From: Vulcanimicrobiota bacterium
GTDB taxonomy: Bacteria > Vulcanimicrobiota > Xenobia > Xenobiales > JADMJV01
Length of the DNA stretch: 64,000 nt
Assembly: GCA_019637395.1 (NCBI GenBank)
Contig: JAHBVR010000010.1
Span: forward strand, 1-64,000
Direction of reading: 5' to 3'
Translations under genes and position numbers: made by a program
The notes under the pieces: model-generated
What the model saw: only the letters and a program-made list of their open reading frames with translations
What the model was told of the DNA's origin: nothing
Database searches by the model: none
Part shown: positions 1 to 64,000 of the stretch, piece after piece
How positions within the stretch are numbered: position 1 is the stretch's first letter
Layout of the letters: each line of letters opens with the position of its first letter

Positions 1-19
1 CGAAGCCACCCAGCCTCCC

Positions 20-200
20 GCGCCCTCGGAACTACCACCTCCCGGTAATAATTACCGCCTGGCCGGCAAGCCAAAGCCGCCCACAGCCCCGCGCCCTCGG
101 AAATTACCAACCGCCGGTAAAAATTACCGCCTGGCCGGCAAGCCAAGCCGCCCACAGCCCGCGCCCTCGGAAATGACCAACCGCCGGCAAGCCAAAGCCG
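20..200. repeat. Tandem hairpin-rich repeat, three units of about 70 bp
   Basis: The word GCGCCCTCGG recurs at 20, 91 and 161, giving a period of 70-71 bp. Each full unit carries a short palindrome of the form GGTAA-n-TTACC followed by CTGGCCGGCAAGCC. The third unit has lost the TTACC half, so it joins directly to the GGCAAGCC part. The array ends just before the stop codon of the minus-strand gene that finishes at 205. It was not noticed elsewhere in the window. It may extend to the left of the window. Function is unknown; REP-like or terminator-like roles are possible. Confidence 0.8.
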
Positions 201-204
201 GCTT

Positions 205-1287
205 CTAAATCAACAACTGATACAAAATCCACAGGATCTGCGCGGCCACCATGTGCGGTAGGTAACCCGCCAGCACGTCCAGCGGTTTGTCCAGGCGGCT
301 GGCTGGCAGGGTGTCGTGGACCATCACCAGCAGGTCGAAGAGGGCGAATACGATCAGGCTTCGCAGAGCGTAGGCCTGCTTGGGACCAAGTTGACGCCGG
401 GGCTTGTAGCCCTTGCGGGCGTTGCGCCCCTTGCCATAAAGGCTGTCAGCCACCGTCTCGAGAGTTTGGGTGACCACTCCGTCGCGTTCGGCCCAGGCCG
501 GGCAAGGCTTCATCTTGAAGGCGCCTAACTGAGTCTCCACCTCGTTGGCCGGCACGATCAGGCGAATGCCGGCGGCGCCGGCACTGTAGGGCACGGGATC
601 CAGGGCCACGCCCCACTGCAGCGGGATGACTTCCGCCTGGCGCTGGCGCTCGCTGTCTACCTCGACCTGAATCAGAACCGCCCGCTTCTTACCGTTGCTT
701 GAATACTGGGCCTGGATGGGCTGACCGTGAGCGGGCCAACAGCCGCCCGCCTGGCGATCGCCGCTCAATTGCTTGCCTTTCCAGGTCACGGCAATCGGAC
801 AATAGGCCAGGCGTTGGCGCATCGAGTGTTCCTCGAACTCGATGACGGTGCGCGCGAACAGCTCCAGACTGAGCGCCTCCAGGAAGCGGGCGTCGGGAGG
901 ATACCTGGCGATTTGCTGAGGAAAATCGCCGCTGCGGGCCGAGTCAACCACCTTCCCGCCATGCACCACCGTTAGGGCCACCTCCACGCCATGGTGCAGA
1001 AAGTAGTTCAGTCCGGCGAACAGGGGCCGACGATCATCCTTCACCTCTCCGCTGAGAATCTCGGGCATTTGAGAAAGCATCTGATCGGCCGGAGTTTCTT
1101 CGGAAACCCCCAGAAAATGAATCATGAAGCCGGTAGGGGTGGGCAGCAGAGCAATGCCCTGGGCGGACTGCGAAAGCCCGTACTGAACCAGCTTCAAAAA
1201 GGCGTCGTCGGCGTTCGGCAAGAGATAGCGACCCAGTTGACGTACCGCCGCCTTGAGGTCGATTTGAAACCGGCCCGAACTCTCCAT
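205..1287 (-). CDS. Uncharacterised protein with C-terminal membrane segments
   Basis: I do not recognise this 360-residue protein. The start is set at the ATG at 1287, preceded by GGGGAAAG at a normal distance; a longer open frame continues to 1704 but overlaps the divergent SIMPL gene and looks non-coding there. The N-terminal two thirds look soluble and mixed alpha/beta. A basic stretch (GKGRNARKGYKPRR) comes near residue 300, then a hydrophobic segment (LIVFALFDLLVMV) and a second at the very C-terminus (AAQILWILYQLLI), so it is probably anchored at its C-terminal end with the bulk in the cytoplasm. It is divergent from the SIMPL protein with 57 bp between the starts, and the two may be co-regulated. 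Confidence 0.6.
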   Translation of the reverse strand: MESSGRFQIDLKAAVRQLGRYLLPNADDAFLKLVQYGLSQSAQGIALLPTPTGFMIHFLGVSEETPADQMLSQMPEILSGEVKDDRRPLFAGLNYFLHHGVEVALTVVHGGKVVDSARSGDFPQQIARYPPDARFLEALSLELFARTVIEFEEHSMRQRLAYCPIAVTWKGKQLSGDRQAGGCWPAHGQPIQAQYSSNGKKRAVLIQVEVDSERQRQAEVIPLQWGVALDPVPYSAGAAGIRLIVPANEVETQLGAFKMKPCPAWAERDGVVTQTLETVADSLYGKGRNARKGYKPRRQLGPKQAYALRSLIVFALFDLLVMVHDTLPASRLDKPLDVLAGYLPHMVAAQILWILYQLLI

Positions 1288-1344
1288 GCAGACAACTTTC
1301 CCCGCCGCCCAGGCTCCGCCTGCCTGAAAGGAGAAGCCCGAAGC

Positions 1345-1989
1345 ATGCAACCGGATACTCTCCAGGTCGTGATCACCGACCTGATTCAACTCGAAGCCGA
1401 CAAAGTCGACCTGTTTTTCCAAGTCAGCGGAGCCTCCTGGGTCAATGGCCGGGCGGCTCTCACCCAGGCCCGCGAGGTCAGTAAGTTGGTGGCCGACCTC
1501 ATCACCGCCGGGGTGGCTGAAAAGGACATTGAATTGCTCAACGTGCGCGCCGAGGTTTCTTCCGGCATGCTGGGCAAGAGCTCTTCCGCCCACTATTCGC
1601 TGAAAGCCCGCTGCCATCAAGTGGAGAAGCTGGATGAACTGCTGGCGGTGGCCACTGCTCCCAAGCAGGTGGTCCTGGAATCCCTTCGTTGGGGCTATCC
1701 GCACGATGAAGAGGCCGATTTACAACGCACCGAAGCCGGCCTGGCCCGCGCTTTGAACCGAGGACGGCGAATGGCCGCCGCCCTCGAATTGAAACTGACG
1801 GGGGTTCATTCCGTAACGGAAACGCTGGTCGACAACGAACAGGGCCAGGTGCGGTTGCAGCTAGACTATTCCAGTCTATCCCGGAGCCGATATCAGGCTG
1901 ACCTGGGGGTGGAAGTGCGCCATTGCAAGGAAGTCATTCATACCTTGACCGTCCTGTTTACGGTCAAGGCGTCTGAGCTCATCCCATAA
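1345..1989 (+). CDS. SIMPL domain (DUF541) protein
   Basis: The 214-residue product matches the SIMPL/DUF541 pattern: an N-terminal beta-alpha stretch in which many small residues precede a conserved alternation, a central segment with KDIELLNVRAEVSS, and a repeat of the fold in the C-terminal half. AAAGGAG lies ahead of ATG 1345. Most SIMPL proteins are exported, and this one lacks an obvious signal peptide, which is unusual; no internal start that would add one is visible. The family has no defined enzymatic activity; members have been linked to oxidative-stress protection and to the outer membrane of diderms. Its 3' end overlaps the decayed Uma2 gene on the other strand by about 110 bp. 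Confidence 0.7.
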   Translation: MQPDTLQVVITDLIQLEADKVDLFFQVSGASWVNGRAALTQAREVSKLVADLITAGVAEKDIELLNVRAEVSSGMLGKSSSAHYSLKARCHQVEKLDELLAVATAPKQVVLESLRWGYPHDEEADLQRTEAGLARALNRGRRMAAALELKLTGVHSVTETLVDNEQGQVRLQLDYSSLSRSRYQADLGVEVRHCKEVIHTLTVLFTVKASELIP

Positions 1990-2530
1990 TTTACGATTCT
2001 CTTCCACCAACTGATCAGCTCGTTGCCTCTCCAACCAGGCCTTTTCCGCGGAAGTTGCCAGCAGCTTTCCATCCGGTGTGCGCAAGCCGCAGCCAATCGC
2101 CTTCCAAATCATACCGGCCGTCGGCCTGCGGCTTCTGGCTGATATAAGCTCCCTCGATCAAACGGTAGGCCTCCAGTTGGAGGCTTTCCTGATCAACCAG
2201 AACATAGTCTTCGGTAGAGGCAAAACTTTTCTCCCCGATCTCGAATCTCGCTGCTGGGAGAGAGAAATTCAATGACGGTGGTTGGCATCAGCCAGCCTTC
2301 ATCCCCGGCCACCCACTTGCGAGCCACATCCCTCCCCGCACCCACGTAAAAATCCGGTCCTACCGGTGGCCGGTCGGGATCGTAGTAAACAAAGCTGTCC
2401 CCAGAAAATAAGCACGCAAAGGATGGATCAGGTAGGTGCGGGTCGGAACCGTCCTCTCGGGTAACTCCTGGTCGCGAGGCAGGGGACCGGGCCAGGCCCG
2501 TTCCGGGTCCTTGAGTTTCTCGAGGGCCAT
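1876..2530 (-). pseudogene. Uma2-family (DUF820) putative restriction endonuclease, frameshifted
   Basis: Three reading frames on the minus strand must be joined to give one Uma2 protein. The frame starting at ATG 2530 reads MALEKLKDPERAWPGPLPRD and ends its match near ELP. A second frame supplies EDGSDPHLPDPSF, then SFVYYDPDRPPVGPDFYVG and TTVIEFLSPSSEIRDRGEK, which is the family core with the Asp and Glu of the PD-(D/E)xK-like nuclease. A third frame supplies EDYVLVDQESLQLEAYRL, and a fourth segment starts at GCGLRTPDGKLL and runs into a C-terminal coiled coil, as is usual for Uma2. At least three indels are needed, so no full-length protein can be made. Sequencing error cannot be excluded, but several indels in one gene argue for real decay. 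Confidence 0.75.
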
Positions 2531-2568
2531 ACGCGAGACTTCGCGAAGCGTGGCTATGACTCCCCTGG

Positions 2569-3693
2569 TTAGAGGAAGCGCACCGTAACCCCGCGTCCGC
2601 TCCGTTCCACCTGGTTGCTCGGCTTTTTGGCGGTCGCTTGCCTGGCCAATTTCTCAAACTCGACGGCGTCCTTGTCGCTGTCCCAGGTGGTTACCCAGAT
2701 TCCGGCCAGCCCACTGGAGGTGCGGAAGACCTCGTAGCGATCGCCGCCCCAGCCGGCGGCCGCCTCGTCGCCGAAACCATTCTCGCGGGCCCAACAACGA
2801 ATGGTGAACTCCCCGGCCGTATCCTGACCCAGGCTGGTGCCCGGCCGAGCGGCTTCCATCCGCACCGGCTTGGGATGATCGCGCAGATACTTCTCGGGAT
2901 GGATGATCTGCTCGGTCGACTCGGGCAACTGGCCAAAAGCCCGGTCCACCGCCGCCCAGTTCTGGCCGCGCTTGATGCTGCTGACAAACTTCATGCCCTG
3001 GCCATAGGGAAAGCCCAGCACGTCGCGAAAAAACCGCGGCGCCCGGGCTACCGCCGCCGACTGGCCCATCATCATTTGCTCGCTGTCCAGACCCCCTAAA
3101 GCTGAGGTATCGACCCCCTCAAGCCCGGTCGCCTTCAAGGCGAAAGCCAGCATCAACACACTGGCGTCGCCCTCGAACAAAGAACTGGCGGCCAGCTCCT
3201 GGTCAAAATTTTCGGCCACCTGTTTGGTCAGGGCTCCCAGGCCGAAATGCTGATCTTGAATGGCGTGGCCCAACTCATGCACGGTCAGAATGTCGTCCAG
3301 ATTCAGCCCCAGGGCTGCCGCCATGGGGTCCTCCTGACCTTTGGCCGAAGTCACCACCAGGTAGCGCTTCTGCTTGGGATCATAGAGGCCACGAACCTGA
3401 TCGCCGTAGAGTTCGGCGTAGATTTTCTTCAGCGAGCCCTGCTCGGGCATAAGCCCAAGCAGTTTGAGAAAGCCCTCGCGGCGGTTGGTCTGAGCAGGCT
3501 GCATCTCCTCATCGAGCAGTTTCATGAGGTAAGCCACGCACTCTTTTTGCGAAACCGCCTGAGCCTTGACCGGCTTGTAGCTCAAGTTTCGTAGCTGCGC
3601 GGCCTGCATGCCCAGCTCGCGGATCCTGTCTTTTTGCGCCGAAACGCCGCCGGACAGGAGCAGCACGCCCAACACCAACCCCCGTCTGAGCAT
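2569..3693 (-). CDS. Exported HELGH zinc metallopeptidase
   Basis: This is a 374-residue protein with an N-terminal signal peptide (RR then LVLGVLLLSGGVSA, predicted cleavage near residue 19). The zinc site is HELGH at residues 139-143, with a likely third ligand in FEGDA at Glu174, a gluzincin-like layout. It probably acts outside the cytoplasm. The precise peptidase family and substrate are not clear. The ATG at 3693 overlaps the TGA of the upstream aldehyde dehydrogenase gene (TGATG), so the two are probably translated together, although no functional link between them is obvious. Confidence 0.75.
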   Translation of the reverse strand: MLRRGLVLGVLLLSGGVSAQKDRIRELGMQAAQLRNLSYKPVKAQAVSQKECVAYLMKLLDEEMQPAQTNRREGFLKLLGLMPEQGSLKKIYAELYGDQVRGLYDPKQKRYLVVTSAKGQEDPMAAALGLNLDDILTVHELGHAIQDQHFGLGALTKQVAENFDQELAASSLFEGDASVLMLAFALKATGLEGVDTSALGGLDSEQMMMGQSAAVARAPRFFRDVLGFPYGQGMKFVSSIKRGQNWAAVDRAFGQLPESTEQIIHPEKYLRDHPKPVRMEAARPGTSLGQDTAGEFTIRCWARENGFGDEAAAGWGGDRYEVFRTSSGLAGIWVTTWDSDKDAVEFEKLARQATAKKPSNQVERSGRGVTVRFL

Positions 3694-5186
3694 CAGTAAA
3701 GCTTGACCCAGGTCATCTTGAGATCGACGTATTTTTCCAGGGCATGGATGGACTTGTCGCGGCCCGAACCCGATTGCTTATAGCCGCCGAAAGGCGTGGA
3801 CATATCGCCCTCGTCGAAGCAGTTGACCCAGACCACGCCGGCCCGCAGTGCTCGCGAAGTGCGGTGGGCCAGATTGATGTCACGCGTCCATACGGCGGCG
3901 GCCAGGCCATAGTGGGTGTCGTTGGCAATCTTGATGGCTTCGTCCAGCTCATCAAAGGTCAGCACCGAGAGCACCGGCCCGAAGATCTCTTCTTGAGCAA
4001 TGATCATATCGTTCTTGACGCCGTCGAAAATGGTCGGCTCCACGAAGTAACCACCCGTCTCCTTACGCACCTGCTGGCCGCCCTGAAGGAGTTTGGCCCC
4101 TTGCTGCTGGCCCTTTTCGATGTAGCCCAGCACCCGGTTCATCTGGTTCTTGTCCACGATGGCACCCATGCGGCACTTGGGGTCGAAAGGATCGCCGGGC
4201 TGTAGCTTCCTGGCCCAACCCTGCAGTTTCTCCAGGAACGGCTCTTTGATGCTCTTGTGCAACAAGAGCCGGCTGCCGGCGTTACACACCTCGCCCTGGT
4301 TGAAAAAAATACCGAAAGCGGCCGACTTGGCGGCGGCGTCCAGGTCGTGGCAGTCACCCAGCACGATCACGGGGGTTTTGCCGCCGCATTCGAGCCAGAC
4401 CCGCTTCAGATTGGACTGACCCGAATACTGCATGAACAGCTTGCCGACCTCGGTGCTGCCGGTAAAGCCCACGCAGTCGATGTCGGGATGCAGGCCGATG
4501 GCCTTGCCGGCCTTTTCGCCAAAACCGGGCACCACGTTGAGCACGCCCTTGGGCAAGCCCGCCTGGCTGGCCAGTTCGGCCAGACGCAGAGCGGTCAGCG
4601 GGGACTGTTCGGCCGGTTTGAGCACCACCGAGTTGCCCGCCGCCAGCGCCGGCGCCAGTTTCCAGGCGGCCATCAGCAGCGGGAAGTTCCAGGGCACCAC
4701 CGCCCCCACCACGCCCACCGGCTCGCGATTGATCATGGCCAGATTGGCCGGACCGACCGGGGCCATTTCGTCGTAGAGCTTATCGATGACTTCGCCGAAC
4801 CAGGCGAAACAGTTGGCCACCGCCGGCATATCGATGTTGCGGGCATCGTTGACGGGTTTGCCCATATCCAGTGTTTCCAGCATGGCCAGCTCATCGTTGT
4901 GCTGGCGCACCAGTTCGGCCAGTTTGATCAAAACTTTCTTGCGGTCACGCGGAGCCAGGCCGCTCCAGCAGCCCGACTCGAAGCTATGGCGGGCGGCTTT
5001 GACGGCCGCGTCCACATCGTGCTCGTCGCACGAGGCGATTTCGCCCACGGTCTGGCCGGTGCCGGGAGAAATGCACGGGAAGGTCTGGCCGGATTTGGCC
5101 CCCACGTAGGCGCCGTCGATATAAGCGCGCCCTTCGATTTTGAGCTTGGAAACCTCGGCCAGGTTGGACTCAAGAGTAACGGACAT
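3693..5186 (-). CDS. Aldehyde dehydrogenase, PuuC-like
   Basis: The 497-residue NAD(P)-dependent aldehyde dehydrogenase carries the family signatures: VVPWNFPLLMAAWKLAPALAAG around residue 163, FTGSTEVG at 241, catalytic Glu266 in LECGGK and nucleophile Cys301 in NQGEVCNAGSR. The closest pattern is gamma-glutamyl-gamma-aminobutyraldehyde dehydrogenase (PuuC) and related broad-range enzymes, which oxidise aldehydes to acids in putrescine or similar catabolism. The start is the ATG at 5186, which follows GTGGAGG at a good distance; an upstream in-frame start at 5201 has no such site. No other putrescine-pathway genes are adjacent, so the actual substrate is uncertain. Confidence 0.88.
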   Translation of the reverse strand: MSVTLESNLAEVSKLKIEGRAYIDGAYVGAKSGQTFPCISPGTGQTVGEIASCDEHDVDAAVKAARHSFESGCWSGLAPRDRKKVLIKLAELVRQHNDELAMLETLDMGKPVNDARNIDMPAVANCFAWFGEVIDKLYDEMAPVGPANLAMINREPVGVVGAVVPWNFPLLMAAWKLAPALAAGNSVVLKPAEQSPLTALRLAELASQAGLPKGVLNVVPGFGEKAGKAIGLHPDIDCVGFTGSTEVGKLFMQYSGQSNLKRVWLECGGKTPVIVLGDCHDLDAAAKSAAFGIFFNQGEVCNAGSRLLLHKSIKEPFLEKLQGWARKLQPGDPFDPKCRMGAIVDKNQMNRVLGYIEKGQQQGAKLLQGGQQVRKETGGYFVEPTIFDGVKNDMIIAQEEIFGPVLSVLTFDELDEAIKIANDTHYGLAAAVWTRDINLAHRTSRALRAGVVWVNCFDEGDMSTPFGGYKQSGSGRDKSIHALEKYVDLKMTWVKLY

Positions 5187-5251
5187 CAGGATAGCCTCCA
5201 CACAATACTATGGTGGGCGTGTTCCTTACGCCAGCCCGTTCGCCTCCCAGG

Positions 5252-8200
5252 CTACCCCGGATCGCCAATCAATTGGTAGGCTCCCCAATTTCTCGGTTCC
5301 TTGAGCTCCGGGTCGTTCAGGCACTCCAGCCGGGCCTGGCGCAGGGAGGTAGAAATGCTCTCGTTTTTCAGCAAATGCGGGTAGAATTTCTGGAAAAAGG
5401 CTGCCGAGGGGCCGTCTTCCACGCGCCACAGAGTGGCCACCACGCTGGAGGCGCCGCTGGAGAGAAAAGCGCTGGCCAGACTGGCCACCTCGCGGCCGGG
5501 GGCGGCCTGGCCCAACCCGCTTTCGCAGGAACTCAGCACCACTCGGGCGCCGCGCTCCAACTGCAGACCGTAGATCTGCTCCAGACTGAAACGCCCGTCG
5601 CTCAGTTCGATATAGGTCTGATTGAGCTCAGGACTGAGTCCACTGTGAGCGGCGACATGGAGGACCTGAGCCCGAGGAGCCAGCCGCACCAGCTCGCTGG
5701 CCCGGGCCTGCGGGCCGATTAGAGCTACGCCGTGCGGAAAGAGCGCCGCCACGGCGCTAGCTTCCTGTCCGGTAGCGGGCAGGTTGGCGGAAGTGCCGCC
5801 CAGGGCGACCACCCGCTCCAAAGTTTGGCCTGCTTTCTCCGAGCCGATTCCGGCCCGCAGCAGTTCGGCCGGAGAAACACAGCTCCACTCCTGGCTTTCC
5901 ACCAAAAAGCGTCCCTGCGGGTCTTTGAGCACATCCCAGGGCAAATACCAAAAGAAGCCGTTGGGCACGACCTGGATTTGTTTTCCGTCAAGGTCGCTGC
6001 CCAGCGCTCCCACCAGGATGGCGTGCAGGCGCCGGGCCGGCAATTCGGGCACTTCATTTCCTCGGATCAGCGCCCGGCGCAGGTCCTCGACCCATTGCTG
6101 CAGCACCTTTTTTTCCACGGCCACCTGAATCAGGCGGCAACTGCTCGAGTCCACCCGCATGGCATAGAGATCGGTGTCGGCCGCATAATACTGCACCAGC
6201 ACTCGATTCTTGGGGAGTTGCTCTTGCAGGGCGGCCAGGTCACCGGGCGGCACGGCCAAGGTCGAATCCAGGTCCGGATAGCGCTCGCGCACGTCGTTGA
6301 GTTTGGCCAGAAAGGTGCGCCGCGACTCACGCGGCGACTCGCTCACGGTGGCGTTGACCAGGGCCGGGCGGTTGGACTTGAGCAAGACCTGCGTATGCGG
6401 TTCGTCCAGCAGTCGCTCACGCACCTCGGCCGGGTATTCCTGCAACATGGCCGTGACCAGCCCGGCCGCTTCCCGCTCCAGTTGAGAAGCCCGCTCCTCT
6501 TGATGCTGCTGGCGCAGCCAGCCCGCCCAATCCAGGCAGACTTCGCGCACGGCCAGGCTACCGCTCCGGCGCGCCCGTTCATAAGCCTCTCGGTAATATT
6601 CGTCGGAGCGGGAACCACAACGGGCCAGGTAGACGAGCCGCCCGATCTCGGGCAATTCCTCATCAAACCTGGCCGCCAGGAAGGCTTTCTCGGCCTGGGC
6701 CGGCTGGTTGAGGGCCAGATAACAACGCCCCTCCAAGAAGGAAAACCAGGGGCTGCCCGAGTGCTGGCACAAAAGCAGCGCGTCTTGAGCCTGATTGGAG
6801 CGCAGCAGGAAATAGGCGCGCAACAAACGGCAGTCCTGGGCGGAGCGCTGATCACGGGCATTGGGGCTGGCGGCGAAGAGTTGCTCGGCGGTTTTCTCCG
6901 CCTCGATGGCCAGCCGGGCCCGCCCCATGGTCCAGAAGGCGTCGGCCATCATGCGCTGGGCCAGCGCCTGGCGCAAGGGCCAGCCGCCCACTTTGGCCGA
7001 CTGCTGCACCCGTTCCAAGGCCAGAATGGCCTCGCCCCAACGTCCTTGCGCCAGGAGCAGCTCGGCGCGCGCCTGGTAGGCCTCGCAGGATTCCTTGTAA
7101 TTTTGAGCCAGCCGGATGCGGTCGTAAATGTTGCGCTCCAGCCGCGACTGCAGCGCCTGCTCGCGCAGTAACTGAGTCAGCACGATGGTGGAAGGCGACT
7201 CGGGAGCCGGCCGGATGTCGTCCACCAGCAGCAGGCGCTTGAACTGGCTGGCTTCACTACGCAGGGCGAACATCTGCGAGCGCACGATACGAGAAGTCTC
7301 CTGGTCCAGCGGAGCCGCTTTGAGCATCTCCAGCAGGCGGGTGAGGGTTTTGCGAGCCAACGGCATGGCCTGGACGGCCGTGTAGCGCGTCAACTCGTAG
7401 TTGACCACCTCCAGACGCCGGGCCGGCGTGGCCGCCGCCGTTTCCGCCTTGCGAAAGGTTTCCTCGGCTTTCCCGGGGTCGTCGGGCAGGTAGGTCTCGG
7501 CCAGCGCGGCCAGGCCGCCGTGACGCGGTAGAGTGCGCAGAATAGGATCCTCGGGTTGCAGGTCGCCCAGCTTTTGTAGGGCCCCGTTCAACTCCAGCAG
7601 GGCGGTGCGGCGAGCCAGTTTGTCGCCCGGGCTGATCTGGCTGAAGCGTTCCGCCAGAATACGCACGCGCAGTCGCGGTTGCTTGCACTGGCGTAAAGCC
7701 GAGTCCAACAGACGTAAGCCTTTGACCCGTTCGTTCAGGCCCAGCGAGTAGGCCCGCGCCAGTTGGCGCGTCACCGCCAGACGAGCTTCCCCTTGAAACC
7801 ATTCCTGGGCCGCTTCCAGGCTGGTCACGCAGTGACCCACTGCGCGCGGCTCGGAACGGCGCGCCAGTTGTTGATCGACCCAGAAAGTGCAGATCTTTTC
7901 CACCAACCACGGTTCGGGGCAGGCCCGCGCCTGCTCCAGGCTGCGCAGGCAGTGGGTGGGGAAGGCCTGCCAGTCGGCCAATTCCATATCGGTTTCGGCC
8001 AGTTTCAAGTCGGCCAGGCAGGCCAGTGCGGGAAAGTGGCTGCGGGTGGCCAGGGTGCGGGTCGTAAGCAGACCGGCTAGAGCCTGGTTGGGCCGATTGG
8101 CCTGCAGGTGCAGGTTGGCTTGAATCAGGCCGAGGCGAATGAGGGCGGCCACTTCATGGTCTTGCAGCAAGGAGGCCTGCTGGGTGGCGTCAGCCCAATA

Positions 8201-8629
8201 TTGTTGGGATTGGGCTTCCTGATGCTGCTCGGCGGCGCCCTGGGCCAGCAGGCTGAGCGCTCCCAGGCGCAGTTCCCGAGAACACTTCAGTTCGAGCAAA
8301 CCACGCAGATTCTTTTCCGCCAGCTCCCATTGATCGTTGCGCAATAACTGAGCGCGCACCCAGAAGAACTCCGGCGGCTGCTGGCCCGGTTGGTAGCTCT
8401 TCTCGAGTTGGCGGATCAGGCGCCAGGCCTCGCCCGTCTCACCCGCCGCGTAAGCCAACTGGGCCCGCTGCAGGGGGGTAAAGGAACGCAGGCGCTGCCG
8501 GGCTAACTCCGGCCGCGCCTGTTGTAGATAATCCCAGAGAGTCTCGGCTCCTGCCGATAGCCAGAGACAGACCAGCCAGAAGCAAAGAAGACTATATCTT
8601 ACCGGTGCCACCACAATGTACGCAGACAC
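5252..8629 (-). CDS. Large TPR-CHAT protease with N-terminal export signal
   Basis: This 1125-residue protein has a hydrophobic N-terminus (YSLLCFWLVCLWLSAGAE), then about 750 residues of helical TPR-like repeats, and a C-terminal CHAT domain of the caspase-like clan CD. The catalytic dyad is intact: His995 in VLHVAAHSG and Cys1035 in VVLSSCESG. The family cleaves proteins, often after activation through its TPR region; some members process gasdermins or act with type III-E CRISPR effectors, but an N-terminal signal is not typical of those. The start is set at GTG 8629, which overlaps the Cys-rich gene upstream by 38 bp; GTG 8614 and 8611 are alternatives. Upstream and downstream genes are also exported-type proteins or metabolic enzymes, with no defence genes nearby. 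Confidence 0.85.
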   Translation of the reverse strand: MSAYIVVAPVRYSLLCFWLVCLWLSAGAETLWDYLQQARPELARQRLRSFTPLQRAQLAYAAGETGEAWRLIRQLEKSYQPGQQPPEFFWVRAQLLRNDQWELAEKNLRGLLELKCSRELRLGALSLLAQGAAEQHQEAQSQQYWADATQQASLLQDHEVAALIRLGLIQANLHLQANRPNQALAGLLTTRTLATRSHFPALACLADLKLAETDMELADWQAFPTHCLRSLEQARACPEPWLVEKICTFWVDQQLARRSEPRAVGHCVTSLEAAQEWFQGEARLAVTRQLARAYSLGLNERVKGLRLLDSALRQCKQPRLRVRILAERFSQISPGDKLARRTALLELNGALQKLGDLQPEDPILRTLPRHGGLAALAETYLPDDPGKAEETFRKAETAAATPARRLEVVNYELTRYTAVQAMPLARKTLTRLLEMLKAAPLDQETSRIVRSQMFALRSEASQFKRLLLVDDIRPAPESPSTIVLTQLLREQALQSRLERNIYDRIRLAQNYKESCEAYQARAELLLAQGRWGEAILALERVQQSAKVGGWPLRQALAQRMMADAFWTMGRARLAIEAEKTAEQLFAASPNARDQRSAQDCRLLRAYFLLRSNQAQDALLLCQHSGSPWFSFLEGRCYLALNQPAQAEKAFLAARFDEELPEIGRLVYLARCGSRSDEYYREAYERARRSGSLAVREVCLDWAGWLRQQHQEERASQLEREAAGLVTAMLQEYPAEVRERLLDEPHTQVLLKSNRPALVNATVSESPRESRRTFLAKLNDVRERYPDLDSTLAVPPGDLAALQEQLPKNRVLVQYYAADTDLYAMRVDSSSCRLIQVAVEKKVLQQWVEDLRRALIRGNEVPELPARRLHAILVGALGSDLDGKQIQVVPNGFFWYLPWDVLKDPQGRFLVESQEWSCVSPAELLRAGIGSEKAGQTLERVVALGGTSANLPATGQEASAVAALFPHGVALIGPQARASELVRLAPRAQVLHVAAHSGLSPELNQTYIELSDGRFSLEQIYGLQLERGARVVLSSCESGLGQAAPGREVASLASAFLSSGASSVVATLWRVEDGPSAAFFQKFYPHLLKNESISTSLRQARLECLNDPELKEPRNWGAYQLIGDPG

Positions 8630-9008
8630 CCGTGCCGCTGCAGATGTATTCGCAAGCTCCCGCGTAGTTGACGCCGGAACCGGCCGGATAGTCCTGAGTG
8701 CAATTGCCGGTGGCGGCGCAGTAGTAGCAATCCGTATCGCCGCGCAGTTTGCGCTTCACCGAAGTCATTTTTACGTCCAGCTTATGAGCCTTCTCGTCGC
8801 GCAGCAGCGAGATGTTCCAATCCTCCCGGTCGCTGGTGACGGGCACGGCCAGCGGCACAATCAGCGCGTCCTTGTCACGGCCGACCTTCAGCTTGGAAGG
8901 ATGGCCGTTAATGGTGACCTGGTATGGTTCCACCGCAGCGGATCCGAGACTGTAGCCGCCCACAAAGGTCAGCAACACGAGTACAAGCAAAGACAATTTA
9001 GCTCTCAT
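8592..9008 (-). CDS. Exported Cys-rich protein
   Basis: The 138-residue product starts at ATG 9008 with a clean signal peptide (LSLLVLVLLTFVGGYSLGSAA). The C-terminal third is rich in paired cysteines: DCYYCAATGNC, then ACEYICSGTGVCVHCGGTG. This resembles the CxxCxGxG zinc repeats of the DnaJ Cys-rich domain, although the spacing is not identical. In an exported protein the cysteines might bind metal or form disulfides. The gene overlaps the CHAT protease gene by 38 bp and is probably co-transcribed with it, making the Cys-rich protein a candidate partner or substrate of the protease (inference). Confidence 0.7.
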   Translation of the reverse strand: MRAKLSLLVLVLLTFVGGYSLGSAAVEPYQVTINGHPSKLKVGRDKDALIVPLAVPVTSDREDWNISLLRDEKAHKLDVKMTSVKRKLRGDTDCYYCAATGNCTQDYPAGSGVNYAGACEYICSGTGVCVHCGGTGKI

Positions 9009-9105
9009 ACGCCTCAGTGTAACCGATCCTGACCCCATCGGTTCCCGGTGGCTTTGTAAACCTCTCTCCAGATGGAAGGGAACACTTGCCCGCCCCGGAA
9101 AACTC

Positions 9106-9963
9106 ATGCTCGATATGGCCGCGAGCAGATCACGCAGCAAGCTACGCATTGGGGTGGACGTCGGGTCCAGCCTGACTAAATTGGCCTTTCGCGGCGGGTC
9201 CGGGGCGGTCCGCTACGAGTTGCTCGGCCGCAGTGCTTATGACCAGGTGGTGGAAACCGTCCACAGACTGCAGCCGCAGGTGCTGGGCTTGACCGGCGGC
9301 GGGGCCGCTCAGTTGGCTTCCCGCCTGGATGGGCGAGCCGTGCAGGTGAACGAGTTCACCGCCTGGGGAACGGGCGCCAACCACCTGTTGCCGCGCCGTC
9401 AGAAAACCGACACCTATCTGCTGGTCTCGCTGGGAACCGGCACCTCGGTCATGCTGGTGGATCACCAGGACGTGCGCCGCCTGGGCGGCACGGCCCTGGG
9501 CGGCGGAACCATCCTGGGCCTGGGGGCGGCCTTGCTGCAGGAAAACAGCTTCGCCGACACCTGCGCGCTGGCTGCTCAGGGCAGCCGGGACAGCGTGGAT
9601 TTGCTGGTGCGCGACATCTATTCGGATCCCGACCGGCCGCTCAAAGGTGATTTGACGGCGGCCTCGTTCGGTCGCATGGGTCGTCAAGAGACTTCCCCCC
9701 CTCCGCGCGAGGATGTGGCCGCCGCCATCATGCGGCTGGTAGGCGAAAACGTGACCCTGATCGCCGGAGGCCACGCCCGCCACCTGGGGCTGGACCGGCT
9801 TGTCTTCGGTGGCTCCACTTTGCGCAATAACCCGGCGCTTGAGGCTGTGCTGGCGGAAGTCAGTGGTCTGCTGGGCCTGAAAGCTTATTTCCTCACCAAC
9901 GGCGAGTTTGCCGGCGCTCTGGGCGCCCTGGCCTCCCCTCCGGACGCGGAGGTGCCGTCCTGA
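9106..9963 (+). CDS. coaW: Type II pantothenate kinase
   Basis: The 285-residue protein has the ASKHA-fold signatures of type II pantothenate kinase (the eukaryotic and staphylococcal type, rather than CoaA or CoaX): GVDVGSSLTKLAF near the N-terminus (phosphate 1), LVSLGTGTSVML (phosphate 2) and GGTALGGGTILGLGAALL. It phosphorylates pantothenate in the first step of coenzyme A synthesis in the cytoplasm. Starts at 9106 and 9115 are both possible; the N-terminal ten residues are outside the conserved fold. The stop codon overlaps the start of the sigma-factor gene (TGATG), and a short run of genes follows in the same direction. Confidence 0.85.
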   Translation: MLDMAASRSRSKLRIGVDVGSSLTKLAFRGGSGAVRYELLGRSAYDQVVETVHRLQPQVLGLTGGGAAQLASRLDGRAVQVNEFTAWGTGANHLLPRRQKTDTYLLVSLGTGTSVMLVDHQDVRRLGGTALGGGTILGLGAALLQENSFADTCALAAQGSRDSVDLLVRDIYSDPDRPLKGDLTAASFGRMGRQETSPPPREDVAAAIMRLVGENVTLIAGGHARHLGLDRLVFGGSTLRNNPALEAVLAEVSGLLGLKAYFLTNGEFAGALGALASPPDAEVPS

Positions 9964-10490
9964 TGGAGGAGACCGACGACGACGAACTGGTGCGCGCTTA
10001 TCTGGCCGGCCACCAACAGGCTTTTGAAGAACTCTATCGCCGTCACGCCAAGAAGCTGCTGACTTTCTTGGCTGGCGAAGTAGGCCGCACCTGGGCCGAG
10101 GATCTCTGTCAGGAGACTTTTTCTCGTCTCTTGACCTCATTGCATCGCTACGATCCGCGAGGGCATTTCGCCGCCTATCTATACCGTATCGCCCGTAATC
10201 TGGCCCGCGATAAGCAGCGTCAAGTGGTGCATACCACCCCGCTGGAAAAAGCCGAATGGCTGCTGTCGACCCTGACGCTCGATCACGAACTGGACCGCGC
10301 CTGGTTGCTCAATGCTCTCAAGAATCTCACCAAAGAGCAGAAGCAAGTGGTGCTGATGCACGAATACTTAGGTATGACCTTTGCCGAGATTTCCAATACC
10401 TTCCAACGACCGCTGGGCACCGTGCTCTCGCAGATGAATCGAGCCATCGGGGCCATGCGCCGGCAACTGGTGCTCGCCCCCGAAATGTAA
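9963..10490 (+). CDS. ECF-type sigma factor
   Basis: The 175-residue protein carries sigma region 2 (AFEELYRRHAKKLLTFL, then AEDLCQETFSRLL and YLYRIARNLARDKQRQ) and region 4 (LTKEQKQVVLMHEYLGMTFAEIS) with a helix-turn-helix (PLGTVLSQMNRAIGAMR). This domain set is that of group 4 (ECF) sigma factors, which direct RNA polymerase to a dedicated promoter set. No anti-sigma factor gene is adjacent; the neighbours are coaW upstream (1-bp overlap) and a hydratase downstream (1-bp overlap). The regulon and signal are unknown. Confidence 0.85.
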   Translation: MEETDDDELVRAYLAGHQQAFEELYRRHAKKLLTFLAGEVGRTWAEDLCQETFSRLLTSLHRYDPRGHFAAYLYRIARNLARDKQRQVVHTTPLEKAEWLLSTLTLDHELDRAWLLNALKNLTKEQKQVVLMHEYLGMTFAEISNTFQRPLGTVLSQMNRAIGAMRRQLVLAPEM

Positions 10491-10873
10491 TGAGCTTCGT
10501 CAAAGAATTCTACATCGGTCCCGAGCAGGTGCGTGCTTTCGCCGACCTGGTGGGCGACCACAATCCGGTCCACCTGGACGCCGAGTTTGCCCGCACCACC
10601 AAATACGGCCAGTGCATCTGCCACGGCATGTTGGTGGCCTCGTTCATCAGCGGCTGCCTGGTCGAAGCGCTGGGCCGGGGCACCGTTTACGTGGAGCAGT
10701 CGGTGCGTTTCCGCCGCCCCGTTCCCGTCGGCTCGCGCATTCGCGTGCAGTTGGGCGATGCCGAGCCGGGAGTCAAAGGCCAATCGCTGGTGAGCACGGT
10801 CATCGAATTGCAACAAGGCGACTCCTGGAAGAAAGTCCTGGAGGGTCAAGCCACGGTCATCGCTGGTGAGTGA
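10490..10873 (+). CDS. MaoC-like (R)-enoyl-CoA hydratase
   Basis: The 127-residue hot-dog fold protein has the hydratase 2 motif with Asp23 and His28 in GDHNPVHLD and the following CHGML loop (residues 44-48), as in PhaJ-type (R)-specific enoyl-CoA hydratases. It would hydrate trans-2-enoyl-CoA to (R)-3-hydroxyacyl-CoA, for fatty-acid or polyhydroxyalkanoate metabolism. The ATG overlaps the stop of the sigma-factor gene (TAATG), so translation is probably coupled. No polyhydroxyalkanoate synthase is in the window. Confidence 0.85.
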   Translation: MSFVKEFYIGPEQVRAFADLVGDHNPVHLDAEFARTTKYGQCICHGMLVASFISGCLVEALGRGTVYVEQSVRFRRPVPVGSRIRVQLGDAEPGVKGQSLVSTVIELQQGDSWKKVLEGQATVIAGE

Positions 10874-13073
10874 GCGGCTGGTCATTCGGGCCGGCCATCC
10901 CTATACTCAAGATTTAGCCTTTCGCCCCGATGGTTTAATCCTGGCCACGGTGGGTACGCAGCAGGCCGGGCTGCATTTCTGGGAGGTGCGCGGCGCTCGC
11001 CCGCTGGGGGTCTGGCACGGCCACCCGCGCCTGCAAGGCCTGCGGCTCAGCCAGGATCGCCTGCTCACTTGGGGTGAGGGGCGCGCCTGCCTGTGGGACA
11101 GCACTCCTCTGCACCAGGGCAGCCTGGATTTCCACCTGCTCAAAGACTACACCGGTATCGGTGACGGCTCTCAACTGGGCGCGCGCCAGTTTCTGTTGAG
11201 CGGCACCACCACCCGCCTGGGCAGCAGCCGCAGCGGCAAAGTGCTGCTGGAACTCCCCGGGGAGCGCTGGTGCCACCTGGGGCCGCGCGGGCGCCGGCTG
11301 GTGGTGGGCAATCGCCTGGTCTCCGGCGTCTCCGGTCGCATCGTGCATCAGTTTGAAACGGTCTGCGCGCAGGCCGCTTTTAGTCCGGAGGAACGCTGGT
11401 TGGCGGTGTGCGGCTATAGCGACAGTTTTCTTACCCTCATGGATTTGGAACGCACCCAAAGCTATCACCACGCAGCCCATTCTCAGCGGATTCTGCAGCT
11501 ACGCTTTTCCCCCGATGGGCTCTATCTGGCCAGTCTCTGTGAAAAGGGCGGCCTCACCGTGGTGGATCTGGAATCCGGCCATTCCCATTGCCTGGAAACC
11601 CAGTTGGAAGGCGTGTCGGCTCTCGGCTGGTTGGGCGCGGACCGCCTGATGGTGGGTGATGGAAGCGGATCTTACCGTCTGGTGGAAGTGGCGCCCGAAG
11701 GACTGCGGGCCAGCACGGTCGTGCCCGGACCGCTGGTGACCGAATCGGGGACCGGTCGCTGGCTGCTGGGTCCGGATGGGCTGGCGGCCTGGACGCTGGG
11801 GGCCCACCTGGGCATTCGCCACCTGGCTACCGGTCAGACGCTGGGCCATCTGCCCGCTCCCTTGCGCAGTGAGCCGCGCGTGCGCCAGCAACTGGTCGGT
11901 CAGACCGTGCTGGTGGAAGGCATTCCCTGGGATTTGCGGCGCGGCAAAGCGCAGCCCGGCGGTCCGCTGGCCGCGCTGGGCCAGGTGCTGGTGGCTCGCC
12001 GCGGCCAGGAATATCAGATCGGCGAGGGGACCGTGCCGATCCCCGCCGAGGTTCCCCAGTTGCGGGCCGTTTGTGGCCGTTTACGTTCCTTTGCTTTTAC
12101 GGACAGGGGCGGTCAACGGCTGGAAATCTGGCGGCGCGACGCCGACCACTGGTCGCGCTGGCGCACCGCTCCGGCGCTGCCGGGCGCACCGCATGACCTG
12201 CAATTCAGTTCCAACGGGCAACTGCTGAGCTGGCACGACGGACAGGGCGGCAGCACGGTTTGGATACCCGAGAGCAATCGCCTCTATCCCTGTAGCGGCC
12301 CCACCTTGTTGTTGCCGCAAGGCTGGCTGGAAGCCGATGCTTCGGGGGCGGTGCAAGTGCGCGATGGCCAGGGCAACCTGCGCCGCCAGGTCCCCGGCAG
12401 CACCGGCTGGTGCTGGCTGCTCTACAGTTCCTCCACAGGAGTGGTGCTGGTCGCACCCCGGCGAGCCGAAGCCTGGAACCTGGAGTTGGATAGCTTGCGT
12501 GGAGCCTGGGAGCTGCCCGGCCTGGTGGGAGCCAGTCTCAGCGAGGACGGCAAGGCTCTACTGGGCATCGAGGCTTCCGGCGACATCTCGCTGTGGAGCG
12601 TGCCGCAGGGCCGCTCGCTGGGTCCTTCTCAGCCCTTTCACCCTCAGGACCTGCCGCATTTGCAGATCACCAGCGGGCACGGTCTGGCGCTGGCCTGCGC
12701 CGGCCGCGAGTGCGGCTGCTGGCGCCTGGACGACGGTAGCTTCGAGTGGATACGCTTCGGTGAACCCTGGTTCAGCGGGGTCTATCCCCTGCCGGAACAG
12801 CGAGTCTTGCTGCTGACCCAGGATGGCTCCTGGCACCTCTATGGAGGCCGCCCCCTGCACCGCCTGGCCACTCTGAGCACGGCCGAAAACGATGGGTTTC
12901 TGGTGATCGGCGACGGCGGCCGCTGGGACTCCAGTCCGGAACTCTACAGCAAAGTCTTGTTAGATTCCGGCCGTCAGGCCCCGGCACCCGAGGACGAACT
13001 GTGGCAGTCGCTTATTTCTTTACCGACTTCTCGGCTAGAAGCCGATCGAGCAACATCACCAGATCCAGCGTAG
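10866..13073 (+). CDS. WD40-like beta-propeller protein
   Basis: This 735-residue protein begins at GTG 10866 and overlaps the hydratase gene by 8 bp. It is made of repeated beta-sheet blades with WD40/PQQ-like signatures, for example FSPEERWLAVCGY, FSPDGLYLASLCEKGGLTVVDLESG and LSEDGKALLGIEASGDISLWSV. No signal peptide or catalytic domain is visible, so it is probably a cytoplasmic scaffold or sensor. The blades are poorly conserved and their number is uncertain (perhaps two seven-bladed propellers). The 3' end overlaps the convergent CBS gene by 62 bp. Confidence 0.65.
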   Translation: MSERLVIRAGHPYTQDLAFRPDGLILATVGTQQAGLHFWEVRGARPLGVWHGHPRLQGLRLSQDRLLTWGEGRACLWDSTPLHQGSLDFHLLKDYTGIGDGSQLGARQFLLSGTTTRLGSSRSGKVLLELPGERWCHLGPRGRRLVVGNRLVSGVSGRIVHQFETVCAQAAFSPEERWLAVCGYSDSFLTLMDLERTQSYHHAAHSQRILQLRFSPDGLYLASLCEKGGLTVVDLESGHSHCLETQLEGVSALGWLGADRLMVGDGSGSYRLVEVAPEGLRASTVVPGPLVTESGTGRWLLGPDGLAAWTLGAHLGIRHLATGQTLGHLPAPLRSEPRVRQQLVGQTVLVEGIPWDLRRGKAQPGGPLAALGQVLVARRGQEYQIGEGTVPIPAEVPQLRAVCGRLRSFAFTDRGGQRLEIWRRDADHWSRWRTAPALPGAPHDLQFSSNGQLLSWHDGQGGSTVWIPESNRLYPCSGPTLLLPQGWLEADASGAVQVRDGQGNLRRQVPGSTGWCWLLYSSSTGVVLVAPRRAEAWNLELDSLRGAWELPGLVGASLSEDGKALLGIEASGDISLWSVPQGRSLGPSQPFHPQDLPHLQITSGHGLALACAGRECGCWRLDDGSFEWIRFGEPWFSGVYPLPEQRVLLLTQDGSWHLYGGRPLHRLATLSTAENDGFLVIGDGGRWDSSPELYSKVLLDSGRQAPAPEDELWQSLISLPTSRLEADRATSPDPA

Positions 13074-13479
13074 TCACAATGCCCACCAGCTTGTCCTGGT
13101 CGGTCACGAAGACCCGGTGCAGGCGAGCCGACTTCATCAACTCCAGCAATTCGCGCACCTCGGCCCGGGCATCGACACGGATCAGAAACTCGGTCATCAC
13201 ATCCCCGGCGGTGACGTCGCCGGCAAAAGTCAGGTCGGCCAACTGCGGTGGATCATCGTGCCAGAGGTGCCGTAAATAGCCGCTGTCCTTGGGTTTGTCC
13301 AAACCGGCCGCGTGGGCCGTCAGATCGCTCATCGAAATGACACCAACGGGCACACCCTCATCGTCCACCACCGGCGAGCCGGTGATGCCGTGCTCGATGA
13401 AAAAGCTGCTGACTTCCTGAAGGCTGGTGGACCGCTGCACGGTCATCACCCCTTTATGCATAATCTCACCGACGTTCAT
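13012..13479 (-). CDS. Stand-alone CBS-domain pair protein
   Basis: The 155-residue protein consists of two CBS domains: the first from about residue 5 (VGEIMHKGVMTV, then GITGSPVVDDEGVPVGVISMSDL) and the second from about residue 90 (VTAGDVMTEFLIRV, then RLHRVFVTDQDKLVGIVTTLDLV). Such Bateman modules bind adenine nucleotides or S-adenosylmethionine and report energy or metabolite state to a partner. No partner is encoded beside it. It is convergent with the beta-propeller gene. Confidence 0.88.
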   Translation of the reverse strand: MNVGEIMHKGVMTVQRSTSLQEVSSFFIEHGITGSPVVDDEGVPVGVISMSDLTAHAAGLDKPKDSGYLRHLWHDDPPQLADLTFAGDVTAGDVMTEFLIRVDARAEVRELLELMKSARLHRVFVTDQDKLVGIVTTLDLVMLLDRLLAEKSVKK

Positions 13480-13518
13480 AAGCTTACCTTTCCAGGGGTT
13501 TCGTCATCGCCCTCTTAA

Positions 13519-14439
13519 TCAACTACGCCGAGTTCGTTGCAGGTAGACGGGCAGGGCTTTGAGACGCAGGGCGCGGTTGCGCATTTCGAGGCTGTAGGGA
13601 ACGGCCGGGTCACCAGCCCAGGCCGAGCCTTTCTCGGGCACCGATTCGGCGATCACGCAGCGGCCGGCGATCTGGACCTGAGGTCCAATTTCCACCTCTC
13701 CCAGCACAGCTCCCTGAGCGGCCACCAGCGAATAGGCGCCCATCCGGGTATTGGGTCCGAGGCACGATTGCGAGATCAGCAGGGCATGGGGACCGATCTG
13801 GGAGCCGGGTCCGACGTAAATCTGATTGTCAGCTTTGATACCCGTGGCCAGGGCGGCCCCGTCGACCACGGCCCGGGAGCCCAGCCAGACGGCATCCCCC
13901 AGGGACGAACCGGCCAGCACGCGCGCCCCCGGCTCCAGAACACAGTGCTTGCCGATGGCGCAACCGGCGGCCAACGAACTGCCGGGCCAGAGTTTGCTGC
14001 CTTCACCCACGCGACAGCCCGCACCCAGGGTCACCTGAGCCACCAGTTCGGCGCCTTCTTCCACAACCGCGCCGGCCTCGACCAAACACAGCGGGCCGAC
14101 GCGGGCTCTCGGATGCACCTGAGCAGACGGTTCGACCCAGGCCGTTTCGTGCACTCCCGGCTCCAGAGCGGGTTCGGGATAGAGCAGACGCAGCGCCTGG
14201 GCAAAAGTGACGCGCGGGTTAGTAGAAAGCAGCACGTTCCAGTCGCCTTCCGGCGGTCCGGGCGCGATTAAAATTCCGACATCGGAAGGGCCAAATTTGA
14301 CCTGATTAGCCTTCTCGCAAAAACAGATCGCGTTCGGGCGCGGAGACTCGAGCGGGCAAGCGGAATCCACCCGAGCTTGCGGATCGCCGCGCAACGGCAC
14401 CAGCAATCGCCGGGAAAGTTCTTCGAGGGTAAGGGACAT
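13519..14439 (-). CDS. LpxD-like left-handed beta-helix acyltransferase lacking the catalytic His
   Basis: The 306-residue protein resembles LpxD (UDP-3-O-acylglucosamine N-acyltransferase, lipid A synthesis): an N-terminal domain with an [11 protein letters not shown] segment, then many hexapeptide repeats ([27 protein letters not shown] and onward). The segment [17 protein letters not shown] aligns with the LpxD region that normally reads DNLVQIAHNV; the catalytic His is replaced by Pro, and the conserved DRG before it reads DGA. It is therefore either an LpxD paralogue with another role or an inactive homologue. The start is ATG 14439, only 21 bp from the divergent OppD start. Confidence 0.7.
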
Positions 14440-14460
14440 GGTTGGGGCGGTTTCGAAGCA

Positions 14461-15444
14461 GTGCGGGTGGAACCTGTTTTGCTGGTCGACAATCTGTCGG
14501 TGGCCTTCCCCTATCGCAAGACCTGGCTGGAAGCGGTGCGGGGGGTGAGCTTTCAATTGCTTCCGGGCGAAACCATGGCGCTGGTGGGAGAGTCGGGTTC
14601 GGGCAAGAGCGTGACTTCGTCGGCCGTCATGGGCTTGATCGATCCGCCGGCACGGGTCCAGGCCGATCGGTTGCTCTTTGAGGGTAAGCCTTTGCTCAGG
14701 CAGTCCGAGACAGAGTGGCGAAAACTGCGGGGCCATAAGCTCTCGATGATCTTCCAAGATCCGCTGACGGCCCTCAATCCGGTCCTGAAAATCGGAGAGC
14801 AGGTGATGGAACCTCTGCAGATTCATGAGGGCAAGGACCCTACCTCGGCACGCCTGGAAGCGCTGGCCTGGCTGTCCCGGGTCGGGCTGAACCAGCCGGA
14901 TCGCGTTTTTGACAGCTATCCCCACCAGTTGTCGGGCGGCATGCGCCAGCGAGTGGTCATCGCCATGGCTCTGTGCTGCCGGCCCTCGGTAGTCATCGCC
15001 GACGAGCCCACCACCGCCCTGGACGTGACCGTGCAGGCGCAGATCCTGCGGTTGCTGCGATCTTTACAGGACGAAGTAGGCATGGCCGTATTGCTCATCA
15101 CCCACGACCTGGGGGTGGTGGAAGAAGTCGCTCATCGAGTGGCCGTCTGCTACAATGGCCAGGTCGTGGAGACGGCCACCTGCGAGGAACTTTTTTCGAA
15201 TCCGCGCCACCCCTACACGCGCGGCCTGCTCGATTCGATTCCCCGGCTGGACCGGCCCATCGGGAAATTGCCGTCGATTCCGGGCACGCCGCCCAGTTTG
15301 CACGAACCGCTGCCGGGCTGCCCTTTTCAGCCGCGCTGCGGGCAGCGACTGGACCGTTGCGCCTCTCAGCCCGCTCCTATGCTCGAGGGCGTGCGCTGCT
15401 GGCTGATAGAAAAGGAGGCGGCCCTTGAATCTGCTGGAGGTTAA
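14461..15444 (+). CDS. oppD: Oligopeptide/dipeptide ABC transporter ATPase, OppD-type
   Basis: The protein of about 327 residues has Walker A GESGSGKS, signature LSGGMRQR, Walker [13 protein letters not shown] and the OppD/DppD C-terminal extension ([19 protein letters not shown]). It powers import of peptides or similar solutes together with OppF and membrane subunits. The start is uncertain: GTG 14461 or GTG 14467, both just after the divergent LpxD-like start. The next gene starts inside its 3' end. No permease or binding-protein gene is present, so the membrane partners must lie elsewhere. Confidence 0.85.
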
Positions 15445-16342
15445 AGATCTAAGCGTAAGCTACGGCAAGTTCCGAGCCGTCGACCAGGTCAGCTTCACCC
15501 TGGCCGGGGGCCAAACGCTGGGGCTGGTGGGGGAATCCGGCTCGGGCAAGAGCACCACGGCCCGCGCCATTTTGCGTCTGGTGGAGCCGGCGGGCGGGCA
15601 GATCCTCTTCGGGGGGCAGGACGTCATCCAACTGAGGGGCGCTGACCTGCAGAAATTCCGCCGGCGCGCTCAGATGGTCTTTCAAGATCCCTACTCCAGC
15701 CTCAACCCCCGGCGCACGGTGGCTCAGACCGTGCTGGAGCCGCGCCAGGTCAACGCCCTGGCCACCCAGGGCTGGCTGGACAGATTACTACAACGAGTCG
15801 GTCTGCTGGCCGAACACGCCAATCGCTTTCCTCATCAATTCTCGGGCGGACAACGCCAGCGCATCGCCATCGCCCGGGCTCTGGCCAGCGAGCCCGACCT
15901 GGTGGTGGCCGATGAAGCCGTCTCGGCCCTGGACGTGTCCATTCAGGCGCAAGTACTCAATCTGCTGGCCGATCTGCAGCGTGACCTCAACCTGACCATC
16001 CTCTTTATCAGCCATGACCTGGCCGTGATTCGCCAGATCTGCTCGCGGGTGGCGGTTATGTACCTGGGCCAGATGGTCGAACTGGGGCCGGCGGAAGAAG
16101 TCTGTCAAAGACCGCGACACCCCTATACAGCCAACCTCGTCTCTTCGATCCCGGGCAGTTCTCGGACCGTCCCGTTAATTCGGGCCGAACAAAAAACCTC
16201 CGGCGGCTGCGTCTTTGCTCCCCGCTGCTGGAAAGCCCAATCGGTTTGTTGGCAGCAAAGACCGCCAATGCAGGAGTTGGAATCCTCTCACGAAGTTGCA
16301 TGTTATTATCCCCTGACTGTGGAAGAGGTAGTAACTGTATGA
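15425..16342 (+). CDS. oppF: Oligopeptide/dipeptide ABC transporter ATPase, OppF-type
   Basis: The 305-residue partner ATPase starts at TTG 15425, supported by a strong AAAGGAGG 5-6 bp upstream. Motifs are Walker [11 protein letters not shown]-loop [13 protein letters not shown], signature FSGGQRQR and Walker [13 protein letters not shown]; the OppF/DppF C-terminal region ([13 protein letters not shown]) is present. It overlaps oppD by 20 bp and the next gene by ATGA, so all three are probably one transcript. Substrate cannot be told from the ATPases alone. Confidence 0.87.
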
Positions 16343-18297
16343 AAAGACTCGTCTCGGTGGCCCTGGTCGCCATGACCCTGGGTCAATTTGCGCCCGCGCA
16401 GGACATACCCAAAGATGCGGTGTTGCCGGTCGAGTCCAAATACCTGAACAGCCCGGGAGCCAGTCAGTATCCCGAATCCAACGCCATTTTCCTCAGTGAC
16501 GCAGTCACTTTTCGCGTCTCCGCCGACGGCTCCACCGAATACGACGAACACGACGTCGTCAAGGTTTTCACTCCGGCCGGCGTGGAGGATCACAAAGATC
16601 TGCTGCGCGTCTACCGCTCCGACCTGGAAAAAGTGGAGGTCGACCTGGCCCGCACCATCCTGCCCGACGGGCGGGTGCTGGAGGTCCCCAGATCGGCCAT
16701 CGTCGACGAAGCCGTCTTCGAACCCGGTGAGAGCAAGACCAACCAGAACATGCGCCGACTGGTCATTCGCTACCCGGGCGTAACCCCCAACTCCATCGTG
16801 GAATACCGTATTCGCACTAAGAAGAAGCCTTATCCGGGCGGCAAATGGTGGGGAGTCAGCTACGTGCAGAACCCCGAGCCCATGGTCGAGAGCCGCTTTC
16901 AGGTGGATGTGCCCACCGGAACGACCGTGCATTTCGCTACACCGGGCTACACCAACCTGGTGCCCGAGAAGACCAGCCTGAACGGCATCGACAGCACCGT
17001 CTACAAAATTGTCCAAAGCCCCCCGCTCAATCAGGAAGCCTCCGGCCCGGCCCTGTTGACCCAGATGAAGCGCCTGGAGGCCAGCAACTTCGACAGTTGG
17101 GGACAATTGCGCAGTTGGTTCAACCAGAGCTTCGAAGCCAGTTGCGAAACCACCGGGGCGGTGCAAGCCCAGACGCAGCGCCTGCTGACCGCCGGCTCCG
17201 CGCCGACGCAGCAACTCATCGATATCGGCACATGGGCCACCCATAAGCGCTTTATCTCGGGTTCTTTGGATGATTTGCGTCCCAACAAAGCCGGACTGTT
17301 GGTGGATGAACAGGTGCTCAACGCCGTCGACGCGGCGGTGCTGTTGACCAGCATGTATCGCGCCGCCGGCTTCACCGTGCAACCGGTACTGGCTTTCGAA
17401 CTCCCACCCGAACAGGTGCAGACGGAACTACCTCGGTTCAACCGCGTGGACACGCTACTTTTACAAGTCCAACAAGGCACGCAAAGCTGGTGGATCGATC
17501 CGCGCCACCCTCTCGAGTTCGATCAGGCTCCCCCCTCCGGCTATCAGGGCGGCTCGGCCTTGCTGGCCGGCGACGACCAACATCCCTTTGAACGCCTGCA
17601 ATCGACGGCCGCCGACGCCAACCGGGTGGAGACTCAGGTGGAAGCCCGCCTGGACGACAAAGGCCGCCTGGAACTCCGCTTCAATACAGTGGAGCACGGC
17701 GCCTCGGGGGCGGCCTACCGGGAAGCCAGCCGGGAGTTGCTCGACAGCGGTAAGGAACAGCGTGACCAGCAGTTGACCCGCCTCTTCGATAGCATTGCTT
17801 CTAAATACGGGTCACGCGCCCGCGTGCTCGATAAATATTTCAACCTCAATGCCCGCCAGGGACAACCGATCGACTTCGCGGCCACCGTGGCCGTGCCCGA
17901 CTACACGGTGCGCATGGGCAACAAGCTGGCCATGGTCATGCCGGTACGCGTCAACCCCCAGATGATGGGTCTGGCGGAGGGAACCGGCACGCGCACCCAG
18001 CCCATCCGGCTCGACCACCCCTGGCGCGAAGACGTGCGCCTGCGCCTGCATCTACCGCAAAACGCGGATATCAGCGAACTGCCGGCCACCGTGCAGATCA
18101 ACAGCCCCTTCGGGAGCTACTTTGCCACGGCCCGCGGTGAAGGGCGTGAAGTCTTTTACTACAGCCGCCTGGTCATGAACGAGGCGCTCATTCCCAAAGA
18201 ACAGGCCGGAGAACTGGCGCAATTCGCCCGCCAGGTCATTCAGGCGCGCGGTAAGCTGCTGCTCACTCCCAACAATCGCACCGCCATCACGCCCTGA
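16339..18297 (+). CDS. Exported DUF3857/transglutaminase-like protein, catalytic residues replaced
   Basis: The 652-residue protein starts at ATG 16339 inside the oppF stop and has a signal peptide ([18 protein letters not shown]). An N-terminal DUF3857 beta domain (about residues 30-240, with [14 protein letters not shown]) is followed by a transglutaminase-like domain. In that domain the usual GDCKDKA active-site Cys segment reads LNAVDAA, and the usual His in FNHV reads FNRV (Arg); only the Asp region WWIDPR remains. It is thus probably not a peptidase or transglutaminase but a binding or scaffold protein outside the cytoplasm. The role is not known. Confidence 0.75.
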
Positions 18298-18300
18298 GCC

Positions 18301-19149
18301 ATGCTGGCCCCAGCCAAAATCAACCTCGCACTCGAGGTTCTCGGCGATTTGCCGGGAGGCTACCACGAGTTGGACAGTCTCTTTGCCACCCTGGATCTGG
18401 CCGACGAACTGCATTGGCGGGACGCCCCGGTCACCAACCTGCGCCTGGGCGGAGAAGTAACCGGCCTGGACATCTCGGTGGGCGAAGACAATCTGGTCAT
18501 ACGAGCGTTACGCGCCCTGGAACAGGCCTCCGGACGCCCGCTACCGCTGGAAATCGAGCTGTTCAAAGGCATCCCGGCTGGAGGCGGCCTGGGCGGCGGG
18601 TCGGCCGACGCGGCCGCTCTTTTGTACGGAGTCAACCAGTCGCACAGCCTGGGCTTCTCCCTCGAGCAGCTGGAGAAACTGGCTGCTCCCCTGGGGGCCG
18701 ACGTGGCCTTCAGTGTGCGCGGCGGCCTGGCCCGAGGCACCGGGCGGGGAGACCGGTTGCAGCCGCTGCCCGCTTTACCTGCACGCTCGTTAGTGCTGAT
18801 TCTACCTCCTTTCTTCTGCCCCACCGGTGCGGTCTACCGGGCCTGGGACACAGCCCGCTGGCGTCCGGCCGCCGGCAAAGTAGCGGCCAGCTTGCCTTAC
18901 CTCGGCGCCGCTCAGTGGGCTCCGTTGGATATCATGCTGGGCAACGATTTGGAACCGGCCGCCGAGCAAGTGCAACCGCAACTGGCGGAGATTCGCCAGG
19001 CTCTGCGCGAATTGGGACCGACCTTATTGTGCGGCAGCGGTTCCACCGTGAGTTGCTGGGGCGGTAACCTGGAGCAAGTGCAGGCTGCGGTGGAACCCTG
19101 GAAATGCCGTTGTGTGGCCGCTCAGGTCACCTGTGTGAGCCGCTTGTGA
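18301..19149 (+). CDS. ispE: 4-diphosphocytidyl-2-C-methyl-D-erythritol kinase
   Basis: The 282-residue GHMP kinase starts three bases after the DUF3857 gene stop. It has the IspE N-terminal motif PAKINLALEV, the ATP-binding loop PAGGGLGGGSADAAALL and the C-terminal GSGSTV segment. It phosphorylates CDP-methylerythritol at the 2-position in the MEP isoprenoid pathway. A nucleotidyltransferase-like gene follows immediately (4-bp GTGA overlap), but that gene is not clearly ispD. Confidence 0.9.
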   Translation: MLAPAKINLALEVLGDLPGGYHELDSLFATLDLADELHWRDAPVTNLRLGGEVTGLDISVGEDNLVIRALRALEQASGRPLPLEIELFKGIPAGGGLGGGSADAAALLYGVNQSHSLGFSLEQLEKLAAPLGADVAFSVRGGLARGTGRGDRLQPLPALPARSLVLILPPFFCPTGAVYRAWDTARWRPAAGKVAASLPYLGAAQWAPLDIMLGNDLEPAAEQVQPQLAEIRQALRELGPTLLCGSGSTVSCWGGNLEQVQAAVEPWKCRCVAAQVTCVSRL

Positions 19150-19925
19150 AAGCGGTTTTGCTGGCCGGCGGGCCGGTGGGCAAACTCACTCTGGAAAGCG
19201 GTGACACAGCGGGTAGCAAAGGCCTGGTGCGGGTGGGCGGACAACCGCTGGCCTGGCGCACGCTGCAGGGCTTGCGCGCGGCCCAGGGCCTGACACGCAT
19301 CGTACTGGTGGGGGGAGACCGCCACTGGGAGGGCGTCGACGCCTGGGTTCCCGGTCAGGAGACACTGATGGGCTCTTTCGAAGCCGGTGTCAACGCTTGC
19401 CAGGAAAGTCATGAACCGGTGCTGGTCTGCTGCGGCGACCTGCCTTTCCTACCGGGGGAAGCTCTCGACGATTTTTTGCAGCGCTGCCGTCTGCGCCCCG
19501 AGGCCAGCCTGTGGTACTGCTATCTGCGTCAGGAGAACTCGCTTCGGAAATATCCGCGCCTGGCTCACACCTGGGCGCGCCTGCAGGACGGCACATATTG
19601 CGGCAGCGGCGTGATGATGCTGCGCCCCGAGGTCATGCAGCGCATGCGCGCGGCCATGGAGAGACTCACTCAGGCCCGTAAAAACATGTTCAAGCTGGCC
19701 GGTTGTCTGGGCTGGGGCAATCTGCTCAACTACGGGCTGGGCAGGTTGACGGTGGCCCGCGCGGAGAAAGCCGGCCAGGGCATCTTCGGTGTGCGCTGCG
19801 CCGGCATCGAAACGCCTTACGCCGAGCTCGGCTTCAACGTGGACGATGCGGACAGTCTGCGCGAGGCCCGCCGTATTTTGCAGGAAGTTGGTGATCCTTA
19901 TGCATCAAGTCGTTCACACGGATAA
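19146..19925 (+). CDS. MobA-like nucleotidyltransferase
   Basis: The 259-residue protein starts at GTG 19146, overlapping ispE by 4 bp. It has an NTP-transferase N-terminus (VLLAGGPVGKLTLESGD, then SKGLVRVGGQPL with the nucleotide-contacting Lys) and a PVLVCCGDLPFLPG metal-binding Asp segment, as in the MobA/MocA/IspD superfamily. It could transfer a nucleotide to a sugar, cofactor or isoprenoid intermediate. Position next to ispE makes an IspD-like role worth considering, but it lacks the clear IspD motif order, so I leave it general. Confidence 0.72.
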   Translation: MKAVLLAGGPVGKLTLESGDTAGSKGLVRVGGQPLAWRTLQGLRAAQGLTRIVLVGGDRHWEGVDAWVPGQETLMGSFEAGVNACQESHEPVLVCCGDLPFLPGEALDDFLQRCRLRPEASLWYCYLRQENSLRKYPRLAHTWARLQDGTYCGSGVMMLRPEVMQRMRAAMERLTQARKNMFKLAGCLGWGNLLNYGLGRLTVARAEKAGQGIFGVRCAGIETPYAELGFNVDDADSLREARRILQEVGDPYASSRSHG

Positions 19926-20280
19926 AGCCCCGGCCGCGGTCGGCCCCTACAGTCAGGCCATCCGGCTGGGCAATATGGTCTTTTCAGCCGGACAGGTGGC
20001 CCTCGACCCGGCCCAGGGCGTGCTGGTAGGCAGCGACGTACAATCCCAGACCGAACAGGTTTTCAAGAATCTGCAGGCGGTGCTGGCCGCGGCCGGCAGC
20101 GACCTGAGCAAGGTCGTAAAAACCACCGTTTTTCTGACCACCATGGACCATTTCGCGGCCATGAATGAGGTCTACGGTAAACACTTCCCCAACCATCCCC
20201 CGGCCCGCTCGACGGTGGCCGTGGCCGGCCTGCCGAAGGCGGCCCTGGTGGAAATCGAAGTGGTGGCCTACGCCGAGTAG
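19900..20280 (+). CDS. ridA: RidA family enamine/imine deaminase
   Basis: The 126-residue protein has the RidA/YjgF signature: YSQAIRLGNMVFSAGQVALDP near the N-terminus and PPARSTVAVAGLP with the catalytic Arg near residue 104. It hydrolyses reactive 2-aminoacrylate and related enamines from PLP enzymes. ATG 19900 is preceded by CAGGAAG and lies inside the end of the preceding gene (26-bp overlap). The uup gene starts at the base after its stop. Confidence 0.92.
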   Translation: MHQVVHTDKAPAAVGPYSQAIRLGNMVFSAGQVALDPAQGVLVGSDVQSQTEQVFKNLQAVLAAAGSDLSKVVKTTVFLTTMDHFAAMNEVYGKHFPNHPPARSTVAVAGLPKAALVEIEVVAYAE

Positions 20281-22128
20281 ATGCTAAGATTGGAAGGCAT
20301 CAGCAAGCAGATCCAGGGCCAAAACCTCTTTGAAAACGTGGATCTGACGTTGCAGGCGGGCGACCGGCTGGGCGTGATCGGCGTCAACGGCTGCGGCAAA
20401 AGCACCTTTCTCAAGGTCATGGCCGGCCTGGTGGAGCCCGATAAGGGAACTGTCTGGGTGGCTGAAGGCTATCGCGTCGGCTATTTGCCGCAAGCACCGC
20501 AAGTCGAAGGTCATCTGACGGTAGCTGAGGCCGTCTACCAGTCGCAAGCTGAAGTGCTGGCCCTGTGGCATGAGTATGAAAAAGTGGCCGAGGCCGGCCA
20601 GGACATGCGCCGTCTGGGCGAGCTGCAGCATTCCCTGGAGAATGCCGGCTTTTTTGAGCTGCAGGTGCGCGCCGACATCGCCATCACCCAGTTGGGTCTG
20701 GGCGCATTGCGCGAGTTTCCCATCGACCAACTATCGGGCGGCCAGCGCCGCCGGGTGGCCCTGGCCCAGGCGCTCACCCGGCAGCCCGACGTGTTGCTGC
20801 TGGACGAGCCCACCAACCATCTGGACACCGATTCCATCGACTGGCTGGAAGGCTACCTGCGCGGCTACGCCGGGGCGGTGGTCATGGTTACCCACGATCG
20901 TTACTTTCTCGATCGAATCACCAGCCGCACCCTCGAAATCGAGGACGCTCAAGTGACCTGCTACCAGGGCAACTACGCCCGCTACCTGGAGAAGAAGTCC
21001 GAATTGCAAGCGCTGGCTGAAGCCAGCCAGGCCAAACGAGCCAACCTGTGGCGGCGCGAGCTGGAGTGGCTGAGGCGCGGTCCGCGGGCCCGGGCTACCA
21101 AGCAGAAAGCTCGCATCGAGCGCGCCTATGAGCTGAAGCCCGAGCACCAGAAGAAGCCAGAAGGCCTGGAAATCGGCCTGGGCTCCGCCCGCCTGGGCAA
21201 GAAGGTTTTGGTGGCTCAGGGGCTTTCCAAGAAATTCGGGGAGAAGCGCCTCTTCGAGAAATTGGACCTGATATTGGAACCGGGCGAGCGGTTGGGTATC
21301 GTGGGTCCGAACGGCAGCGGTAAGACCACCCTGCTGGAGATTTTGGCGGGGCGACTGCAGCCGGACAACGGCAGCCTGGAGATCGGTTCGACCGTCAAAC
21401 TGGGCTATTTCGATCAGGAAAACCGCCAGCTCGACCCCAACCTCAAAGTGATCGATTCGCTGCGTCAGGTGGCCGAGAGCATTCCGCTGGCCAACGGCGA
21501 GGTGCTCACGGCCGCCCAGATGCTGGAGCGTTTTTTGTTCAGCGGCCGTTTACAGCATACACTGGTGGGCCGGCTTTCGGGCGGTGAGCGGCGCCGTCTT
21601 TATCTTTTACAGGTGCTGATGAGCAATCCCAATGTGCTCTTCCTGGACGAACCTTCTAACGACCTGGACATCCCGACCCTATCCTGTCTGGAGGATTACC
21701 TGGATCAGTATCCGGGTTCCCTGCTGGTGTCCAGTCACGACCGCTACTTGTTGGATCGCTGCGTGGACCAGTTGCTGGCTTTTGAGGGGGGTGCGCAGCC
21801 GCGGCGCGTGCTGGGCGGCTATTCGGACTACGCTCAGGACAAACCGGCGCCGGTGACTGACGTGGCGCCCGCCAGGAAGGCGATTGTGGTGGATCATGCG
21901 CCGGTGCGGGCGCGCAAGCTTTCCTTCAAGGAAAAGCGTGAGCTGGAGCAGTTGGAAGTGAGCATCGCCGGGGCGGAAACTCGCCAGCTCGAATTAGAGG
22001 AAGTTCTGGCCAGCCAGGGTACCAATTATGGTGCCGTTCGCCAGGCTCACGAGGAGCTGGAGAAACTGAAGGCGGACCTGGAAACGCAGATGGAGCGCTG
22101 GGCCGAACTGGCCGAGCTGGCGGAATAG
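20281..22128 (+). CDS. uup: ABC-F ATPase, Uup-like
   Basis: The 615-residue protein has two soluble ABC domains: Walker A GVNGCGKST and GPNGSGKTT, signatures LSGGQRRR and LSGGERRR, Walker B LLLDEPTNHLD and LFLDEPSNDLD. A linker of about 70 charged residues joins them, and the C-terminus carries a basic coiled coil (LSFKEKRELEQLE onward), the arrangement of Uup-type ABC-F proteins that act on ribosomes or DNA junctions. The ATG directly follows the ridA stop (TAGATG), so expression is coupled. Confidence 0.88.
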   Translation: MLRLEGISKQIQGQNLFENVDLTLQAGDRLGVIGVNGCGKSTFLKVMAGLVEPDKGTVWVAEGYRVGYLPQAPQVEGHLTVAEAVYQSQAEVLALWHEYEKVAEAGQDMRRLGELQHSLENAGFFELQVRADIAITQLGLGALREFPIDQLSGGQRRRVALAQALTRQPDVLLLDEPTNHLDTDSIDWLEGYLRGYAGAVVMVTHDRYFLDRITSRTLEIEDAQVTCYQGNYARYLEKKSELQALAEASQAKRANLWRRELEWLRRGPRARATKQKARIERAYELKPEHQKKPEGLEIGLGSARLGKKVLVAQGLSKKFGEKRLFEKLDLILEPGERLGIVGPNGSGKTTLLEILAGRLQPDNGSLEIGSTVKLGYFDQENRQLDPNLKVIDSLRQVAESIPLANGEVLTAAQMLERFLFSGRLQHTLVGRLSGGERRRLYLLQVLMSNPNVLFLDEPSNDLDIPTLSCLEDYLDQYPGSLLVSSHDRYLLDRCVDQLLAFEGGAQPRRVLGGYSDYAQDKPAPVTDVAPARKAIVVDHAPVRARKLSFKEKRELEQLEVSIAGAETRQLELEEVLASQGTNYGAVRQAHEELEKLKADLETQMERWAELAELAE

Positions 22129-22137
22129 GAGTCTTGG

Positions 22138-22620
22138 ATGAAGCCCTGGATATTGGTGCTGGGACTATCGGTCTGGGTGTGGGCGGCTCCTCCGGCTGAG
22201 GACGTTTATAAGGTGGTGGAAGCGGCCGGGCTACCGCGGGAGATGGTGGTTCTGCACAATCCCGACAGCTTTCCGGAGCTGGCCGTGGTGGGAGTCGAGA
22301 ACCAGCTCAAGGCCGTTTACCTGGATGGCGCATACACCAGCCCCAATCAGGCCACCGGGACCATGTGCGCCCGGCTCGACCAGGAACTGGCGGTGGCCTG
22401 GGTGCTCCAGGTTCTGTTGAGCTTTGAAGAGCCGCTGCTCAAGAGTCCCGCGGAATTCACGGGAACCAGCGACTGGCTCGCTCCCACCGCCGAAGCCGAC
22501 GGAGCCAAAGGCTTTAAAGTGAAGCTGTGGGTGCGCGAGAAAAACGGGGAACTGGCTCTGCGCCAGTATCACCTGACCTCCAGGGGCGCTCGAGTGAGTG
22601 TCTTGCGCCGCCTGAAGTAA
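22138..22620 (+). CDS. Uncharacterised exported protein
   Basis: The 160-residue product starts at ATG 22138 after GGAG and has a signal peptide (ILVLGLSVWVWAAPPAEDV). The rest is mixed alpha/beta with no motif I recognise. It follows uup by nine bases and ends two bases before the end of the convergent gene at 22623. Probably the last gene of the ispE operon. Confidence 0.6.
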   Translation: MKPWILVLGLSVWVWAAPPAEDVYKVVEAAGLPREMVVLHNPDSFPELAVVGVENQLKAVYLDGAYTSPNQATGTMCARLDQELAVAWVLQVLLSFEEPLLKSPAEFTGTSDWLAPTAEADGAKGFKVKLWVREKNGELALRQYHLTSRGARVSVLRRLK

Positions 22621-22622
22621 GC

Positions 22623-23369
22623 CTACTGCTGGTGAGCGGCGGCCAGGTCGGCGTCGTTCTGGGAGAATTCCAACGTCATGGGCTGGCCGCGGTCGTTACC
22701 GGGCTCGCGGATGTCCAGGGGACCGCCCAGGTAGGAAGCGGACTTGAGTTCCATGCGGCCGGCGTCCTGGGCTTCGGGCACGGGCTTGAGCCTGGCCACC
22801 TGCTTCTGATCGGTTTTCATCTGGTTATCCAGCACGCGCTCGGCGGCTTCCAGGTTAGACTCGGGGATGTCGCCCAGCAGGCGACCGCAAACCTTCTCCA
22901 TGTTGCCATCCAGGGTGTTCAGGGCATCCACCTGGTCAGGGGCCAGCACCGATTCGACTCCCTGATCGTTGCGAATGCGCACGAACCCGTCGGGGAGCAT
23001 GGTGGCGCCGGCCCTGGCCTTCTCGGCCTTTTCTTCTTGATCGCGCTCGTGACCGCGCCTGGTCTTGAGTTCGTGGTCTTCGTTGTTCTCCGGCTCTAGC
23101 TCCTGGAGTCCGGCGTGGGCGGCCAGTTCGTGCTCGTGGCCCTCGATGTGCTCCTGGTGGGAAGCCTGCAGCGACTTCCTGGCGGCATCACTGAAGGTGA
23201 AGCCTTCTTCCTGCTCCACGCCCTTTTTATTGACGATGGTCTTGCGCTGGGTGTTGGCGGTTCCGCCGGTATGATGGAGGTTCTCGGCCGTTTTGGAATC
23301 CGGGCCTTTGGCGACTTGCTGATTGATCTGGCTGAAGTAGTTTCCACCCTGTCCGATGCTGGATGCCAT
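22623..23369 (-). CDS. Uncharacterised charged, helical protein
   Basis: The 248-residue protein is rich in Glu, Asp, Lys and Gln, with an extended middle region (HEHELAAHAGLQELEPENNEDHEL, then EEKAEKARAG) that is likely disordered or coiled, and a more structured region around residues 125-190. No signal peptide or catalytic motif is seen. ATG 23369 follows GGAGG. It is divergent from the M4-like peptidase gene across a 98-bp AT-rich region with repeated sites, which suggests shared regulation. I do not recognise the family. Confidence 0.6.
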   Translation of the reverse strand: MASSIGQGGNYFSQINQQVAKGPDSKTAENLHHTGGTANTQRKTIVNKKGVEQEEGFTFSDAARKSLQASHQEHIEGHEHELAAHAGLQELEPENNEDHELKTRRGHERDQEEKAEKARAGATMLPDGFVRIRNDQGVESVLAPDQVDALNTLDGNMEKVCGRLLGDIPESNLEAAERVLDNQMKTDQKQVARLKPVPEAQDAGRMELKSASYLGGPLDIREPGNDRGQPMTLEFSQNDADLAAAHQQ

Positions 23370-23387
23370 GGTCCGATACCCTCCTCG

Positions 23388-23461
23388 TTTCTGAAAAGCT
23401 CGGGTATCATATCATAAGTTCATAGTTCTACAACCTTTGTGGTCATTTCTGAAAATATACT
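23388..23461. promoter_or_regulatory. Divergent promoter region with two TTTCTGAAAA sites
   Basis: The near-palindrome TTTCTGAAAA occurs at 23388-23397 and 23446-23455, 58 bp apart, in the otherwise GC-rich window. A good -10 hexamer, TATACT, sits at 23456-23461 directly after the second site, but no matching -35 was found at 16-18 bp. Its distance to GTG 23468 is six bases, so transcription would start at or near the start codon. The two sites might be operators for one regulator; this is an inference from the repeat. Confidence 0.5.
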
Positions 23462-23467
23462 GCGAGC

Positions 23468-24919
23468 GTGAAAATTGCTTATGCAGCCCAGGCCCCGGCC
23501 CTGTCTAAAGTGAAGACGTATTCGCAAGATTCTATGGTGGGTCCCGTCATTGAAGACACCATCGAGATCAGCAAGATCGGCCGCCGCCTGGAAGGTCCCC
23601 GAGTAGGGGTCTGGGATCAAGAAGTCATGAAGGCCTCGGCCGACAGCCAGGGCAACTATCTGTACGGGCCGGAAAGCCGCAAGTTCGACCAGGTCCAGGC
23701 CTTCGTCAGCTCGCAAAAGACCCTTGATCTCTTCGAGGGTTATGCTCAGCGCACGCTACCCTGGGCTTTTGAAGGCGAGACTCTGGGGGTGGGCCCGCAC
23801 GCCGGTGAGGGAGCCAATGCCTATTACCAACGCTCCTACGGCTCCCTCAGCTTCTATTACTTTGACTCCAAAGCCCTGGGCCGGCGCGTGCAGACCTCCC
23901 AGTCAGCCGACGTGGTTTCTCATGAAACCGGTCACGCTATTCTGGACGGACTCAAGCCGGAGTTCGGACGCACCTTCGATCGCGAAACCAAGGCCTATCA
24001 CGAGGCTTTCGGCGACTGCGCGGCCATGCTGTTGACCTTGTCGCGGCCGGCCAATCGTGAGGCCATCTTAAAAGAAACCGGCGGCGATCTGCGCAAGGAA
24101 AACTGCCTGTCGCGCATGGGCGAAGAGTTCGGCTACGCGGTGCGCCGCATGAACAAAGACGACCGCGACGATCGCGATTATCTGCGCACCCACCTCAATG
24201 ACTTCCGCTACATAGACCCCAACACTTTGCCGGCCGACGGACCCCGCGAAAAGCTGACCGGCGAAGCGCACAGCTTCTGCCAGGTGTGGACTCGCGCTTT
24301 TTACGACACCCTGGCGGGGCTTTTCGAAAAGACCGGCGACATGGGCAAGGCCGGGGAGATCGGCGGCAACCTGCTCACGCTGGGCACGCACATGGTCAGC
24401 CCCACCCGGGCCCGCTACAGCCAGCTGGCCGGCGCCATGCTGCGGGCCGACCAACTGCTCTACGGCGGTGAAAATTCGGGCATCCTGCGCCAGGCTTTTG
24501 AGAAGGCCGGCATCGAGTGTGCCCAGGAAATGGTGCCGGAGTTCAACTGGAGCCAGCCGCCCGCCGATCTGGCCGAGGCGCAACCGTTGCTCGACCAGTT
24601 GGGGCCGGGCGGCTTTCAGGCCCAGCGCATTCTCAAGGACGGCCACGGTTTCACCGTGGTCGAAGGGGTGCACAGCGAGGTAGTGCGCTGTGGCCAGGAC
24701 AAGGCCAGCGAAGTGTCTCAGGGAATGAGCCTGACCTTCGACCCCTCGGGGCGTTTGATTCACAAAGTGGTCGACGATCCGTCTGCGCATAGCGAAGCCA
24801 TTGGAATGCGCGATGAAATCACGCGTTCGCAACCGGGTCTGCCGGCTACCTGGCGGAGCCTGCGCGAACTCGGCGACGGAACGCAGCTGGTTGAGCGCCT
24901 GCCCGTCTTCATCGACTGA
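23468..24919 (+). CDS. M4-like zinc metallopeptidase without signal peptide
   Basis: The 483-residue protein has HETGH at residues 152-156 and AYHEAFGD with Glu179 and Asp183, the thermolysin (M4) ligand pattern of HExxH plus ExxxD, and the YYQRSYGSLSFYYFDSKALG lead-in strand typical of gluzincins. No signal peptide or propeptide is visible, unlike secreted thermolysins, so it may be cytoplasmic or exported by another route. GTG 23468 has no ribosome-binding site; see the leaderless candidate. Downstream ATG 23534 is an alternative, also without a site. Confidence 0.75.
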   Translation: MKIAYAAQAPALSKVKTYSQDSMVGPVIEDTIEISKIGRRLEGPRVGVWDQEVMKASADSQGNYLYGPESRKFDQVQAFVSSQKTLDLFEGYAQRTLPWAFEGETLGVGPHAGEGANAYYQRSYGSLSFYYFDSKALGRRVQTSQSADVVSHETGHAILDGLKPEFGRTFDRETKAYHEAFGDCAAMLLTLSRPANREAILKETGGDLRKENCLSRMGEEFGYAVRRMNKDDRDDRDYLRTHLNDFRYIDPNTLPADGPREKLTGEAHSFCQVWTRAFYDTLAGLFEKTGDMGKAGEIGGNLLTLGTHMVSPTRARYSQLAGAMLRADQLLYGGENSGILRQAFEKAGIECAQEMVPEFNWSQPPADLAEAQPLLDQLGPGGFQAQRILKDGHGFTVVEGVHSEVVRCGQDKASEVSQGMSLTFDPSGRLIHKVVDDPSAHSEAIGMRDEITRSQPGLPATWRSLRELGDGTQLVERLPVFID

Positions 24920-24953
24920 AGGCCGCCCCGGCTGGGGCCGAGAAGGGCGACCG

Positions 24954-25754
24954 ATGAAAAAGCTTGTAATCCTGACCCTGGCCATTCTACTTTCCCCCGC
25001 CTATGCTGACGTGCGCTACACCAAGAAGGTGACCTTCAACCATGGCGATACGGAAGGCATGTCCATGCAGACCACGACCTTCTTGAAAAATAAACGGGAG
25101 CGCATCGACACCGTCATGCAGGCCGGCCCGATGAAAATCCAGCAGAGCGAGCTGACTCTGTGCGACCTGGAAAAGCGGGCTCGACTGGATTCGGAGCTGA
25201 AAATCTACACCAGCCGTTCGCTGCGGCCGCAGCTGAGCGAAATGCGCAACCCCATGGAGGAAAGGAAGACCGAAGAGGCTCCCATCAAACCGGGTAGCGG
25301 CACCTACACCATGACCTATAAAGTGCAGGATCTGGGTGTGGAAAAAGTGGCCGGGTTGGACACACGCCACTATCGCGTGCAATGCCATATGGTCAGCACG
25401 GGCTGCGCCGGTGACTCCCAGCACGATATGGACCGGGAGGTGTGGGTGGCCGACCTGCCGCGCCTGCAGTGCCCCATCCTGGACGCCAGCTCCGACTTCT
25501 CGCTGGAAAATCAGTGCCAGATCAAGGTCATTCAACAGGGAGATGTGCAGCTCTATCTGGCGGCTATGAAAGGGGAGCCGGTCAAGGAGATCCTCTACCA
25601 GGAAGGCAAGCCCATGATGACCACCGAGCTGACCGACTACAGCAGCGCCGCCCTGGAGGACGCTCTCTTCAGCCTGGACGGGCTGAAGGCAGTCAGCGAA
25701 GGGGAATTCCAGCAGCAGATGCAAGCCAAGATGATGCGCCAGTTTCTCCCATGA
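24954..25754 (+). CDS. Uncharacterised exported protein
   Basis: The 266-residue product starts at ATG 24954 (short GGGCGA upstream) and has a signal peptide (KKLVILTLAILLSPAYAD). The mature part looks beta-rich, with FLKNKRERIDTVMQAG and a pair of Cys in CHMVSTGCAG. The pattern resembles exported domains such as DUF4412, but I cannot assign it. It overlaps the thioredoxin-like gene by four bases (ATGA) and probably shares its transcript. Confidence 0.6.
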   Translation: MKKLVILTLAILLSPAYADVRYTKKVTFNHGDTEGMSMQTTTFLKNKRERIDTVMQAGPMKIQQSELTLCDLEKRARLDSELKIYTSRSLRPQLSEMRNPMEERKTEEAPIKPGSGTYTMTYKVQDLGVEKVAGLDTRHYRVQCHMVSTGCAGDSQHDMDREVWVADLPRLQCPILDASSDFSLENQCQIKVIQQGDVQLYLAAMKGEPVKEILYQEGKPMMTTELTDYSSAALEDALFSLDGLKAVSEGEFQQQMQAKMMRQFLP

Positions 25755-26266
25755 AATGGCTGCTCTGGCTGCTCCTGAGCGGGGCGGTCACGGCCCAAAC
25801 ACTGGTAGAACTGGACGGGCGCCAGGTCAGCCTGGACGAATTGCGGCGAGCCGGCAAACCGTTGGTCCTGATGACCTGGTGCAGCCATTGCGCTTGCTGC
25901 CGTAGCGGCGAGAAGACCTTGCTGGAGCTGGCTCGCCGCTATCCCGAGATGGAGATGCGGGCTCTGGATGCGCAATTCGGGGATGACGCCAAACAGGTTC
26001 AGGGCTATTTACAGCGCCAGAAGTTAAGGTTGCCGGTGCTCTTTGACCCGCGCGGGGGATTGTGCCGGCTGCTGGGAATCCGCACCAGCACCACCGCTCT
26101 GGTTTGGGATACACGCGGGGAGATGCGCTATTTTGGGAACCTGGCCGGTCTGCCGGGAGCGTTGAAACAACTGCACTCCGGTCAGGCGGTCGTCCCGCCC
26201 AGCACGCCTCAACAGGGCTGCCCCATTCTCTTTCTCGAGCACCTGGACAAAAGGGACCGCCCGTGA
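25751..26266 (+). CDS. Exported thioredoxin-like protein
   Basis: The 171-residue product has a signal peptide (WLLWLLLSGAVTAQ) and a redoxin fold with the motif WCSHCACC near residue 41, so the CxxC pair is present with two additional Cys. It continues as LPVLFDPRGGLCRLLGIRTSTTALV, the cis-Pro/strand region of TlpA-type proteins, although the cis-Pro is replaced by a TST segment. It could act in periplasmic disulfide exchange. It overlaps both neighbours by four bases. Confidence 0.72.
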   Translation: MKWLLWLLLSGAVTAQTLVELDGRQVSLDELRRAGKPLVLMTWCSHCACCRSGEKTLLELARRYPEMEMRALDAQFGDDAKQVQGYLQRQKLRLPVLFDPRGGLCRLLGIRTSTTALVWDTRGEMRYFGNLAGLPGALKQLHSGQAVVPPSTPQQGCPILFLEHLDKRDRP

Positions 26267-27699
26267 GAGCGCTCGACCTGCTGGTTCTGGCCGTCTATTT
26301 CGCCGGCCTGGCGGGGATCGGCTGGTGGGTGGGTCACGGCGGCAAGGATGACTCCGAGCGCGATTTACTGGTAGGCGACCGTCGTATCCCCTGGTGGGCC
26401 GTGCTGCTTTCGGTGCTCGGCTCGGAAATTTCGGCACTGACCTTTGTGGGCGTCCCGGCTTTTGCTTATTCCGGTAACTGGACTTATCTGCAGGTAACCC
26501 TGGGGGCCATCGGCGGCCGCTACCTGGTGGGGCGCTATTTCGTGCCCGCTTTCTACCGGCACAACGTCGTTTCCATCTATGAGTTTTTGCTGCGCCGCTA
26601 TGGACCCTGGACGCGCAACGTGGCCGTGCTGATCTTTCTCTGCGCGCGCGTGCTGATGAGTGGCGTGCGTCTGGGAGCGGGAGCGGTGATCGTGCACCTG
26701 GCCCTGGGTGTGCCGGTGAACACGGCCATTGTGATGGTGGCTCTGGTGGGACTGGTTTTCTGCGCCGTGGGCGGCGTCAAAGCGGTGGTCTGGACCGAGG
26801 TTCTGCAGGTTTCGGTGATGCTCGTCGGAGCCTTGTCCGCCTTGCTGGTGCTGCTCTCCGGGACTCGGGGGCTGAGCGCGCCGCCGGAGGCCATGCGGGT
26901 GCTCGACCTGAGCTGGGACCCGAGTTTGGAATTCACGCTGTGGGCCGCCTTGCTGGGCACCACCCTGACCAATACGGCCATTTTCGGCACCGACTACGAT
27001 ATGGTGCAGCGCATGCTGACGGCCAAAAACAGCCAGCAGAGCGGCCGGGCCGTAATCGGCTCGGCCCTGGCCGAGATCCCTATCATCAGCCTGTTCCTGG
27101 GCATCGGCACGTTGTTGCGGCTCTTCTACCAGGCTCATCCCGACCCCAACCTGCCCGCCTCGGCCAAGCACATCTTCGGTTACTTCATCATGACCCAGTT
27201 GCCGGCCGGCCTGTGCGGACTGCTGATTGCCGCCGTCGTCTCGGTCTTGCTTGCCAGCTATGAATCCGCTCTGGCTTCGCTGGCCGGTTCGTTTGTAGTC
27301 GATCTTTATCGGCCTTTTCAGCCGAATCGCGAGCCCGCACACTATCTCTGGGCCACCCGCCTGGCCACCGTGGGATTCGCCACTCTCTTGTTGCTGGTGG
27401 CCGTGCTGTCCGGAGATGTCGAGGAAGTCCTCCAGCTCGGGTTGGAAATCGGCACCTACTTCTATGGCGCCTTGCTGGCCGTCTTTGGCCTGGCGCTGAT
27501 CCAGAGTGAGGAACGTCCCGCCGGTTGGGACCGCTGGACCGCTTTGCTGGCCATGCCGACGGCCATCCTTTTGGTGCTGGCGGTGAAGCTCAGAGGCGGC
27601 CTGGCCTTTCCCTGGTACGTCGCCTTGGGGGCCCTGACCGCGGGGGTACTTATTTGGCTGCCTAAGAAACTCTTCAGAAACCCGAAAGAGAGTCCTTAA
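26263..27699 (+). CDS. Sodium:solute symporter (SSS family)
   Basis: This 478-residue integral membrane protein starts at GTG 26263 (GTGA overlap). It has about 13 membrane segments, the SSS early motif (GDRRIPWWAVLLSVLGSEISALTFVGVPAF) and a Tyr-based loop (TDYDMVQRMLTAKNSQQS), as in the sialic-acid/sodium symporters. It imports an organic solute with sodium; substrate is not deducible. The upstream exported thioredoxin-like protein and downstream two-component pair do not identify it further. Confidence 0.85.
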   Translation: MRALDLLVLAVYFAGLAGIGWWVGHGGKDDSERDLLVGDRRIPWWAVLLSVLGSEISALTFVGVPAFAYSGNWTYLQVTLGAIGGRYLVGRYFVPAFYRHNVVSIYEFLLRRYGPWTRNVAVLIFLCARVLMSGVRLGAGAVIVHLALGVPVNTAIVMVALVGLVFCAVGGVKAVVWTEVLQVSVMLVGALSALLVLLSGTRGLSAPPEAMRVLDLSWDPSLEFTLWAALLGTTLTNTAIFGTDYDMVQRMLTAKNSQQSGRAVIGSALAEIPIISLFLGIGTLLRLFYQAHPDPNLPASAKHIFGYFIMTQLPAGLCGLLIAAVVSVLLASYESALASLAGSFVVDLYRPFQPNREPAHYLWATRLATVGFATLLLLVAVLSGDVEEVLQLGLEIGTYFYGALLAVFGLALIQSEERPAGWDRWTALLAMPTAILLVLAVKLRGGLAFPWYVALGALTAGVLIWLPKKLFRNPKESP

Positions 27700-27835
27700 G
27701 CCGATCCTCTTAAGCTGAGGTCATGGCAATCAAGTCTCTGCAGGTTTGCTCCGAGGAGAATGCGGCTGGCGCAGCGCACCGCGATTCCTTCCCACTGACG
27801 ATGACCTGGACTCCCTTGCCCTGGGCTGCCACTGG

Positions 27836-28549
27836 ATGAGCCGGATTTCCAACTTCCTGGTCCGGCCGCTGGAGAGCCTGGTAGAAGCCAGGGGCAAAGT
27901 GACGCCAGGCAATTTCTGCGCCCACGCTCCTCTGCGCGGCAGCCTGGAGATCCGATTGGTGGACGAGCTAAAAACGCCCCTGACCTGCATCGCCACCATG
28001 ACCGAGTTGTTGCAGCACAAAGGTGAGGTGCTCAGGCCGGAACGCCGGAAACGGGCCTGGGAGGTCATCGGTCGAGAAATCACTCGAATGGACCAGGTGC
28101 TGCACGACCTTCTCACGCTCTCTCGCCTGGACCAGCCCGCCCGAGACGTGGTCGACCTGGCCGGAGAGTTGCTCTCCGTTTTAGAGAGCTACCCGCGCGT
28201 GTCGCTACGGGGCGAGTTGGCCCCAGGCGTGATTTTCGGCAATGCCGCCGGCTGGACTCGCAGCCTGCGCAACCTGTTCGACAACGCTCTGGCGCACACC
28301 CTGCAACGCCAGAGAGCGGGATACGAATTGAAAGTGGAGGATCGAGGATGCGGTATACCCCGGGAAGATCTGAACAAAGTCAGGCAGTGTTTCTTTCGCT
28401 CGGAACGGTCGCGCAGCCGGCACCTGGGCGGAACGGGATTGGGCCTGTCGATGGTGGCGGCCTGGGTGCGGCGGGCCGGCGGGAAATTGGAGCTGGAGAG
28501 CCAAGTGGAGCAGGGAACCTGCGTAAAGATTTGGATACCCGCTCGATGA
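27836..28549 (+). CDS. Histidine-kinase-like protein with Asp in place of the phospho-His
   Basis: The 237-residue soluble protein has an H-box region, an N-box (NLFDNALAHT), a G1 box (DRGCGIPRE) and a G2 box (GGTGLGLSM). In the H-box, the expected SHELRTPL reads VDELKTPL, with Asp43 (codon 27962-27964, GAC) at the His position; a single C-to-G change from CAC would produce it. No sensor or membrane domain is present. It could bind ATP but should not autophosphorylate in the usual way. The ATGA overlap couples it to the response-regulator gene. The upstream open frame continues to 27746 but shows no start with a good ribosome site. Confidence 0.8.
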   Translation: MSRISNFLVRPLESLVEARGKVTPGNFCAHAPLRGSLEIRLVDELKTPLTCIATMTELLQHKGEVLRPERRKRAWEVIGREITRMDQVLHDLLTLSRLDQPARDVVDLAGELLSVLESYPRVSLRGELAPGVIFGNAAGWTRSLRNLFDNALAHTLQRQRAGYELKVEDRGCGIPREDLNKVRQCFFRSERSRSRHLGGTGLGLSMVAAWVRRAGGKLELESQVEQGTCVKIWIPAR

Positions 28550-29214
28550 AGCCTTATAAGATTCTGGTAGCCGACGATGATGACTCGATTCGCGACTCAT
28601 TGGAAACGGTCTTTGAACTCGAGGGCTACGAGGTGGCCCTGGCCGCCGACGGCCGCCAGGCGATGCAACTCTTTGACGGTAACATCGATCTCTTGATTCT
28701 GGACTGGATGATGCCTCTGATGGACGGTATCCAGGTCTGTCAGGAAGTGCGCCGGGTGAGCCAGGTTCCCATCTTGATGCTAACGGCCCGGGGCGACCTG
28801 GATGATAAAATCACCGGCCTGGATACGGGCGCCGACGACTATCTGCCCAAACCGTTCAAGACCAAGGAATTGCTGGCCCGGGTGCGGGCCCAGTTGCGGC
28901 GCAGCCGAGCTTTCTCCAAAGAGCAGCTGGAATTCGGTTCGTTGGTGCTGGAGCCGACCTCGCGCTCGGCCCGCTGGCAAGATCAGCAGATCTTTCTGAC
29001 CGCTCTGGAGTTTCAACTGCTGCAGTTCCTGGTGCAGAATCCCGGCCAGGTCTTTTCCAAGGAGCAATTGCTCAACCATGTCTGGGGCTGGCACGAAGCG
29101 GCCAATCTGAACGTGGTCGAGGTGCACGTCTCGAGCCTGCGCCAGAAGCTGGGGGAAGGCGCCAAAAATTTGATCCGCACCGTCCGAGGATTGGGCTACA
29201 GCCTCGGAATTTAG
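28546..29214 (+). CDS. OmpR/PhoB-family response regulator
   Basis: The 222-residue protein has a receiver domain with acidic pocket DDDD near residue 10, phospho-acceptor Asp in LLILDWMMP, and Lys in LPKPF, then a C-terminal winged-helix domain (FLTALEFQLLQFLVQNPGQVFSKEQLLNHVWG, then VVEVHVSSLRQKL and IRTVRGLGYSL). It is a DNA-binding regulator. Its cognate kinase, encoded upstream with an ATGA overlap, lacks the phospho-His, so phosphate may come from another kinase or small-molecule donor. Confidence 0.9.
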   Translation: MKPYKILVADDDDSIRDSLETVFELEGYEVALAADGRQAMQLFDGNIDLLILDWMMPLMDGIQVCQEVRRVSQVPILMLTARGDLDDKITGLDTGADDYLPKPFKTKELLARVRAQLRRSRAFSKEQLEFGSLVLEPTSRSARWQDQQIFLTALEFQLLQFLVQNPGQVFSKEQLLNHVWGWHEAANLNVVEVHVSSLRQKLGEGAKNLIRTVRGLGYSLGI

Positions 29215-29307
29215 TTTGATTTGCCAGGACTCCCAAGGTTTTAACTTTCCGGTCACAGCTTTATCAGGATGATGCTTCTATCGTGGGTGGGCAAAGGGGG
29301 ATTTCCC

Positions 29308-30066
29308 ATGGTTACTCAACAGATGCGCGGGCTGAGTCCCGTGCACGCGCCCAGACCTTCAAAACCCGCCCGCCCTGCGCCACCGGCCGGGCCCGACCGG
29401 GCCGAAATCGGTAACTCCGTGAGTGGGGGTATCAAATTCGCGACGCTGGCGGGGCTGTGCTTGATGGCCGGCACATCGCTGGTTCAGGCGCAGGTCGCGC
29501 CCCAACCCACCAATCTGGTTTCCCAGCTCGAGAGTGAGGTCACTTTGAGTGATCAACTCAGCGAGGCCGCCCAGCAACGGAGAATCTCCCTCCAATTCGA
29601 AGTGCGTCCTCCCAATCGGCCGCCCGTCTCGATCACACCCTGGCATGCCGAGAAAATCATGGCCGAAGCCGGCACGGTGGTGGTCACCGAGGTCAAAGAC
29701 GGCCAGTTTGACCGCGCCGCCTACCTGACCGACACCACCGATCTGGTGGCTTATCTCAACTACATGAAAACGGATACGGCTGAAAATGAGGAAGAAGCCG
29801 GAGCGGTATCCCTGCGGGCCTTCTTCCATCTGGTTCCGAACACTCAGATCGTCCATCCTCGAACACAAGAAAGCCTGTCGCCCTTTACGGCGGCGCGGCT
29901 GCTGAAGGAAGAGAAACCCCTGTTGCTGCGCATGGATGGTGCTCCCGAGAAGCAATTCAACAACTTGCGGGAACTGCAGCGCGAAGTGAGCACCGAGGCC
30001 GCGCCTGGATGCACCCTGACCGATACCATCGGGCCCGGTAAGCCAGGGGTATACTGCTTCAACTGA
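29308..30066 (+). CDS. Uncharacterised exported protein
   Basis: The 252-residue product starts at ATG 29308, after AAAGGGGG; an upstream ATG at 29269 lacks a site. A long N-terminal segment rich in Pro and Ala precedes a hydrophobic stretch (IKFATLAGLCLMAGTSLVQAQ) at about residues 44-64. The rest is mostly alpha/beta with a conserved-looking FHLVPNTQIVHPRTQ, and a single Cys pair near the C-terminus. Not recognised. It overlaps the next gene by TGATG. Confidence 0.6.
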   Translation: MVTQQMRGLSPVHAPRPSKPARPAPPAGPDRAEIGNSVSGGIKFATLAGLCLMAGTSLVQAQVAPQPTNLVSQLESEVTLSDQLSEAAQQRRISLQFEVRPPNRPPVSITPWHAEKIMAEAGTVVVTEVKDGQFDRAAYLTDTTDLVAYLNYMKTDTAENEEEAGAVSLRAFFHLVPNTQIVHPRTQESLSPFTAARLLKEEKPLLLRMDGAPEKQFNNLRELQREVSTEAAPGCTLTDTIGPGKPGVYCFN

Positions 30067-30548
30067 TGAGGCTACCGAAGATCTGGACGGCTCTCTTGCT
30101 GGCGCTCGCAGTGGGCAACTTGATGGCTTCCGAGCTGGGCTTGCAGATCGTGGTCGCTCTGCTGGGCATCCTCATCTTGCCCATTCCTGTGGGAATAGCC
30201 ACTGACAACTTGGCGCGCACCCTGCTGGCGGTGATTTCTCCCTTCGTGTTCGTCATGGCCGTGGCCAGCCTGGCGATATGGCTCGGGCCGACCGTTTTTG
30301 AAGAGTCCTCCCGCGGTGTGGCCATAGCTCTGATGCAGATCCTGCCGGTGGCCACCAGCAACGCTCTCTGCCCACCCCCCTACCGGCTATCCATCCTGAC
30401 GGCGCAAACCATCTGGGTCTGGTTTGTGGCCGCACTATTTCTAGCCAGAGGCTATGTAACACTCCCCTGGGCGCTGCTCATCGCCCTGGTCGGGCCGATG
30501 ATCTTCCTGATGACCGCCGTCGTCGGGAGAGTCAGGCCTGCCAAGTAG
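30066..30548 (+). CDS. Uncharacterised membrane protein
   Basis: The 160-residue protein has about four or five hydrophobic segments (first IWTALLLALAVGNLMAS, then LQIVVALLGILILPIPVG, FVFVMAVASLAIWL and a C-terminal pair) separated by short loops. It does not match a family I know. It overlaps the preceding gene by one base and ends exactly where the convergent Rossmann gene ends. Confidence 0.6.
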   Translation: MRLPKIWTALLLALAVGNLMASELGLQIVVALLGILILPIPVGIATDNLARTLLAVISPFVFVMAVASLAIWLGPTVFEESSRGVAIALMQILPVATSNALCPPPYRLSILTAQTIWVWFVAALFLARGYVTLPWALLIALVGPMIFLMTAVVGRVRPAK

Positions 30549-32321
30549 CTACTCGCGACCCCGTTCGCCTTTGTCCTCGTTGATGAAGATCCAGGCGGCA
30601 ATTTCTCCCGGTTGTATGCTGAAGGACCCCTCCTCGCCTCCGCGCCAGAACTCACGGTCGCGCACATAGCGCGAAGAAGTATCGGCAGCCGGAATGGAGA
30701 GACTGTCGGCCACCAGAGCGCGGATGCGCTGCTGCCACAGCTCCAGGTTGGCCGGGCGCAGGTCGATCCAGCCGGCGCGGGCCCATTCTTCCAGGTTGTG
30801 GCTGTCCAACTGGACTTCGTTGGCACCGCTGGGCGGGGGAGTTTTGACCTGGCGCCCCCTCAGCAGTTGAGGCTTGCCGTCTTTTTCAAAGAGCACGGGA
30901 ATGCCGATGGACACGGGAGTGGCCAGTAAATCCGGCTGCTGGTCGAGAAGCTGGAAGATTTGTTGGACCAGCGCGGCCGGTTCGTGTTGGAGCACATCCT
31001 GCAGGTCATTGAAAAGACGCTTCAGATAATAGGCCTCGTAAAGCAACTTGGAAAGACGTGGCGGGCCCAAATTCTCGAAAGCGACCGAATCGACGCCGTG
31101 GCGGCTTTCCAGTTCGCGAAGTTTTTGAATGGCGCGCTGGCGTTGGAAGCCGGCCCGGTAGGTCGGGCCCATGCAGGTCACGTTGAGGGCGTTGATGACG
31201 TCTTTGCCGGTGTTGACGCCGCGCACTTCGTCGACCACGTTGCGCGCAATCTCCTCCGGGGTGACGAACTCCATCTGGCCCGGACTGGTGATGGCCACGA
31301 ATTCTTCGGTAGAGAAAAGCCCATTTTCGCCGGTATCGACGTAGACCGTCTCCAGCATGCGCCCGCTGGGTTTGCCGTAGTCGGGGTCATCGAGTTTGAG
31401 CGAGCCTTTGGCCGGGATGGCCATGGCCAACTGGACATCCTCGAGTTCTACCGGCCGCCCGCGCTTATAGATCTCGCCGTAACCGATGCCGCGCCAGCCG
31501 ATCATAGCGGTGGGCTTGATTTCCATGGTGGCCGGAGGGGCTTTGGAAACGACTTCTTCTTCGTTTTCCAGGCTGGCGATGCCCGGCGTGCGGGCCAGCA
31601 GGAAGAGCAGCAAGGTGTGGGCGCCGGCTACGGCCGACTTGGAGAGCAAGACCGAGGAGGGGCGCTCTTCGCCATGGGTGTAGGGAATGTTCCAACCCAT
31701 GCCACCGGTTCCGGAGGTGCCCAGCTTGACGTAGGCCTTGGTGTCGACTGCCACCATGGCCCGATAAAGCACGTCCACGTGGCGGATCAACTGGGGGATG
31801 TAGAGGCTGCACAGCAGCTTTTCCACCGAATCGCGGCTGGTCGCGTCTTCCTGAACTTCGCGCCAGACCTGGCGCGAGTGCGAGAAGATGTCCGAGTAAG
31901 CGATGCCGGTGGCTGTGTTCATGGCATCGATGATCACCTGCGGTTGATATTTCAGGACGATTTGATAGAGAACGAAGCGCCGGGCCACGGTGGCGGACAT
32001 GGGGGTGAGCGTATCCTCGATGATGGCGGCACGCCCTTCGGCGGTCTGCATGGCCTGGTTGCCGGTCAGGTGGCGCTGGCTGTCGCGGGCGAAAAGGTTG
32101 CCCCATTCGGGGATGAGTTCCACTGGCTGAGAGTCTTTGGTCAATTGGGAGGCGCGTTGAATTTCTTCTTCCAGCGTGCGGATGGCCAGCTTGGACTCGG
32201 CTTCATGCAGCGAGCATACGACAATGCGGGCCGGGCGGTTCTTGAGCAGCTCGCGGCAGACGGCGCGGCCGACCATGCCGCCGCCGCCCAGCACCATGAC
32301 GGTGGTTCCTTGAATATCCAT
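30549..32321 (-). CDS. Uncharacterised Rossmann-fold NAD(P)-binding protein
   Basis: The 590-residue protein has a clear N-terminal nucleotide-binding loop (TVMVLGGGGMVGRAVCREL) and a likely Rossmann domain in the first third, then a longer C-terminal region with no family motif I know. The usual Tyr-x-x-x-Lys of short-chain dehydrogenases is not obvious. It looks like a member of the epimerase/dehydratase superfamily. It follows the 100-residue gene and the PmbA-like gene in the same direction with gaps of 6 and 13 bp, so the three are a likely operon. Confidence 0.65.
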   Translation of the reverse strand: MDIQGTTVMVLGGGGMVGRAVCRELLKNRPARIVVCSLHEAESKLAIRTLEEEIQRASQLTKDSQPVELIPEWGNLFARDSQRHLTGNQAMQTAEGRAAIIEDTLTPMSATVARRFVLYQIVLKYQPQVIIDAMNTATGIAYSDIFSHSRQVWREVQEDATSRDSVEKLLCSLYIPQLIRHVDVLYRAMVAVDTKAYVKLGTSGTGGMGWNIPYTHGEERPSSVLLSKSAVAGAHTLLLFLLARTPGIASLENEEEVVSKAPPATMEIKPTAMIGWRGIGYGEIYKRGRPVELEDVQLAMAIPAKGSLKLDDPDYGKPSGRMLETVYVDTGENGLFSTEEFVAITSPGQMEFVTPEEIARNVVDEVRGVNTGKDVINALNVTCMGPTYRAGFQRQRAIQKLRELESRHGVDSVAFENLGPPRLSKLLYEAYYLKRLFNDLQDVLQHEPAALVQQIFQLLDQQPDLLATPVSIGIPVLFEKDGKPQLLRGRQVKTPPPSGANEVQLDSHNLEEWARAGWIDLRPANLELWQQRIRALVADSLSIPAADTSSRYVRDREFWRGGEEGSFSIQPGEIAAWIFINEDKGERGRE

Positions 32322-32327
32322 AGTCGC

Positions 32328-32630
32328 TCAGGCCAGGGTTACGCGCAGGAGGCGGACGGGCTGCAGGGTGTCGTTGACGATTTCCAGCTCTTCACCGGAT
32401 TCGCGCTGCAGAATCTGGCCGGCCAGCGGGCGCAGCACGCGCTCGCCGACGCGCACCTGGGCGCCGCCGGCCAGGGTGATGGTGATCAGCTCCTGGCCCG
32501 AGCCGAGTTTCTCGGGAGCGAAGGACTGGTGAGGGGCCACCTCTTGCCAGAGGGCGGTGGAGGCGAGCTGGGCGGTCCGACCCCAGGGTTGCTCGGTCCA
32601 ACTGACGTTGTATTCGGAAATGGCTTGCAT
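32328..32630 (-). CDS. Small beta-rich protein
   Basis: The 100-residue protein ends in a run of beta strands (ELITITLAGGAQVRVGERVLRPLAG, then GEELEIVNDTLQPVRLLRVTLA), in a cupin-like arrangement, although the metal ligands of cupins are not seen. No signal peptide. It lies between the Rossmann and PmbA-like genes on the same strand and may function with them. Confidence 0.55.
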   Translation of the reverse strand: MQAISEYNVSWTEQPWGRTAQLASTALWQEVAPHQSFAPEKLGSGQELITITLAGGAQVRVGERVLRPLAGQILQRESGEELEIVNDTLQPVRLLRVTLA

Positions 32631-32643
32631 TGAGGTTCTCTTT

Positions 32644-33960
32644 CTACCACCAGGTGCCGGGTGGTTCGGGGCGGGCTTGAAATTCTCCGCAGGGTTCCAG
32701 GCGCAGGCGCTGGATGCTCAGGGCCGGAGCCAGGCAGCGCCCATACCAGGCGCGGTCGGCGGCCACATTGACCAGCTCGCGCCCCAAAAGGTCGCTGAAG
32801 CGTCCGCGCACCAACATAGGCGCGAGACGAATCTGCGGCCGCCCCCCCTGGAGCAGCCAGGCCACTTCGGCCAGGCGGCAAAACTCATCGGGTTCACACG
32901 GGGCGTCGCACGGCACCAGACGATCGAGCAGGATGCCGTCGCCCATGTCCCGGGCTAAATCGCCCAGCGAACTGCGCCCGCCCAACAGGCTAAGGTTGGA
33001 CCAGCCCGGGTTGGGCGGCAGACCCCATTCGCGCACGGCCAATCCAGGAGCATCCACGCCCATGGAGCGGGCATGGAAGCGGTCGACCAGGTGGTGGTGC
33101 ACAACCCCTTCCTGAACCAGCGATACGGGACGCTTCAGTTGGCCTTCGCCGTCGAAAGGAACAGTGCCAGGACCGCTTTGCAGGGTGGCGTCGTCCTGTA
33201 GAGTGATCTGCGGGGAGAGCCAGGCCTCGCCCCAGGGAGCGGCGATTTCGGGGTGGCTTTCGAAGCGGCGGGCGTCAAAGTGGCGCGCCACCATGTCGGT
33301 GACCAGGGCGGCGCTGGCGGCCGGCGTGAAGACCGCGGCCGTTTCGCCGGCGCTGAGTTCCTGGACGCCGTCGGTGTGGGCGCTCTGCCAGACCAGGTCC
33401 ATGAGCAACTCAGAAGGGTTGGCGCGCAGGCGGGCGGCCAGGATCTGGGCCTGCAACAGCGGCGGCTGGGTGGAGTCCACGGCGATCTGGTAGACGACGC
33501 GCTGGCCGGTCTGTTCGCCGGCGCGGGTGACCAGGGTGAGCATCTGCCAGCGCAGGCTGGCGCGGATGCGGGTGGGGTGGTCTTTGAGCAGGCTGGGCAG
33601 CAGGAACTGCAGCTTGGAGACGTAGCGAGAAAGCTTCTCCAGGTGGGGCTCCAGGGCTATGGGTTCGCTGGCGTTGGCGCTACTGTGGATGGGCAGGCCG
33701 TGGGCAAAGAGGATGCCTTCCAACGGAGAGCTGCGAGCCGCCTGCAGACTGCGTTCGAGCAGCATTTCCGGCAGTTCGCTGGGCTCCCCCCAGGCCCAAC
33801 CCAGCCGGCCTTCGTAATTGACTCGAATTCCCCAGCCCCGGAACTCGCGGCGGTTGCGCGGGTCGGCCAGGTCGATCTCGCTGCGCTGCTCCCAGGCGAT
33901 CTCGGCATCGCGGCAGCGACGCAGGGCGGTGGCCATCAGTTTGCCGGTGGGTGGTTTCAT
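32644..33960 (-). CDS. TldD/PmbA family protein, PmbA-like
   Basis: The 438-residue protein has the PmbA-type C-terminal segments: a VPFDGEGQLKRPVSLVQEG turn (residues about 273-291, matching the PFDDEG pattern), and HHHLVDRFHARSMG just after. No HExxxD motif is visible, so it is of the PmbA kind rather than the TldD kind. TldD/PmbA are heterodimeric peptidases that mature small modified peptides such as microcins; a separate TldD is not in the window. ATG 33960 follows AAAGAG. Together with the small beta protein and Rossmann protein it is a candidate peptide- or cofactor-processing set (inference). Confidence 0.72.
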   Translation of the reverse strand: MKPPTGKLMATALRRCRDAEIAWEQRSEIDLADPRNRREFRGWGIRVNYEGRLGWAWGEPSELPEMLLERSLQAARSSPLEGILFAHGLPIHSSANASEPIALEPHLEKLSRYVSKLQFLLPSLLKDHPTRIRASLRWQMLTLVTRAGEQTGQRVVYQIAVDSTQPPLLQAQILAARLRANPSELLMDLVWQSAHTDGVQELSAGETAAVFTPAASAALVTDMVARHFDARRFESHPEIAAPWGEAWLSPQITLQDDATLQSGPGTVPFDGEGQLKRPVSLVQEGVVHHHLVDRFHARSMGVDAPGLAVREWGLPPNPGWSNLSLLGGRSSLGDLARDMGDGILLDRLVPCDAPCEPDEFCRLAEVAWLLQGGRPQIRLAPMLVRGRFSDLLGRELVNVAADRAWYGRCLAPALSIQRLRLEPCGEFQARPEPPGTWW

Positions 33961-34065
33961 GGCCCGGCTCTTTGCTACCGGCCCTGGGGGATCCTTGGGC
34001 GGGCCACAGGAGGGTTCCGAGCGGGTGGGAATTTTCTCCAGAATGCGAAACCTTGCGATTTTGGT

Positions 34066-34869
34066 TTGATCCTAAGCCTGGTTGGGCTGTTTGCGGGCTG
34101 CTCTGGCGGTCCCACCGGCGGAGCACCCGCTCCGCAGGCAAGTGCCGTTCCGATCACGACCGAATCCCAAGCTGCGGTGAATCCGTTGCGTAAGCTGATC
34201 AAGAACGCGACACTGACTCTGAGAGTCGAAGCGATTGCCGGGACCACGGAAAAGATTCGCGCCAAAGCGGACCAGCTGGGTGGCTTTATCTCGAATTCGC
34301 GCTTCGACGTGGACTCGCAAAAGACCGAGTCGGCCACCATCGAAGCCAAAGTGTCGTCCGACAAGCTGGACCAGTTTCTGCTCGAAATCGAGCCGCTAGG
34401 CAAGGTGCTCTCCAAGTCCGAGACCGGCCAGGACGTGACCGATCAGTTCGTCGACATGGAAGCCCGCCGTTCCAACCTGGAGCGCGAAGAAGAGAGCCTG
34501 CTGGTGATCCTCAAGTCGGCCAGGGGTCTCAAGGACTTACTGGCGGTAGAGCAAGAGCTGGCCCGCGTGCGCGGCGAACTCGAGGCGATCGAAGGCAAAC
34601 TCAAGCACCTCAATTACCAGGTGGACTATTCCACCGTGGCGGTCACTTTGACGGCCACCGGCCAGGGGCCGACGGTCACCTTCTGGGATATGAGCGGCAC
34701 GGTGGGCAACGCCTGGTTTTTATTGAAGTTGAGCCTGCGGCTTGTGCTGCAGGCGGCTATCTACTTCGTGTTTCTACTGCCACTGGGACTGCCGGCCTGG
34801 TGGGCCCACCGCCGCGCTACCCGGAGCTCAGGCTTGAAGCGCGACTTTGTCGAAGAAAACTTGCACTAG
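34066..34869 (+). CDS. DUF4349 lipoprotein-like protein, signal-peptide frame uncertain
   Basis: The DUF4349 family domain is clear (KLIKNATLTLRVE, then DQLGGFISNSRFDVDS, a coiled segment around RRSNLEREEESLLVI, and DYSTVAVTL), followed by a membrane segment (LVLQAAIYFVFLLPLGLPAW). The lipobox LVGLFAGC is preceded by only five residues if TTG 34066 is the start. The ATG at 34043 opens a frame reading MRNLAILV and stops at a TGA; adding one T would join it to LILSLVGLFAGC and yield a normal lipoprotein signal. The gene may therefore carry a one-base deletion or the sequence may be wrong there. It opens 105 bp from the divergent PmbA-like start. Confidence 0.7.
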   Translation: MILSLVGLFAGCSGGPTGGAPAPQASAVPITTESQAAVNPLRKLIKNATLTLRVEAIAGTTEKIRAKADQLGGFISNSRFDVDSQKTESATIEAKVSSDKLDQFLLEIEPLGKVLSKSETGQDVTDQFVDMEARRSNLEREEESLLVILKSARGLKDLLAVEQELARVRGELEAIEGKLKHLNYQVDYSTVAVTLTATGQGPTVTFWDMSGTVGNAWFLLKLSLRLVLQAAIYFVFLLPLGLPAWWAHRRATRSSGLKRDFVEENLH

Positions 34870-34901
34870 CTCGGGGTTGAGCTTGCCGGCCTTGGGGAGT
34901 C

Positions 34902-37091
34902 CTATGGAAGGCGAAGCGGCTCCAGGAAATTCAGGCTCCTTTGGACACTGTCGACTGCGAAGTCTCGGCGCCACAAGTTGACGACGTGATTTTGGCGCGG
35001 ATAAATAGCCAGTTGGACCTGCTTACCCAGGGTTTTTAAGGCCAGATACATCGCCTGTGCGTCCGCCACCGGAAAGGCGGAGTCTTCTCCGCCGTGGATG
35101 AGAAGAACAGGCGACTGGATTTTATGGGCCTGGTAGTAGGGACTGGCTGCCAGGTAGCGAGGCAGGGAATCGCCCCACGGATGAGTGCCCATGCGGCCGT
35201 GATAACCCTCCATCCAGGGGGCTATGTAGTATTTGAGCTCCTCGTTGGGGAAAGCATAACCGTAAAGGGAGGGCTGGTCGTAGCCGCCGTTGATGCCGAT
35301 GCCAGCCGCAAAAAGGTCCGGCTCGGTAAGCAGGGCGATGGCCGCCCAACCTCCCGACGACTGACCCAGAATCGCCACTCGCTGGCGGTCGATCAGGCCC
35401 AAACGAGCAGCTTCGGCCAACTGAAGCCGGACGAATTCGCCCATTTCCTTGACGACTTCGCGATCAGGTCCGGGCGGCTTCAGGGGCAGATCCAGGTAAA
35501 GCACGGAAAAACCGCGTTCCAGGAAAACCAGTGAGGGGATGGTGGTCGGCGAACCTCCAGCGAATTCTTCCACACCGCTAGAAGCCCGGGCGCCGGGATA
35601 CATGATAGCGATGGTGGGCGGCCTTCCCCCCGCAGGCTGGTGGGCCGGCTGAATAACACCGGTGGTAAGGCGGGTTCCATCCTTGTCTCGTATCGAGAAT
35701 TTACGCACTTCCCCCAGCTTGACGTTCTTGAGTCGGGGGCGCAGCAGGCGGACGGGTTGCGCCAGTGAGAGACCTTCCTGGAAGCGATAGACTTCCGGCG
35801 GAGTGAAAGTATCCTGGTAAGTTCCGTAGAGCTGGTTGCCGACCGTGAAGGTGTTGTCGAGGCGAAACAGACCTTCCTTGAGGACCCGGGGACCCTCCCC
35901 GCCCAGTTGAATCAGACTGTAGGTGGAGTCCGAAGCGCGGCGAGCGCGGACCACCGGCTGACCCGGTCGCGGCTCCCAACTGGTGCGCGGACGACTGGTG
36001 AGCATACCGGTCAAAGTATAGCCGGCGGGCAAGGGGACCGGTTGTGAGGAGGGTTCCTGGCTCAGCGAAATGCGCACCAGACCCTGGGGGTTCTTGGCCC
36101 AGACATAGGATTGGTCAGCGGCCAGCACCAGCGGACCCTCCAGTTTTCCGGCCAGTGTCCGGGTTTGCTGATGGACCGGGTCCAGGGCCTTCAGCTCACC
36201 GGACTCGAGAAAAAGCAGGCGGCTGGCGCGCGGATCCCAAACAAACTCCGTATCTGCCAGCCTTTGAAGGGGGCGTTGCCTCCTTACGTCCCAGATCACA
36301 AGCTGGCTGGTTGGCTTGTTTTCGACAACTTGATAGCTGCGGAAGCAGAGCCAGTGTCCGTCGTCAGAGAGGGCCGCCTGTTCGACCTGAGCCTTGCCGG
36401 CTTCGGGGACGACCGTGGTTCTCTGACCGGTCACGACGTCGAGGCGGCTCAGCGGAGCCTCACGCAGTTGCATAAAGTAGGAGATCTTCGCCTCTGGAGG
36501 CTTACGACTGTCGAAAACAACCGGCTCCTGACGATCGTTGTGCAGCTTTCGTAGTGGGAGCCGGCGGACTCGTTCCCCGATCAGGACGGAGCGATTATCG
36601 GGGAACCAGCGCGGATTATCGTCTCCTTCGATTCCCAAATGAACGGGGACACGCCCCACCCGCTTGCTGGTGCCGTCTTTCAGCTCGCAGACCCAGAGCC
36701 CCACCTGTCCATCCGCCAGGCTGTAGTAGGCCAGCTTCTTCCCATCGGGCGAAAAGGCGGGACTCCAGGCTGGACGTCCCCTGGCTGGAAGAGGAAGAAC
36801 GCGTCCCGTCGCCGAGTGGACCAACTGCAGTCGAACGAACTGCTCCGGATAGGGAATTCCGGAATTGTCGTAGCCGGCACCAAGGTCTCGCAGAGGCAGT
36901 TCGATACCGCGCGCATCCGGTTCGTAGCTGGAGGTAACAAACCAGGTCCCGTCCCGGCTGACCGCCTGATTGCTGGCCGTAGAGTCACCAGAGGCCAGAG
37001 CGAAAGCGTCTCCCAGGCTAAGGGGCTCCGCAACCACCGGCCCCGCCAGGCTGGCCAGCCCGAACAAGACCATCAAGGCATTGCGAGTCAT
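34902..37091 (-). CDS. Exported S9-type alpha/beta-hydrolase peptidase with beta-propeller
   Basis: The 729-residue protein has a signal peptide (ALMVLFGLASLAGPVVAE), an N-terminal propeller with WD40-like blades (AFSPDGKKLAYYSLADG, ALSDDGHWLCFRSYQ), and a C-terminal alpha/beta-hydrolase. The Ser-Asp-His triad fits Ser578 in GQSSGG, Asp670 in HGGEDSAFP, and His702 in QNHVV. This is the prolyl-oligopeptidase (S9) layout, so it probably cleaves short peptides in the periplasm. AAGGAGA precedes the ATG. It is divergent from the flagellar block. Confidence 0.82.
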   Translation of the reverse strand: MTRNALMVLFGLASLAGPVVAEPLSLGDAFALASGDSTASNQAVSRDGTWFVTSSYEPDARGIELPLRDLGAGYDNSGIPYPEQFVRLQLVHSATGRVLPLPARGRPAWSPAFSPDGKKLAYYSLADGQVGLWVCELKDGTSKRVGRVPVHLGIEGDDNPRWFPDNRSVLIGERVRRLPLRKLHNDRQEPVVFDSRKPPEAKISYFMQLREAPLSRLDVVTGQRTTVVPEAGKAQVEQAALSDDGHWLCFRSYQVVENKPTSQLVIWDVRRQRPLQRLADTEFVWDPRASRLLFLESGELKALDPVHQQTRTLAGKLEGPLVLAADQSYVWAKNPQGLVRISLSQEPSSQPVPLPAGYTLTGMLTSRPRTSWEPRPGQPVVRARRASDSTYSLIQLGGEGPRVLKEGLFRLDNTFTVGNQLYGTYQDTFTPPEVYRFQEGLSLAQPVRLLRPRLKNVKLGEVRKFSIRDKDGTRLTTGVIQPAHQPAGGRPPTIAIMYPGARASSGVEEFAGGSPTTIPSLVFLERGFSVLYLDLPLKPPGPDREVVKEMGEFVRLQLAEAARLGLIDRQRVAILGQSSGGWAAIALLTEPDLFAAGIGINGGYDQPSLYGYAFPNEELKYYIAPWMEGYHGRMGTHPWGDSLPRYLAASPYYQAHKIQSPVLLIHGGEDSAFPVADAQAMYLALKTLGKQVQLAIYPRQNHVVNLWRRDFAVDSVQRSLNFLEPLRLP

Positions 37092-37264
37092 GGCGAGAGA
37101 TTCTCCTTGATCCAGACGTTTCCTGGAACTTGACCTCCCGTCCCAACGGCGCTTTCAGGGGAACCTTCGCTATCGAGTATCTGTAAATACAAAGCCAGGA
37201 TTTCGCGTTGTGCGCAGTAACATGTGAGCAACGACCTGTATACAAATAGTTAACAACCCGAGCC

Positions 37265-37270
37265 TATACT
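37265..37270 (+). promoter_or_regulatory. Possible -10 element upstream of the flagellar block
   Basis: The 224-bp gap between the divergent S9 peptidase gene and the fliK-like gene is AT-richer than the rest. TATACT lies at 37265-37270, 45 bp before the start codon. No -35 resembling TTGACA was found at the right spacing, so either it is activator-dependent or it is not used. No sigma-28 type site (TAAA-N15-GCCGATAA) was recognised. Confidence 0.3.
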
Positions 37271-37315
37271 GAGCCCACAGCAAGTGGATCGTAGGCACGA
37301 CAAGCGAGGCAAGGA

Positions 37316-38743
37316 ATGAACGTAGGCGGACCACCAGGAGCACCACCTCCCCAAGTTGGGAACAAGGCTCCGGCAATGGGTCCGACGGGCGGCAAACCAG
37401 CAAACGTTCCGTCGCAGCCCCAACAACCGATGCAGCCCGGTCAGATGCAGTTGAAGCTCCCGCAAGGGTTTCGCATGCCTCAGCAGGGCACCACCTTATT
37501 CGCTCAAGTGGCGGGCAAGGACGGTCAGGGTTACCTGATGCGGATGGGCGACCAGTTGCTGCGGGCCCAGAGCGGTACGCCGCTGCAAGTGGGCCAGTCG
37601 GTCCAGATGAAGGTCCAGGCGGAACAGCCCCAGACGGGTGGCCAGGTGCGGATGCAACTGGTGCCGGGCGGCGGGCAGGCCCGCCTCAGCGCCGGGGAAC
37701 TGGCCGACAGTCTTTCAAATATGAAGATCCCCCTCAGCGAGAACACGATGGAGACGGCCAAAGCGATGGTCGAAAGCAAGGTTCCGCTGACCAAAGACAA
37801 TCTGCAGACGATGCAGAAGCTGACGCAAATGCCCGAAGGCTCGAAATCGCAGCCTCCGATGCAGGATCGAGTCAGCTCTGTGGTCTTTCTGCAGCAAAAT
37901 AACTTGCCCGTGACGCCGCAGAACATGTCGTGTCTGGCCAATTTCCTGGCGCAAAACCCGCAGTTGGGACAGCAAATGGCCTGTATGAACGACGAGTTGA
38001 AGCGGCTCATCGAAAAGGGCGGCGGCGACGCCAAACAATTCGACGATATGCGCGAGATGGTGTTGGAAGCTATCGAAGGTAGCGGCGGCTCCATCGGCAA
38101 GACCAGGGAAAAAAAATCCCCTCCCCCTCCCAAGAAGTTCTTCAACGCCGCCAAACAGGCGGGTATCGAGTTCGGCACCTCGCCCTTCCCGGGCAGCGAC
38201 GAAGACGAATGGGAACTGCTGGCCAACTACCGCGAACTGCGCAGAAAAGCCGGCCAGGAACTGGGCGAGGAAGAAACCCAAGAACTGACCCGGTTGCTCA
38301 ACGAAGCGGAAGAGACGGTGCAGGCCCAACGCCTGCTCAACAAAGCCATCATCGGCGAAATCGGCTGCCTCTACTTTCAAGTGCCGATTCGCTTCCGCGA
38401 AGACGCCGAAATCTGGCTCTATTTCCGGCGCAAAGGCGGCGGCAAGGACGACAGCCTGGGTGATGAATTCCGCGCCGAGTTTCTGGTGACCACCGAGTTT
38501 CTGGGCAACCTGTTCTTCATCGTCGAAGTGGCCGCGGTCGAAGTGAGCGTGGTCATCGAGGTCGAGAACGAAACGACGCAAGAATTCGTCAGTCGCTACG
38601 CGATGGTGTTGCAAGAACGCATCCAGATGGCCGGCTGGAAATGCCTGGGAGTGTCGGTGACGGGCCGCAAGACGGTGCCCGGCAACCCCTGGATGAATCA
38701 CGAAGAATTACACGATATGGTGAGCTACGATGTCCAGGCCTGA
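37316..38743 (+). CDS. FliK-like flagellar hook-length control protein
   Basis: The 475-residue protein has a long Pro- and Gln-rich N-terminal region and a structured C-terminal domain (GEIGCLYFQVPIRFREDAEIWLYF, then LGNLFFIVEVAAVEVSVVIEVEN) with the beta-strand pattern of the FliK hook-length control domain. In other bacteria FliK is a secreted ruler that stops hook growth by acting on FlhB. The next gene is an FlhB C-terminal-like protein, consistent with that role. GAGG precedes the ATG. Sequence divergence is high, so this is a domain-level assignment. Confidence 0.65.
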   Translation: MNVGGPPGAPPPQVGNKAPAMGPTGGKPANVPSQPQQPMQPGQMQLKLPQGFRMPQQGTTLFAQVAGKDGQGYLMRMGDQLLRAQSGTPLQVGQSVQMKVQAEQPQTGGQVRMQLVPGGGQARLSAGELADSLSNMKIPLSENTMETAKAMVESKVPLTKDNLQTMQKLTQMPEGSKSQPPMQDRVSSVVFLQQNNLPVTPQNMSCLANFLAQNPQLGQQMACMNDELKRLIEKGGGDAKQFDDMREMVLEAIEGSGGSIGKTREKKSPPPPKKFFNAAKQAGIEFGTSPFPGSDEDEWELLANYRELRRKAGQELGEEETQELTRLLNEAEETVQAQRLLNKAIIGEIGCLYFQVPIRFREDAEIWLYFRRKGGGKDDSLGDEFRAEFLVTTEFLGNLFFIVEVAAVEVSVVIEVENETTQEFVSRYAMVLQERIQMAGWKCLGVSVTGRKTVPGNPWMNHEELHDMVSYDVQA

Positions 38744-39041
38744 CGAAGTGCTCGACTCCGGCGCCGGCGCCGGAGGAAAAAGAGCCGTCTCGGTCCGCTA
38801 CGGGCCCGGCGGAGAAGTAGAAATTTTGGGAATAGCCGAGGGTCCCGAGGCCGAAGCGATGATCGCCAAGGCCCAGGCGGACGGTGTGGATGTAAGACAG
38901 GATAAGAACGAGGTCGACGACCTCTTCCGCTCCAGTCAACCCTCCAGCCGGGTGCCTCCCGAGGTGTATGAGCTGATGTCGATGATGGTGCAATTTGCAC
39001 AGGAATTGGATGAAGCTTGGGGCTCAGGAGCCCGAGACTGA
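38730..39041 (+). CDS. FlhB C-terminal-domain-like protein
   Basis: The 103-residue protein resembles the short FlhB C-terminal homologues (YlqH/FlhX type): KRAVSVRYGPGGEVEILGIAEGPEAEAMIAKAQADGVDV, then PPEVYELMSMMVQFAQ. The NPTH autocleavage motif is absent, as usual for these short forms. They are thought to modulate type III export. It overlaps the fliK-like gene by 14 bp. Confidence 0.65.
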   Translation: MSRPDEVLDSGAGAGGKRAVSVRYGPGGEVEILGIAEGPEAEAMIAKAQADGVDVRQDKNEVDDLFRSSQPSSRVPPEVYELMSMMVQFAQELDEAWGSGARD

Positions 39042-39054
39042 CGAAGGTTAAACC

Positions 39055-39084
39055 TTTCTCGTGACGAACTATCGGAACGAGAAA
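39055..39084. repeat. 8-bp inverted repeat upstream of flgF
   Basis: TTTCTCGT at 39055-39062 is matched exactly by ACGAGAAA at 39077-39084, with a 14-nt loop, in the short gap before flgF. There is no T tract, so a Rho-independent terminator is unlikely. It may be an RNA hairpin or a protein-binding site. Confidence 0.4.
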
Positions 39085-39100
39085 ACAGCGGAAGAAGCGG

Positions 39101-39874
39101 ATGGAGGTACTAGGCGAGATGCTCGATGGTATGAGAATGGCCACGGAAGGCATGAAACAGATGTCCATGAAGCAGGACATGGTCACGAACAACCTGGCCA
39201 ATGTAGGCACGGCGGGTTTTCGTAAGGAAAGCCTGGTGGTTGAATCCTTCTCGGAAGTGATGGCTCGTGAGTCCAATGGCGCCACCGAAGTCGGCACCAC
39301 CGGCGGCTACGAGAACAACGCCCGCTTCAATCAATATTCGATGACCCATATGAGCCAGGGTGCTCTCAAAGAAAGCGGCAGCGCTTTCGACCTGGCCCTG
39401 GATGACAACGGCAAAGGCTTCTTCACTATCCAAACTCCCAAGGGCATTGAGTTTACTCGCGGTGGAACCTTCCATCTGTCCACCAGCGGCCATCTGGTCA
39501 CCGCCGACGGCTCGTTCGTGCTCGGCCAGCGCGGCCCCATCAAAGTCAACGGTGCCGACTTCAAAGTCGATGACAACGGCGTCGTCAACGTCAACGGCAA
39601 AGACGTCGACAAGCTGCTCATCAGTCGCTTCGAAGACCCTAAAGCGATGAAACGCCAGGGTTCCTCGAGCTTCGCCGCCGAGACCAACTCGGTGGTGGCC
39701 ACCGGCGACTTCAAAGTCAAGCAGGGCTACGTTGAACAAGCCAACTTCAACGCCCTCACCGAAATGGTCGACCTGATGCAGACGATGCGCAACTTCGAAG
39801 CCAACCAGAAAGCGCTCCAGTCTCACGACCAGCGCCTACAGAAGGCCGTCAACGAACTCGGCCGCGTCCGCTAA
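39101..39874 (+). CDS. flgF: Flagellar basal-body rod protein FlgF
   Basis: The 257-residue rod/hook-family protein begins with a long N-terminal helix (MRMATEGMKQMSMKQDMVTNNLANVGTAGFRKE) that matches the conserved ANNLANxxTxGF motif, and ends with the matching C-terminal helix (NFEANQKALQSHDQRLQKAVNELG). It forms part of the proximal rod, next to FlgG. ATG 39119, which follows GGAGG, aligns better with the family N-terminus than the upstream ATG 39101 and may be the true start. Confidence 0.85.
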   Translation: MEVLGEMLDGMRMATEGMKQMSMKQDMVTNNLANVGTAGFRKESLVVESFSEVMARESNGATEVGTTGGYENNARFNQYSMTHMSQGALKESGSAFDLALDDNGKGFFTIQTPKGIEFTRGGTFHLSTSGHLVTADGSFVLGQRGPIKVNGADFKVDDNGVVNVNGKDVDKLLISRFEDPKAMKRQGSSSFAAETNSVVATGDFKVKQGYVEQANFNALTEMVDLMQTMRNFEANQKALQSHDQRLQKAVNELGRVR

Positions 39875-39913
39875 TAAAATTCGCAGAAGGATAATAAGGA
39901 GAACAGAACCGCT

Positions 39914-40687
39914 ATGATGAGAGCTCTTTACACCGCCGCCTCGGGCATGATGGCCCAACAGGCCAACATCGACAACATCTCCAACAACCTGGCCAACTAC
40001 CAGACGACCGGCTTCAAAAAGTCCCGCGTATCCTTCGAAGATCTCCTTTACGCGACCATGGAAACCCCCGGCACCGAAGCCACCGGCGGCAAGACCCAGA
40101 TCGGTATGGGCGTGCGCACGATGAACACCCAGAAGATGTTCTCGGCCGGCCAGCTGCAGGAAACCAAGGATCCCTACAACGTGGCCATCGACGGCGAAGG
40201 CTTCTTCAAAGTCAAGATGGCCGACGGCAGCACCGCCTACACCCGTGACGGCTCTTTCGAAATGAACAAGGACGGCCGCCTGTGCCTGCACAACGGCGCC
40301 GACCTGGGCGTCAAAGTCCCGGCCGACATGAGCAACATCGAAATCAAGGGCGACGGCACCATCATGGGTACCCGCCTCAATGGTGACGGCAAGCCCGAGC
40401 AGGTGGGCCAGATCACTCTGACCAAGTTCACTAACCCGGCCGCCCTCAAGGCCATCGGCGGCAATCTCTATCAAGAAACCGAAGCCTGCGGCTCCAAGAT
40501 CGAAGAGACTCCCGGCAAGAACGGCTGCGGCGTGGTGGCTCAAGGTTATCTGGAAAAGTCCAACATCAACATCGTCGAAGAGATGATCAACATTGTGACC
40601 GCTCAGCGCTCCTTTGAAATGAACCAGAAGGGCGTGCAGGCGGCCGACGAAATGATGCGCTCCACCAACCAGCTGCAGCGCGGCTAG
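39914..40687 (+). CDS. flgG: Flagellar distal rod protein FlgG
   Basis: The 257-residue protein has the family N-terminal motif (MRALYTAASGMMAQQANIDNISNNLANYQTTGFKK), a central domain and the C-terminal helix (INIVTAQRSFEMNQKGVQAADEMM). It is close to the usual FlgG length of about 260. Start ATG 39914 or ATG 39917 both follow AAGGAGA. It forms the distal rod. It lies between flgF and flgJ, the typical order. Confidence 0.93.
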   Translation: MMRALYTAASGMMAQQANIDNISNNLANYQTTGFKKSRVSFEDLLYATMETPGTEATGGKTQIGMGVRTMNTQKMFSAGQLQETKDPYNVAIDGEGFFKVKMADGSTAYTRDGSFEMNKDGRLCLHNGADLGVKVPADMSNIEIKGDGTIMGTRLNGDGKPEQVGQITLTKFTNPAALKAIGGNLYQETEACGSKIEETPGKNGCGVVAQGYLEKSNINIVEEMINIVTAQRSFEMNQKGVQAADEMMRSTNQLQRG

Positions 40688-40699
40688 AAAGGCTAAAGT

Positions 40700-41005
40700 A
40701 TGCAGATCGAAGGCTTCAATCCCGAACCTCTGCGCCAGGCATCCGACAAGACGCCTGGACGCGCCAAAGAGGAAGCCAAACTCAAGGACGCCTGCCAACA
40801 GTTCGAGCAGATGTACCTGCAGCAGATGTTCACGCAGATGCGCAAAGCCTCCAAAATGGGGGGCGGCGAAGGCATGCTGGGCAACAGCCAGGGCGAGGAA
40901 ATGTTCACCGGGATGCTCGATCAAGAGCGTGCCAAAACCTGGTCACAAGAAGGTGGCGTCGGCTTGGCCAACCTGCTCTTCCAACAGATGAAGAAAACTC
41001 TGTAG
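40700..41005 (+). CDS. flgJ: Rod-binding protein FlgJ, N-terminal domain only
   Basis: The 101-residue protein corresponds to the rod-binding N-terminal part of FlgJ (ACQQFEQMYLQQMFTQMRKAS, then GNSQGEEMFTGMLDQE). The C-terminal peptidoglycan hydrolase domain is absent, as in many bacteria outside the enterics; a separate hydrolase would be needed to open the wall. A terminator follows. Confidence 0.85.
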   Translation: MQIEGFNPEPLRQASDKTPGRAKEEAKLKDACQQFEQMYLQQMFTQMRKASKMGGGEGMLGNSQGEEMFTGMLDQERAKTWSQEGGVGLANLLFQQMKKTL

Positions 41006-41049
41006 AAGTAACGGTCTCCTTCCGAAGAGGGAAGGGAAGCCCCGTGACT

Positions 41050-41084
41050 AAAAAGGAGAGGTCTCATTGGGACCTCTCCTTTTT
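41050..41084 (+). terminator. Rho-independent terminator after flgJ
   Basis: GGAGAGGTC at 41055-41063 pairs with GACCTCTCC at 41071-41079 over a seven-base loop and is followed by five T. The stem is also preceded by a run of A, so it could work from either strand. It separates the rod genes from the sigma-factor gene. Confidence 0.85.
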
Positions 41085-41137
41085 GCTTTGATGCGAAGTT
41101 TCAGAGGTCCTGAAATCACGGGAAGGGAGGCCCCAAG

Positions 41138-41956
41138 CTGAGTCGACGCGGCGAGCAGACCGACGCACAAGAGTTAGACAACCTGTGGCGCAGCTATAAG
41201 ACCTCCAAAGACCCGGTGATCCAGAATCGCCTGGCCGAGCAATATTTGCCGTTGGTGAAGTCGATCGCCATGGGATTGTCGCGCAAGATGGGGCAGAGCG
41301 TGGACGTCGACGATATGATCGCCGACGGTAGCATCGGCCTCATTCGCGCGATCGACACCTTTGATATCGACCGCGGCTTCAAGTTTCAGACTTACGCCAC
41401 CACCGTGGTGCGCGGGGCCATCCTCAACGGCATGCGTCGCATGGACTGGGTGCCCGAACGGGTACGCGCTAAGAATCGCCAGGTGCAGCAAGCTATCGAT
41501 CGGCATCAGGCCGAGACCGGTGAAACTCCCAGCGAAGAACAGTTGGCCGAAGAACTCAAGATTTCCACCGAAGAAGTCTATGACCTGATCGCCAACCTGG
41601 GCACCACCTACCTGCTCTCTCTCGAACAACCGCTGGGCAGTGAAGATGGCGACGCCAGCCTGGGCGATATGGTAGACGATGACGACGACGTCCCCGACAT
41701 CGAATTTGAGTATGCCGAAGAACGCGACGCTTTGCGCTCGGCCATCCAGGCGCTGGACGAACGCGAGCAACTGATCATTACCGCTCACTATTTTGAAGGC
41801 GTGACCTTTGACGCCATTTCGAAGATTCTGGGCGTTTCCAAACAGCGCATCTCGCAGATGCACAGCCGCGCCGTCACCCGACTGCGCCATGCCCTGGGCG
41901 ATCAGGAGATATCGCCTGAATCCATGCAAGGATTTACCTTCGAAAGCCACGCCTGA
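41138..41956 (+). CDS. fliA: FliA/WhiG-type sigma factor, apparent CTG start
   Basis: The protein has all sigma regions of the flagellar/sporulation sigma group: region 2 (LVKSIAMGLSRKMGQSVDVDDMIADGSIGLIRAIDTFD, then FQTYATTVVRGAILNGMRRMDWVPERVR), region 3 and region 4 (ALDEREQLIITAHYFEGVTFDAISKILGVSKQRISQMHSRAVTRL). The conserved N-terminal LWRSYKTSKDP lies upstream of the first ordinary start (GTG 41216). The frame is open back to a stop at 41112, with no ATG, GTG or TTG; CTG 41138 follows GGAAGGGAGG by seven bases and is the best start, giving 272 residues. FliA controls late flagellar and motility genes. Confidence 0.82.
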   Translation: MSRRGEQTDAQELDNLWRSYKTSKDPVIQNRLAEQYLPLVKSIAMGLSRKMGQSVDVDDMIADGSIGLIRAIDTFDIDRGFKFQTYATTVVRGAILNGMRRMDWVPERVRAKNRQVQQAIDRHQAETGETPSEEQLAEELKISTEEVYDLIANLGTTYLLSLEQPLGSEDGDASLGDMVDDDDDVPDIEFEYAEERDALRSAIQALDEREQLIITAHYFEGVTFDAISKILGVSKQRISQMHSRAVTRLRHALGDQEISPESMQGFTFESHA

Positions 41957-42014
41957 CGAAGTTGTTGCATTCCCCTAACCTGCTCCCCAAATGGATGGAG
42001 TTTGATAGGAGGGC

Positions 42015-42710
42015 ATGCAAATCAGTTCCGGACCCAAGTCCTGGCAAATTCCACGGGCCCTGCCCATGGGCAAACCCGACCAACCTCGGCCCGACGCCCC
42101 TAAGCCCGATCCGGACGAAGAGGGCGACGATCCTCAGTTGATGGAGCAAATCGCCCGCTGGGTGGGCAAAGGCTCCCAGGGGATGGCCATGGCTCCGCAG
42201 TTTCTGGGGTCGCACCCCTGGATTCTCGAGAGCCTGCGTCTGAAGCACATGACCCCTTACCTCGAGGCCGGGGCCGGAATTTTCGGCGGCATCGGCACGC
42301 TCTCGCTGGTAACGGCCGGCACCAAGGATCTGGTCGACGGCATTCGCCACAAAAATCTAGCCGAAGGTCTGATCGGCGCTTCCGACATCGCGCGCGGTGC
42401 CTACGTGGGCACCTGGGCCACCTCGATCGCGCTGGGCAATCCACCGTTTGGTCGGGAATTCGGCCTGGCCAGCGGCATTCTGCAAACGGCTGGCGGTCTG
42501 GCCCGCATGCGCCACAAGAAAGTGGCCGGCAACCCGGTCAATCCCAAGGTGGTGGGTGCGATCGAGGTGGGACAAGGTTTGGCCTGGGCCGCCTCCATGG
42601 TAGGAGTACCCGTAGGTTTATGCTTCGTGCTGCGCATGGGGTTAGGAGCGGCTCGCACCCTCTACACCCATCATGAGGACTGGAAGCAGTGGACTCACAA
42701 GAAGGATTAA
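42015..42710 (+). CDS. Uncharacterised membrane-associated protein
   Basis: The 231-residue protein has a proline-rich N-terminus (KPDQPRPDAPKPDPDEEGDD), then a glycine-rich region with hydrophobic segments (AGAGIFGGIGTLSLVTAG, then YVGTWATSIALGNPPFG and WAASMVGVPVGLCFVLRMGLGAA). AGGAGG precedes the ATG at 42015. It follows the sigma-factor gene by 58 bp. Not recognised. It may be a motility-linked or envelope protein of this lineage. Confidence 0.6.
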   Translation: MQISSGPKSWQIPRALPMGKPDQPRPDAPKPDPDEEGDDPQLMEQIARWVGKGSQGMAMAPQFLGSHPWILESLRLKHMTPYLEAGAGIFGGIGTLSLVTAGTKDLVDGIRHKNLAEGLIGASDIARGAYVGTWATSIALGNPPFGREFGLASGILQTAGGLARMRHKKVAGNPVNPKVVGAIEVGQGLAWAASMVGVPVGLCFVLRMGLGAARTLYTHHEDWKQWTHKKD

Positions 42711-42765
42711 GCTGGCAAGTCAGAAGTCCCCTTGAAATTTCTGCAATACCCAGAGGAGAATGGTG

Positions 42766-43824
42766 ATGCCTAGAGGACCCCGCGGACCGCGCAAGCGCAC
42801 TCGTCCGGCCAAACCCAAGCGCCCGGCGTTAGCCGAGCTGGAGGACGATGAGGATATTGACCTTCGCGACACTCCCGAGTATCGCAAGCGTCAAGCCATC
42901 ATTCGGGTGGGCACGGGAATCTTGCTTTTCGCCTTCCTCTCGACTTCAGGCATCACGTGCGTGGCCAGCAATATGGGAGAGAAGGAAGAGGCTCGCCAGC
43001 AGCAAGAGCAAACCAATGCCGCCGCCAACGGCACCACCATCAGTCCACTCAACTCCGAAATCGCGCGCTATCAGGACGAACTCAAGAACAAGCCGGGCGA
43101 CACGGAAGTCCAGCGACTGCTGGCTCAGTGCCTGGTGCTCCGCTCCAAGACCGAAGATCCGGCGGCCGCCGCCAAGGATCTAGAAGAAGCGCGTAGCCAC
43201 TTCGAGGCTCTGCTCAAGACGGAACCCGAGAATATGCAAGCCTGGGTAGGCCTGGGCAATGTGAATACCGCCCAAAAGACCGCCGCCAAAGCGCTGGAGT
43301 CCTACAATAAAAGCTTGGAGCTGGCCCAGCGGCCTATCGATGAAAAAGCTCCTGACAAAGACAGCAAGCAGTCTGAAGCCGAGCAGGTGCAGTTGGAGGC
43401 TCATCTGGGTCTGGCCCAGGTGCACTTTGAGCTGGAGAAAAAATACGAGGAAGCGCTGACCGACCTGGATGCCGCCCTCAAGCTGAATCCGGGCTCGGCC
43501 GAGGCCTATCTGCTGCGCGGACGCTTGCAAATGGCCCGCAAACAGCCCGAGGCAGCCCGGCGCGATTTCGGATTGGCCAAGGACATCGCTCTGCAGCTAC
43601 CGCCTGGAAGTCCCGACCAGAACAACATTTTGAGCCAGTACGTTGCGGCCATGCGGATTCTGGACCCCAAGGCCTTGGAAGCTCCAGCCAGTCCGGCACC
43701 GGTCTCGATACCTGTGCCCGTGCCCGCCGCTTCAGAAACGCCGGCCACCGCCGGCAACGTGACGGTGGCGAACTCGACCAATCCGGTCAACGAGACGGCC
43801 CCGGCGAACAGCACCAATCCCTGA
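42766..43824 (+). CDS. TPR membrane protein
   Basis: The product has a basic N-terminus (PRGPRGPRKRTRPAKPKRP), one membrane segment near residues 45-65 (IIRVGTGILLFAFLSTSGITC), and then TPR repeats (PENMQAWVGLGNVNTAQKTAAKALESYNKSL, then HLGLAQVHFELEKKYEEALTDLDAALKLNPG and AYLLRGRLQMARKQPEAARRDF). The C-terminus is Pro/Ala-rich and probably disordered. ATG 42766 is six bases after AGGAGA; ATG 42760 abuts it. The orientation predicts TPRs outside the cytoplasm. It overlaps the next gene by one base. Confidence 0.7.
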   Translation: MPRGPRGPRKRTRPAKPKRPALAELEDDEDIDLRDTPEYRKRQAIIRVGTGILLFAFLSTSGITCVASNMGEKEEARQQQEQTNAAANGTTISPLNSEIARYQDELKNKPGDTEVQRLLAQCLVLRSKTEDPAAAAKDLEEARSHFEALLKTEPENMQAWVGLGNVNTAQKTAAKALESYNKSLELAQRPIDEKAPDKDSKQSEAEQVQLEAHLGLAQVHFELEKKYEEALTDLDAALKLNPGSAEAYLLRGRLQMARKQPEAARRDFGLAKDIALQLPPGSPDQNNILSQYVAAMRILDPKALEAPASPAPVSIPVPVPAASETPATAGNVTVANSTNPVNETAPANSTNP

Positions 43825-44483
43825 TGTGGAAGGCGTGGCTGCTCGTCCTGTGGCTACATCTTCCCCTCCTGGCGGAGTCTTTTGACCCCCAGACCCATCT
43901 CAAGCGCATCGCCGTCGGCATACAGGCCGGCCTGGTGCGCGTCCTCTCCGACGATGGCCTGTCCGTACTCTATACGCGTGGCCTGGACGACCCGTCCAGC
44001 GCTCGTTACAGCGAGGAGAGCCGCCAGGCAACCTTCGCCGCCCTGGAAATCGATCCGCGTACCCTGGAGAAGGTGGGCTTCTACACGGTCAAGCTGTATC
44101 CCAAATTGACCCGGCATGCCGAAGCGACCGCTCTGCTGGGAGCGATCCTATCCAGTCCCACTTTGAGCAAATGGGGGCGTAGCCAGCTAGAGTATTTTCT
44201 GGTGACGGTGATGAACTCGGACAAGCAAATCGAGGCTCGCCGCCAGGCTCTGCTGGCCCTGGCGGTGGCTCCCTCGTTGAGCGATTTCACCATGGACCGG
44301 GTAGTGGGCAAGTTCGAGCGCATCGATAACCTGTGGGAACTGTTCCCCATGCAGCAGTTCTTCGAGTATCAGGGCGCCTCGTTGAAAACGCGCAAGATTT
44401 ATCCGAAGCTACGCGAGCGACTGGAGAAGGTCGATTCGCTCTACACTCCCGGGATTTTGGAGGCCCTCGATAAAGCCCGTTAG
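43824..44483 (+). CDS. Uncharacterised exported protein
   Basis: The 219-residue product has a signal peptide (WLLVLWLHLPLLAESF). The rest is helical, with several basic and hydrophobic positions in a HEAT-like spacing (RHAEATALLGAILSSPTLSKW, then QIEARRQALLALAVAPSL). No family recognised. It overlaps the TPR gene (TGATG) and is probably co-expressed with it. Confidence 0.6.
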   Translation: MWKAWLLVLWLHLPLLAESFDPQTHLKRIAVGIQAGLVRVLSDDGLSVLYTRGLDDPSSARYSEESRQATFAALEIDPRTLEKVGFYTVKLYPKLTRHAEATALLGAILSSPTLSKWGRSQLEYFLVTVMNSDKQIEARRQALLALAVAPSLSDFTMDRVVGKFERIDNLWELFPMQQFFEYQGASLKTRKIYPKLRERLEKVDSLYTPGILEALDKAR

Positions 44484-44521
44484 AGCATAGGACTGAAGAA
44501 CGCCTCTCCGAAGGGCCCCAG

Positions 44522-46573
44522 GTGCTAGAACACTTCAGAACCCCGAACGGGCGCGGCCTGCTGGCGGCCAGCTTCATGGCGCTCTATTTTGAACTCGTCT
44601 TTATCCGCTGGTGGCCAGCCGCCTTTCACGTTCTGGCGTTCTTTGGAAACGTCGTGCTGATTTCAGCCGTGCTCGGGCTGGGATTGGGCATGGCCCGGCA
44701 GACCGAGACACCGACCGAGAAACTGTGGTTCCGTTCCTGGCTCTGTGTGCTGCTCAACTCCACGCTGGTGCTGATCTTTTCCTGGATGGAACTGGGCGTG
44801 GACTACAGCAACAACAGCCTGGCCTTAAACACCGGCCTGATCAAGGTGCATGAATTTCGCGCCAATTTCTATATCGTGGTGGGTCTGCACTTCGGGCTGA
44901 CCACGCTCTGTTTCATGCCCATCGGCCAGCTCATTGGCGCTTACCTGGCTCGAATGCCGGCGCTGGCGGGCTACAGCATCGACATTCTGGGCAGCCTGCT
45001 GGGCATCTTCTGCTACACGGCACTGACCGCCATGAGCCTGCCGCCGGCCGTCTGGATCAGCGTCGGCCTGGCCATCGTCATGCTGGCCCGGCCGGACTTG
45101 GGGACGCGCGGGCGTGTGCTAGCCGTGATCGGTGCCTCCCTGGTGGGGGCCGCCATCTTCGCCAACGAGCGCCTGCAAATTCGCCAAAAGCACCTGGAAG
45201 TGGTCTGGTCGCCCTACTACCAGATCAAGTGCTGGCACAACAAGAATGGCTGCCTGGTGCACGTCAACCGGAATTTTCTGCTGATGGGGCTGGACCTGCG
45301 GCCGGGCGGTCCCGAGGACTATGAGCAATATCGCCGCCTTTACAACTTTCCCCATCTCCTTTTCAAACCCAAGAAAGTGCTGGTGCTGGGCGCCGGAGCT
45401 GGCAACGATGTCGCCTCAGCGCTGCGCAATGGAGCCGAGAGCGTCACGGCGGTAGAAATTGATCCGAAAGTGCTCAACTTCGGGAAACTCTACAATCCCG
45501 AACAGCCCTACCAGGATCCGCGTGTGCACATCGTCAACAATGACGCCCGCTCCTTTTTACGCAACACCAAGGAAAAGTTCGACCTGGTCATCTACGGAAT
45601 TCTCGACTCCCACTCGCTTTTCTCCAGCATGTCCAGTATCAAGCTGGAAAATTACGTCTACACGGTGGAGTCCTTTCGTGACGCGCTCCATGTGCTGAAG
45701 CCCGATGGCGCCGTTTATATTACTTACAGCGCCTGGGTGCCCTGGCTGAAATGGCGTCTTTATTCGACTCTCGAGGCAGCCGCTCAGACCGAACCGATCC
45801 TTCTGGAGGGCGAGTTCGGCAACGCGGCCATCCTGGGGAAACTGCCGGCGGGCGCTCAGCTTTCGCCGGATATTCACTCGATGTTGCCAGAGTTTCGCAG
45901 GGCTCAGAACGAAGACCCCACCGTCAACCTGGTGCCGACCGACGATCGGCCGCATTTCTACCTGCGCGAACACAAGATTCCGGCCGAATATCAACGCATC
46001 ATCGGCATCATCTTGGTAATGGGAACCTTGATGATCTCCCGATCCGGAGGACTTAAGCGCAAGGGGTTCCCGCTGGACTTTTTCCTGCTGGGAGCCGGAT
46101 TCTTGCTCTTGGAAACGACCTGCATCGCCTCGTTCGGCCTGCTGTTGGGCGCCACCTGGCTGACCAACGCGCTGGTGATTTCTTCGATCCTGGCCATGAT
46201 CTTCATCGCCAATCTCATTTTGCTGCGCAACCAGAACCGAGTTCGCCTCGATCTGGCCTTTCTGGGGCTGGGCCTATCGCTGGTTCTGCTCTACATGGTG
46301 GACGTGAAAAGCCTGCTGGTCGACAACCCGGTAGCACGTTTGACTCTGGCCGGAATTCTGATGGGTTTACCCATGTTGGCCGCGGCCGTGATTTTCGGCA
46401 CCAAATTCGCCCGCCATCCCAACCCCCGAGAAGCTCTCGCCGCCAATATGCTGGGCGCCGTGGTGGGCGGCCTGCTGGAGAACTTCTCGGTGGTGGTCGG
46501 CTTTCACAATCTCTACCTGATCGCGATCTTGCTCTACCTGGGAGCCTGGGGCGTCCATAAGCTCAAAGAATGA
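44522..46573 (+). CDS. Membrane-embedded spermidine-synthase-like protein
   Basis: The 683-residue protein has an N-terminal membrane domain of about six segments, a soluble SAM-binding domain of the spermidine-synthase kind (VLVLGAGAGNDVASALRNGAESVTAVEIDPKVLN around residue 280, then DARSFL), and a C-terminal membrane domain of about six segments. The DxxExDP-type acidic residue of the family is retained as VEIDP. Such fused forms are frequent in bacterial genomes with no proven substrate. GTG 44522 is the start. It stands alone after a 38-bp gap. Confidence 0.75.
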   Translation: MLEHFRTPNGRGLLAASFMALYFELVFIRWWPAAFHVLAFFGNVVLISAVLGLGLGMARQTETPTEKLWFRSWLCVLLNSTLVLIFSWMELGVDYSNNSLALNTGLIKVHEFRANFYIVVGLHFGLTTLCFMPIGQLIGAYLARMPALAGYSIDILGSLLGIFCYTALTAMSLPPAVWISVGLAIVMLARPDLGTRGRVLAVIGASLVGAAIFANERLQIRQKHLEVVWSPYYQIKCWHNKNGCLVHVNRNFLLMGLDLRPGGPEDYEQYRRLYNFPHLLFKPKKVLVLGAGAGNDVASALRNGAESVTAVEIDPKVLNFGKLYNPEQPYQDPRVHIVNNDARSFLRNTKEKFDLVIYGILDSHSLFSSMSSIKLENYVYTVESFRDALHVLKPDGAVYITYSAWVPWLKWRLYSTLEAAAQTEPILLEGEFGNAAILGKLPAGAQLSPDIHSMLPEFRRAQNEDPTVNLVPTDDRPHFYLREHKIPAEYQRIIGIILVMGTLMISRSGGLKRKGFPLDFFLLGAGFLLLETTCIASFGLLLGATWLTNALVISSILAMIFIANLILLRNQNRVRLDLAFLGLGLSLVLLYMVDVKSLLVDNPVARLTLAGILMGLPMLAAAVIFGTKFARHPNPREALAANMLGAVVGGLLENFSVVVGFHNLYLIAILLYLGAWGVHKLKE

Positions 46574-46610
46574 ACTCCCCCGGGGCACAAGCTTCAGGCT
46601 CAACGAGGTG

Positions 46611-46748
46611 GCCGCTGAAAAACTCCTTTGTGGCGTCCGGGGGAAACCCCGGCCACCACAAGATATAGTTACAAACGCGGCCACCTGGCACGACCTGTTG
46701 ATCGTCGCTGACTGAAGAACCCGGCTCCGCCGACTTCTTTTCAGCAGC
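46611..46748. repeat. Small inverted-repeat element with internal hairpin
   Basis: GCCGCTGAAAA at 46611-46621 is matched by TTTTCAGCAGC at 46738-46748 (10 of 11 paired; the third position pairs T with C in the other copy). Inside is a strong hairpin from 46628 to 46661 (TTGTGG with CCACAA, plus CCGGGG with CCCCGG). No open frame fits. It resembles a MITE or remnant of an insertion sequence with such ends, placed between two convergent genes and ending just before the cystathionine beta-synthase stop codon. The hairpin could also act as a terminator. Confidence 0.5.
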
Positions 46749-46751
46749 TTC

Positions 46752-48143
46752 CTAGTTGTTAATATTGGCTTTGCGCAACGGGTCCTTGGTGCGAGTAATG
46801 TGTTCTATCAGGTCGATCTTGGTTACGATACCGCAGGGCTTCTGCTCACCGTCGACCACCAGCACGGCCGAGCGGCCGTCGAGCAGCATTTGATAGACTG
46901 AATTGACGTTGGTATCGCGCGAGATCATGGGCAGGGCGTCGCCCATGACGTCTTTGATCTTGTGGTGCAGACTGGCGGGCTCTTCGAAGATGCGGTTCAT
47001 CACGGAAGACTCTTGAAGAGTGCCCACCACCTTGCCGCCGTCCAGCACGGGCAACTGGGAGACGTTGTAGCGCTTCATCATTTCGATGGCCACGGTGACT
47101 TCGTCGTCGGCGGCCACGGTGAGCACCGGGGTGCCGTTGTTGACCGAAGGCTTGTGGGCCAACAATTCGGCCACCACCAGGCCTTCGGACTCATCCCAGA
47201 AACCGTTTTCCTTCATATAGTCATCAGAGTAGAAGCGCGACAGGTACTTCATGCCTCCGTCGGGGATGAGGATGACCATGGTCTGGCCTTCGTGCATCTG
47301 GCGGGCGTAGCGCAAGGCGCCGGCCACGGCCGAACCGGCCGAGCCGCCCAGCAGCAGGCCTTCTTCTTTGCACAGACGGCGGGCCATCTGGAAGGACTCG
47401 CGGTCATTGACGCAGACCATCTCGTCGATAATATCCAGGTCGATGGTGGCGGGAATGAAGTCCTCACCGATACCCTCGATTTTATAAGGTTTGGCTTCGG
47501 GTCCGGTGTAGAGCGAACCCTCGATGTCGATGCCTAAAATTTTGACGTTAGGGTTCTTTTCTTTCAAGTATTTGGCCACGCCCGAGATGGTGCCGCCGGT
47601 GCCCATGCCGCAGGCGAAGACGTCGATTTTGCCTTCGGTCTGCTCCCAGATTTCCGGGCCGGTGGTCAGGTAGTGGGCATGAGGATTCATCGGGTTGGCG
47701 TACTGATTGGGTTGGAAGCCGCCGGGAATCTCGCGGGCCAGACGTTCGGCCACCGAGTAGTAGGACTCAGGGGACTCTTTGGCCACATGGGTGGGCGTAA
47801 TCACCACTTCGGCCCCGTAGGCCTTGAGCAGGCGAATCTTTTCCTGGCTCATCTTGTCAGGCATGACGAAGACGCACTTGTAGCCCTTGAGACAGGCGGC
47901 CTGAGCCAGACCCACGCCGGTGTTGCCGGAGGTGGGTTCGACAATGGTGCCGCCCTTCTTGAGGCGGCCGTCGCGCTCGGCGGCTTCGATCATGGTGAGG
48001 GCGATGCGGTCTTTGACGCTACCACCGGGGTTGAGTTGTTCCAACTTGGCCAGCACCAGGGGCTTGACCCCGGCCGCGATGCGATTGAGTTTGACCAGCG
48101 GCGTGTTGCCGACCAGATCGAGAACGTTATTGGCGTATTTCAT
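46752..48143 (-). CDS. Cystathionine beta-synthase
   Basis: The 463-residue protein joins a PLP-dependent cysteine-synthase-type domain (VGNTPLVKLNRI, PLP Lys in NPGGSVKDR, EPTSGNTGVGLAQAACLKGY, GTGGTISGVAKYLKE, GGSAGSAVAGALRYA) to two C-terminal CBS domains (SQLPVLDGGKVVGTLQESSVM, then SAVLVVDGEQKPCGIVTKIDLIEH). That is the eukaryotic-type CBS arrangement, converting homocysteine and serine to cystathionine, with CBS domains for allosteric control. The ATG is six bases after a TATATA hexamer, with no ribosome site. Confidence 0.9.
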   Translation of the reverse strand: MKYANNVLDLVGNTPLVKLNRIAAGVKPLVLAKLEQLNPGGSVKDRIALTMIEAAERDGRLKKGGTIVEPTSGNTGVGLAQAACLKGYKCVFVMPDKMSQEKIRLLKAYGAEVVITPTHVAKESPESYYSVAERLAREIPGGFQPNQYANPMNPHAHYLTTGPEIWEQTEGKIDVFACGMGTGGTISGVAKYLKEKNPNVKILGIDIEGSLYTGPEAKPYKIEGIGEDFIPATIDLDIIDEMVCVNDRESFQMARRLCKEEGLLLGGSAGSAVAGALRYARQMHEGQTMVILIPDGGMKYLSRFYSDDYMKENGFWDESEGLVVAELLAHKPSVNNGTPVLTVAADDEVTVAIEMMKRYNVSQLPVLDGGKVVGTLQESSVMNRIFEEPASLHHKIKDVMGDALPMISRDTNVNSVYQMLLDGRSAVLVVDGEQKPCGIVTKIDLIEHITRTKDPLRKANINN

Positions 48144-48149
48144 GCTGCC

Positions 48150-48155
48150 TATATA
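48150..48155 (-). promoter_or_regulatory. Candidate -10 for leaderless transcription of the CBS gene
   Basis: TATATA lies six bases upstream of the ATG at 48143. Transcription would begin at or next to the A of the start codon. No purine-rich ribosome site is present between. The same six-base arrangement occurs at the M4-like gene (TATACT, GTG 23468). No convincing -35 was found, so this remains a candidate. Confidence 0.4.
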
Positions 48156-48223
48156 CCCGGCAAGGCCAATGTTACACGCATGTTAAGTGGTCACCAGGTC
48201 AATCTATGAATGCGATTTAGACC

Positions 48224-48251
48224 TTGAACGGCAACATACCCCACCCATAAT
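48224..48251 (+). promoter_or_regulatory. Candidate sigma-70-type promoter for the HD-GYP pair
   Basis: TTGAAC at 48224-48229 and CATAAT at 48246-48251 are separated by 16 bp. The ATG follows 29 bp later, after GAAGGAG. The spacing from GGAG to ATG is 13 bases, which is long. Confidence 0.5.
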
Positions 48252-48280
48252 AGGCTGAGAGAAGGAGTATCCAAATTCAG

Positions 48281-49549
48281 ATGAACTTCACCGCCATCCT
48301 CAGCCAGTTCCGCTTCGCCGTTACCCTCGGTGCCACAGCCTTTGGACTGGCCACGCTGCTGACCTCACAGGCCCCGCCCTTCGATATGGGACTGCTGCTG
48401 TGCCTGGCCCTGGCGGTTCTCTCCGAGCGCTGGCTGCTGGTGCTGCCCCGCTACGGCCCGTTCACTCTTTCTGAATCGATGATTTTCGCCGTGATGTTGC
48501 GCTACGGCCCGGTGGCCACCTTGTTCGCCACCGTGCTGGCCGGCCTCTCCCGCTTCCACCGCGAAGCCAGAAGCGGCCAGGCCGCTCGTCCCGAGTTCAT
48601 GTTCTACAGCCTTTCGCAAAGCTGGCTCAGCTATGGTTGCGCCGCCTGGCTGTGGGCCAAGTTCCGCGGCCTGGGTCCGATTATGAGCGCCCACCCCCTG
48701 GTGGACATGAGCCTGATGCTTCTGCTGGCCCTGAGCGTCTTCGGAGTGCAGGCTTACGTGGTGGCTCTCCACCAGTGGCTGGAACAGCAGTGCCTGGGCG
48801 ACTGGTCCACCCGCGTCAACTGGCCCCGCCTGCGTTTGATCGTGCAGGCCCTGCTCCCGCTGGGCGTGCTCTTCACCGCCTGCCTGCAGGAGCGCCCGGC
48901 CGCCGTGATGCTACTTCTCGGACCGCTCTGGATCACCTATTCCAGCATTCGCAACTACACCACCACTTTGGAAGAAGCCCAGCAAGTGGTGGGCAGCCTG
49001 GCTGAAGCGGTGGAACGCCGCGAGCCTCATACCGTAGGCCACGCTTCGCGAGTGGGCAAGCTGGCCACCGATATGGGCCGCTACCTGCGCATGGCCGAAG
49101 GCGATGTACGCACTCTGGCTTCGGCCGCCCGCCTCCACGAACTGGGCAAAATCAGCCTGGGCGACCAGATTCTCTGCAAGTCCGGCAACCTGCAGGCCAG
49201 CGAATGGGAACGCGTGCGCCGCTACCCCGAAGTGGGTGCCGAAGTGGCTTCCCACCTGAGCCTGAGCCGCCGCGAAGCGGAAATCATCCGCTACCACCAG
49301 GAGTGGTACAACGGCGGCGGCTATCCGCACAACCTGGGCGGAGAGCAGATTCCGCTGGGCGCCCGCGTGCTGAACGTGGCGAAAGCTTTCGACGCGATGA
49401 TTTCGCGCCGCTCCTACCGCACCGCCCTGAGCTGGCAGATGGCCCTCAACGAGCTGCGCGCCCGCGCCGGCACCCAGTTCGACCCTAAAGTGGTAGCCGC
49501 GTTGGAAGCCGTGCTCGGACCGGCGCTGCTCCGCAATCGCGCCGCCTGA
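48281..49549 (+). CDS. HD-GYP-like membrane protein with degenerate metal site
   Basis: The 422-residue protein has an N-terminal membrane region of about six segments, then an HD-GYP domain. GYP is intact (YNGGGYP), but several metal ligands are changed: the HD pair reads LHELGKI (Asp to Glu), the later His position reads RRYPEVG (Tyr), HHE reads YHQ, and the Asp of VAD reads VAK. It is probably not an active c-di-GMP phosphodiesterase but could bind the nucleotide or partner proteins. The next gene encodes a similar protein with intact ligands, 13 bp downstream. Confidence 0.82.
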   Translation: MNFTAILSQFRFAVTLGATAFGLATLLTSQAPPFDMGLLLCLALAVLSERWLLVLPRYGPFTLSESMIFAVMLRYGPVATLFATVLAGLSRFHREARSGQAARPEFMFYSLSQSWLSYGCAAWLWAKFRGLGPIMSAHPLVDMSLMLLLALSVFGVQAYVVALHQWLEQQCLGDWSTRVNWPRLRLIVQALLPLGVLFTACLQERPAAVMLLLGPLWITYSSIRNYTTTLEEAQQVVGSLAEAVERREPHTVGHASRVGKLATDMGRYLRMAEGDVRTLASAARLHELGKISLGDQILCKSGNLQASEWERVRRYPEVGAEVASHLSLSRREAEIIRYHQEWYNGGGYPHNLGGEQIPLGARVLNVAKAFDAMISRRSYRTALSWQMALNELRARAGTQFDPKVVAALEAVLGPALLRNRAA

Positions 49550-49562
49550 CCTGGCCCCGTAA

Positions 49563-50900
49563 ATGGCTCCAACGCCCCGCGAATGGCTCTGGTATCTGCT
49601 GGTCTTTGGCGTGGGCTGCAGTCTTTGGGGCGTGGCCCTCAGCGATCTGCTCCAGCAGACCTGGTCACAACAAAGCCTGTGGGCGCTGGGCGCTCTGGCC
49701 GTGGTCACCTTCGCCAGTCTCTTTCGCTATGTGCGCCTGAGCGATGACGCCTATCACTCGGTCTACACGCTGGATGACGTCCCGCTTTACGCCCTGATTT
49801 TCTTGCAGGGCTGGCAGGCGGCCGTGGTGGTGGCCGGCCTGGCCCGCCTGCTTTTTGAAGTGGTGCGCGTCTTTCAAGCCTGGCGCCAACACCCTGAAAG
49901 AGTTCACTGGGCGCACGTACTTTACCACTTCTCCAACATTCCCATGACCGTGAACGTGACGGCCGCGGCCGGGCTGACCTACCTGGCCCTGAAAGGACCG
50001 GAAGCCCTGATGGAAGGGCCGCAGAACATGGCGGCGGTGGCTGGCGCCACGGCGGTCTGGTTTTTCCTGGCCTTTGCCCAGAACTCGCTGACCCTGACTC
50101 TGCGCCGCCAGTTACCGTTGAGCTGGATGCTCCAGGTTTTCCGCCAGAACCTGCGCTATATTCGGCTGCATGTGCTGATGCTGGTGCCGCTGGGCGCGCT
50201 GCTGGCCATCTTTCTGGAGACACTGCCCTGGGTGGCCATTCTGCTGCTGGTGCCGGTGGTGTTGATGCACAACGCCCTGGAAGCGCAGCACAAATTACGC
50301 CTGGAATCGGTGAGCACCATCCAGGCGCTGGCCCGCTATCTGGAAGAGCGCGACCAGTACACTCAGGGACACTCCACCCGGGTGGCCGGCTACGCGGCGG
50401 CCATGGCCGCCTGTATGGAGATGAGCGACGAGGAAGTCGAGCAGGTGCGCCGCGCCGGGCTGATTCATGATATCGGCAAAGTCGACATCCCTGACGCCAT
50501 CCTACGTAAGCCGGGTCACCTGACCGATACCGAACGTCAGATCATGCGCACCCATACCGACCGCGCGGTGGATTTGGGGCGGCGCCTGGTCAGTCTTTCT
50601 CGGGAACTGCCTTTTCGCGAGGCTGCCTATCACCATGAGAACTATGACGGCTCGGGCCACTACCAACTGGTGGGCGAGGAAATTCCGCTGTATTCGCGGA
50701 TTTTAGCGGTGGCCGACACCTTTGACGCCATGACCTCGGACCGACCCTACCGCAAAGGGGTGGCCCTGGAAGAAGCGCTCAAAACCCTGCGCGAAGTCTC
50801 CGGCCGGCAGCTCGATCCCAACTGCGTGAAAGCCTTCGAGAAGGCGCTGGAAAAGGGCACCATCCAACCCATCCTGGCGGAGAATCAACGCAAGTCCTAA
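49563..50900 (+). CDS. HD-GYP-like membrane phosphodiesterase
   Basis: The 445-residue protein has the same membrane/HD-GYP layout. Ligands are intact: GHSTRVAG, LIHDIGKVDIP, MRTHTDRAV, YHHENYDGSGHY and AVADTFDAMTSDRPYR. The GYP tripeptide itself reads GHY, so it is a variant. Members of the family hydrolyse cyclic di-GMP or related nucleotides, which in flagellated bacteria controls motility versus attachment; the flagellar block is 7 kb away. It may pair with the degenerate neighbour as a regulatory subunit (inference). Confidence 0.82.
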   Translation: MAPTPREWLWYLLVFGVGCSLWGVALSDLLQQTWSQQSLWALGALAVVTFASLFRYVRLSDDAYHSVYTLDDVPLYALIFLQGWQAAVVVAGLARLLFEVVRVFQAWRQHPERVHWAHVLYHFSNIPMTVNVTAAAGLTYLALKGPEALMEGPQNMAAVAGATAVWFFLAFAQNSLTLTLRRQLPLSWMLQVFRQNLRYIRLHVLMLVPLGALLAIFLETLPWVAILLLVPVVLMHNALEAQHKLRLESVSTIQALARYLEERDQYTQGHSTRVAGYAAAMAACMEMSDEEVEQVRRAGLIHDIGKVDIPDAILRKPGHLTDTERQIMRTHTDRAVDLGRRLVSLSRELPFREAAYHHENYDGSGHYQLVGEEIPLYSRILAVADTFDAMTSDRPYRKGVALEEALKTLREVSGRQLDPNCVKAFEKALEKGTIQPILAENQRKS

Positions 50901-50904
50901 TCTG

Positions 50905-50933
50905 TTGCCAACCCCTGGGGCCTGTGCTAGAAT
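50905..50933 (+). promoter_or_regulatory. Sigma-70-type promoter for tRNA-Arg
   Basis: TTGCCA (50905-50910), a 17-bp spacer and TAGAAT (50928-50933) form a good promoter. The mature tRNA starts 19 bp after the -10. Confidence 0.75.
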
Positions 50934-50952
50934 GCCTGGGCCCAAGCGACGA

Positions 50953-51028
50953 GCGCTGGTAGCTCAATGGATAGAGCGTCGGCCTCCGGAGCCGAAGGTT
51001 GGAGGTTCGAATCCTCTCCGGCGCGCCA
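50953..51028 (+). tRNA. tRNA-Arg (anticodon CCG)
   Basis: A 76-nt cloverleaf: acceptor GCGCTGG pairs with CCGGCGC, the anticodon arm is TCGGC-CTCCGGA-GCCGA with anticodon CCG (reads CGG), and the T arm is GGAGG-TTCGAAT-CCTCT. The 3' CCA is encoded. Its own promoter lies directly upstream. Confidence 0.95.
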
Positions 51029-51079
51029 ACTGACTTGGGTCAGAAATGAGGTAAGTCAGTCCAAAACGATGAAAAATGG

Positions 51080-51529
51080 ATGAGTCTTGCTCTGGAGGTA
51101 GCCAGACAAGACCAGGGTGAGGTTCCCGTCGGAGCGGTGGTGGTTCGTGAAGAACAACTCCTCGCTCAAGCCGGAAACCAGCGAGAACAATCGAATGACC
51201 CGACCGCCCACGCCGAGGTGGTGGCCTTACGCGAGGCGGCTCTACGGCTGGGACGCTGGAATCTCAGCGATTGCACCGTGTATGTCACCCTGGAACCGTG
51301 TCCGATGTGTATGGGAGCGATTCTTTCAGCCAGAATCCCCCGGCTGGTTTATGGGTGTCACAACCTGAAACTGGGCGCAGCCGGCAGCATCCTCGGTCTG
51401 CACGACTTTCCCGGTCTCTCGTTGCGCTGCAGTGTGGAGCACGGAATTCTGCAAGACCAGTGCGCAAGACTCATGGAAAGCTTTTTTCAGAAGCGTCGCA
51501 ATTCTGGAGAGGTGGCAGAGCCCGGTTGA
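51080..51529 (+). CDS. tadA: tRNA adenosine(34) deaminase TadA
   Basis: The 149-residue protein has the deaminase motifs HAE in TAHAEVVAL and PCxxC in LEPCPMCMGA. It converts A34 of tRNA-Arg(ACG) to inosine. The N-terminal family residues begin right at MSLALEVA, and the in-frame codons upstream (DEKW) also match, but no ordinary start lies there before a stop, so ATG 51080 is used. Its stop codon lies inside the following tRNA-Ser gene (24-bp overlap). Confidence 0.9.
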   Translation: MSLALEVARQDQGEVPVGAVVVREEQLLAQAGNQREQSNDPTAHAEVVALREAALRLGRWNLSDCTVYVTLEPCPMCMGAILSARIPRLVYGCHNLKLGAAGSILGLHDFPGLSLRCSVEHGILQDQCARLMESFFQKRRNSGEVAEPG

Positions 51530-51595
51530 ATGCACTCGATTCGAAATCGAGCATGGGGAAACTCATCGGGGGTTCGAATCCCTCCCTCTCCGCCA
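51506..51595 (+). tRNA. tRNA-Ser (anticodon CGA)
   Basis: A 90-nt tRNA with a long variable arm: acceptor GGAGAGG with CCTCTCC, anticodon arm CTCGA-TTCGAAA-TCGAG with anticodon CGA (reads UCG), T arm GGGGG-TTCGAAT-CCCTC and encoded CCA. The first 24 bases overlap the end of tadA. Confidence 0.95.
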
Positions 51596-51623
51596 GCCGC
51601 GTAACGCGAACAAAAGCTAATAT

Positions 51624-51720
<97 letters not shown>

Positions 51721-51723
51721 TTC

Positions 51724-51920
51724 ACTCTCTAGGCCCGGGCCTCGTCGGGTCTGACCGGAGGGTCCAGCCGTTGAACCTCGGGTCCCACTCAACGAGACGC
51801 CCTTGAACCCGGTCAGAAGCGGAAGCGAGCAGCCGTAAGGGGGAGGTCTGGTGTGAAGTGGGAGTTCCTGAGCGAAGGTGTGTCCTGCGGTAACGTCGAC
51901 GAGGTTCCGGTCTAGAGAGT
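51724..51920 (+). ncRNA. ffs: Signal recognition particle RNA, extended rod form
   Basis: The apical SRP domain is clear: GGTCAGAAGCGGAAGCGAGC then AGCC (51811-51834), with a GGAA tetraloop at 51821-51824 and the asymmetric CAG/AGCAG internal loop that binds Ffh. Long-range pairing extends the rod: CTCGGG/CCTGAG-type strands, CCTCGTCG with CGACGAGG, and an outer nine-base stem ACTCTCTAG (51724-51732) with CTAGAGAGT (51912-51920). The total of about 197 nt is longer than 4.5S RNA (about 114 nt). I did not see two 5' hairpins of an Alu domain. Boundaries are inferred from the outer stem. Confidence 0.88.
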
Positions 51921-51977
51921 CAAAAACGTCAATCCACGAAGGCCTGCCCCAGGCGCGGGCCGAACTTCGCCAGAAGT

Positions 51978-52550
51978 ATGTGGACTGACGTTTTGCCTTT
52001 ATTGCTCTTCTTTGGATTTTACAAGTGGAAGGGCATCTACGCCGCCACCGGCTCGGCCATCGCCGCCGGCATCTTCGGCGCCATCTACCGCTACCGCAAG
52101 GAAGGCAAAATCGAGCCCCTCCCCCTCTTCACGCTGGCACTGATCGTGGTGCTGGGCGGACTGACGATTTACCTGAAAGACCCGCGCTTTCTAATCTGGA
52201 AGCCGACCGTCGCCTACACGGCCACCGCGCTCTTTTTTGCTTTGTCATGCCGAGCCGGCCAAACGCCCATGCTGGAGCGCCTGCTGGGCAGCTCTCTGAA
52301 GCTGGCTCCCGCTCAATGGCGCAGCGGAACCTGGGCTTACGTCGGCTATTTCTTCTTCGCCGCCCTTTTGAATCTGGCCGTCGGCTATTCGGTCAGCCTG
52401 GACCTGTGGGTCAAATACAAGGTCTTCGGCACTATCGTGTTGAGCATGACCTTCATGGTGGGCCACACCATGTGGCTCTCCGGCAAGCAGTTGCCCGAAG
52501 CGGCCGAGGCCGCCGAGACCGTAGCCGAGGCGGTGGTCAGCGAACCCTGA
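51978..52550 (+). CDS. yciB: YciB/IspZ-type inner-membrane protein
   Basis: The 190-residue protein has about five membrane segments and family motifs (LPLLLFFGFYKWKGIYAATG at the N-terminus, LFFALSCRAG, and the central WAYVGYFFFAALLNLAVGYSVSLDLWVKYKVFG). YciB (intracellular septation protein A) interacts with cell-envelope machinery. Gap of 57 bp to the SRP RNA. No site with a strong ribosome-binding sequence is obvious ahead of ATG 51978. Confidence 0.85.
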   Translation: MWTDVLPLLLFFGFYKWKGIYAATGSAIAAGIFGAIYRYRKEGKIEPLPLFTLALIVVLGGLTIYLKDPRFLIWKPTVAYTATALFFALSCRAGQTPMLERLLGSSLKLAPAQWRSGTWAYVGYFFFAALLNLAVGYSVSLDLWVKYKVFGTIVLSMTFMVGHTMWLSGKQLPEAAEAAETVAEAVVSEP

Positions 52551-52570
52551 ACCTGCCAAGCTGGCTATAT

Positions 52571-52849
52571 ATGGATAGCCAGGACTCCTATAGCGTGGCT
52601 GAGGCCAGTTGCCGGCGCTCATTCACAAAGCCGAAAAACCCGGGCCCGTGCGGCTTACCCGGCGCGGGAAAACCTGTGGCGGTATTACTCTCCCAGAAAG
52701 AGTATAGCCACCTGACCGATCCTCCAGGGGCCTGGTTCGATCGCATCATGGCTCTCCGGGAGTCCGGCCGACTCGGCACCGAAGAGAGTGACGGCAATGA
52801 GTTTGAGGGCTTACGCGACCGTAACCTCGGGCGCCCCGTGGACCTGTGA
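52571..52849 (+). pseudogene. Phd/YefM-type antitoxin gene with compensating frameshifts
   Basis: The frame stays open for 92 codons, but the segment from about residue 16 (CRRSFTKPKNPGPCGLPGAG) does not match the family. The other frame across the same bases reads IHKAEKPGPVRLTRRGK, which is the expected continuation, before the original frame resumes with KPVAVLLSQKEYSHL. Two indels thus bracket about 50 bp. The DNA-binding N-terminus (SYSVAEA) and end are normal. The gene is probably a decayed antitoxin; it overlaps the toxin gene by GTGA. Confidence 0.72.
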
Positions 52850-53264
52850 AATATCTCCTGGACACGAACATCCTTTCAGAGCCAGGACGCACAAAGCCGG
52901 AGCATCGAGTTCTCGAGAAACGGGCAGCCCACAAAGCGCACTGCGTAATTACACTACGGCATCTTCCGTCTGCCCGCTGGAAAAAGGCGAACGGAGTTGG
53001 AACTGCTGGCTTCGGCATATTCCGACCTACCGATTCTGCCCTACGATCAGGAAGTAGCCTCTCGCCATGCACAAGTGAAAAGCAGACTGGAACGAGCCGG
53101 CACATCGATGCCTGAAACCGATGGTCAAATCGCAGCGATAGCCGAGGCTGGTGACTCGCAATGAAGCCGACTTTCGGCACTATCCAGGCCTCAAGATCGA
53201 GAACTGGTTCTTGAAGCGATTTCCTCAGAACTTGAAGAAAACTTCTCAACCGGACGTGGATTGA
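52846..53264 (+). pseudogene. VapC-type PIN-domain toxin, decayed
   Basis: GTG 52846 opens a frame with the PIN N-terminus (MKYLLDTNILSEPGRTKPEH) up to HCVIT. The expected Glu helix is missing, and a second frame continues as YGIFRLPAGKRRTELELLASAYS and PETDGQIAAIAEAG. A third frame then gives TRNEADFRHYPGLKIENWF and ends at 53264. At least two deletions with frameshifts have occurred, and the second acidic PIN residue is lost. The toxin is not functional as read. Confidence 0.78.
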
Positions 53265-53372
53265 AATCCGGTAACAATGGGGTAAAGACGCGTCTGGCCG
53301 ATAGGCCTAGAATATCCCCAGGCTCCTGCGCAGGAATTTAATGGTTTTCCTGCAATAACTGAAAAAAATTCT
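53265..53372. other. Non-coding gap
   Basis: The 108 bp between the decayed toxin gene and the M23 peptidase gene contain no recognised site, gene or strong inverted repeat. Confidence 0.6.
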
Positions 53373-54338
53373 ATGACGAAACTTTCGCGACAAGCTCACA
53401 GCGGCACCGGAACCTGGCGGGACGGCCTGGTGGTGAAGCTCATGGTCGGCAAGCAAGGGGTAGTGTATCGCATCTCTCCCTGGATTGTGCTGGCCAGTTT
53501 GCTGCTGCTGGGGGCGGGGGCGCGGACGCTGGCCTCCAATCAAAACACCCGGGAGCAAGCGCTCAAGACCCGCATCGCCGAGTTGGAAGAAGAGAAGCGC
53601 CAGGCGCACACCTTCCTGCAGCGCAAGGAACGCGAGAAGAAACAGGCCCTGGCGCTGGCTCAGATGCGCTCCGAAGAACTCTGGGAAGAACTGCGCGCTC
53701 GCGATCAGCAGATGGATCAGATCTGGAAGGTGGTTGGCAAACACCCGAGTTCCAGCCACAGCAAAACCCGGCGTTCCCTGAACAGTTCGCGCTCACGAAC
53801 CCATCCGCTGGTTTTAAAAAGACGCTACCTCGAACTGCAGAAAGCCTTGCACGGCGACGATGGCGAGCTGAAGCAGCTACGCACAGCCGCCATTTCTTAC
53901 CACAAAGAACAGGTGCGTCAGGCCAGGTTGGCCCTGTGGAACACGCAACCGACCTTATGGCCCTGCGAAGGCTACTTCTCCAGCCCCTTCGGCTATCGCA
54001 TTCATCCCGTGCTGGGCTATGCGCGCTTCCATTCGGGTTGCGACATCGCGGCCAGCACCGGAACTCCCATCTATGCCACCGCCGCCGGCCGTATCACCAA
54101 CGCCGATTACCTCGGCGGCTACGGCCTGGCCGTCACCATCGACCATGGCGCCGGGCTTTCCACTCTCTACGGGCACTGCTCCGCGGTCTGTGTCAAAAAT
54201 GGCGACTATGTACGCAAAGGACAACTGGTAGCCAACGTCGGTAGCACCGGCATGTCGACCGGACCTCACTGCCACTACGAGGTTCACCAGAACGGCGCTC
54301 AGATCGACCCCGCCCCCTTCATGCAGCATCGCAGGTAA
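53373..54338 (+). CDS. M23-family peptidoglycan endopeptidase, membrane anchored
   Basis: The 321-residue protein has a single N-terminal membrane segment (SPWIVLASLLLLGAGARTLAS), a charged coiled coil (residues about 65-125) and a C-terminal M23 domain: RFHSGCDIA (His and Asp zinc ligands), LYGHCSAV and GPHCHYEVHQNG (His-x-His). The domain cleaves peptide cross-links in peptidoglycan; a coiled-coil N-terminus is typical of those that act in cell division or growth. It lies after the decayed vapBC locus and before the DUF4870-like gene. Confidence 0.9.
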   Translation: MTKLSRQAHSGTGTWRDGLVVKLMVGKQGVVYRISPWIVLASLLLLGAGARTLASNQNTREQALKTRIAELEEEKRQAHTFLQRKEREKKQALALAQMRSEELWEELRARDQQMDQIWKVVGKHPSSSHSKTRRSLNSSRSRTHPLVLKRRYLELQKALHGDDGELKQLRTAAISYHKEQVRQARLALWNTQPTLWPCEGYFSSPFGYRIHPVLGYARFHSGCDIAASTGTPIYATAAGRITNADYLGGYGLAVTIDHGAGLSTLYGHCSAVCVKNGDYVRKGQLVANVGSTGMSTGPHCHYEVHQNGAQIDPAPFMQHRR

Positions 54339-54365
54339 CCGCAGTCGGGCGGTGAATTATTAAGA

Positions 54366-55256
54366 ATGGCCAACGAGTACGACGACATCCTTCCTCCTCT
54401 ATCCAGTGAGGACAAGATGATGGCCGGATCCTGCTACCCCTTCTGGCCCGTCGTTCCCCTCTTCGTGCTGCTGAGCTCCAAGCGCCAGGACCCATTTTTA
54501 GCCTTCCACGCCGTGCAGGCATTGGCCGTGGGGCTGACCACCAGCACCCTTTCCGTGGTGGGACTCTTCTTGCTCTGGGTGACTTATTCAAGCCTGCCCA
54601 CCAGCTGGATGATGACTTCGGGCGCCATAGGCGCCGTGCTGATGCTGGCGGCCATGGCCTTCGGCGGATTCTGTTTCCTGGCTTCGATCTTCCTGGGCTG
54701 GCAGGCTTCCTCGGGACGCTTCCTGCGCGTGGCCGGGCTGGGCGACCTGTGTGAAGCCCGCATGGCCAGCCTGCTCGGACTGAGCGCCACTCAATTGCGC
54801 CAACTGGCGGTGGATCGCGAGCTGGCTCTCGAGGAGAAAGTGACGGTGCTGGCCCCTATCGCCACGCCCGAGCAAATGCAGGCCGAAATGGACCGCTGGG
54901 CGCAACCCCAGGCCCAGGCTCAGACCTGGTGGGGCAAATCCCAGCCAGCGCAGGCTCAAGTCCAGGCTCAGGCGACCGAAGTGGACTGGCAGCCAGAACC
55001 CGAACCCGTGCGCCAGGCTCAGCCACCTCAACAGCCACGCCCAGCCGCCCAGCCGGAGGTAAAACCCTGGCGTCCGGCCGCGGCCCAGTCGCCGGCTCCC
55101 CCCCAGCCCGCGACCCGGCCCAGCAGCGGTGAAGTGAAGCCATGGCGCCCCGCTCCGGCGCAGCCAACTCCTGCCGCCCGACCGGTATCCTTCCCCAGCG
55201 TCGCGCGCGAGGCGCCGGAAGAGAAGAAAAAGTGGTGGACCCCCAAAGAAGGTTAG
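54366..55256 (+). CDS. DUF4870-like membrane protein with disordered tail
   Basis: The 296-residue protein has three or four membrane segments in the first 125 residues (YPFWPVVPLFVLLSSKRQDPFLAFHAVQAL, in the Tic20/DUF4870 style). The C-terminal 110 residues are Pro, Ala and Gln rich with repeats of KPWRPA, probably disordered and cytoplasmic. Function is unknown. Confidence 0.65.
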   Translation: MANEYDDILPPLSSEDKMMAGSCYPFWPVVPLFVLLSSKRQDPFLAFHAVQALAVGLTTSTLSVVGLFLLWVTYSSLPTSWMMTSGAIGAVLMLAAMAFGGFCFLASIFLGWQASSGRFLRVAGLGDLCEARMASLLGLSATQLRQLAVDRELALEEKVTVLAPIATPEQMQAEMDRWAQPQAQAQTWWGKSQPAQAQVQAQATEVDWQPEPEPVRQAQPPQQPRPAAQPEVKPWRPAAAQSPAPPQPATRPSSGEVKPWRPAPAQPTPAARPVSFPSVAREAPEEKKKWWTPKEG

Positions 55257-55317
55257 TCCGCGCAGCGGATAGCCGCACACCATTTGCCGGAGTGAGCAGC
55301 TCCGCCGCGACCGGAGG

Positions 55318-56277
55318 CTAAACTGAAGGGGCGTCGTCGGGCCGGATATGGGCGCGGGCGGCGGCTTCGGGGTCTTTCTTTTTGCGCCTGGTCTTGTCGA
55401 AGGGGGGCGGGGCTTTGTCCTCCAGGTAGGCGGTTCCCCAGGTCTTTCCGAGGCTGAAGTAAATGTGACGGTCCTGCAATTGGTCCCAGGGGATCTGGGT
55501 CGAGAGCATGCAGATTTGCAGCATCAGGTGGCGCAGGGCCGGCGGTAACAGCACCCCCGTTTCCAGAACGTCGCGTTGCTGATAGTAGTTGAGCAAATGG
55601 AGCGAAAGCAACTGGCGGCGAGCAGTGTGAAATTCGCTCTGGCGCAGGGCCGGCAGGTGCATCTGAGCCTCAGCGTAGCTGACCCAGGGCTGGCGTCCGA
55701 TCAATTGAAACAATTTTTGCCGCCGCTCGCGCCCTCGCTGTTGGCGGCAGCCAAGACACAGCCGGCGCTCCTGGAGAGCCCCACAGAGCTGGCAGGGCAT
55801 GGCTCCCTGGCTACGCAGCCATACGTCGCGCCGCTCCTTCTGGCGCAGGGCGCGCAGGAAGCTGGCGCGCAGGTCCGGGTCCTCCACTCCGGCGGCCAGG
55901 CGCTCCAGGCGATATTCGACCGAACGGGGCAATTCGATAGCACTCAGCTCGTCCGAGGCGGGCGCGGGGCCTTCGCCCAGGATAGGCACGACCACGCCCA
56001 CCTGGCAGCGCAACTGCTCGACCCGCAGGCGAGGGAAGCGCCGGGCCAGGGAGGTCAGAATCGAGTCCTGCGCGAGCATGATTTCCTGGGCCCAAACGGG
56101 CGCCCGCACCCGCAACCAGAGAATGCGCCCCTGGAGCTTTTGCGGAGTGCAGTGAGGAGCCAGCCGGGCTCCCACCAGTTCCGGCCAGCAGGCCTGAATC
56201 TGAAAGCGCGCCAGTTTCTGAGTGATGCCCAAATCCTCAACAGCCGGGGCCAGGCTGAGTCCCAACGGCCTCAGCAC
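55318..56277 (-). CDS. DUF721/DciA-like protein with a zinc-ribbon-like insertion
   Basis: The 319-residue protein has the DUF721 (DciA-like) N-terminal fold (FQIQACWPELVGARLAPHC, then GRILWLRVRAPVWAQEIMLAQDSIL), and a further segment with two CxxC pairs (CQLCGALQERRLCLGC, residues about 170-190) that could bind zinc. It is longer than a standard DciA. DciA is the likely replicative-helicase loader where DnaC is absent. The gene overlaps the recF end by 7 bp. Confidence 0.75.
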   Translation of the reverse strand: MLRPLGLSLAPAVEDLGITQKLARFQIQACWPELVGARLAPHCTPQKLQGRILWLRVRAPVWAQEIMLAQDSILTSLARRFPRLRVEQLRCQVGVVVPILGEGPAPASDELSAIELPRSVEYRLERLAAGVEDPDLRASFLRALRQKERRDVWLRSQGAMPCQLCGALQERRLCLGCRQQRGRERRQKLFQLIGRQPWVSYAEAQMHLPALRQSEFHTARRQLLSLHLLNYYQQRDVLETGVLLPPALRHLMLQICMLSTQIPWDQLQDRHIYFSLGKTWGTAYLEDKAPPPFDKTRRKKKDPEAAARAHIRPDDAPSV

Positions 56278-57335
56278 GGCCTCACTCGTCCCTCCTCCAC
56301 CCGGTAGAGACGGTGCTCGGGGGACAGGTCCAGGGGCGTGGCGGTGGTAATCAACACCTGGGAGGCGCCTTCCAACCAGCGTAGCAAACGGGCCTGGCGG
56401 CCCGGATCGAGTTCGGAGAAACAGTCGTCCAACAACACCACCGGGCGCTCCTTTCCAATCTCGAGCAGCATTTCCGCCTGAGCCAGGCGCATAGCCAGAG
56501 CCAGCGTGCGGCGCTGGCCTTGCGAGCCGAAACGGCGCACCAGAGCCTCTCCCAAGGAGAGTTGCACTTCGTCACGGTGGGGTCCTACCAGGCAGGTGCG
56601 CCGGCGCCACTCTTCCTGGTGAGCGCGGCGTAGAGTTTCGCCGAAGTCATGCTCCACGCAAGGGCGGTAAACGAGACGGAGAATACAGGTCTCACCGGAG
56701 AATTCGGCATATAGCGAAGTCAGGCGAGGCTCCAACTGCCGGCAGATTTCGGCCCGAAACTGCATCAACTGCGAGCCGAACTGCACCAGAAGCTGATCCC
56801 AACTTTCCAGTTCGGCGCGCGAAGATTGAGCCCGCAGCAAGGCCCCTTTTTGGCGCAGCACTTTCTGATAGCGCCCCAGGGCCTCCAGATAGGCCGGATA
56901 TAATTTGCACAACAGCAGATCGAGATAACCACGGCGCATTTCCGGGCCTCCCTGCACCAGTTCCAGGTCGTCGGGAGTAAAGAGCGCCAGCGGCAGCTCG
57001 CTGAGAAAGTCGGCCAGGCGGCGCACCGGCTGGTTCTGAAGCAGGATGTGGCGCTGCAGGGGCTGGGCCTGCCAGCGCATGGTCAACTGGCGAGGCCGGC
57101 CGGAATCGCGCTCCATGGCAAGATGCAGCCCCCCGTCGGGCTGGCCCCAACGGATCAGGTCCGCTTCTTTACTGGTGCGAAAAGAACGGGCGGTGGCGCC
57201 CAGATAGACGGCCTCCAACAGGGCCGTTTTGCCCTGGGCGTTGCGCCCTTCAAAAACATGCAGACCGGCACCCAACTCCACCTCCTGAAAGGTGTAGTTG
57301 CGAAAATCCTGGAGACGGAGCGCGGAAATCCTCAT
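56271..57335 (-). CDS. recF: DNA replication/repair protein RecF
   Basis: The 354-residue SMC-like ATPase has Walker A (EGRNAQGKTALLEAVYL), a signature (GSQGQRRTLALAMRLAQ) and Walker B (VVLLDDCFSELD). It acts in gap repair through the RecFOR pathway. Start ATG 57335 after GGTGGGAAG. It overlaps the dciA-like gene, and is divergent from the glycosyltransferase gene over 55 bp. Confidence 0.92.
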   Translation of the reverse strand: MRISALRLQDFRNYTFQEVELGAGLHVFEGRNAQGKTALLEAVYLGATARSFRTSKEADLIRWGQPDGGLHLAMERDSGRPRQLTMRWQAQPLQRHILLQNQPVRRLADFLSELPLALFTPDDLELVQGGPEMRRGYLDLLLCKLYPAYLEALGRYQKVLRQKGALLRAQSSRAELESWDQLLVQFGSQLMQFRAEICRQLEPRLTSLYAEFSGETCILRLVYRPCVEHDFGETLRRAHQEEWRRRTCLVGPHRDEVQLSLGEALVRRFGSQGQRRTLALAMRLAQAEMLLEIGKERPVVLLDDCFSELDPGRQARLLRWLEGASQVLITTATPLDLSPEHRLYRVEEGRVRPC

Positions 57336-57390
57336 CTTCCCACCCAATGTTTCCGCAAGGCATAAGGGTCCCTCCATAGAACACGCCCGC

Positions 57391-58530
57391 GTGCGAATCG
57401 CCCACTTCAGCGACTGCTACACGCCGCGTATCAACGGCGTAACCACTTCCATCCAGGTGCTCAAACGGGCCCTGGAGCGCGAAGGCCATGAAGTGCACCT
57501 TTTTGTACCACGTTACCAGCGCCAGGATCCGCCCGAGAAGGCTGTCCATCGCATCGGGTCCGTGTATATGCCGCTGCAACCGGAAGACCGCATGGGGCTG
57601 CCCTGGCCACCGGGACAGATGCGCCGGCTCTATGCCCAAAAATTTGACATTGTACACGTGCACACGCCCTTCAACATGGGATGGATGGGCTACAGCAAGG
57701 CGTTTTGGGGTGGCACGCCCATGGTCTTCACCCACCACACCCTGTGGGAGGAATACGCCCATTACCTCAAGATTGTCCCCTTGAGGCTGGGACGTTGGGT
57801 GGGCCGGCAGCTTTGCGATTTTTACTTCCGGCGCGCGCGAGCGGTGGTGATGCCTTCCCATGAAGTCGCCGAGGCTATCAAAGGGCGTCTGCGCTGCCGC
57901 TACGAGGTCATTCCCACCGGCATCGACTGCCAGGCTTTGCACCACGGCGACGCTCGAGCAGCCCGCCAGGAACTGCGTCTGAACGAAGGCGATGCGCTGT
58001 TTCTCTACGTGGGGCGGATGGGCAAAGAGAAGTCCATCGACTATCTGCTCAAGGCCTTCCGGGACTACCGCCAGGCGGGCGGGCAGGCCCATTTTGCCTT
58101 GATCGGGGGCGGTCCGGAACTGGAAAACCTCCAGCGCATGACGGTCGAAATGGGCATCGGCCCGAGCTGCCATTTCCTCGGCTATCGCCAGCGCGACCGG
58201 CTCAAAGACTACCTGGCGGCCACCAAAATTTTTCTGTTCGCCAGCCAGACCGAGACCCAGGGCCTGGTGCTGCTCGAAGCGGCCGCGGCCGGGGTGCCTG
58301 TCATAGCGGTAAGAGCCAGCGGCGTAAACGAAGCCGTCGAGCCCGAAGGCAGCGGACTGCTGACTGCTCCGGGCCATTTGGAGGAATTTGTGGCGGCCAT
58401 CCGGCGCCTGGACGGCGATCCCGCTCTTCACCAGCGACTGAGCCAGCAGGCGAGCCGCTGGGCAGAGCGTTTCTCGGACCTGGAAATGGGGCGAAAAATG
58501 ACGAATTTATACCGGTCTTTGGGCCACTGA
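57391..58530 (+). CDS. Glycosyltransferase, GT4 family
   Basis: The protein of about 379 residues has the GT-B layout of family 4: an N-terminal domain (HFSDCYTPRINGVTTSIQVLKRAL, then VHVHTPFNMGWMG) and a C-terminal domain (LFLYVGRMGKEKSIDYLLKAF, then FASQTETQGLVLLEAAAAGVPVIAV with the catalytic Glu). It transfers a sugar to a lipid or glycan, probably mannose-type. The start is set at GTG 57391; the frame is open further upstream. Confidence 0.88.
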   Translation: MRIAHFSDCYTPRINGVTTSIQVLKRALEREGHEVHLFVPRYQRQDPPEKAVHRIGSVYMPLQPEDRMGLPWPPGQMRRLYAQKFDIVHVHTPFNMGWMGYSKAFWGGTPMVFTHHTLWEEYAHYLKIVPLRLGRWVGRQLCDFYFRRARAVVMPSHEVAEAIKGRLRCRYEVIPTGIDCQALHHGDARAARQELRLNEGDALFLYVGRMGKEKSIDYLLKAFRDYRQAGGQAHFALIGGGPELENLQRMTVEMGIGPSCHFLGYRQRDRLKDYLAATKIFLFASQTETQGLVLLEAAAAGVPVIAVRASGVNEAVEPEGSGLLTAPGHLEEFVAAIRRLDGDPALHQRLSQQASRWAERFSDLEMGRKMTNLYRSLGH

Positions 58531-58587
58531 AGGGGCAGGAGAAGCCTGACCTTTCCAGAAGTTTTTTCATCTATGAAGTTATTTTTC

Positions 58588-58610
58588 CAGACTCGGTTTT
58601 TAGGAGTCTG
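58588..58610. repeat. 7-bp inverted repeat in the gyrB leader
   Basis: CAGACTC at 58588-58594 pairs with GAGTCTG at 58604-58610 around a nine-base loop rich in T. It is 80 bp before the gyrB start. There is no T tract after it, so it is not a typical terminator. Confidence 0.4.
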
Positions 58611-58611
58611 A

Positions 58612-60696
<2,085 letters not shown>

Positions 60697-60709
60697 GAGT
60701 CGCCGCACC

Positions 60710-63298
60710 ATGTCCACAGAAGATAGAAAAGACCTCATTCCTGTCGCCGTCATCGACGAGATGCGCGAAGCCTACATGGACTACGCCATGAGCGTGATCG
60801 TGTCGCGCGCCCTGCCCGATGCGCGCGACGGACTCAAGCCGGTGCACCGGCGCATTCTCTACACCATGCGCGAGGAAAACATCACTCCCGACCGGCCCTT
60901 CAAGAAGTCGGCCTCCACCGTCGGAAACGTGATGGCCCGTTACCACCCGCACGGCGACTCGGCCATTTACGACTCGCTGGTGCGCATGGCCCAGCCCTTC
61001 AATCTGCGCTACATGCTGGTGCAGGGCCACGGCAACTTCGGTTCGGTGGACGGCGACAACGCCGCCGCCATGCGTTATACGGAAGCACGTCTTTCCAAGA
61101 TCGCCATGATGATGCTCGAGGACCTGGACAAGGACACGGTCGACTGGCGTCCCAACTTCGACGCCTCGCTGCAAGAGCCGGTGGTATTGCCCAACCGCAT
61201 CCCCAACTTGCTGCTCAACGGTTCGGATGGTATAGCGGTCGGCATGGCCACCAAGATTCCGCCCCACAACCTGAATGAGCTGATCGCCGGCTGTCTGCTG
61301 CTGCTCGACAATGCCGAGACCGAGATCGAGGATCTGATCGAGGTCATCCCTGGTCCCGATTTCCCCACCGGCGGTCAGATTCTGGGCCGCAACGGCATTC
61401 GCGAGGCTTATCGCACCGGTCGCGGCTCGATTCTCATGCGCGCCAAGATCGAAGTGGAAGAGATGAAGCGAAGTGGGCGCCAACAACTGGTGGTGACCGA
61501 GATCCCCTTTCAGGTCAACAAGTCGCGCCTGCAGATCAACATCGCCGAGATGATCAAAGAAAAGCGCATCGAGGGCATCTCGGATATGCGCGACGAGTCG
61601 GATCGCAAGGGCATGCGCATCGTCTTTGAATTGAGCCAGGGATCGCATCCCGAAGTGGTCATGAACCAGCTCTTCAAATACTCCGAGTTGCAGACGACTT
61701 TCGGCGTCAACATGCTGGCCCTGACCAACGGCGTGCCGCGCGTGCTCAACCTGCGCGACATGCTGCTGGAGTTCGTCAACCACCGCCGGGTGGTGGTGCG
61801 CCGCCGCTCCCAATACTTGCTGGACAAGGCGCTCAAACGCGCCCACATCGTCGAAGGCCTGCTGAAAGCGCTTGACCATATCGATGAAATTATCAAGCTG
61901 ATCCGTGGATCGGCCGATCCGGCCGAGGCCCGCATCGGCTTGATGACCCGGTTTGACTTCACCGAGCCGCAGGCTCAGGCCATTCTGGACATGCGCCTGC
62001 AGCGTCTGACCGGCCTGGAGCGCGACAAGCTGCAAAACGAACACAATGAATTGATGGCCGAGATCGCTTTCCTGCGCGGCCTCTTGGAGGATGCGCTGAA
62101 GCTCGACGCGGTAGTGCGTGAGGAAATGGAAGAGGTGCGCAAAGACTTCGGTGACGAGCGCCGCACCGAAATCGTGGCTTTCGCCGGCGAGCTTAATATC
62201 GAGGATCTGATCGCCGAGGAGAAGATGGTGGTTACTATCTCTCAGACCGGCTACATCAAGCGAGTTCCCTACGATACCTACCGCACCCAAAAGCGTGGAG
62301 GCCGGGGCATCTCGGGCACGGGTCTGAAAGAAGAGGACTCGCTGGAACACCTCTTCGTCAGTTCCACTCACCACCATATCCTGTTCTTCACCAACCGGGC
62401 CCGCGTCTTCCGCATGAAAGTGCACGAGATCCAGGAATACTCGCGCACGGCCAAGGGTACTCCTCTGATCAACTTGCTGCCCATCGTGGACGGGGAGCGA
62501 GTCGCCTCCATCATTCCGGTGCGCAGCTTCGAAGACCCGGGCACGATCGTGACCTGCACCCGCGAAGGCATCATCAAACGCACCGAGCTGGAAGCTTATT
62601 CGCGCATCAACTCCTCGGGCTTGATCGCCCTCACCCTGAAGGAAGGTGATGAGCTGGTCAGCGTCAAGTTGACCCCCGGCGACCAGGACCTGATCCTGAT
62701 CACGCAAAACGGCATGGCCATTCGCTTCCACGAGGAAGATGCGCGGGCTCTGGGGCGCACGGCCCAGGGTGTGAAGGGCATTGATCTGCGCGAAGGGGAC
62801 ATGGTGGTGGCCATGGACTCGGTGCAGAAGCGCGAAGCCAACGGCGAGGAAGCGCCCGCTGACGCGGACGCCGAAGTGGTGGCCGAGGGCGAAGAAGCGG
62901 TGGCCAGCGATACCACCCCCGGGGAAAAACTGCTGGTGGTGACCGTCAACGGCTATGGCAAACGCACTCTGCTCGACCAGTATCCGACTCAGGGCCGTGG
63001 CGGCAAGGGCCTGAAGACCCTGCAGATGACCGAAAAGACGGGTCATATCGTGGGCGCTATGGTGGTCGACGATCACCACGAGTTCATGGTCTCGACCTTG
63101 CAAGGAACGCTGATCAAACTGGCGGTCTCCGACGTATCCTGCATCGGACGCGCCACCCAGGGTGTGCGCGTCATTCGCCTGGGCGACGGGGACCTGGTGG
63201 GCGCGGTCACGCGCATCATTCCGGAAGAGAGCGATGACGAGGCGGTCGACGGCGAAGCCGAGGGCGAAATCGAAACTGGAGACGAGCCGGTGCTGTGA
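60710..63298 (+). CDS. gyrA: DNA gyrase subunit A
   Basis: The 862-residue protein has the quinolone-determining region with wild-type Ser and Asp ([19 protein letters not shown]), active-site Tyr in [10 protein letters not shown], and a GyrA-box (QKRGGRG) in the C-terminal pinwheel, needed for supercoiling. An acidic insertion of about 35 residues rich in Glu and Ala lies within the C-terminal domain (about residues 708-742, before [13 protein letters not shown]), and the C-terminus is acidic. Start ATG 60710. Confidence 0.97.
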
Positions 63299-64000
63299 AG
63301 TCCATCCTGGTCCTGGAAGACGACGAAAATCTGCGGGAACTGCTGGTCGATGTGCTCGACTCGCTGGAATACAAAGTGGAGGGCGCTTCGGCTCCCGAGG
63401 TGGCCATTCACCTGGCTCACGAGATCGTCTTTGACGCGGTCATCTCGGATGTGCGCATGGCCGGACCGGTGGACGGGCTGGGCGCCCTGGAGGAATTAAA
63501 GCGGCAACGTCCGTCCCTACGCTGTATCGTGATGACGGGCTATGCTGACGAACTGGCTCCGCTACGGGCTCTGCAAATCAGCGTGGACGACTACCTCTAC
63601 AAGCCGTTTGATGTGAAGGACGTCCTGGCGGCTTTGGAACGCGTCAAGAAATCAACCCAGCAAAACGCCTGGTATCGCAAGCTTTTGGGCCGGATTATGG
63701 GCCAACCCGATCCGGCTCACGTACTTTCGGAACTGCAACAGGTGCGGGAATCCTGTTTGCGCGACTTCTTCGTAGCCGTTCGCTCGAACTTTCTCTACGC
63801 CGAGACGGCTTTGGATGCTTGGGACCGCCTGGAAGAGCTGGAGTTGGGCTACCTTCAGGCAATGCGCACCCCCACCGCCCTGACCGCCGCCAGCGCCCGG
63901 ACCGCGGCCGACCGCTATGAAGCCTGGAAAACCCGGTTGAGCCAGCGCGCCTCCAAACAAGAACTGATCATGCCCGGGCAGCGCTCGGTCGAGAAGGTGG
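63295..64000 (+). CDS. Response regulator, cut by window end
   Basis: The frame from GTG 63295 (overlapping the gyrA stop) encodes a receiver domain: acidic residues LEDDEN, phospho-acceptor Asp in VISDVRMAG, Thr in MTGYADE, and Lys in LYKPFD. A helical region follows (WYRKLLGRIMGQPDPAHVLSELQ) with no DNA-binding domain before the window ends. The position after gyrA suggests cotranscription. It may be a chemotaxis-type or hybrid regulator. Confidence 0.82.
   Translation, partial: MKSILVLEDDENLRELLVDVLDSLEYKVEGASAPEVAIHLAHEIVFDAVISDVRMAGPVDGLGALEELKRQRPSLRCIVMTGYADELAPLRALQISVDDYLYKPFDVKDVLAALERVKKSTQQNAWYRKLLGRIMGQPDPAHVLSELQQVRESCLRDFFVAVRSNFLYAETALDAWDRLEELELGYLQAMRTPTALTAASARTAADRYEAWKTRLSQRASKQELIMPGQRSVEKV

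Follow-up and report, generated by a model that had tools for sequence, protein, structure and literature searches.

Does a histidine kinase gene with aspartate at its phosphoacceptor position, lying next to an intact response regulator, encode a new kind of signalling enzyme? The question is raised by one locus in a 64,000-nucleotide stretch of DNA from a Vulcanimicrobiota bacterium (the window; genome G000). The Asp of the original prediction, encoded by GAC within the H-box VDELKTPL, was borne out by the sequence, as was the neighbouring OmpR-type regulator with all of its receiver residues. Comparison with the same locus in related species points to an answer: very probably, an ordinary membrane-bound HisKA sensor kinase, the partner of the OmpR-type regulator, was recently inactivated in this lineage by several deletions, with the Asp at one of the junctions. 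The features of the locus are as follows.

27723-27839, + strand: leader ORF of 38 codons (MAIKSLQVCSEENAAGAAHRD...), from its reading frame and DNA alignment with the orthologous loci L009 and L010
27836-28549, + strand: remnant histidine kinase ORF of 237 codons, comprising the end of the second membrane segment (TM2), the first HAMP helix, a truncated HisKA domain and a damaged HATPase_c domain
27962-27964, + strand: GAC (Asp) at the phosphoacceptor position, from the sequence reading and alignment
28546-29214, + strand: intact OmpR/PhoB-type response regulator of 222 amino acids, with its ATG overlapping the kinase stop codon (ATGA)

The kinase remnant and its regulator

The 237-codon frame contains no internal stop, and the ATP-binding motifs are readable in it (N box NLFDNALAHT, G1 DRGCGIP and G2 GGTGLGL). 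These boxes had been described as intact; the motifs are indeed present, but the ATP-binding part around them lacks nine residues between N and G1, and the F-box Arg is Cys. Pfam matches to the remnant comprise HisKA at 44.8 bits, starting at profile position 9 of 66 (1-2 in the orthologues), and HATPase_c at 67.7 bits, compared with 88-93 in the orthologues; no Pfam match to HAMP was obtained in the window kinase. Measured against an active HisKA kinase, the remnant has Asp instead of the phosphoaccepting His in the H-box, a HisKA helix hairpin from which 26 codons are deleted and an incomplete HATPase_c fold around the N, G1, F and G2 boxes, and its sensor and membrane segments are missing as a result of 55- and ~450-bp deletions.

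The regulator gives full-length Pfam matches to Response_reg and Trans_reg_C. Its translation shows the acidic pocket, Asp, Thr and Lys of a receiver followed by a winged-helix output domain. It is 96% identical to the G001 orthologue and 92% to that of G003, and with ω ∼0.02 it is under strong purifying selection. A tree of regulators took in six of 23 loci; from it, only the clustering of the four regulators that belong to loci of this type was used.

Orthologues at the same locus

Across 38 related genomes, this kinase was identified in two further species of the genus, with core identities of 74% (G001) and 69% (G003), as well as a 47% relative in G004 and a 47% paralogue in the same genome as the window (C9). 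Beyond G001, a further scan of contigs for the kinase returned two matches, both to unrelated kinases. The window kinase and its two orthologues form one clade (support 99/99), in which the window sequence is sister to G001 (91/89). The orthologues are full length (473 and 478 amino acids), with two membrane segments, a sensor, HAMP, His in the sequence ADASHELKTPL and a full ATPase core, all of which the window copy has lost in whole or in part. The absence of a sensor domain from the window kinase was thus correctly noted, but it reflects deletion relative to the orthologues and not the original architecture. Asp is likewise not fixed in the clade: both same-genus, same-locus orthologues have His, an observation that the original prediction had named as one that would refute it.

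The orthologues in G001 and G003 are transmembrane HisKA-family kinases, each paired with an OmpR/PhoB-type regulator. All three loci have one gene order in common (symporter, kinase, regulator, secreted protein and a convergent 590-amino-acid gene), along with the ATGA overlap between kinase and regulator. An ABC transporter pair is inserted at the locus in G001 only. A 160-amino-acid ORF rich in membrane segments (30066-30548) separates the convergent gene from the secreted-protein gene in the window and is absent from that place in G001 and G003. A small conserved ORF of 28 codons lies upstream of the intact kinases (L045:6757-6843, MATTLFTTNFCQQLVAVQPYRVTPVRAR; L043:6044-6130, MQATVFINNFCQQLVVLKPYRVTPVRAQ) and overlaps their GTG start codon.

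Deletions and the origin of the Asp codon

Alignment of the window DNA with the two orthologues (L009 and L010) gave the following deletions.

Near 27732/27733, + strand: 61-bp deletion in the small upstream ORF, relative to both orthologues
27815-27816, + strand: junction of a 55-bp deletion in the first membrane segment, with a frameshift, from alignment with the two orthologues
27844-27845, + strand: junction of a ~450-bp deletion of the sensor domain and most of the second membrane segment, from the DNA alignment
27961-27963, + strand: junction (GTGG/ACGAG) of a 78-bp in-frame deletion of 26 codons, spanning the second HAMP helix and the start of the phosphoacceptor helix
28299-28300, + strand: junction of a 27-bp deletion; the nine residues lost belong to the last part of the N-box helix and to a core ATPase strand, half of which is missing

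Set against the intact orthologues of this locus, the gene has four internal deletions, one of which shifts the frame, and one upstream, which is the pattern of a pseudogene. The ~450-, 78- and 27-bp deletions are all in frame. Since two species have intact copies with the usual domain order, as do more distant paralogues, the differences are deletions in the window lineage rather than insertions elsewhere. The upstream deletion breaks the 28-codon ORF, leaving a cut remnant at 27723; the leader ORF consists of the start of this small ORF fused to the former N-terminus of the kinase.

The 78-bp junction falls inside the codon for the phosphoacceptor. With a single deletion, GAC is a hybrid in which the left flank supplies the G and the His codon (CAC) the AC. 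In an alternative event, deletions of 24 and 54 bp associated with short direct repeats would make GAC the HAMP-end Asp of MVDEL; the two models are not separable, with 63 of 80 (single 78-bp deletion) and 64 of 80 (24 + 54 bp) matches to L009. On this alignment the Asp arose at a deletion junction, and under either the one- or the two-deletion model there was no His-to-Asp substitution. A point mutation from CAC to GAC is rejected, since the junction lies within that codon. Of the three options first proposed, a recent mutation alone fits, in the form of a set of deletions and not of the CAC-to-GAC substitution.

The ancestral kinase would accordingly have had two membrane segments, a sensor, HAMP, HisKA with His and a HATPase domain, and would have been paired with the OmpR-type regulator; deletions would then have removed the sensor, the phosphoacceptor and part of the ATPase core. 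Having no means of sensing, no phosphoacceptor and a damaged ATPase core, the remnant should not autophosphorylate.

State of the remnant

Of the 65-69 sites conserved in all eight intact relatives, the remnant departs at 7-10 and each intact orthologue at 3-4; among the changes in the remnant (numbered by alignment column) are S354C, G546E and, in the F box, R506C. AF2 models were built from comparably shallow alignments and serve as a paired comparison only: the core pLDDT is 75 for the intact kinase and 55 for the remnant, a value too poor for a fold search, and it falls below 50 over remnant residues 152-162 and 168-200. The strand E184-191, which is well predicted in the intact model, shrinks to four residues in the remnant model.

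In a codon model, ω averages 0.15 on the window branch and 0.09 on the others, a difference that is not significant, and ω = 1 over the entire window branch is rejected (lnL -1631.93 versus -1628.91). Timing on this branch is weak, with synonymous sites near saturation and the locus present in this form in three species only. When 10, 20 and 60 neutral substitutions were simulated, 68, 44 and 11% of runs, respectively, kept an open frame. Fully neutral evolution since the species split is ruled out by the codon model and, if many substitutions accrued, by the open frame. Together, the rejection of ω = 1 and the open frame imply either that inactivation was recent or that the frame is held open in some other way or some selection persists. 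A kinase inactivated not long ago is the reading that suits the remnant best. Its rate of change is unlike that of an old pseudogene.

One way in which the frame could be held open is solely as a translational coupler, with ribosomes having to reach 28549 in order to start the regulator. This proposal adds to decay by deletion and does not exclude it; it is a reasonable possibility, although it falls somewhat short of being probable. Translation of the regulator is probably coupled to the end of the kinase frame: the ATGA overlap is common to the window and both orthologues, and no clear Shine-Dalgarno sequence was seen before the regulator ATG in the sequence of any of these loci. The leader ORF, whose ATG at 27723 is preceded by GAGG, ends in a TGA that overlaps the remnant ATG at 27836 (again ATGA), which would complete an unbroken chain. 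Under coupling, in-frame deletions survive and stop codons do not, and the deletions inside the remnant frame are indeed multiples of three; coupling would thus explain why the frame stays open. However, the simulations leave the frame open by chance in 68-44% of runs after 10-20 neutral substitutions, so that selection is not needed if inactivation was recent.

Candidate substitute kinase

Most likely, the regulator receives its phosphate from another kinase. Within the genome, the closest intact one is the C9 paralogue (C9:64029-65543; L044:6030-7544), which has no adjacent OmpR-type regulator and is thus an orphan; its gene overlaps the end of a Ser/Thr protein kinase gene, an arrangement also found in G001 (L046). 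Six positions equivalent to the EnvZ specificity residues 250, 251, 254, 255, 257 and 258 (PMC2991266) were compared. They read TSTMEL in the C9 orphan, identical to the G001 orthologue of the window kinase and matching the intact kinases at all six, while the next best of the 94 HisKA matches in the genome, the remnant excluded, agrees at three. In G004, an orphan-type kinase 61% identical to the C9 protein adjoins a regulator 76% identical to that of the window. A tested precedent exists in ChrSA/HrrSA, where a paralogous kinase cross-phosphorylates the regulator after loss of its own kinase (PMC9491836). These similarities make the C9 orphan the best candidate, and it may have taken over phosphorylation of the regulator.

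The same paralogue enters into a different proposal, namely that the deletions created a short, soluble, membrane-free pseudokinase that docks on the regulator or heterodimerizes with the C9 orphan and so resets the output of the pathway, as ChrS does with HrrS. Such a newly arisen natural counterpart of ChrS is improbable here. The open frame and the average ω of 0.15 are consistent with it, as are the retention of ELKT and of the specificity face (TCTMEL in the remnant, TSTMEL in the intact kinases), the existence of a paralogue with the same face and the ChrS precedent in Corynebacterium glutamicum (PMC9491836). However, the nine-residue deletion damages the ATPase core, the dimer helix has lost its beginning to the 26-residue deletion, conserved sites show excess change, model confidence is low and no relative of the same form was found. 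A strong phosphatase is also unlikely: replacement of His by Ala in HK853 diminished its phosphatase activity (PMC5727384), and because the phospho-His itself contributes to that activity a residual phosphatase role for the remnant becomes less likely. The suggestions of a phosphatase-like or allosteric partner or of an ATP-binding pseudokinase find no support in a protein that has lost its sensor, both membrane segments, the HAMP end, part of the ATPase core and the opening turns of the phosphoacceptor helix, and whose Asp is not fixed in the clade.

An assembly or sequencing artefact is very unlikely even in a draft genome of 36 contigs, since several separate deletions of 27-450 bp in a continuous locus that otherwise aligns well, diverges normally and is flanked by intact genes are an untypical error pattern.

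Other HisKA boxes that lack His

An H-box without His is uncommon in this genome but not unique. At the phosphoacceptor position, His is missing from five of its 94 HisKA matches, and two of the five score below the cut-off of the family; three boxes of the AHDFNN type have His and are outside this count. Those below the cut-off are SFDLRAPL in a receiver-HisKA protein (C7:202699-202878; L143) and NNILATIL in a kinase-receiver protein (C1:517296-517427; L144). SQPFRNSM occurs in a fusion of Ser/Thr kinase, HisKA and receiver (C31:206761-206934; L142).

A further case is a 351-amino-acid kinase with the box NQQLRTPI (C35:48296-49348; L174:4297-5349), which comprises PAS, HisKA and HATPase_c domains and has complete ATP-binding boxes. 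It lies directly downstream of a PhoB/YycF-type regulator (L174:3601-4293), the best NCBIfam match of which is YycF, below the cut-off of that family. Within the class, 14 genomes yielded this kinase (the other loci being L165-L173, L175, L176, L185 and L191), and in every one of them it lacks His; the position is occupied by Gln in the genus and by Arg, Gln or Glu elsewhere in the class. The N, G1 and G2 motifs are retained in the 12 orthologues aligned, and the neighbouring regulator shares 99.6-100% identity among members of the genus and 71-96% in the remaining genomes of the class. The 14 sequences form one group (support 88/82), with a single loss of His on the tree. In genomes outside the class, the orthologue occupying this operon position carries His, and in most cases a second His-bearing kinase follows it; the apparent relative of this second kinase in G001 lies elsewhere (G001:C32), and a candidate in G000 is at C4:204454.

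Judged from sequence, the C35-type kinase is a conserved pseudo-histidine kinase, being full length, with ATP motifs kept and His lost class-wide. The window gene contrasts with it in full length, ATP motifs and fixation in the clade: a conserved regulatory pseudokinase (DivL/ChrS-like) would share its loss of His throughout a clade and otherwise keep its sequence, whereas both same-genus orthologues of the window gene have His.

Comparison with known systems and significance

DivL carries Tyr at the His position. The DivL-type pseudo-histidine kinases of Caulobacter resemble the remnant in lacking a phospho-His while retaining readable ATP-binding motifs, but they are long-conserved, full-length proteins with a demonstrated signalling role (PMC5361649, PMC4211667), whereas the window contains one damaged gene from one genome. 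The ChrS pseudokinase, produced by a frameshift in the CA domain, is closer in being a kinase inactivated by an indel, with an intact adjoining regulator and a paralogue available for cross-phosphorylation; that variant was, however, selected in laboratory evolution and tested (PMC9491836), whereas for the remnant function is deduced, and its sensor and His are lost too.

The window gene is thus probably a decaying kinase, itself inactive, beside a healthy regulator, and not a new kind of signalling enzyme. A degenerate motif from one genome can mimic a new catalytic type and yet be a deletion junction, a matter that alignment within the genus settles. The class-wide C35 type, which lacks a phospho-His, is a more interesting case than the window gene. 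If the orphan kinase did take over the regulator, the locus would represent a natural two-component operon losing its own kinase, with a paralogue keeping the pathway alive.
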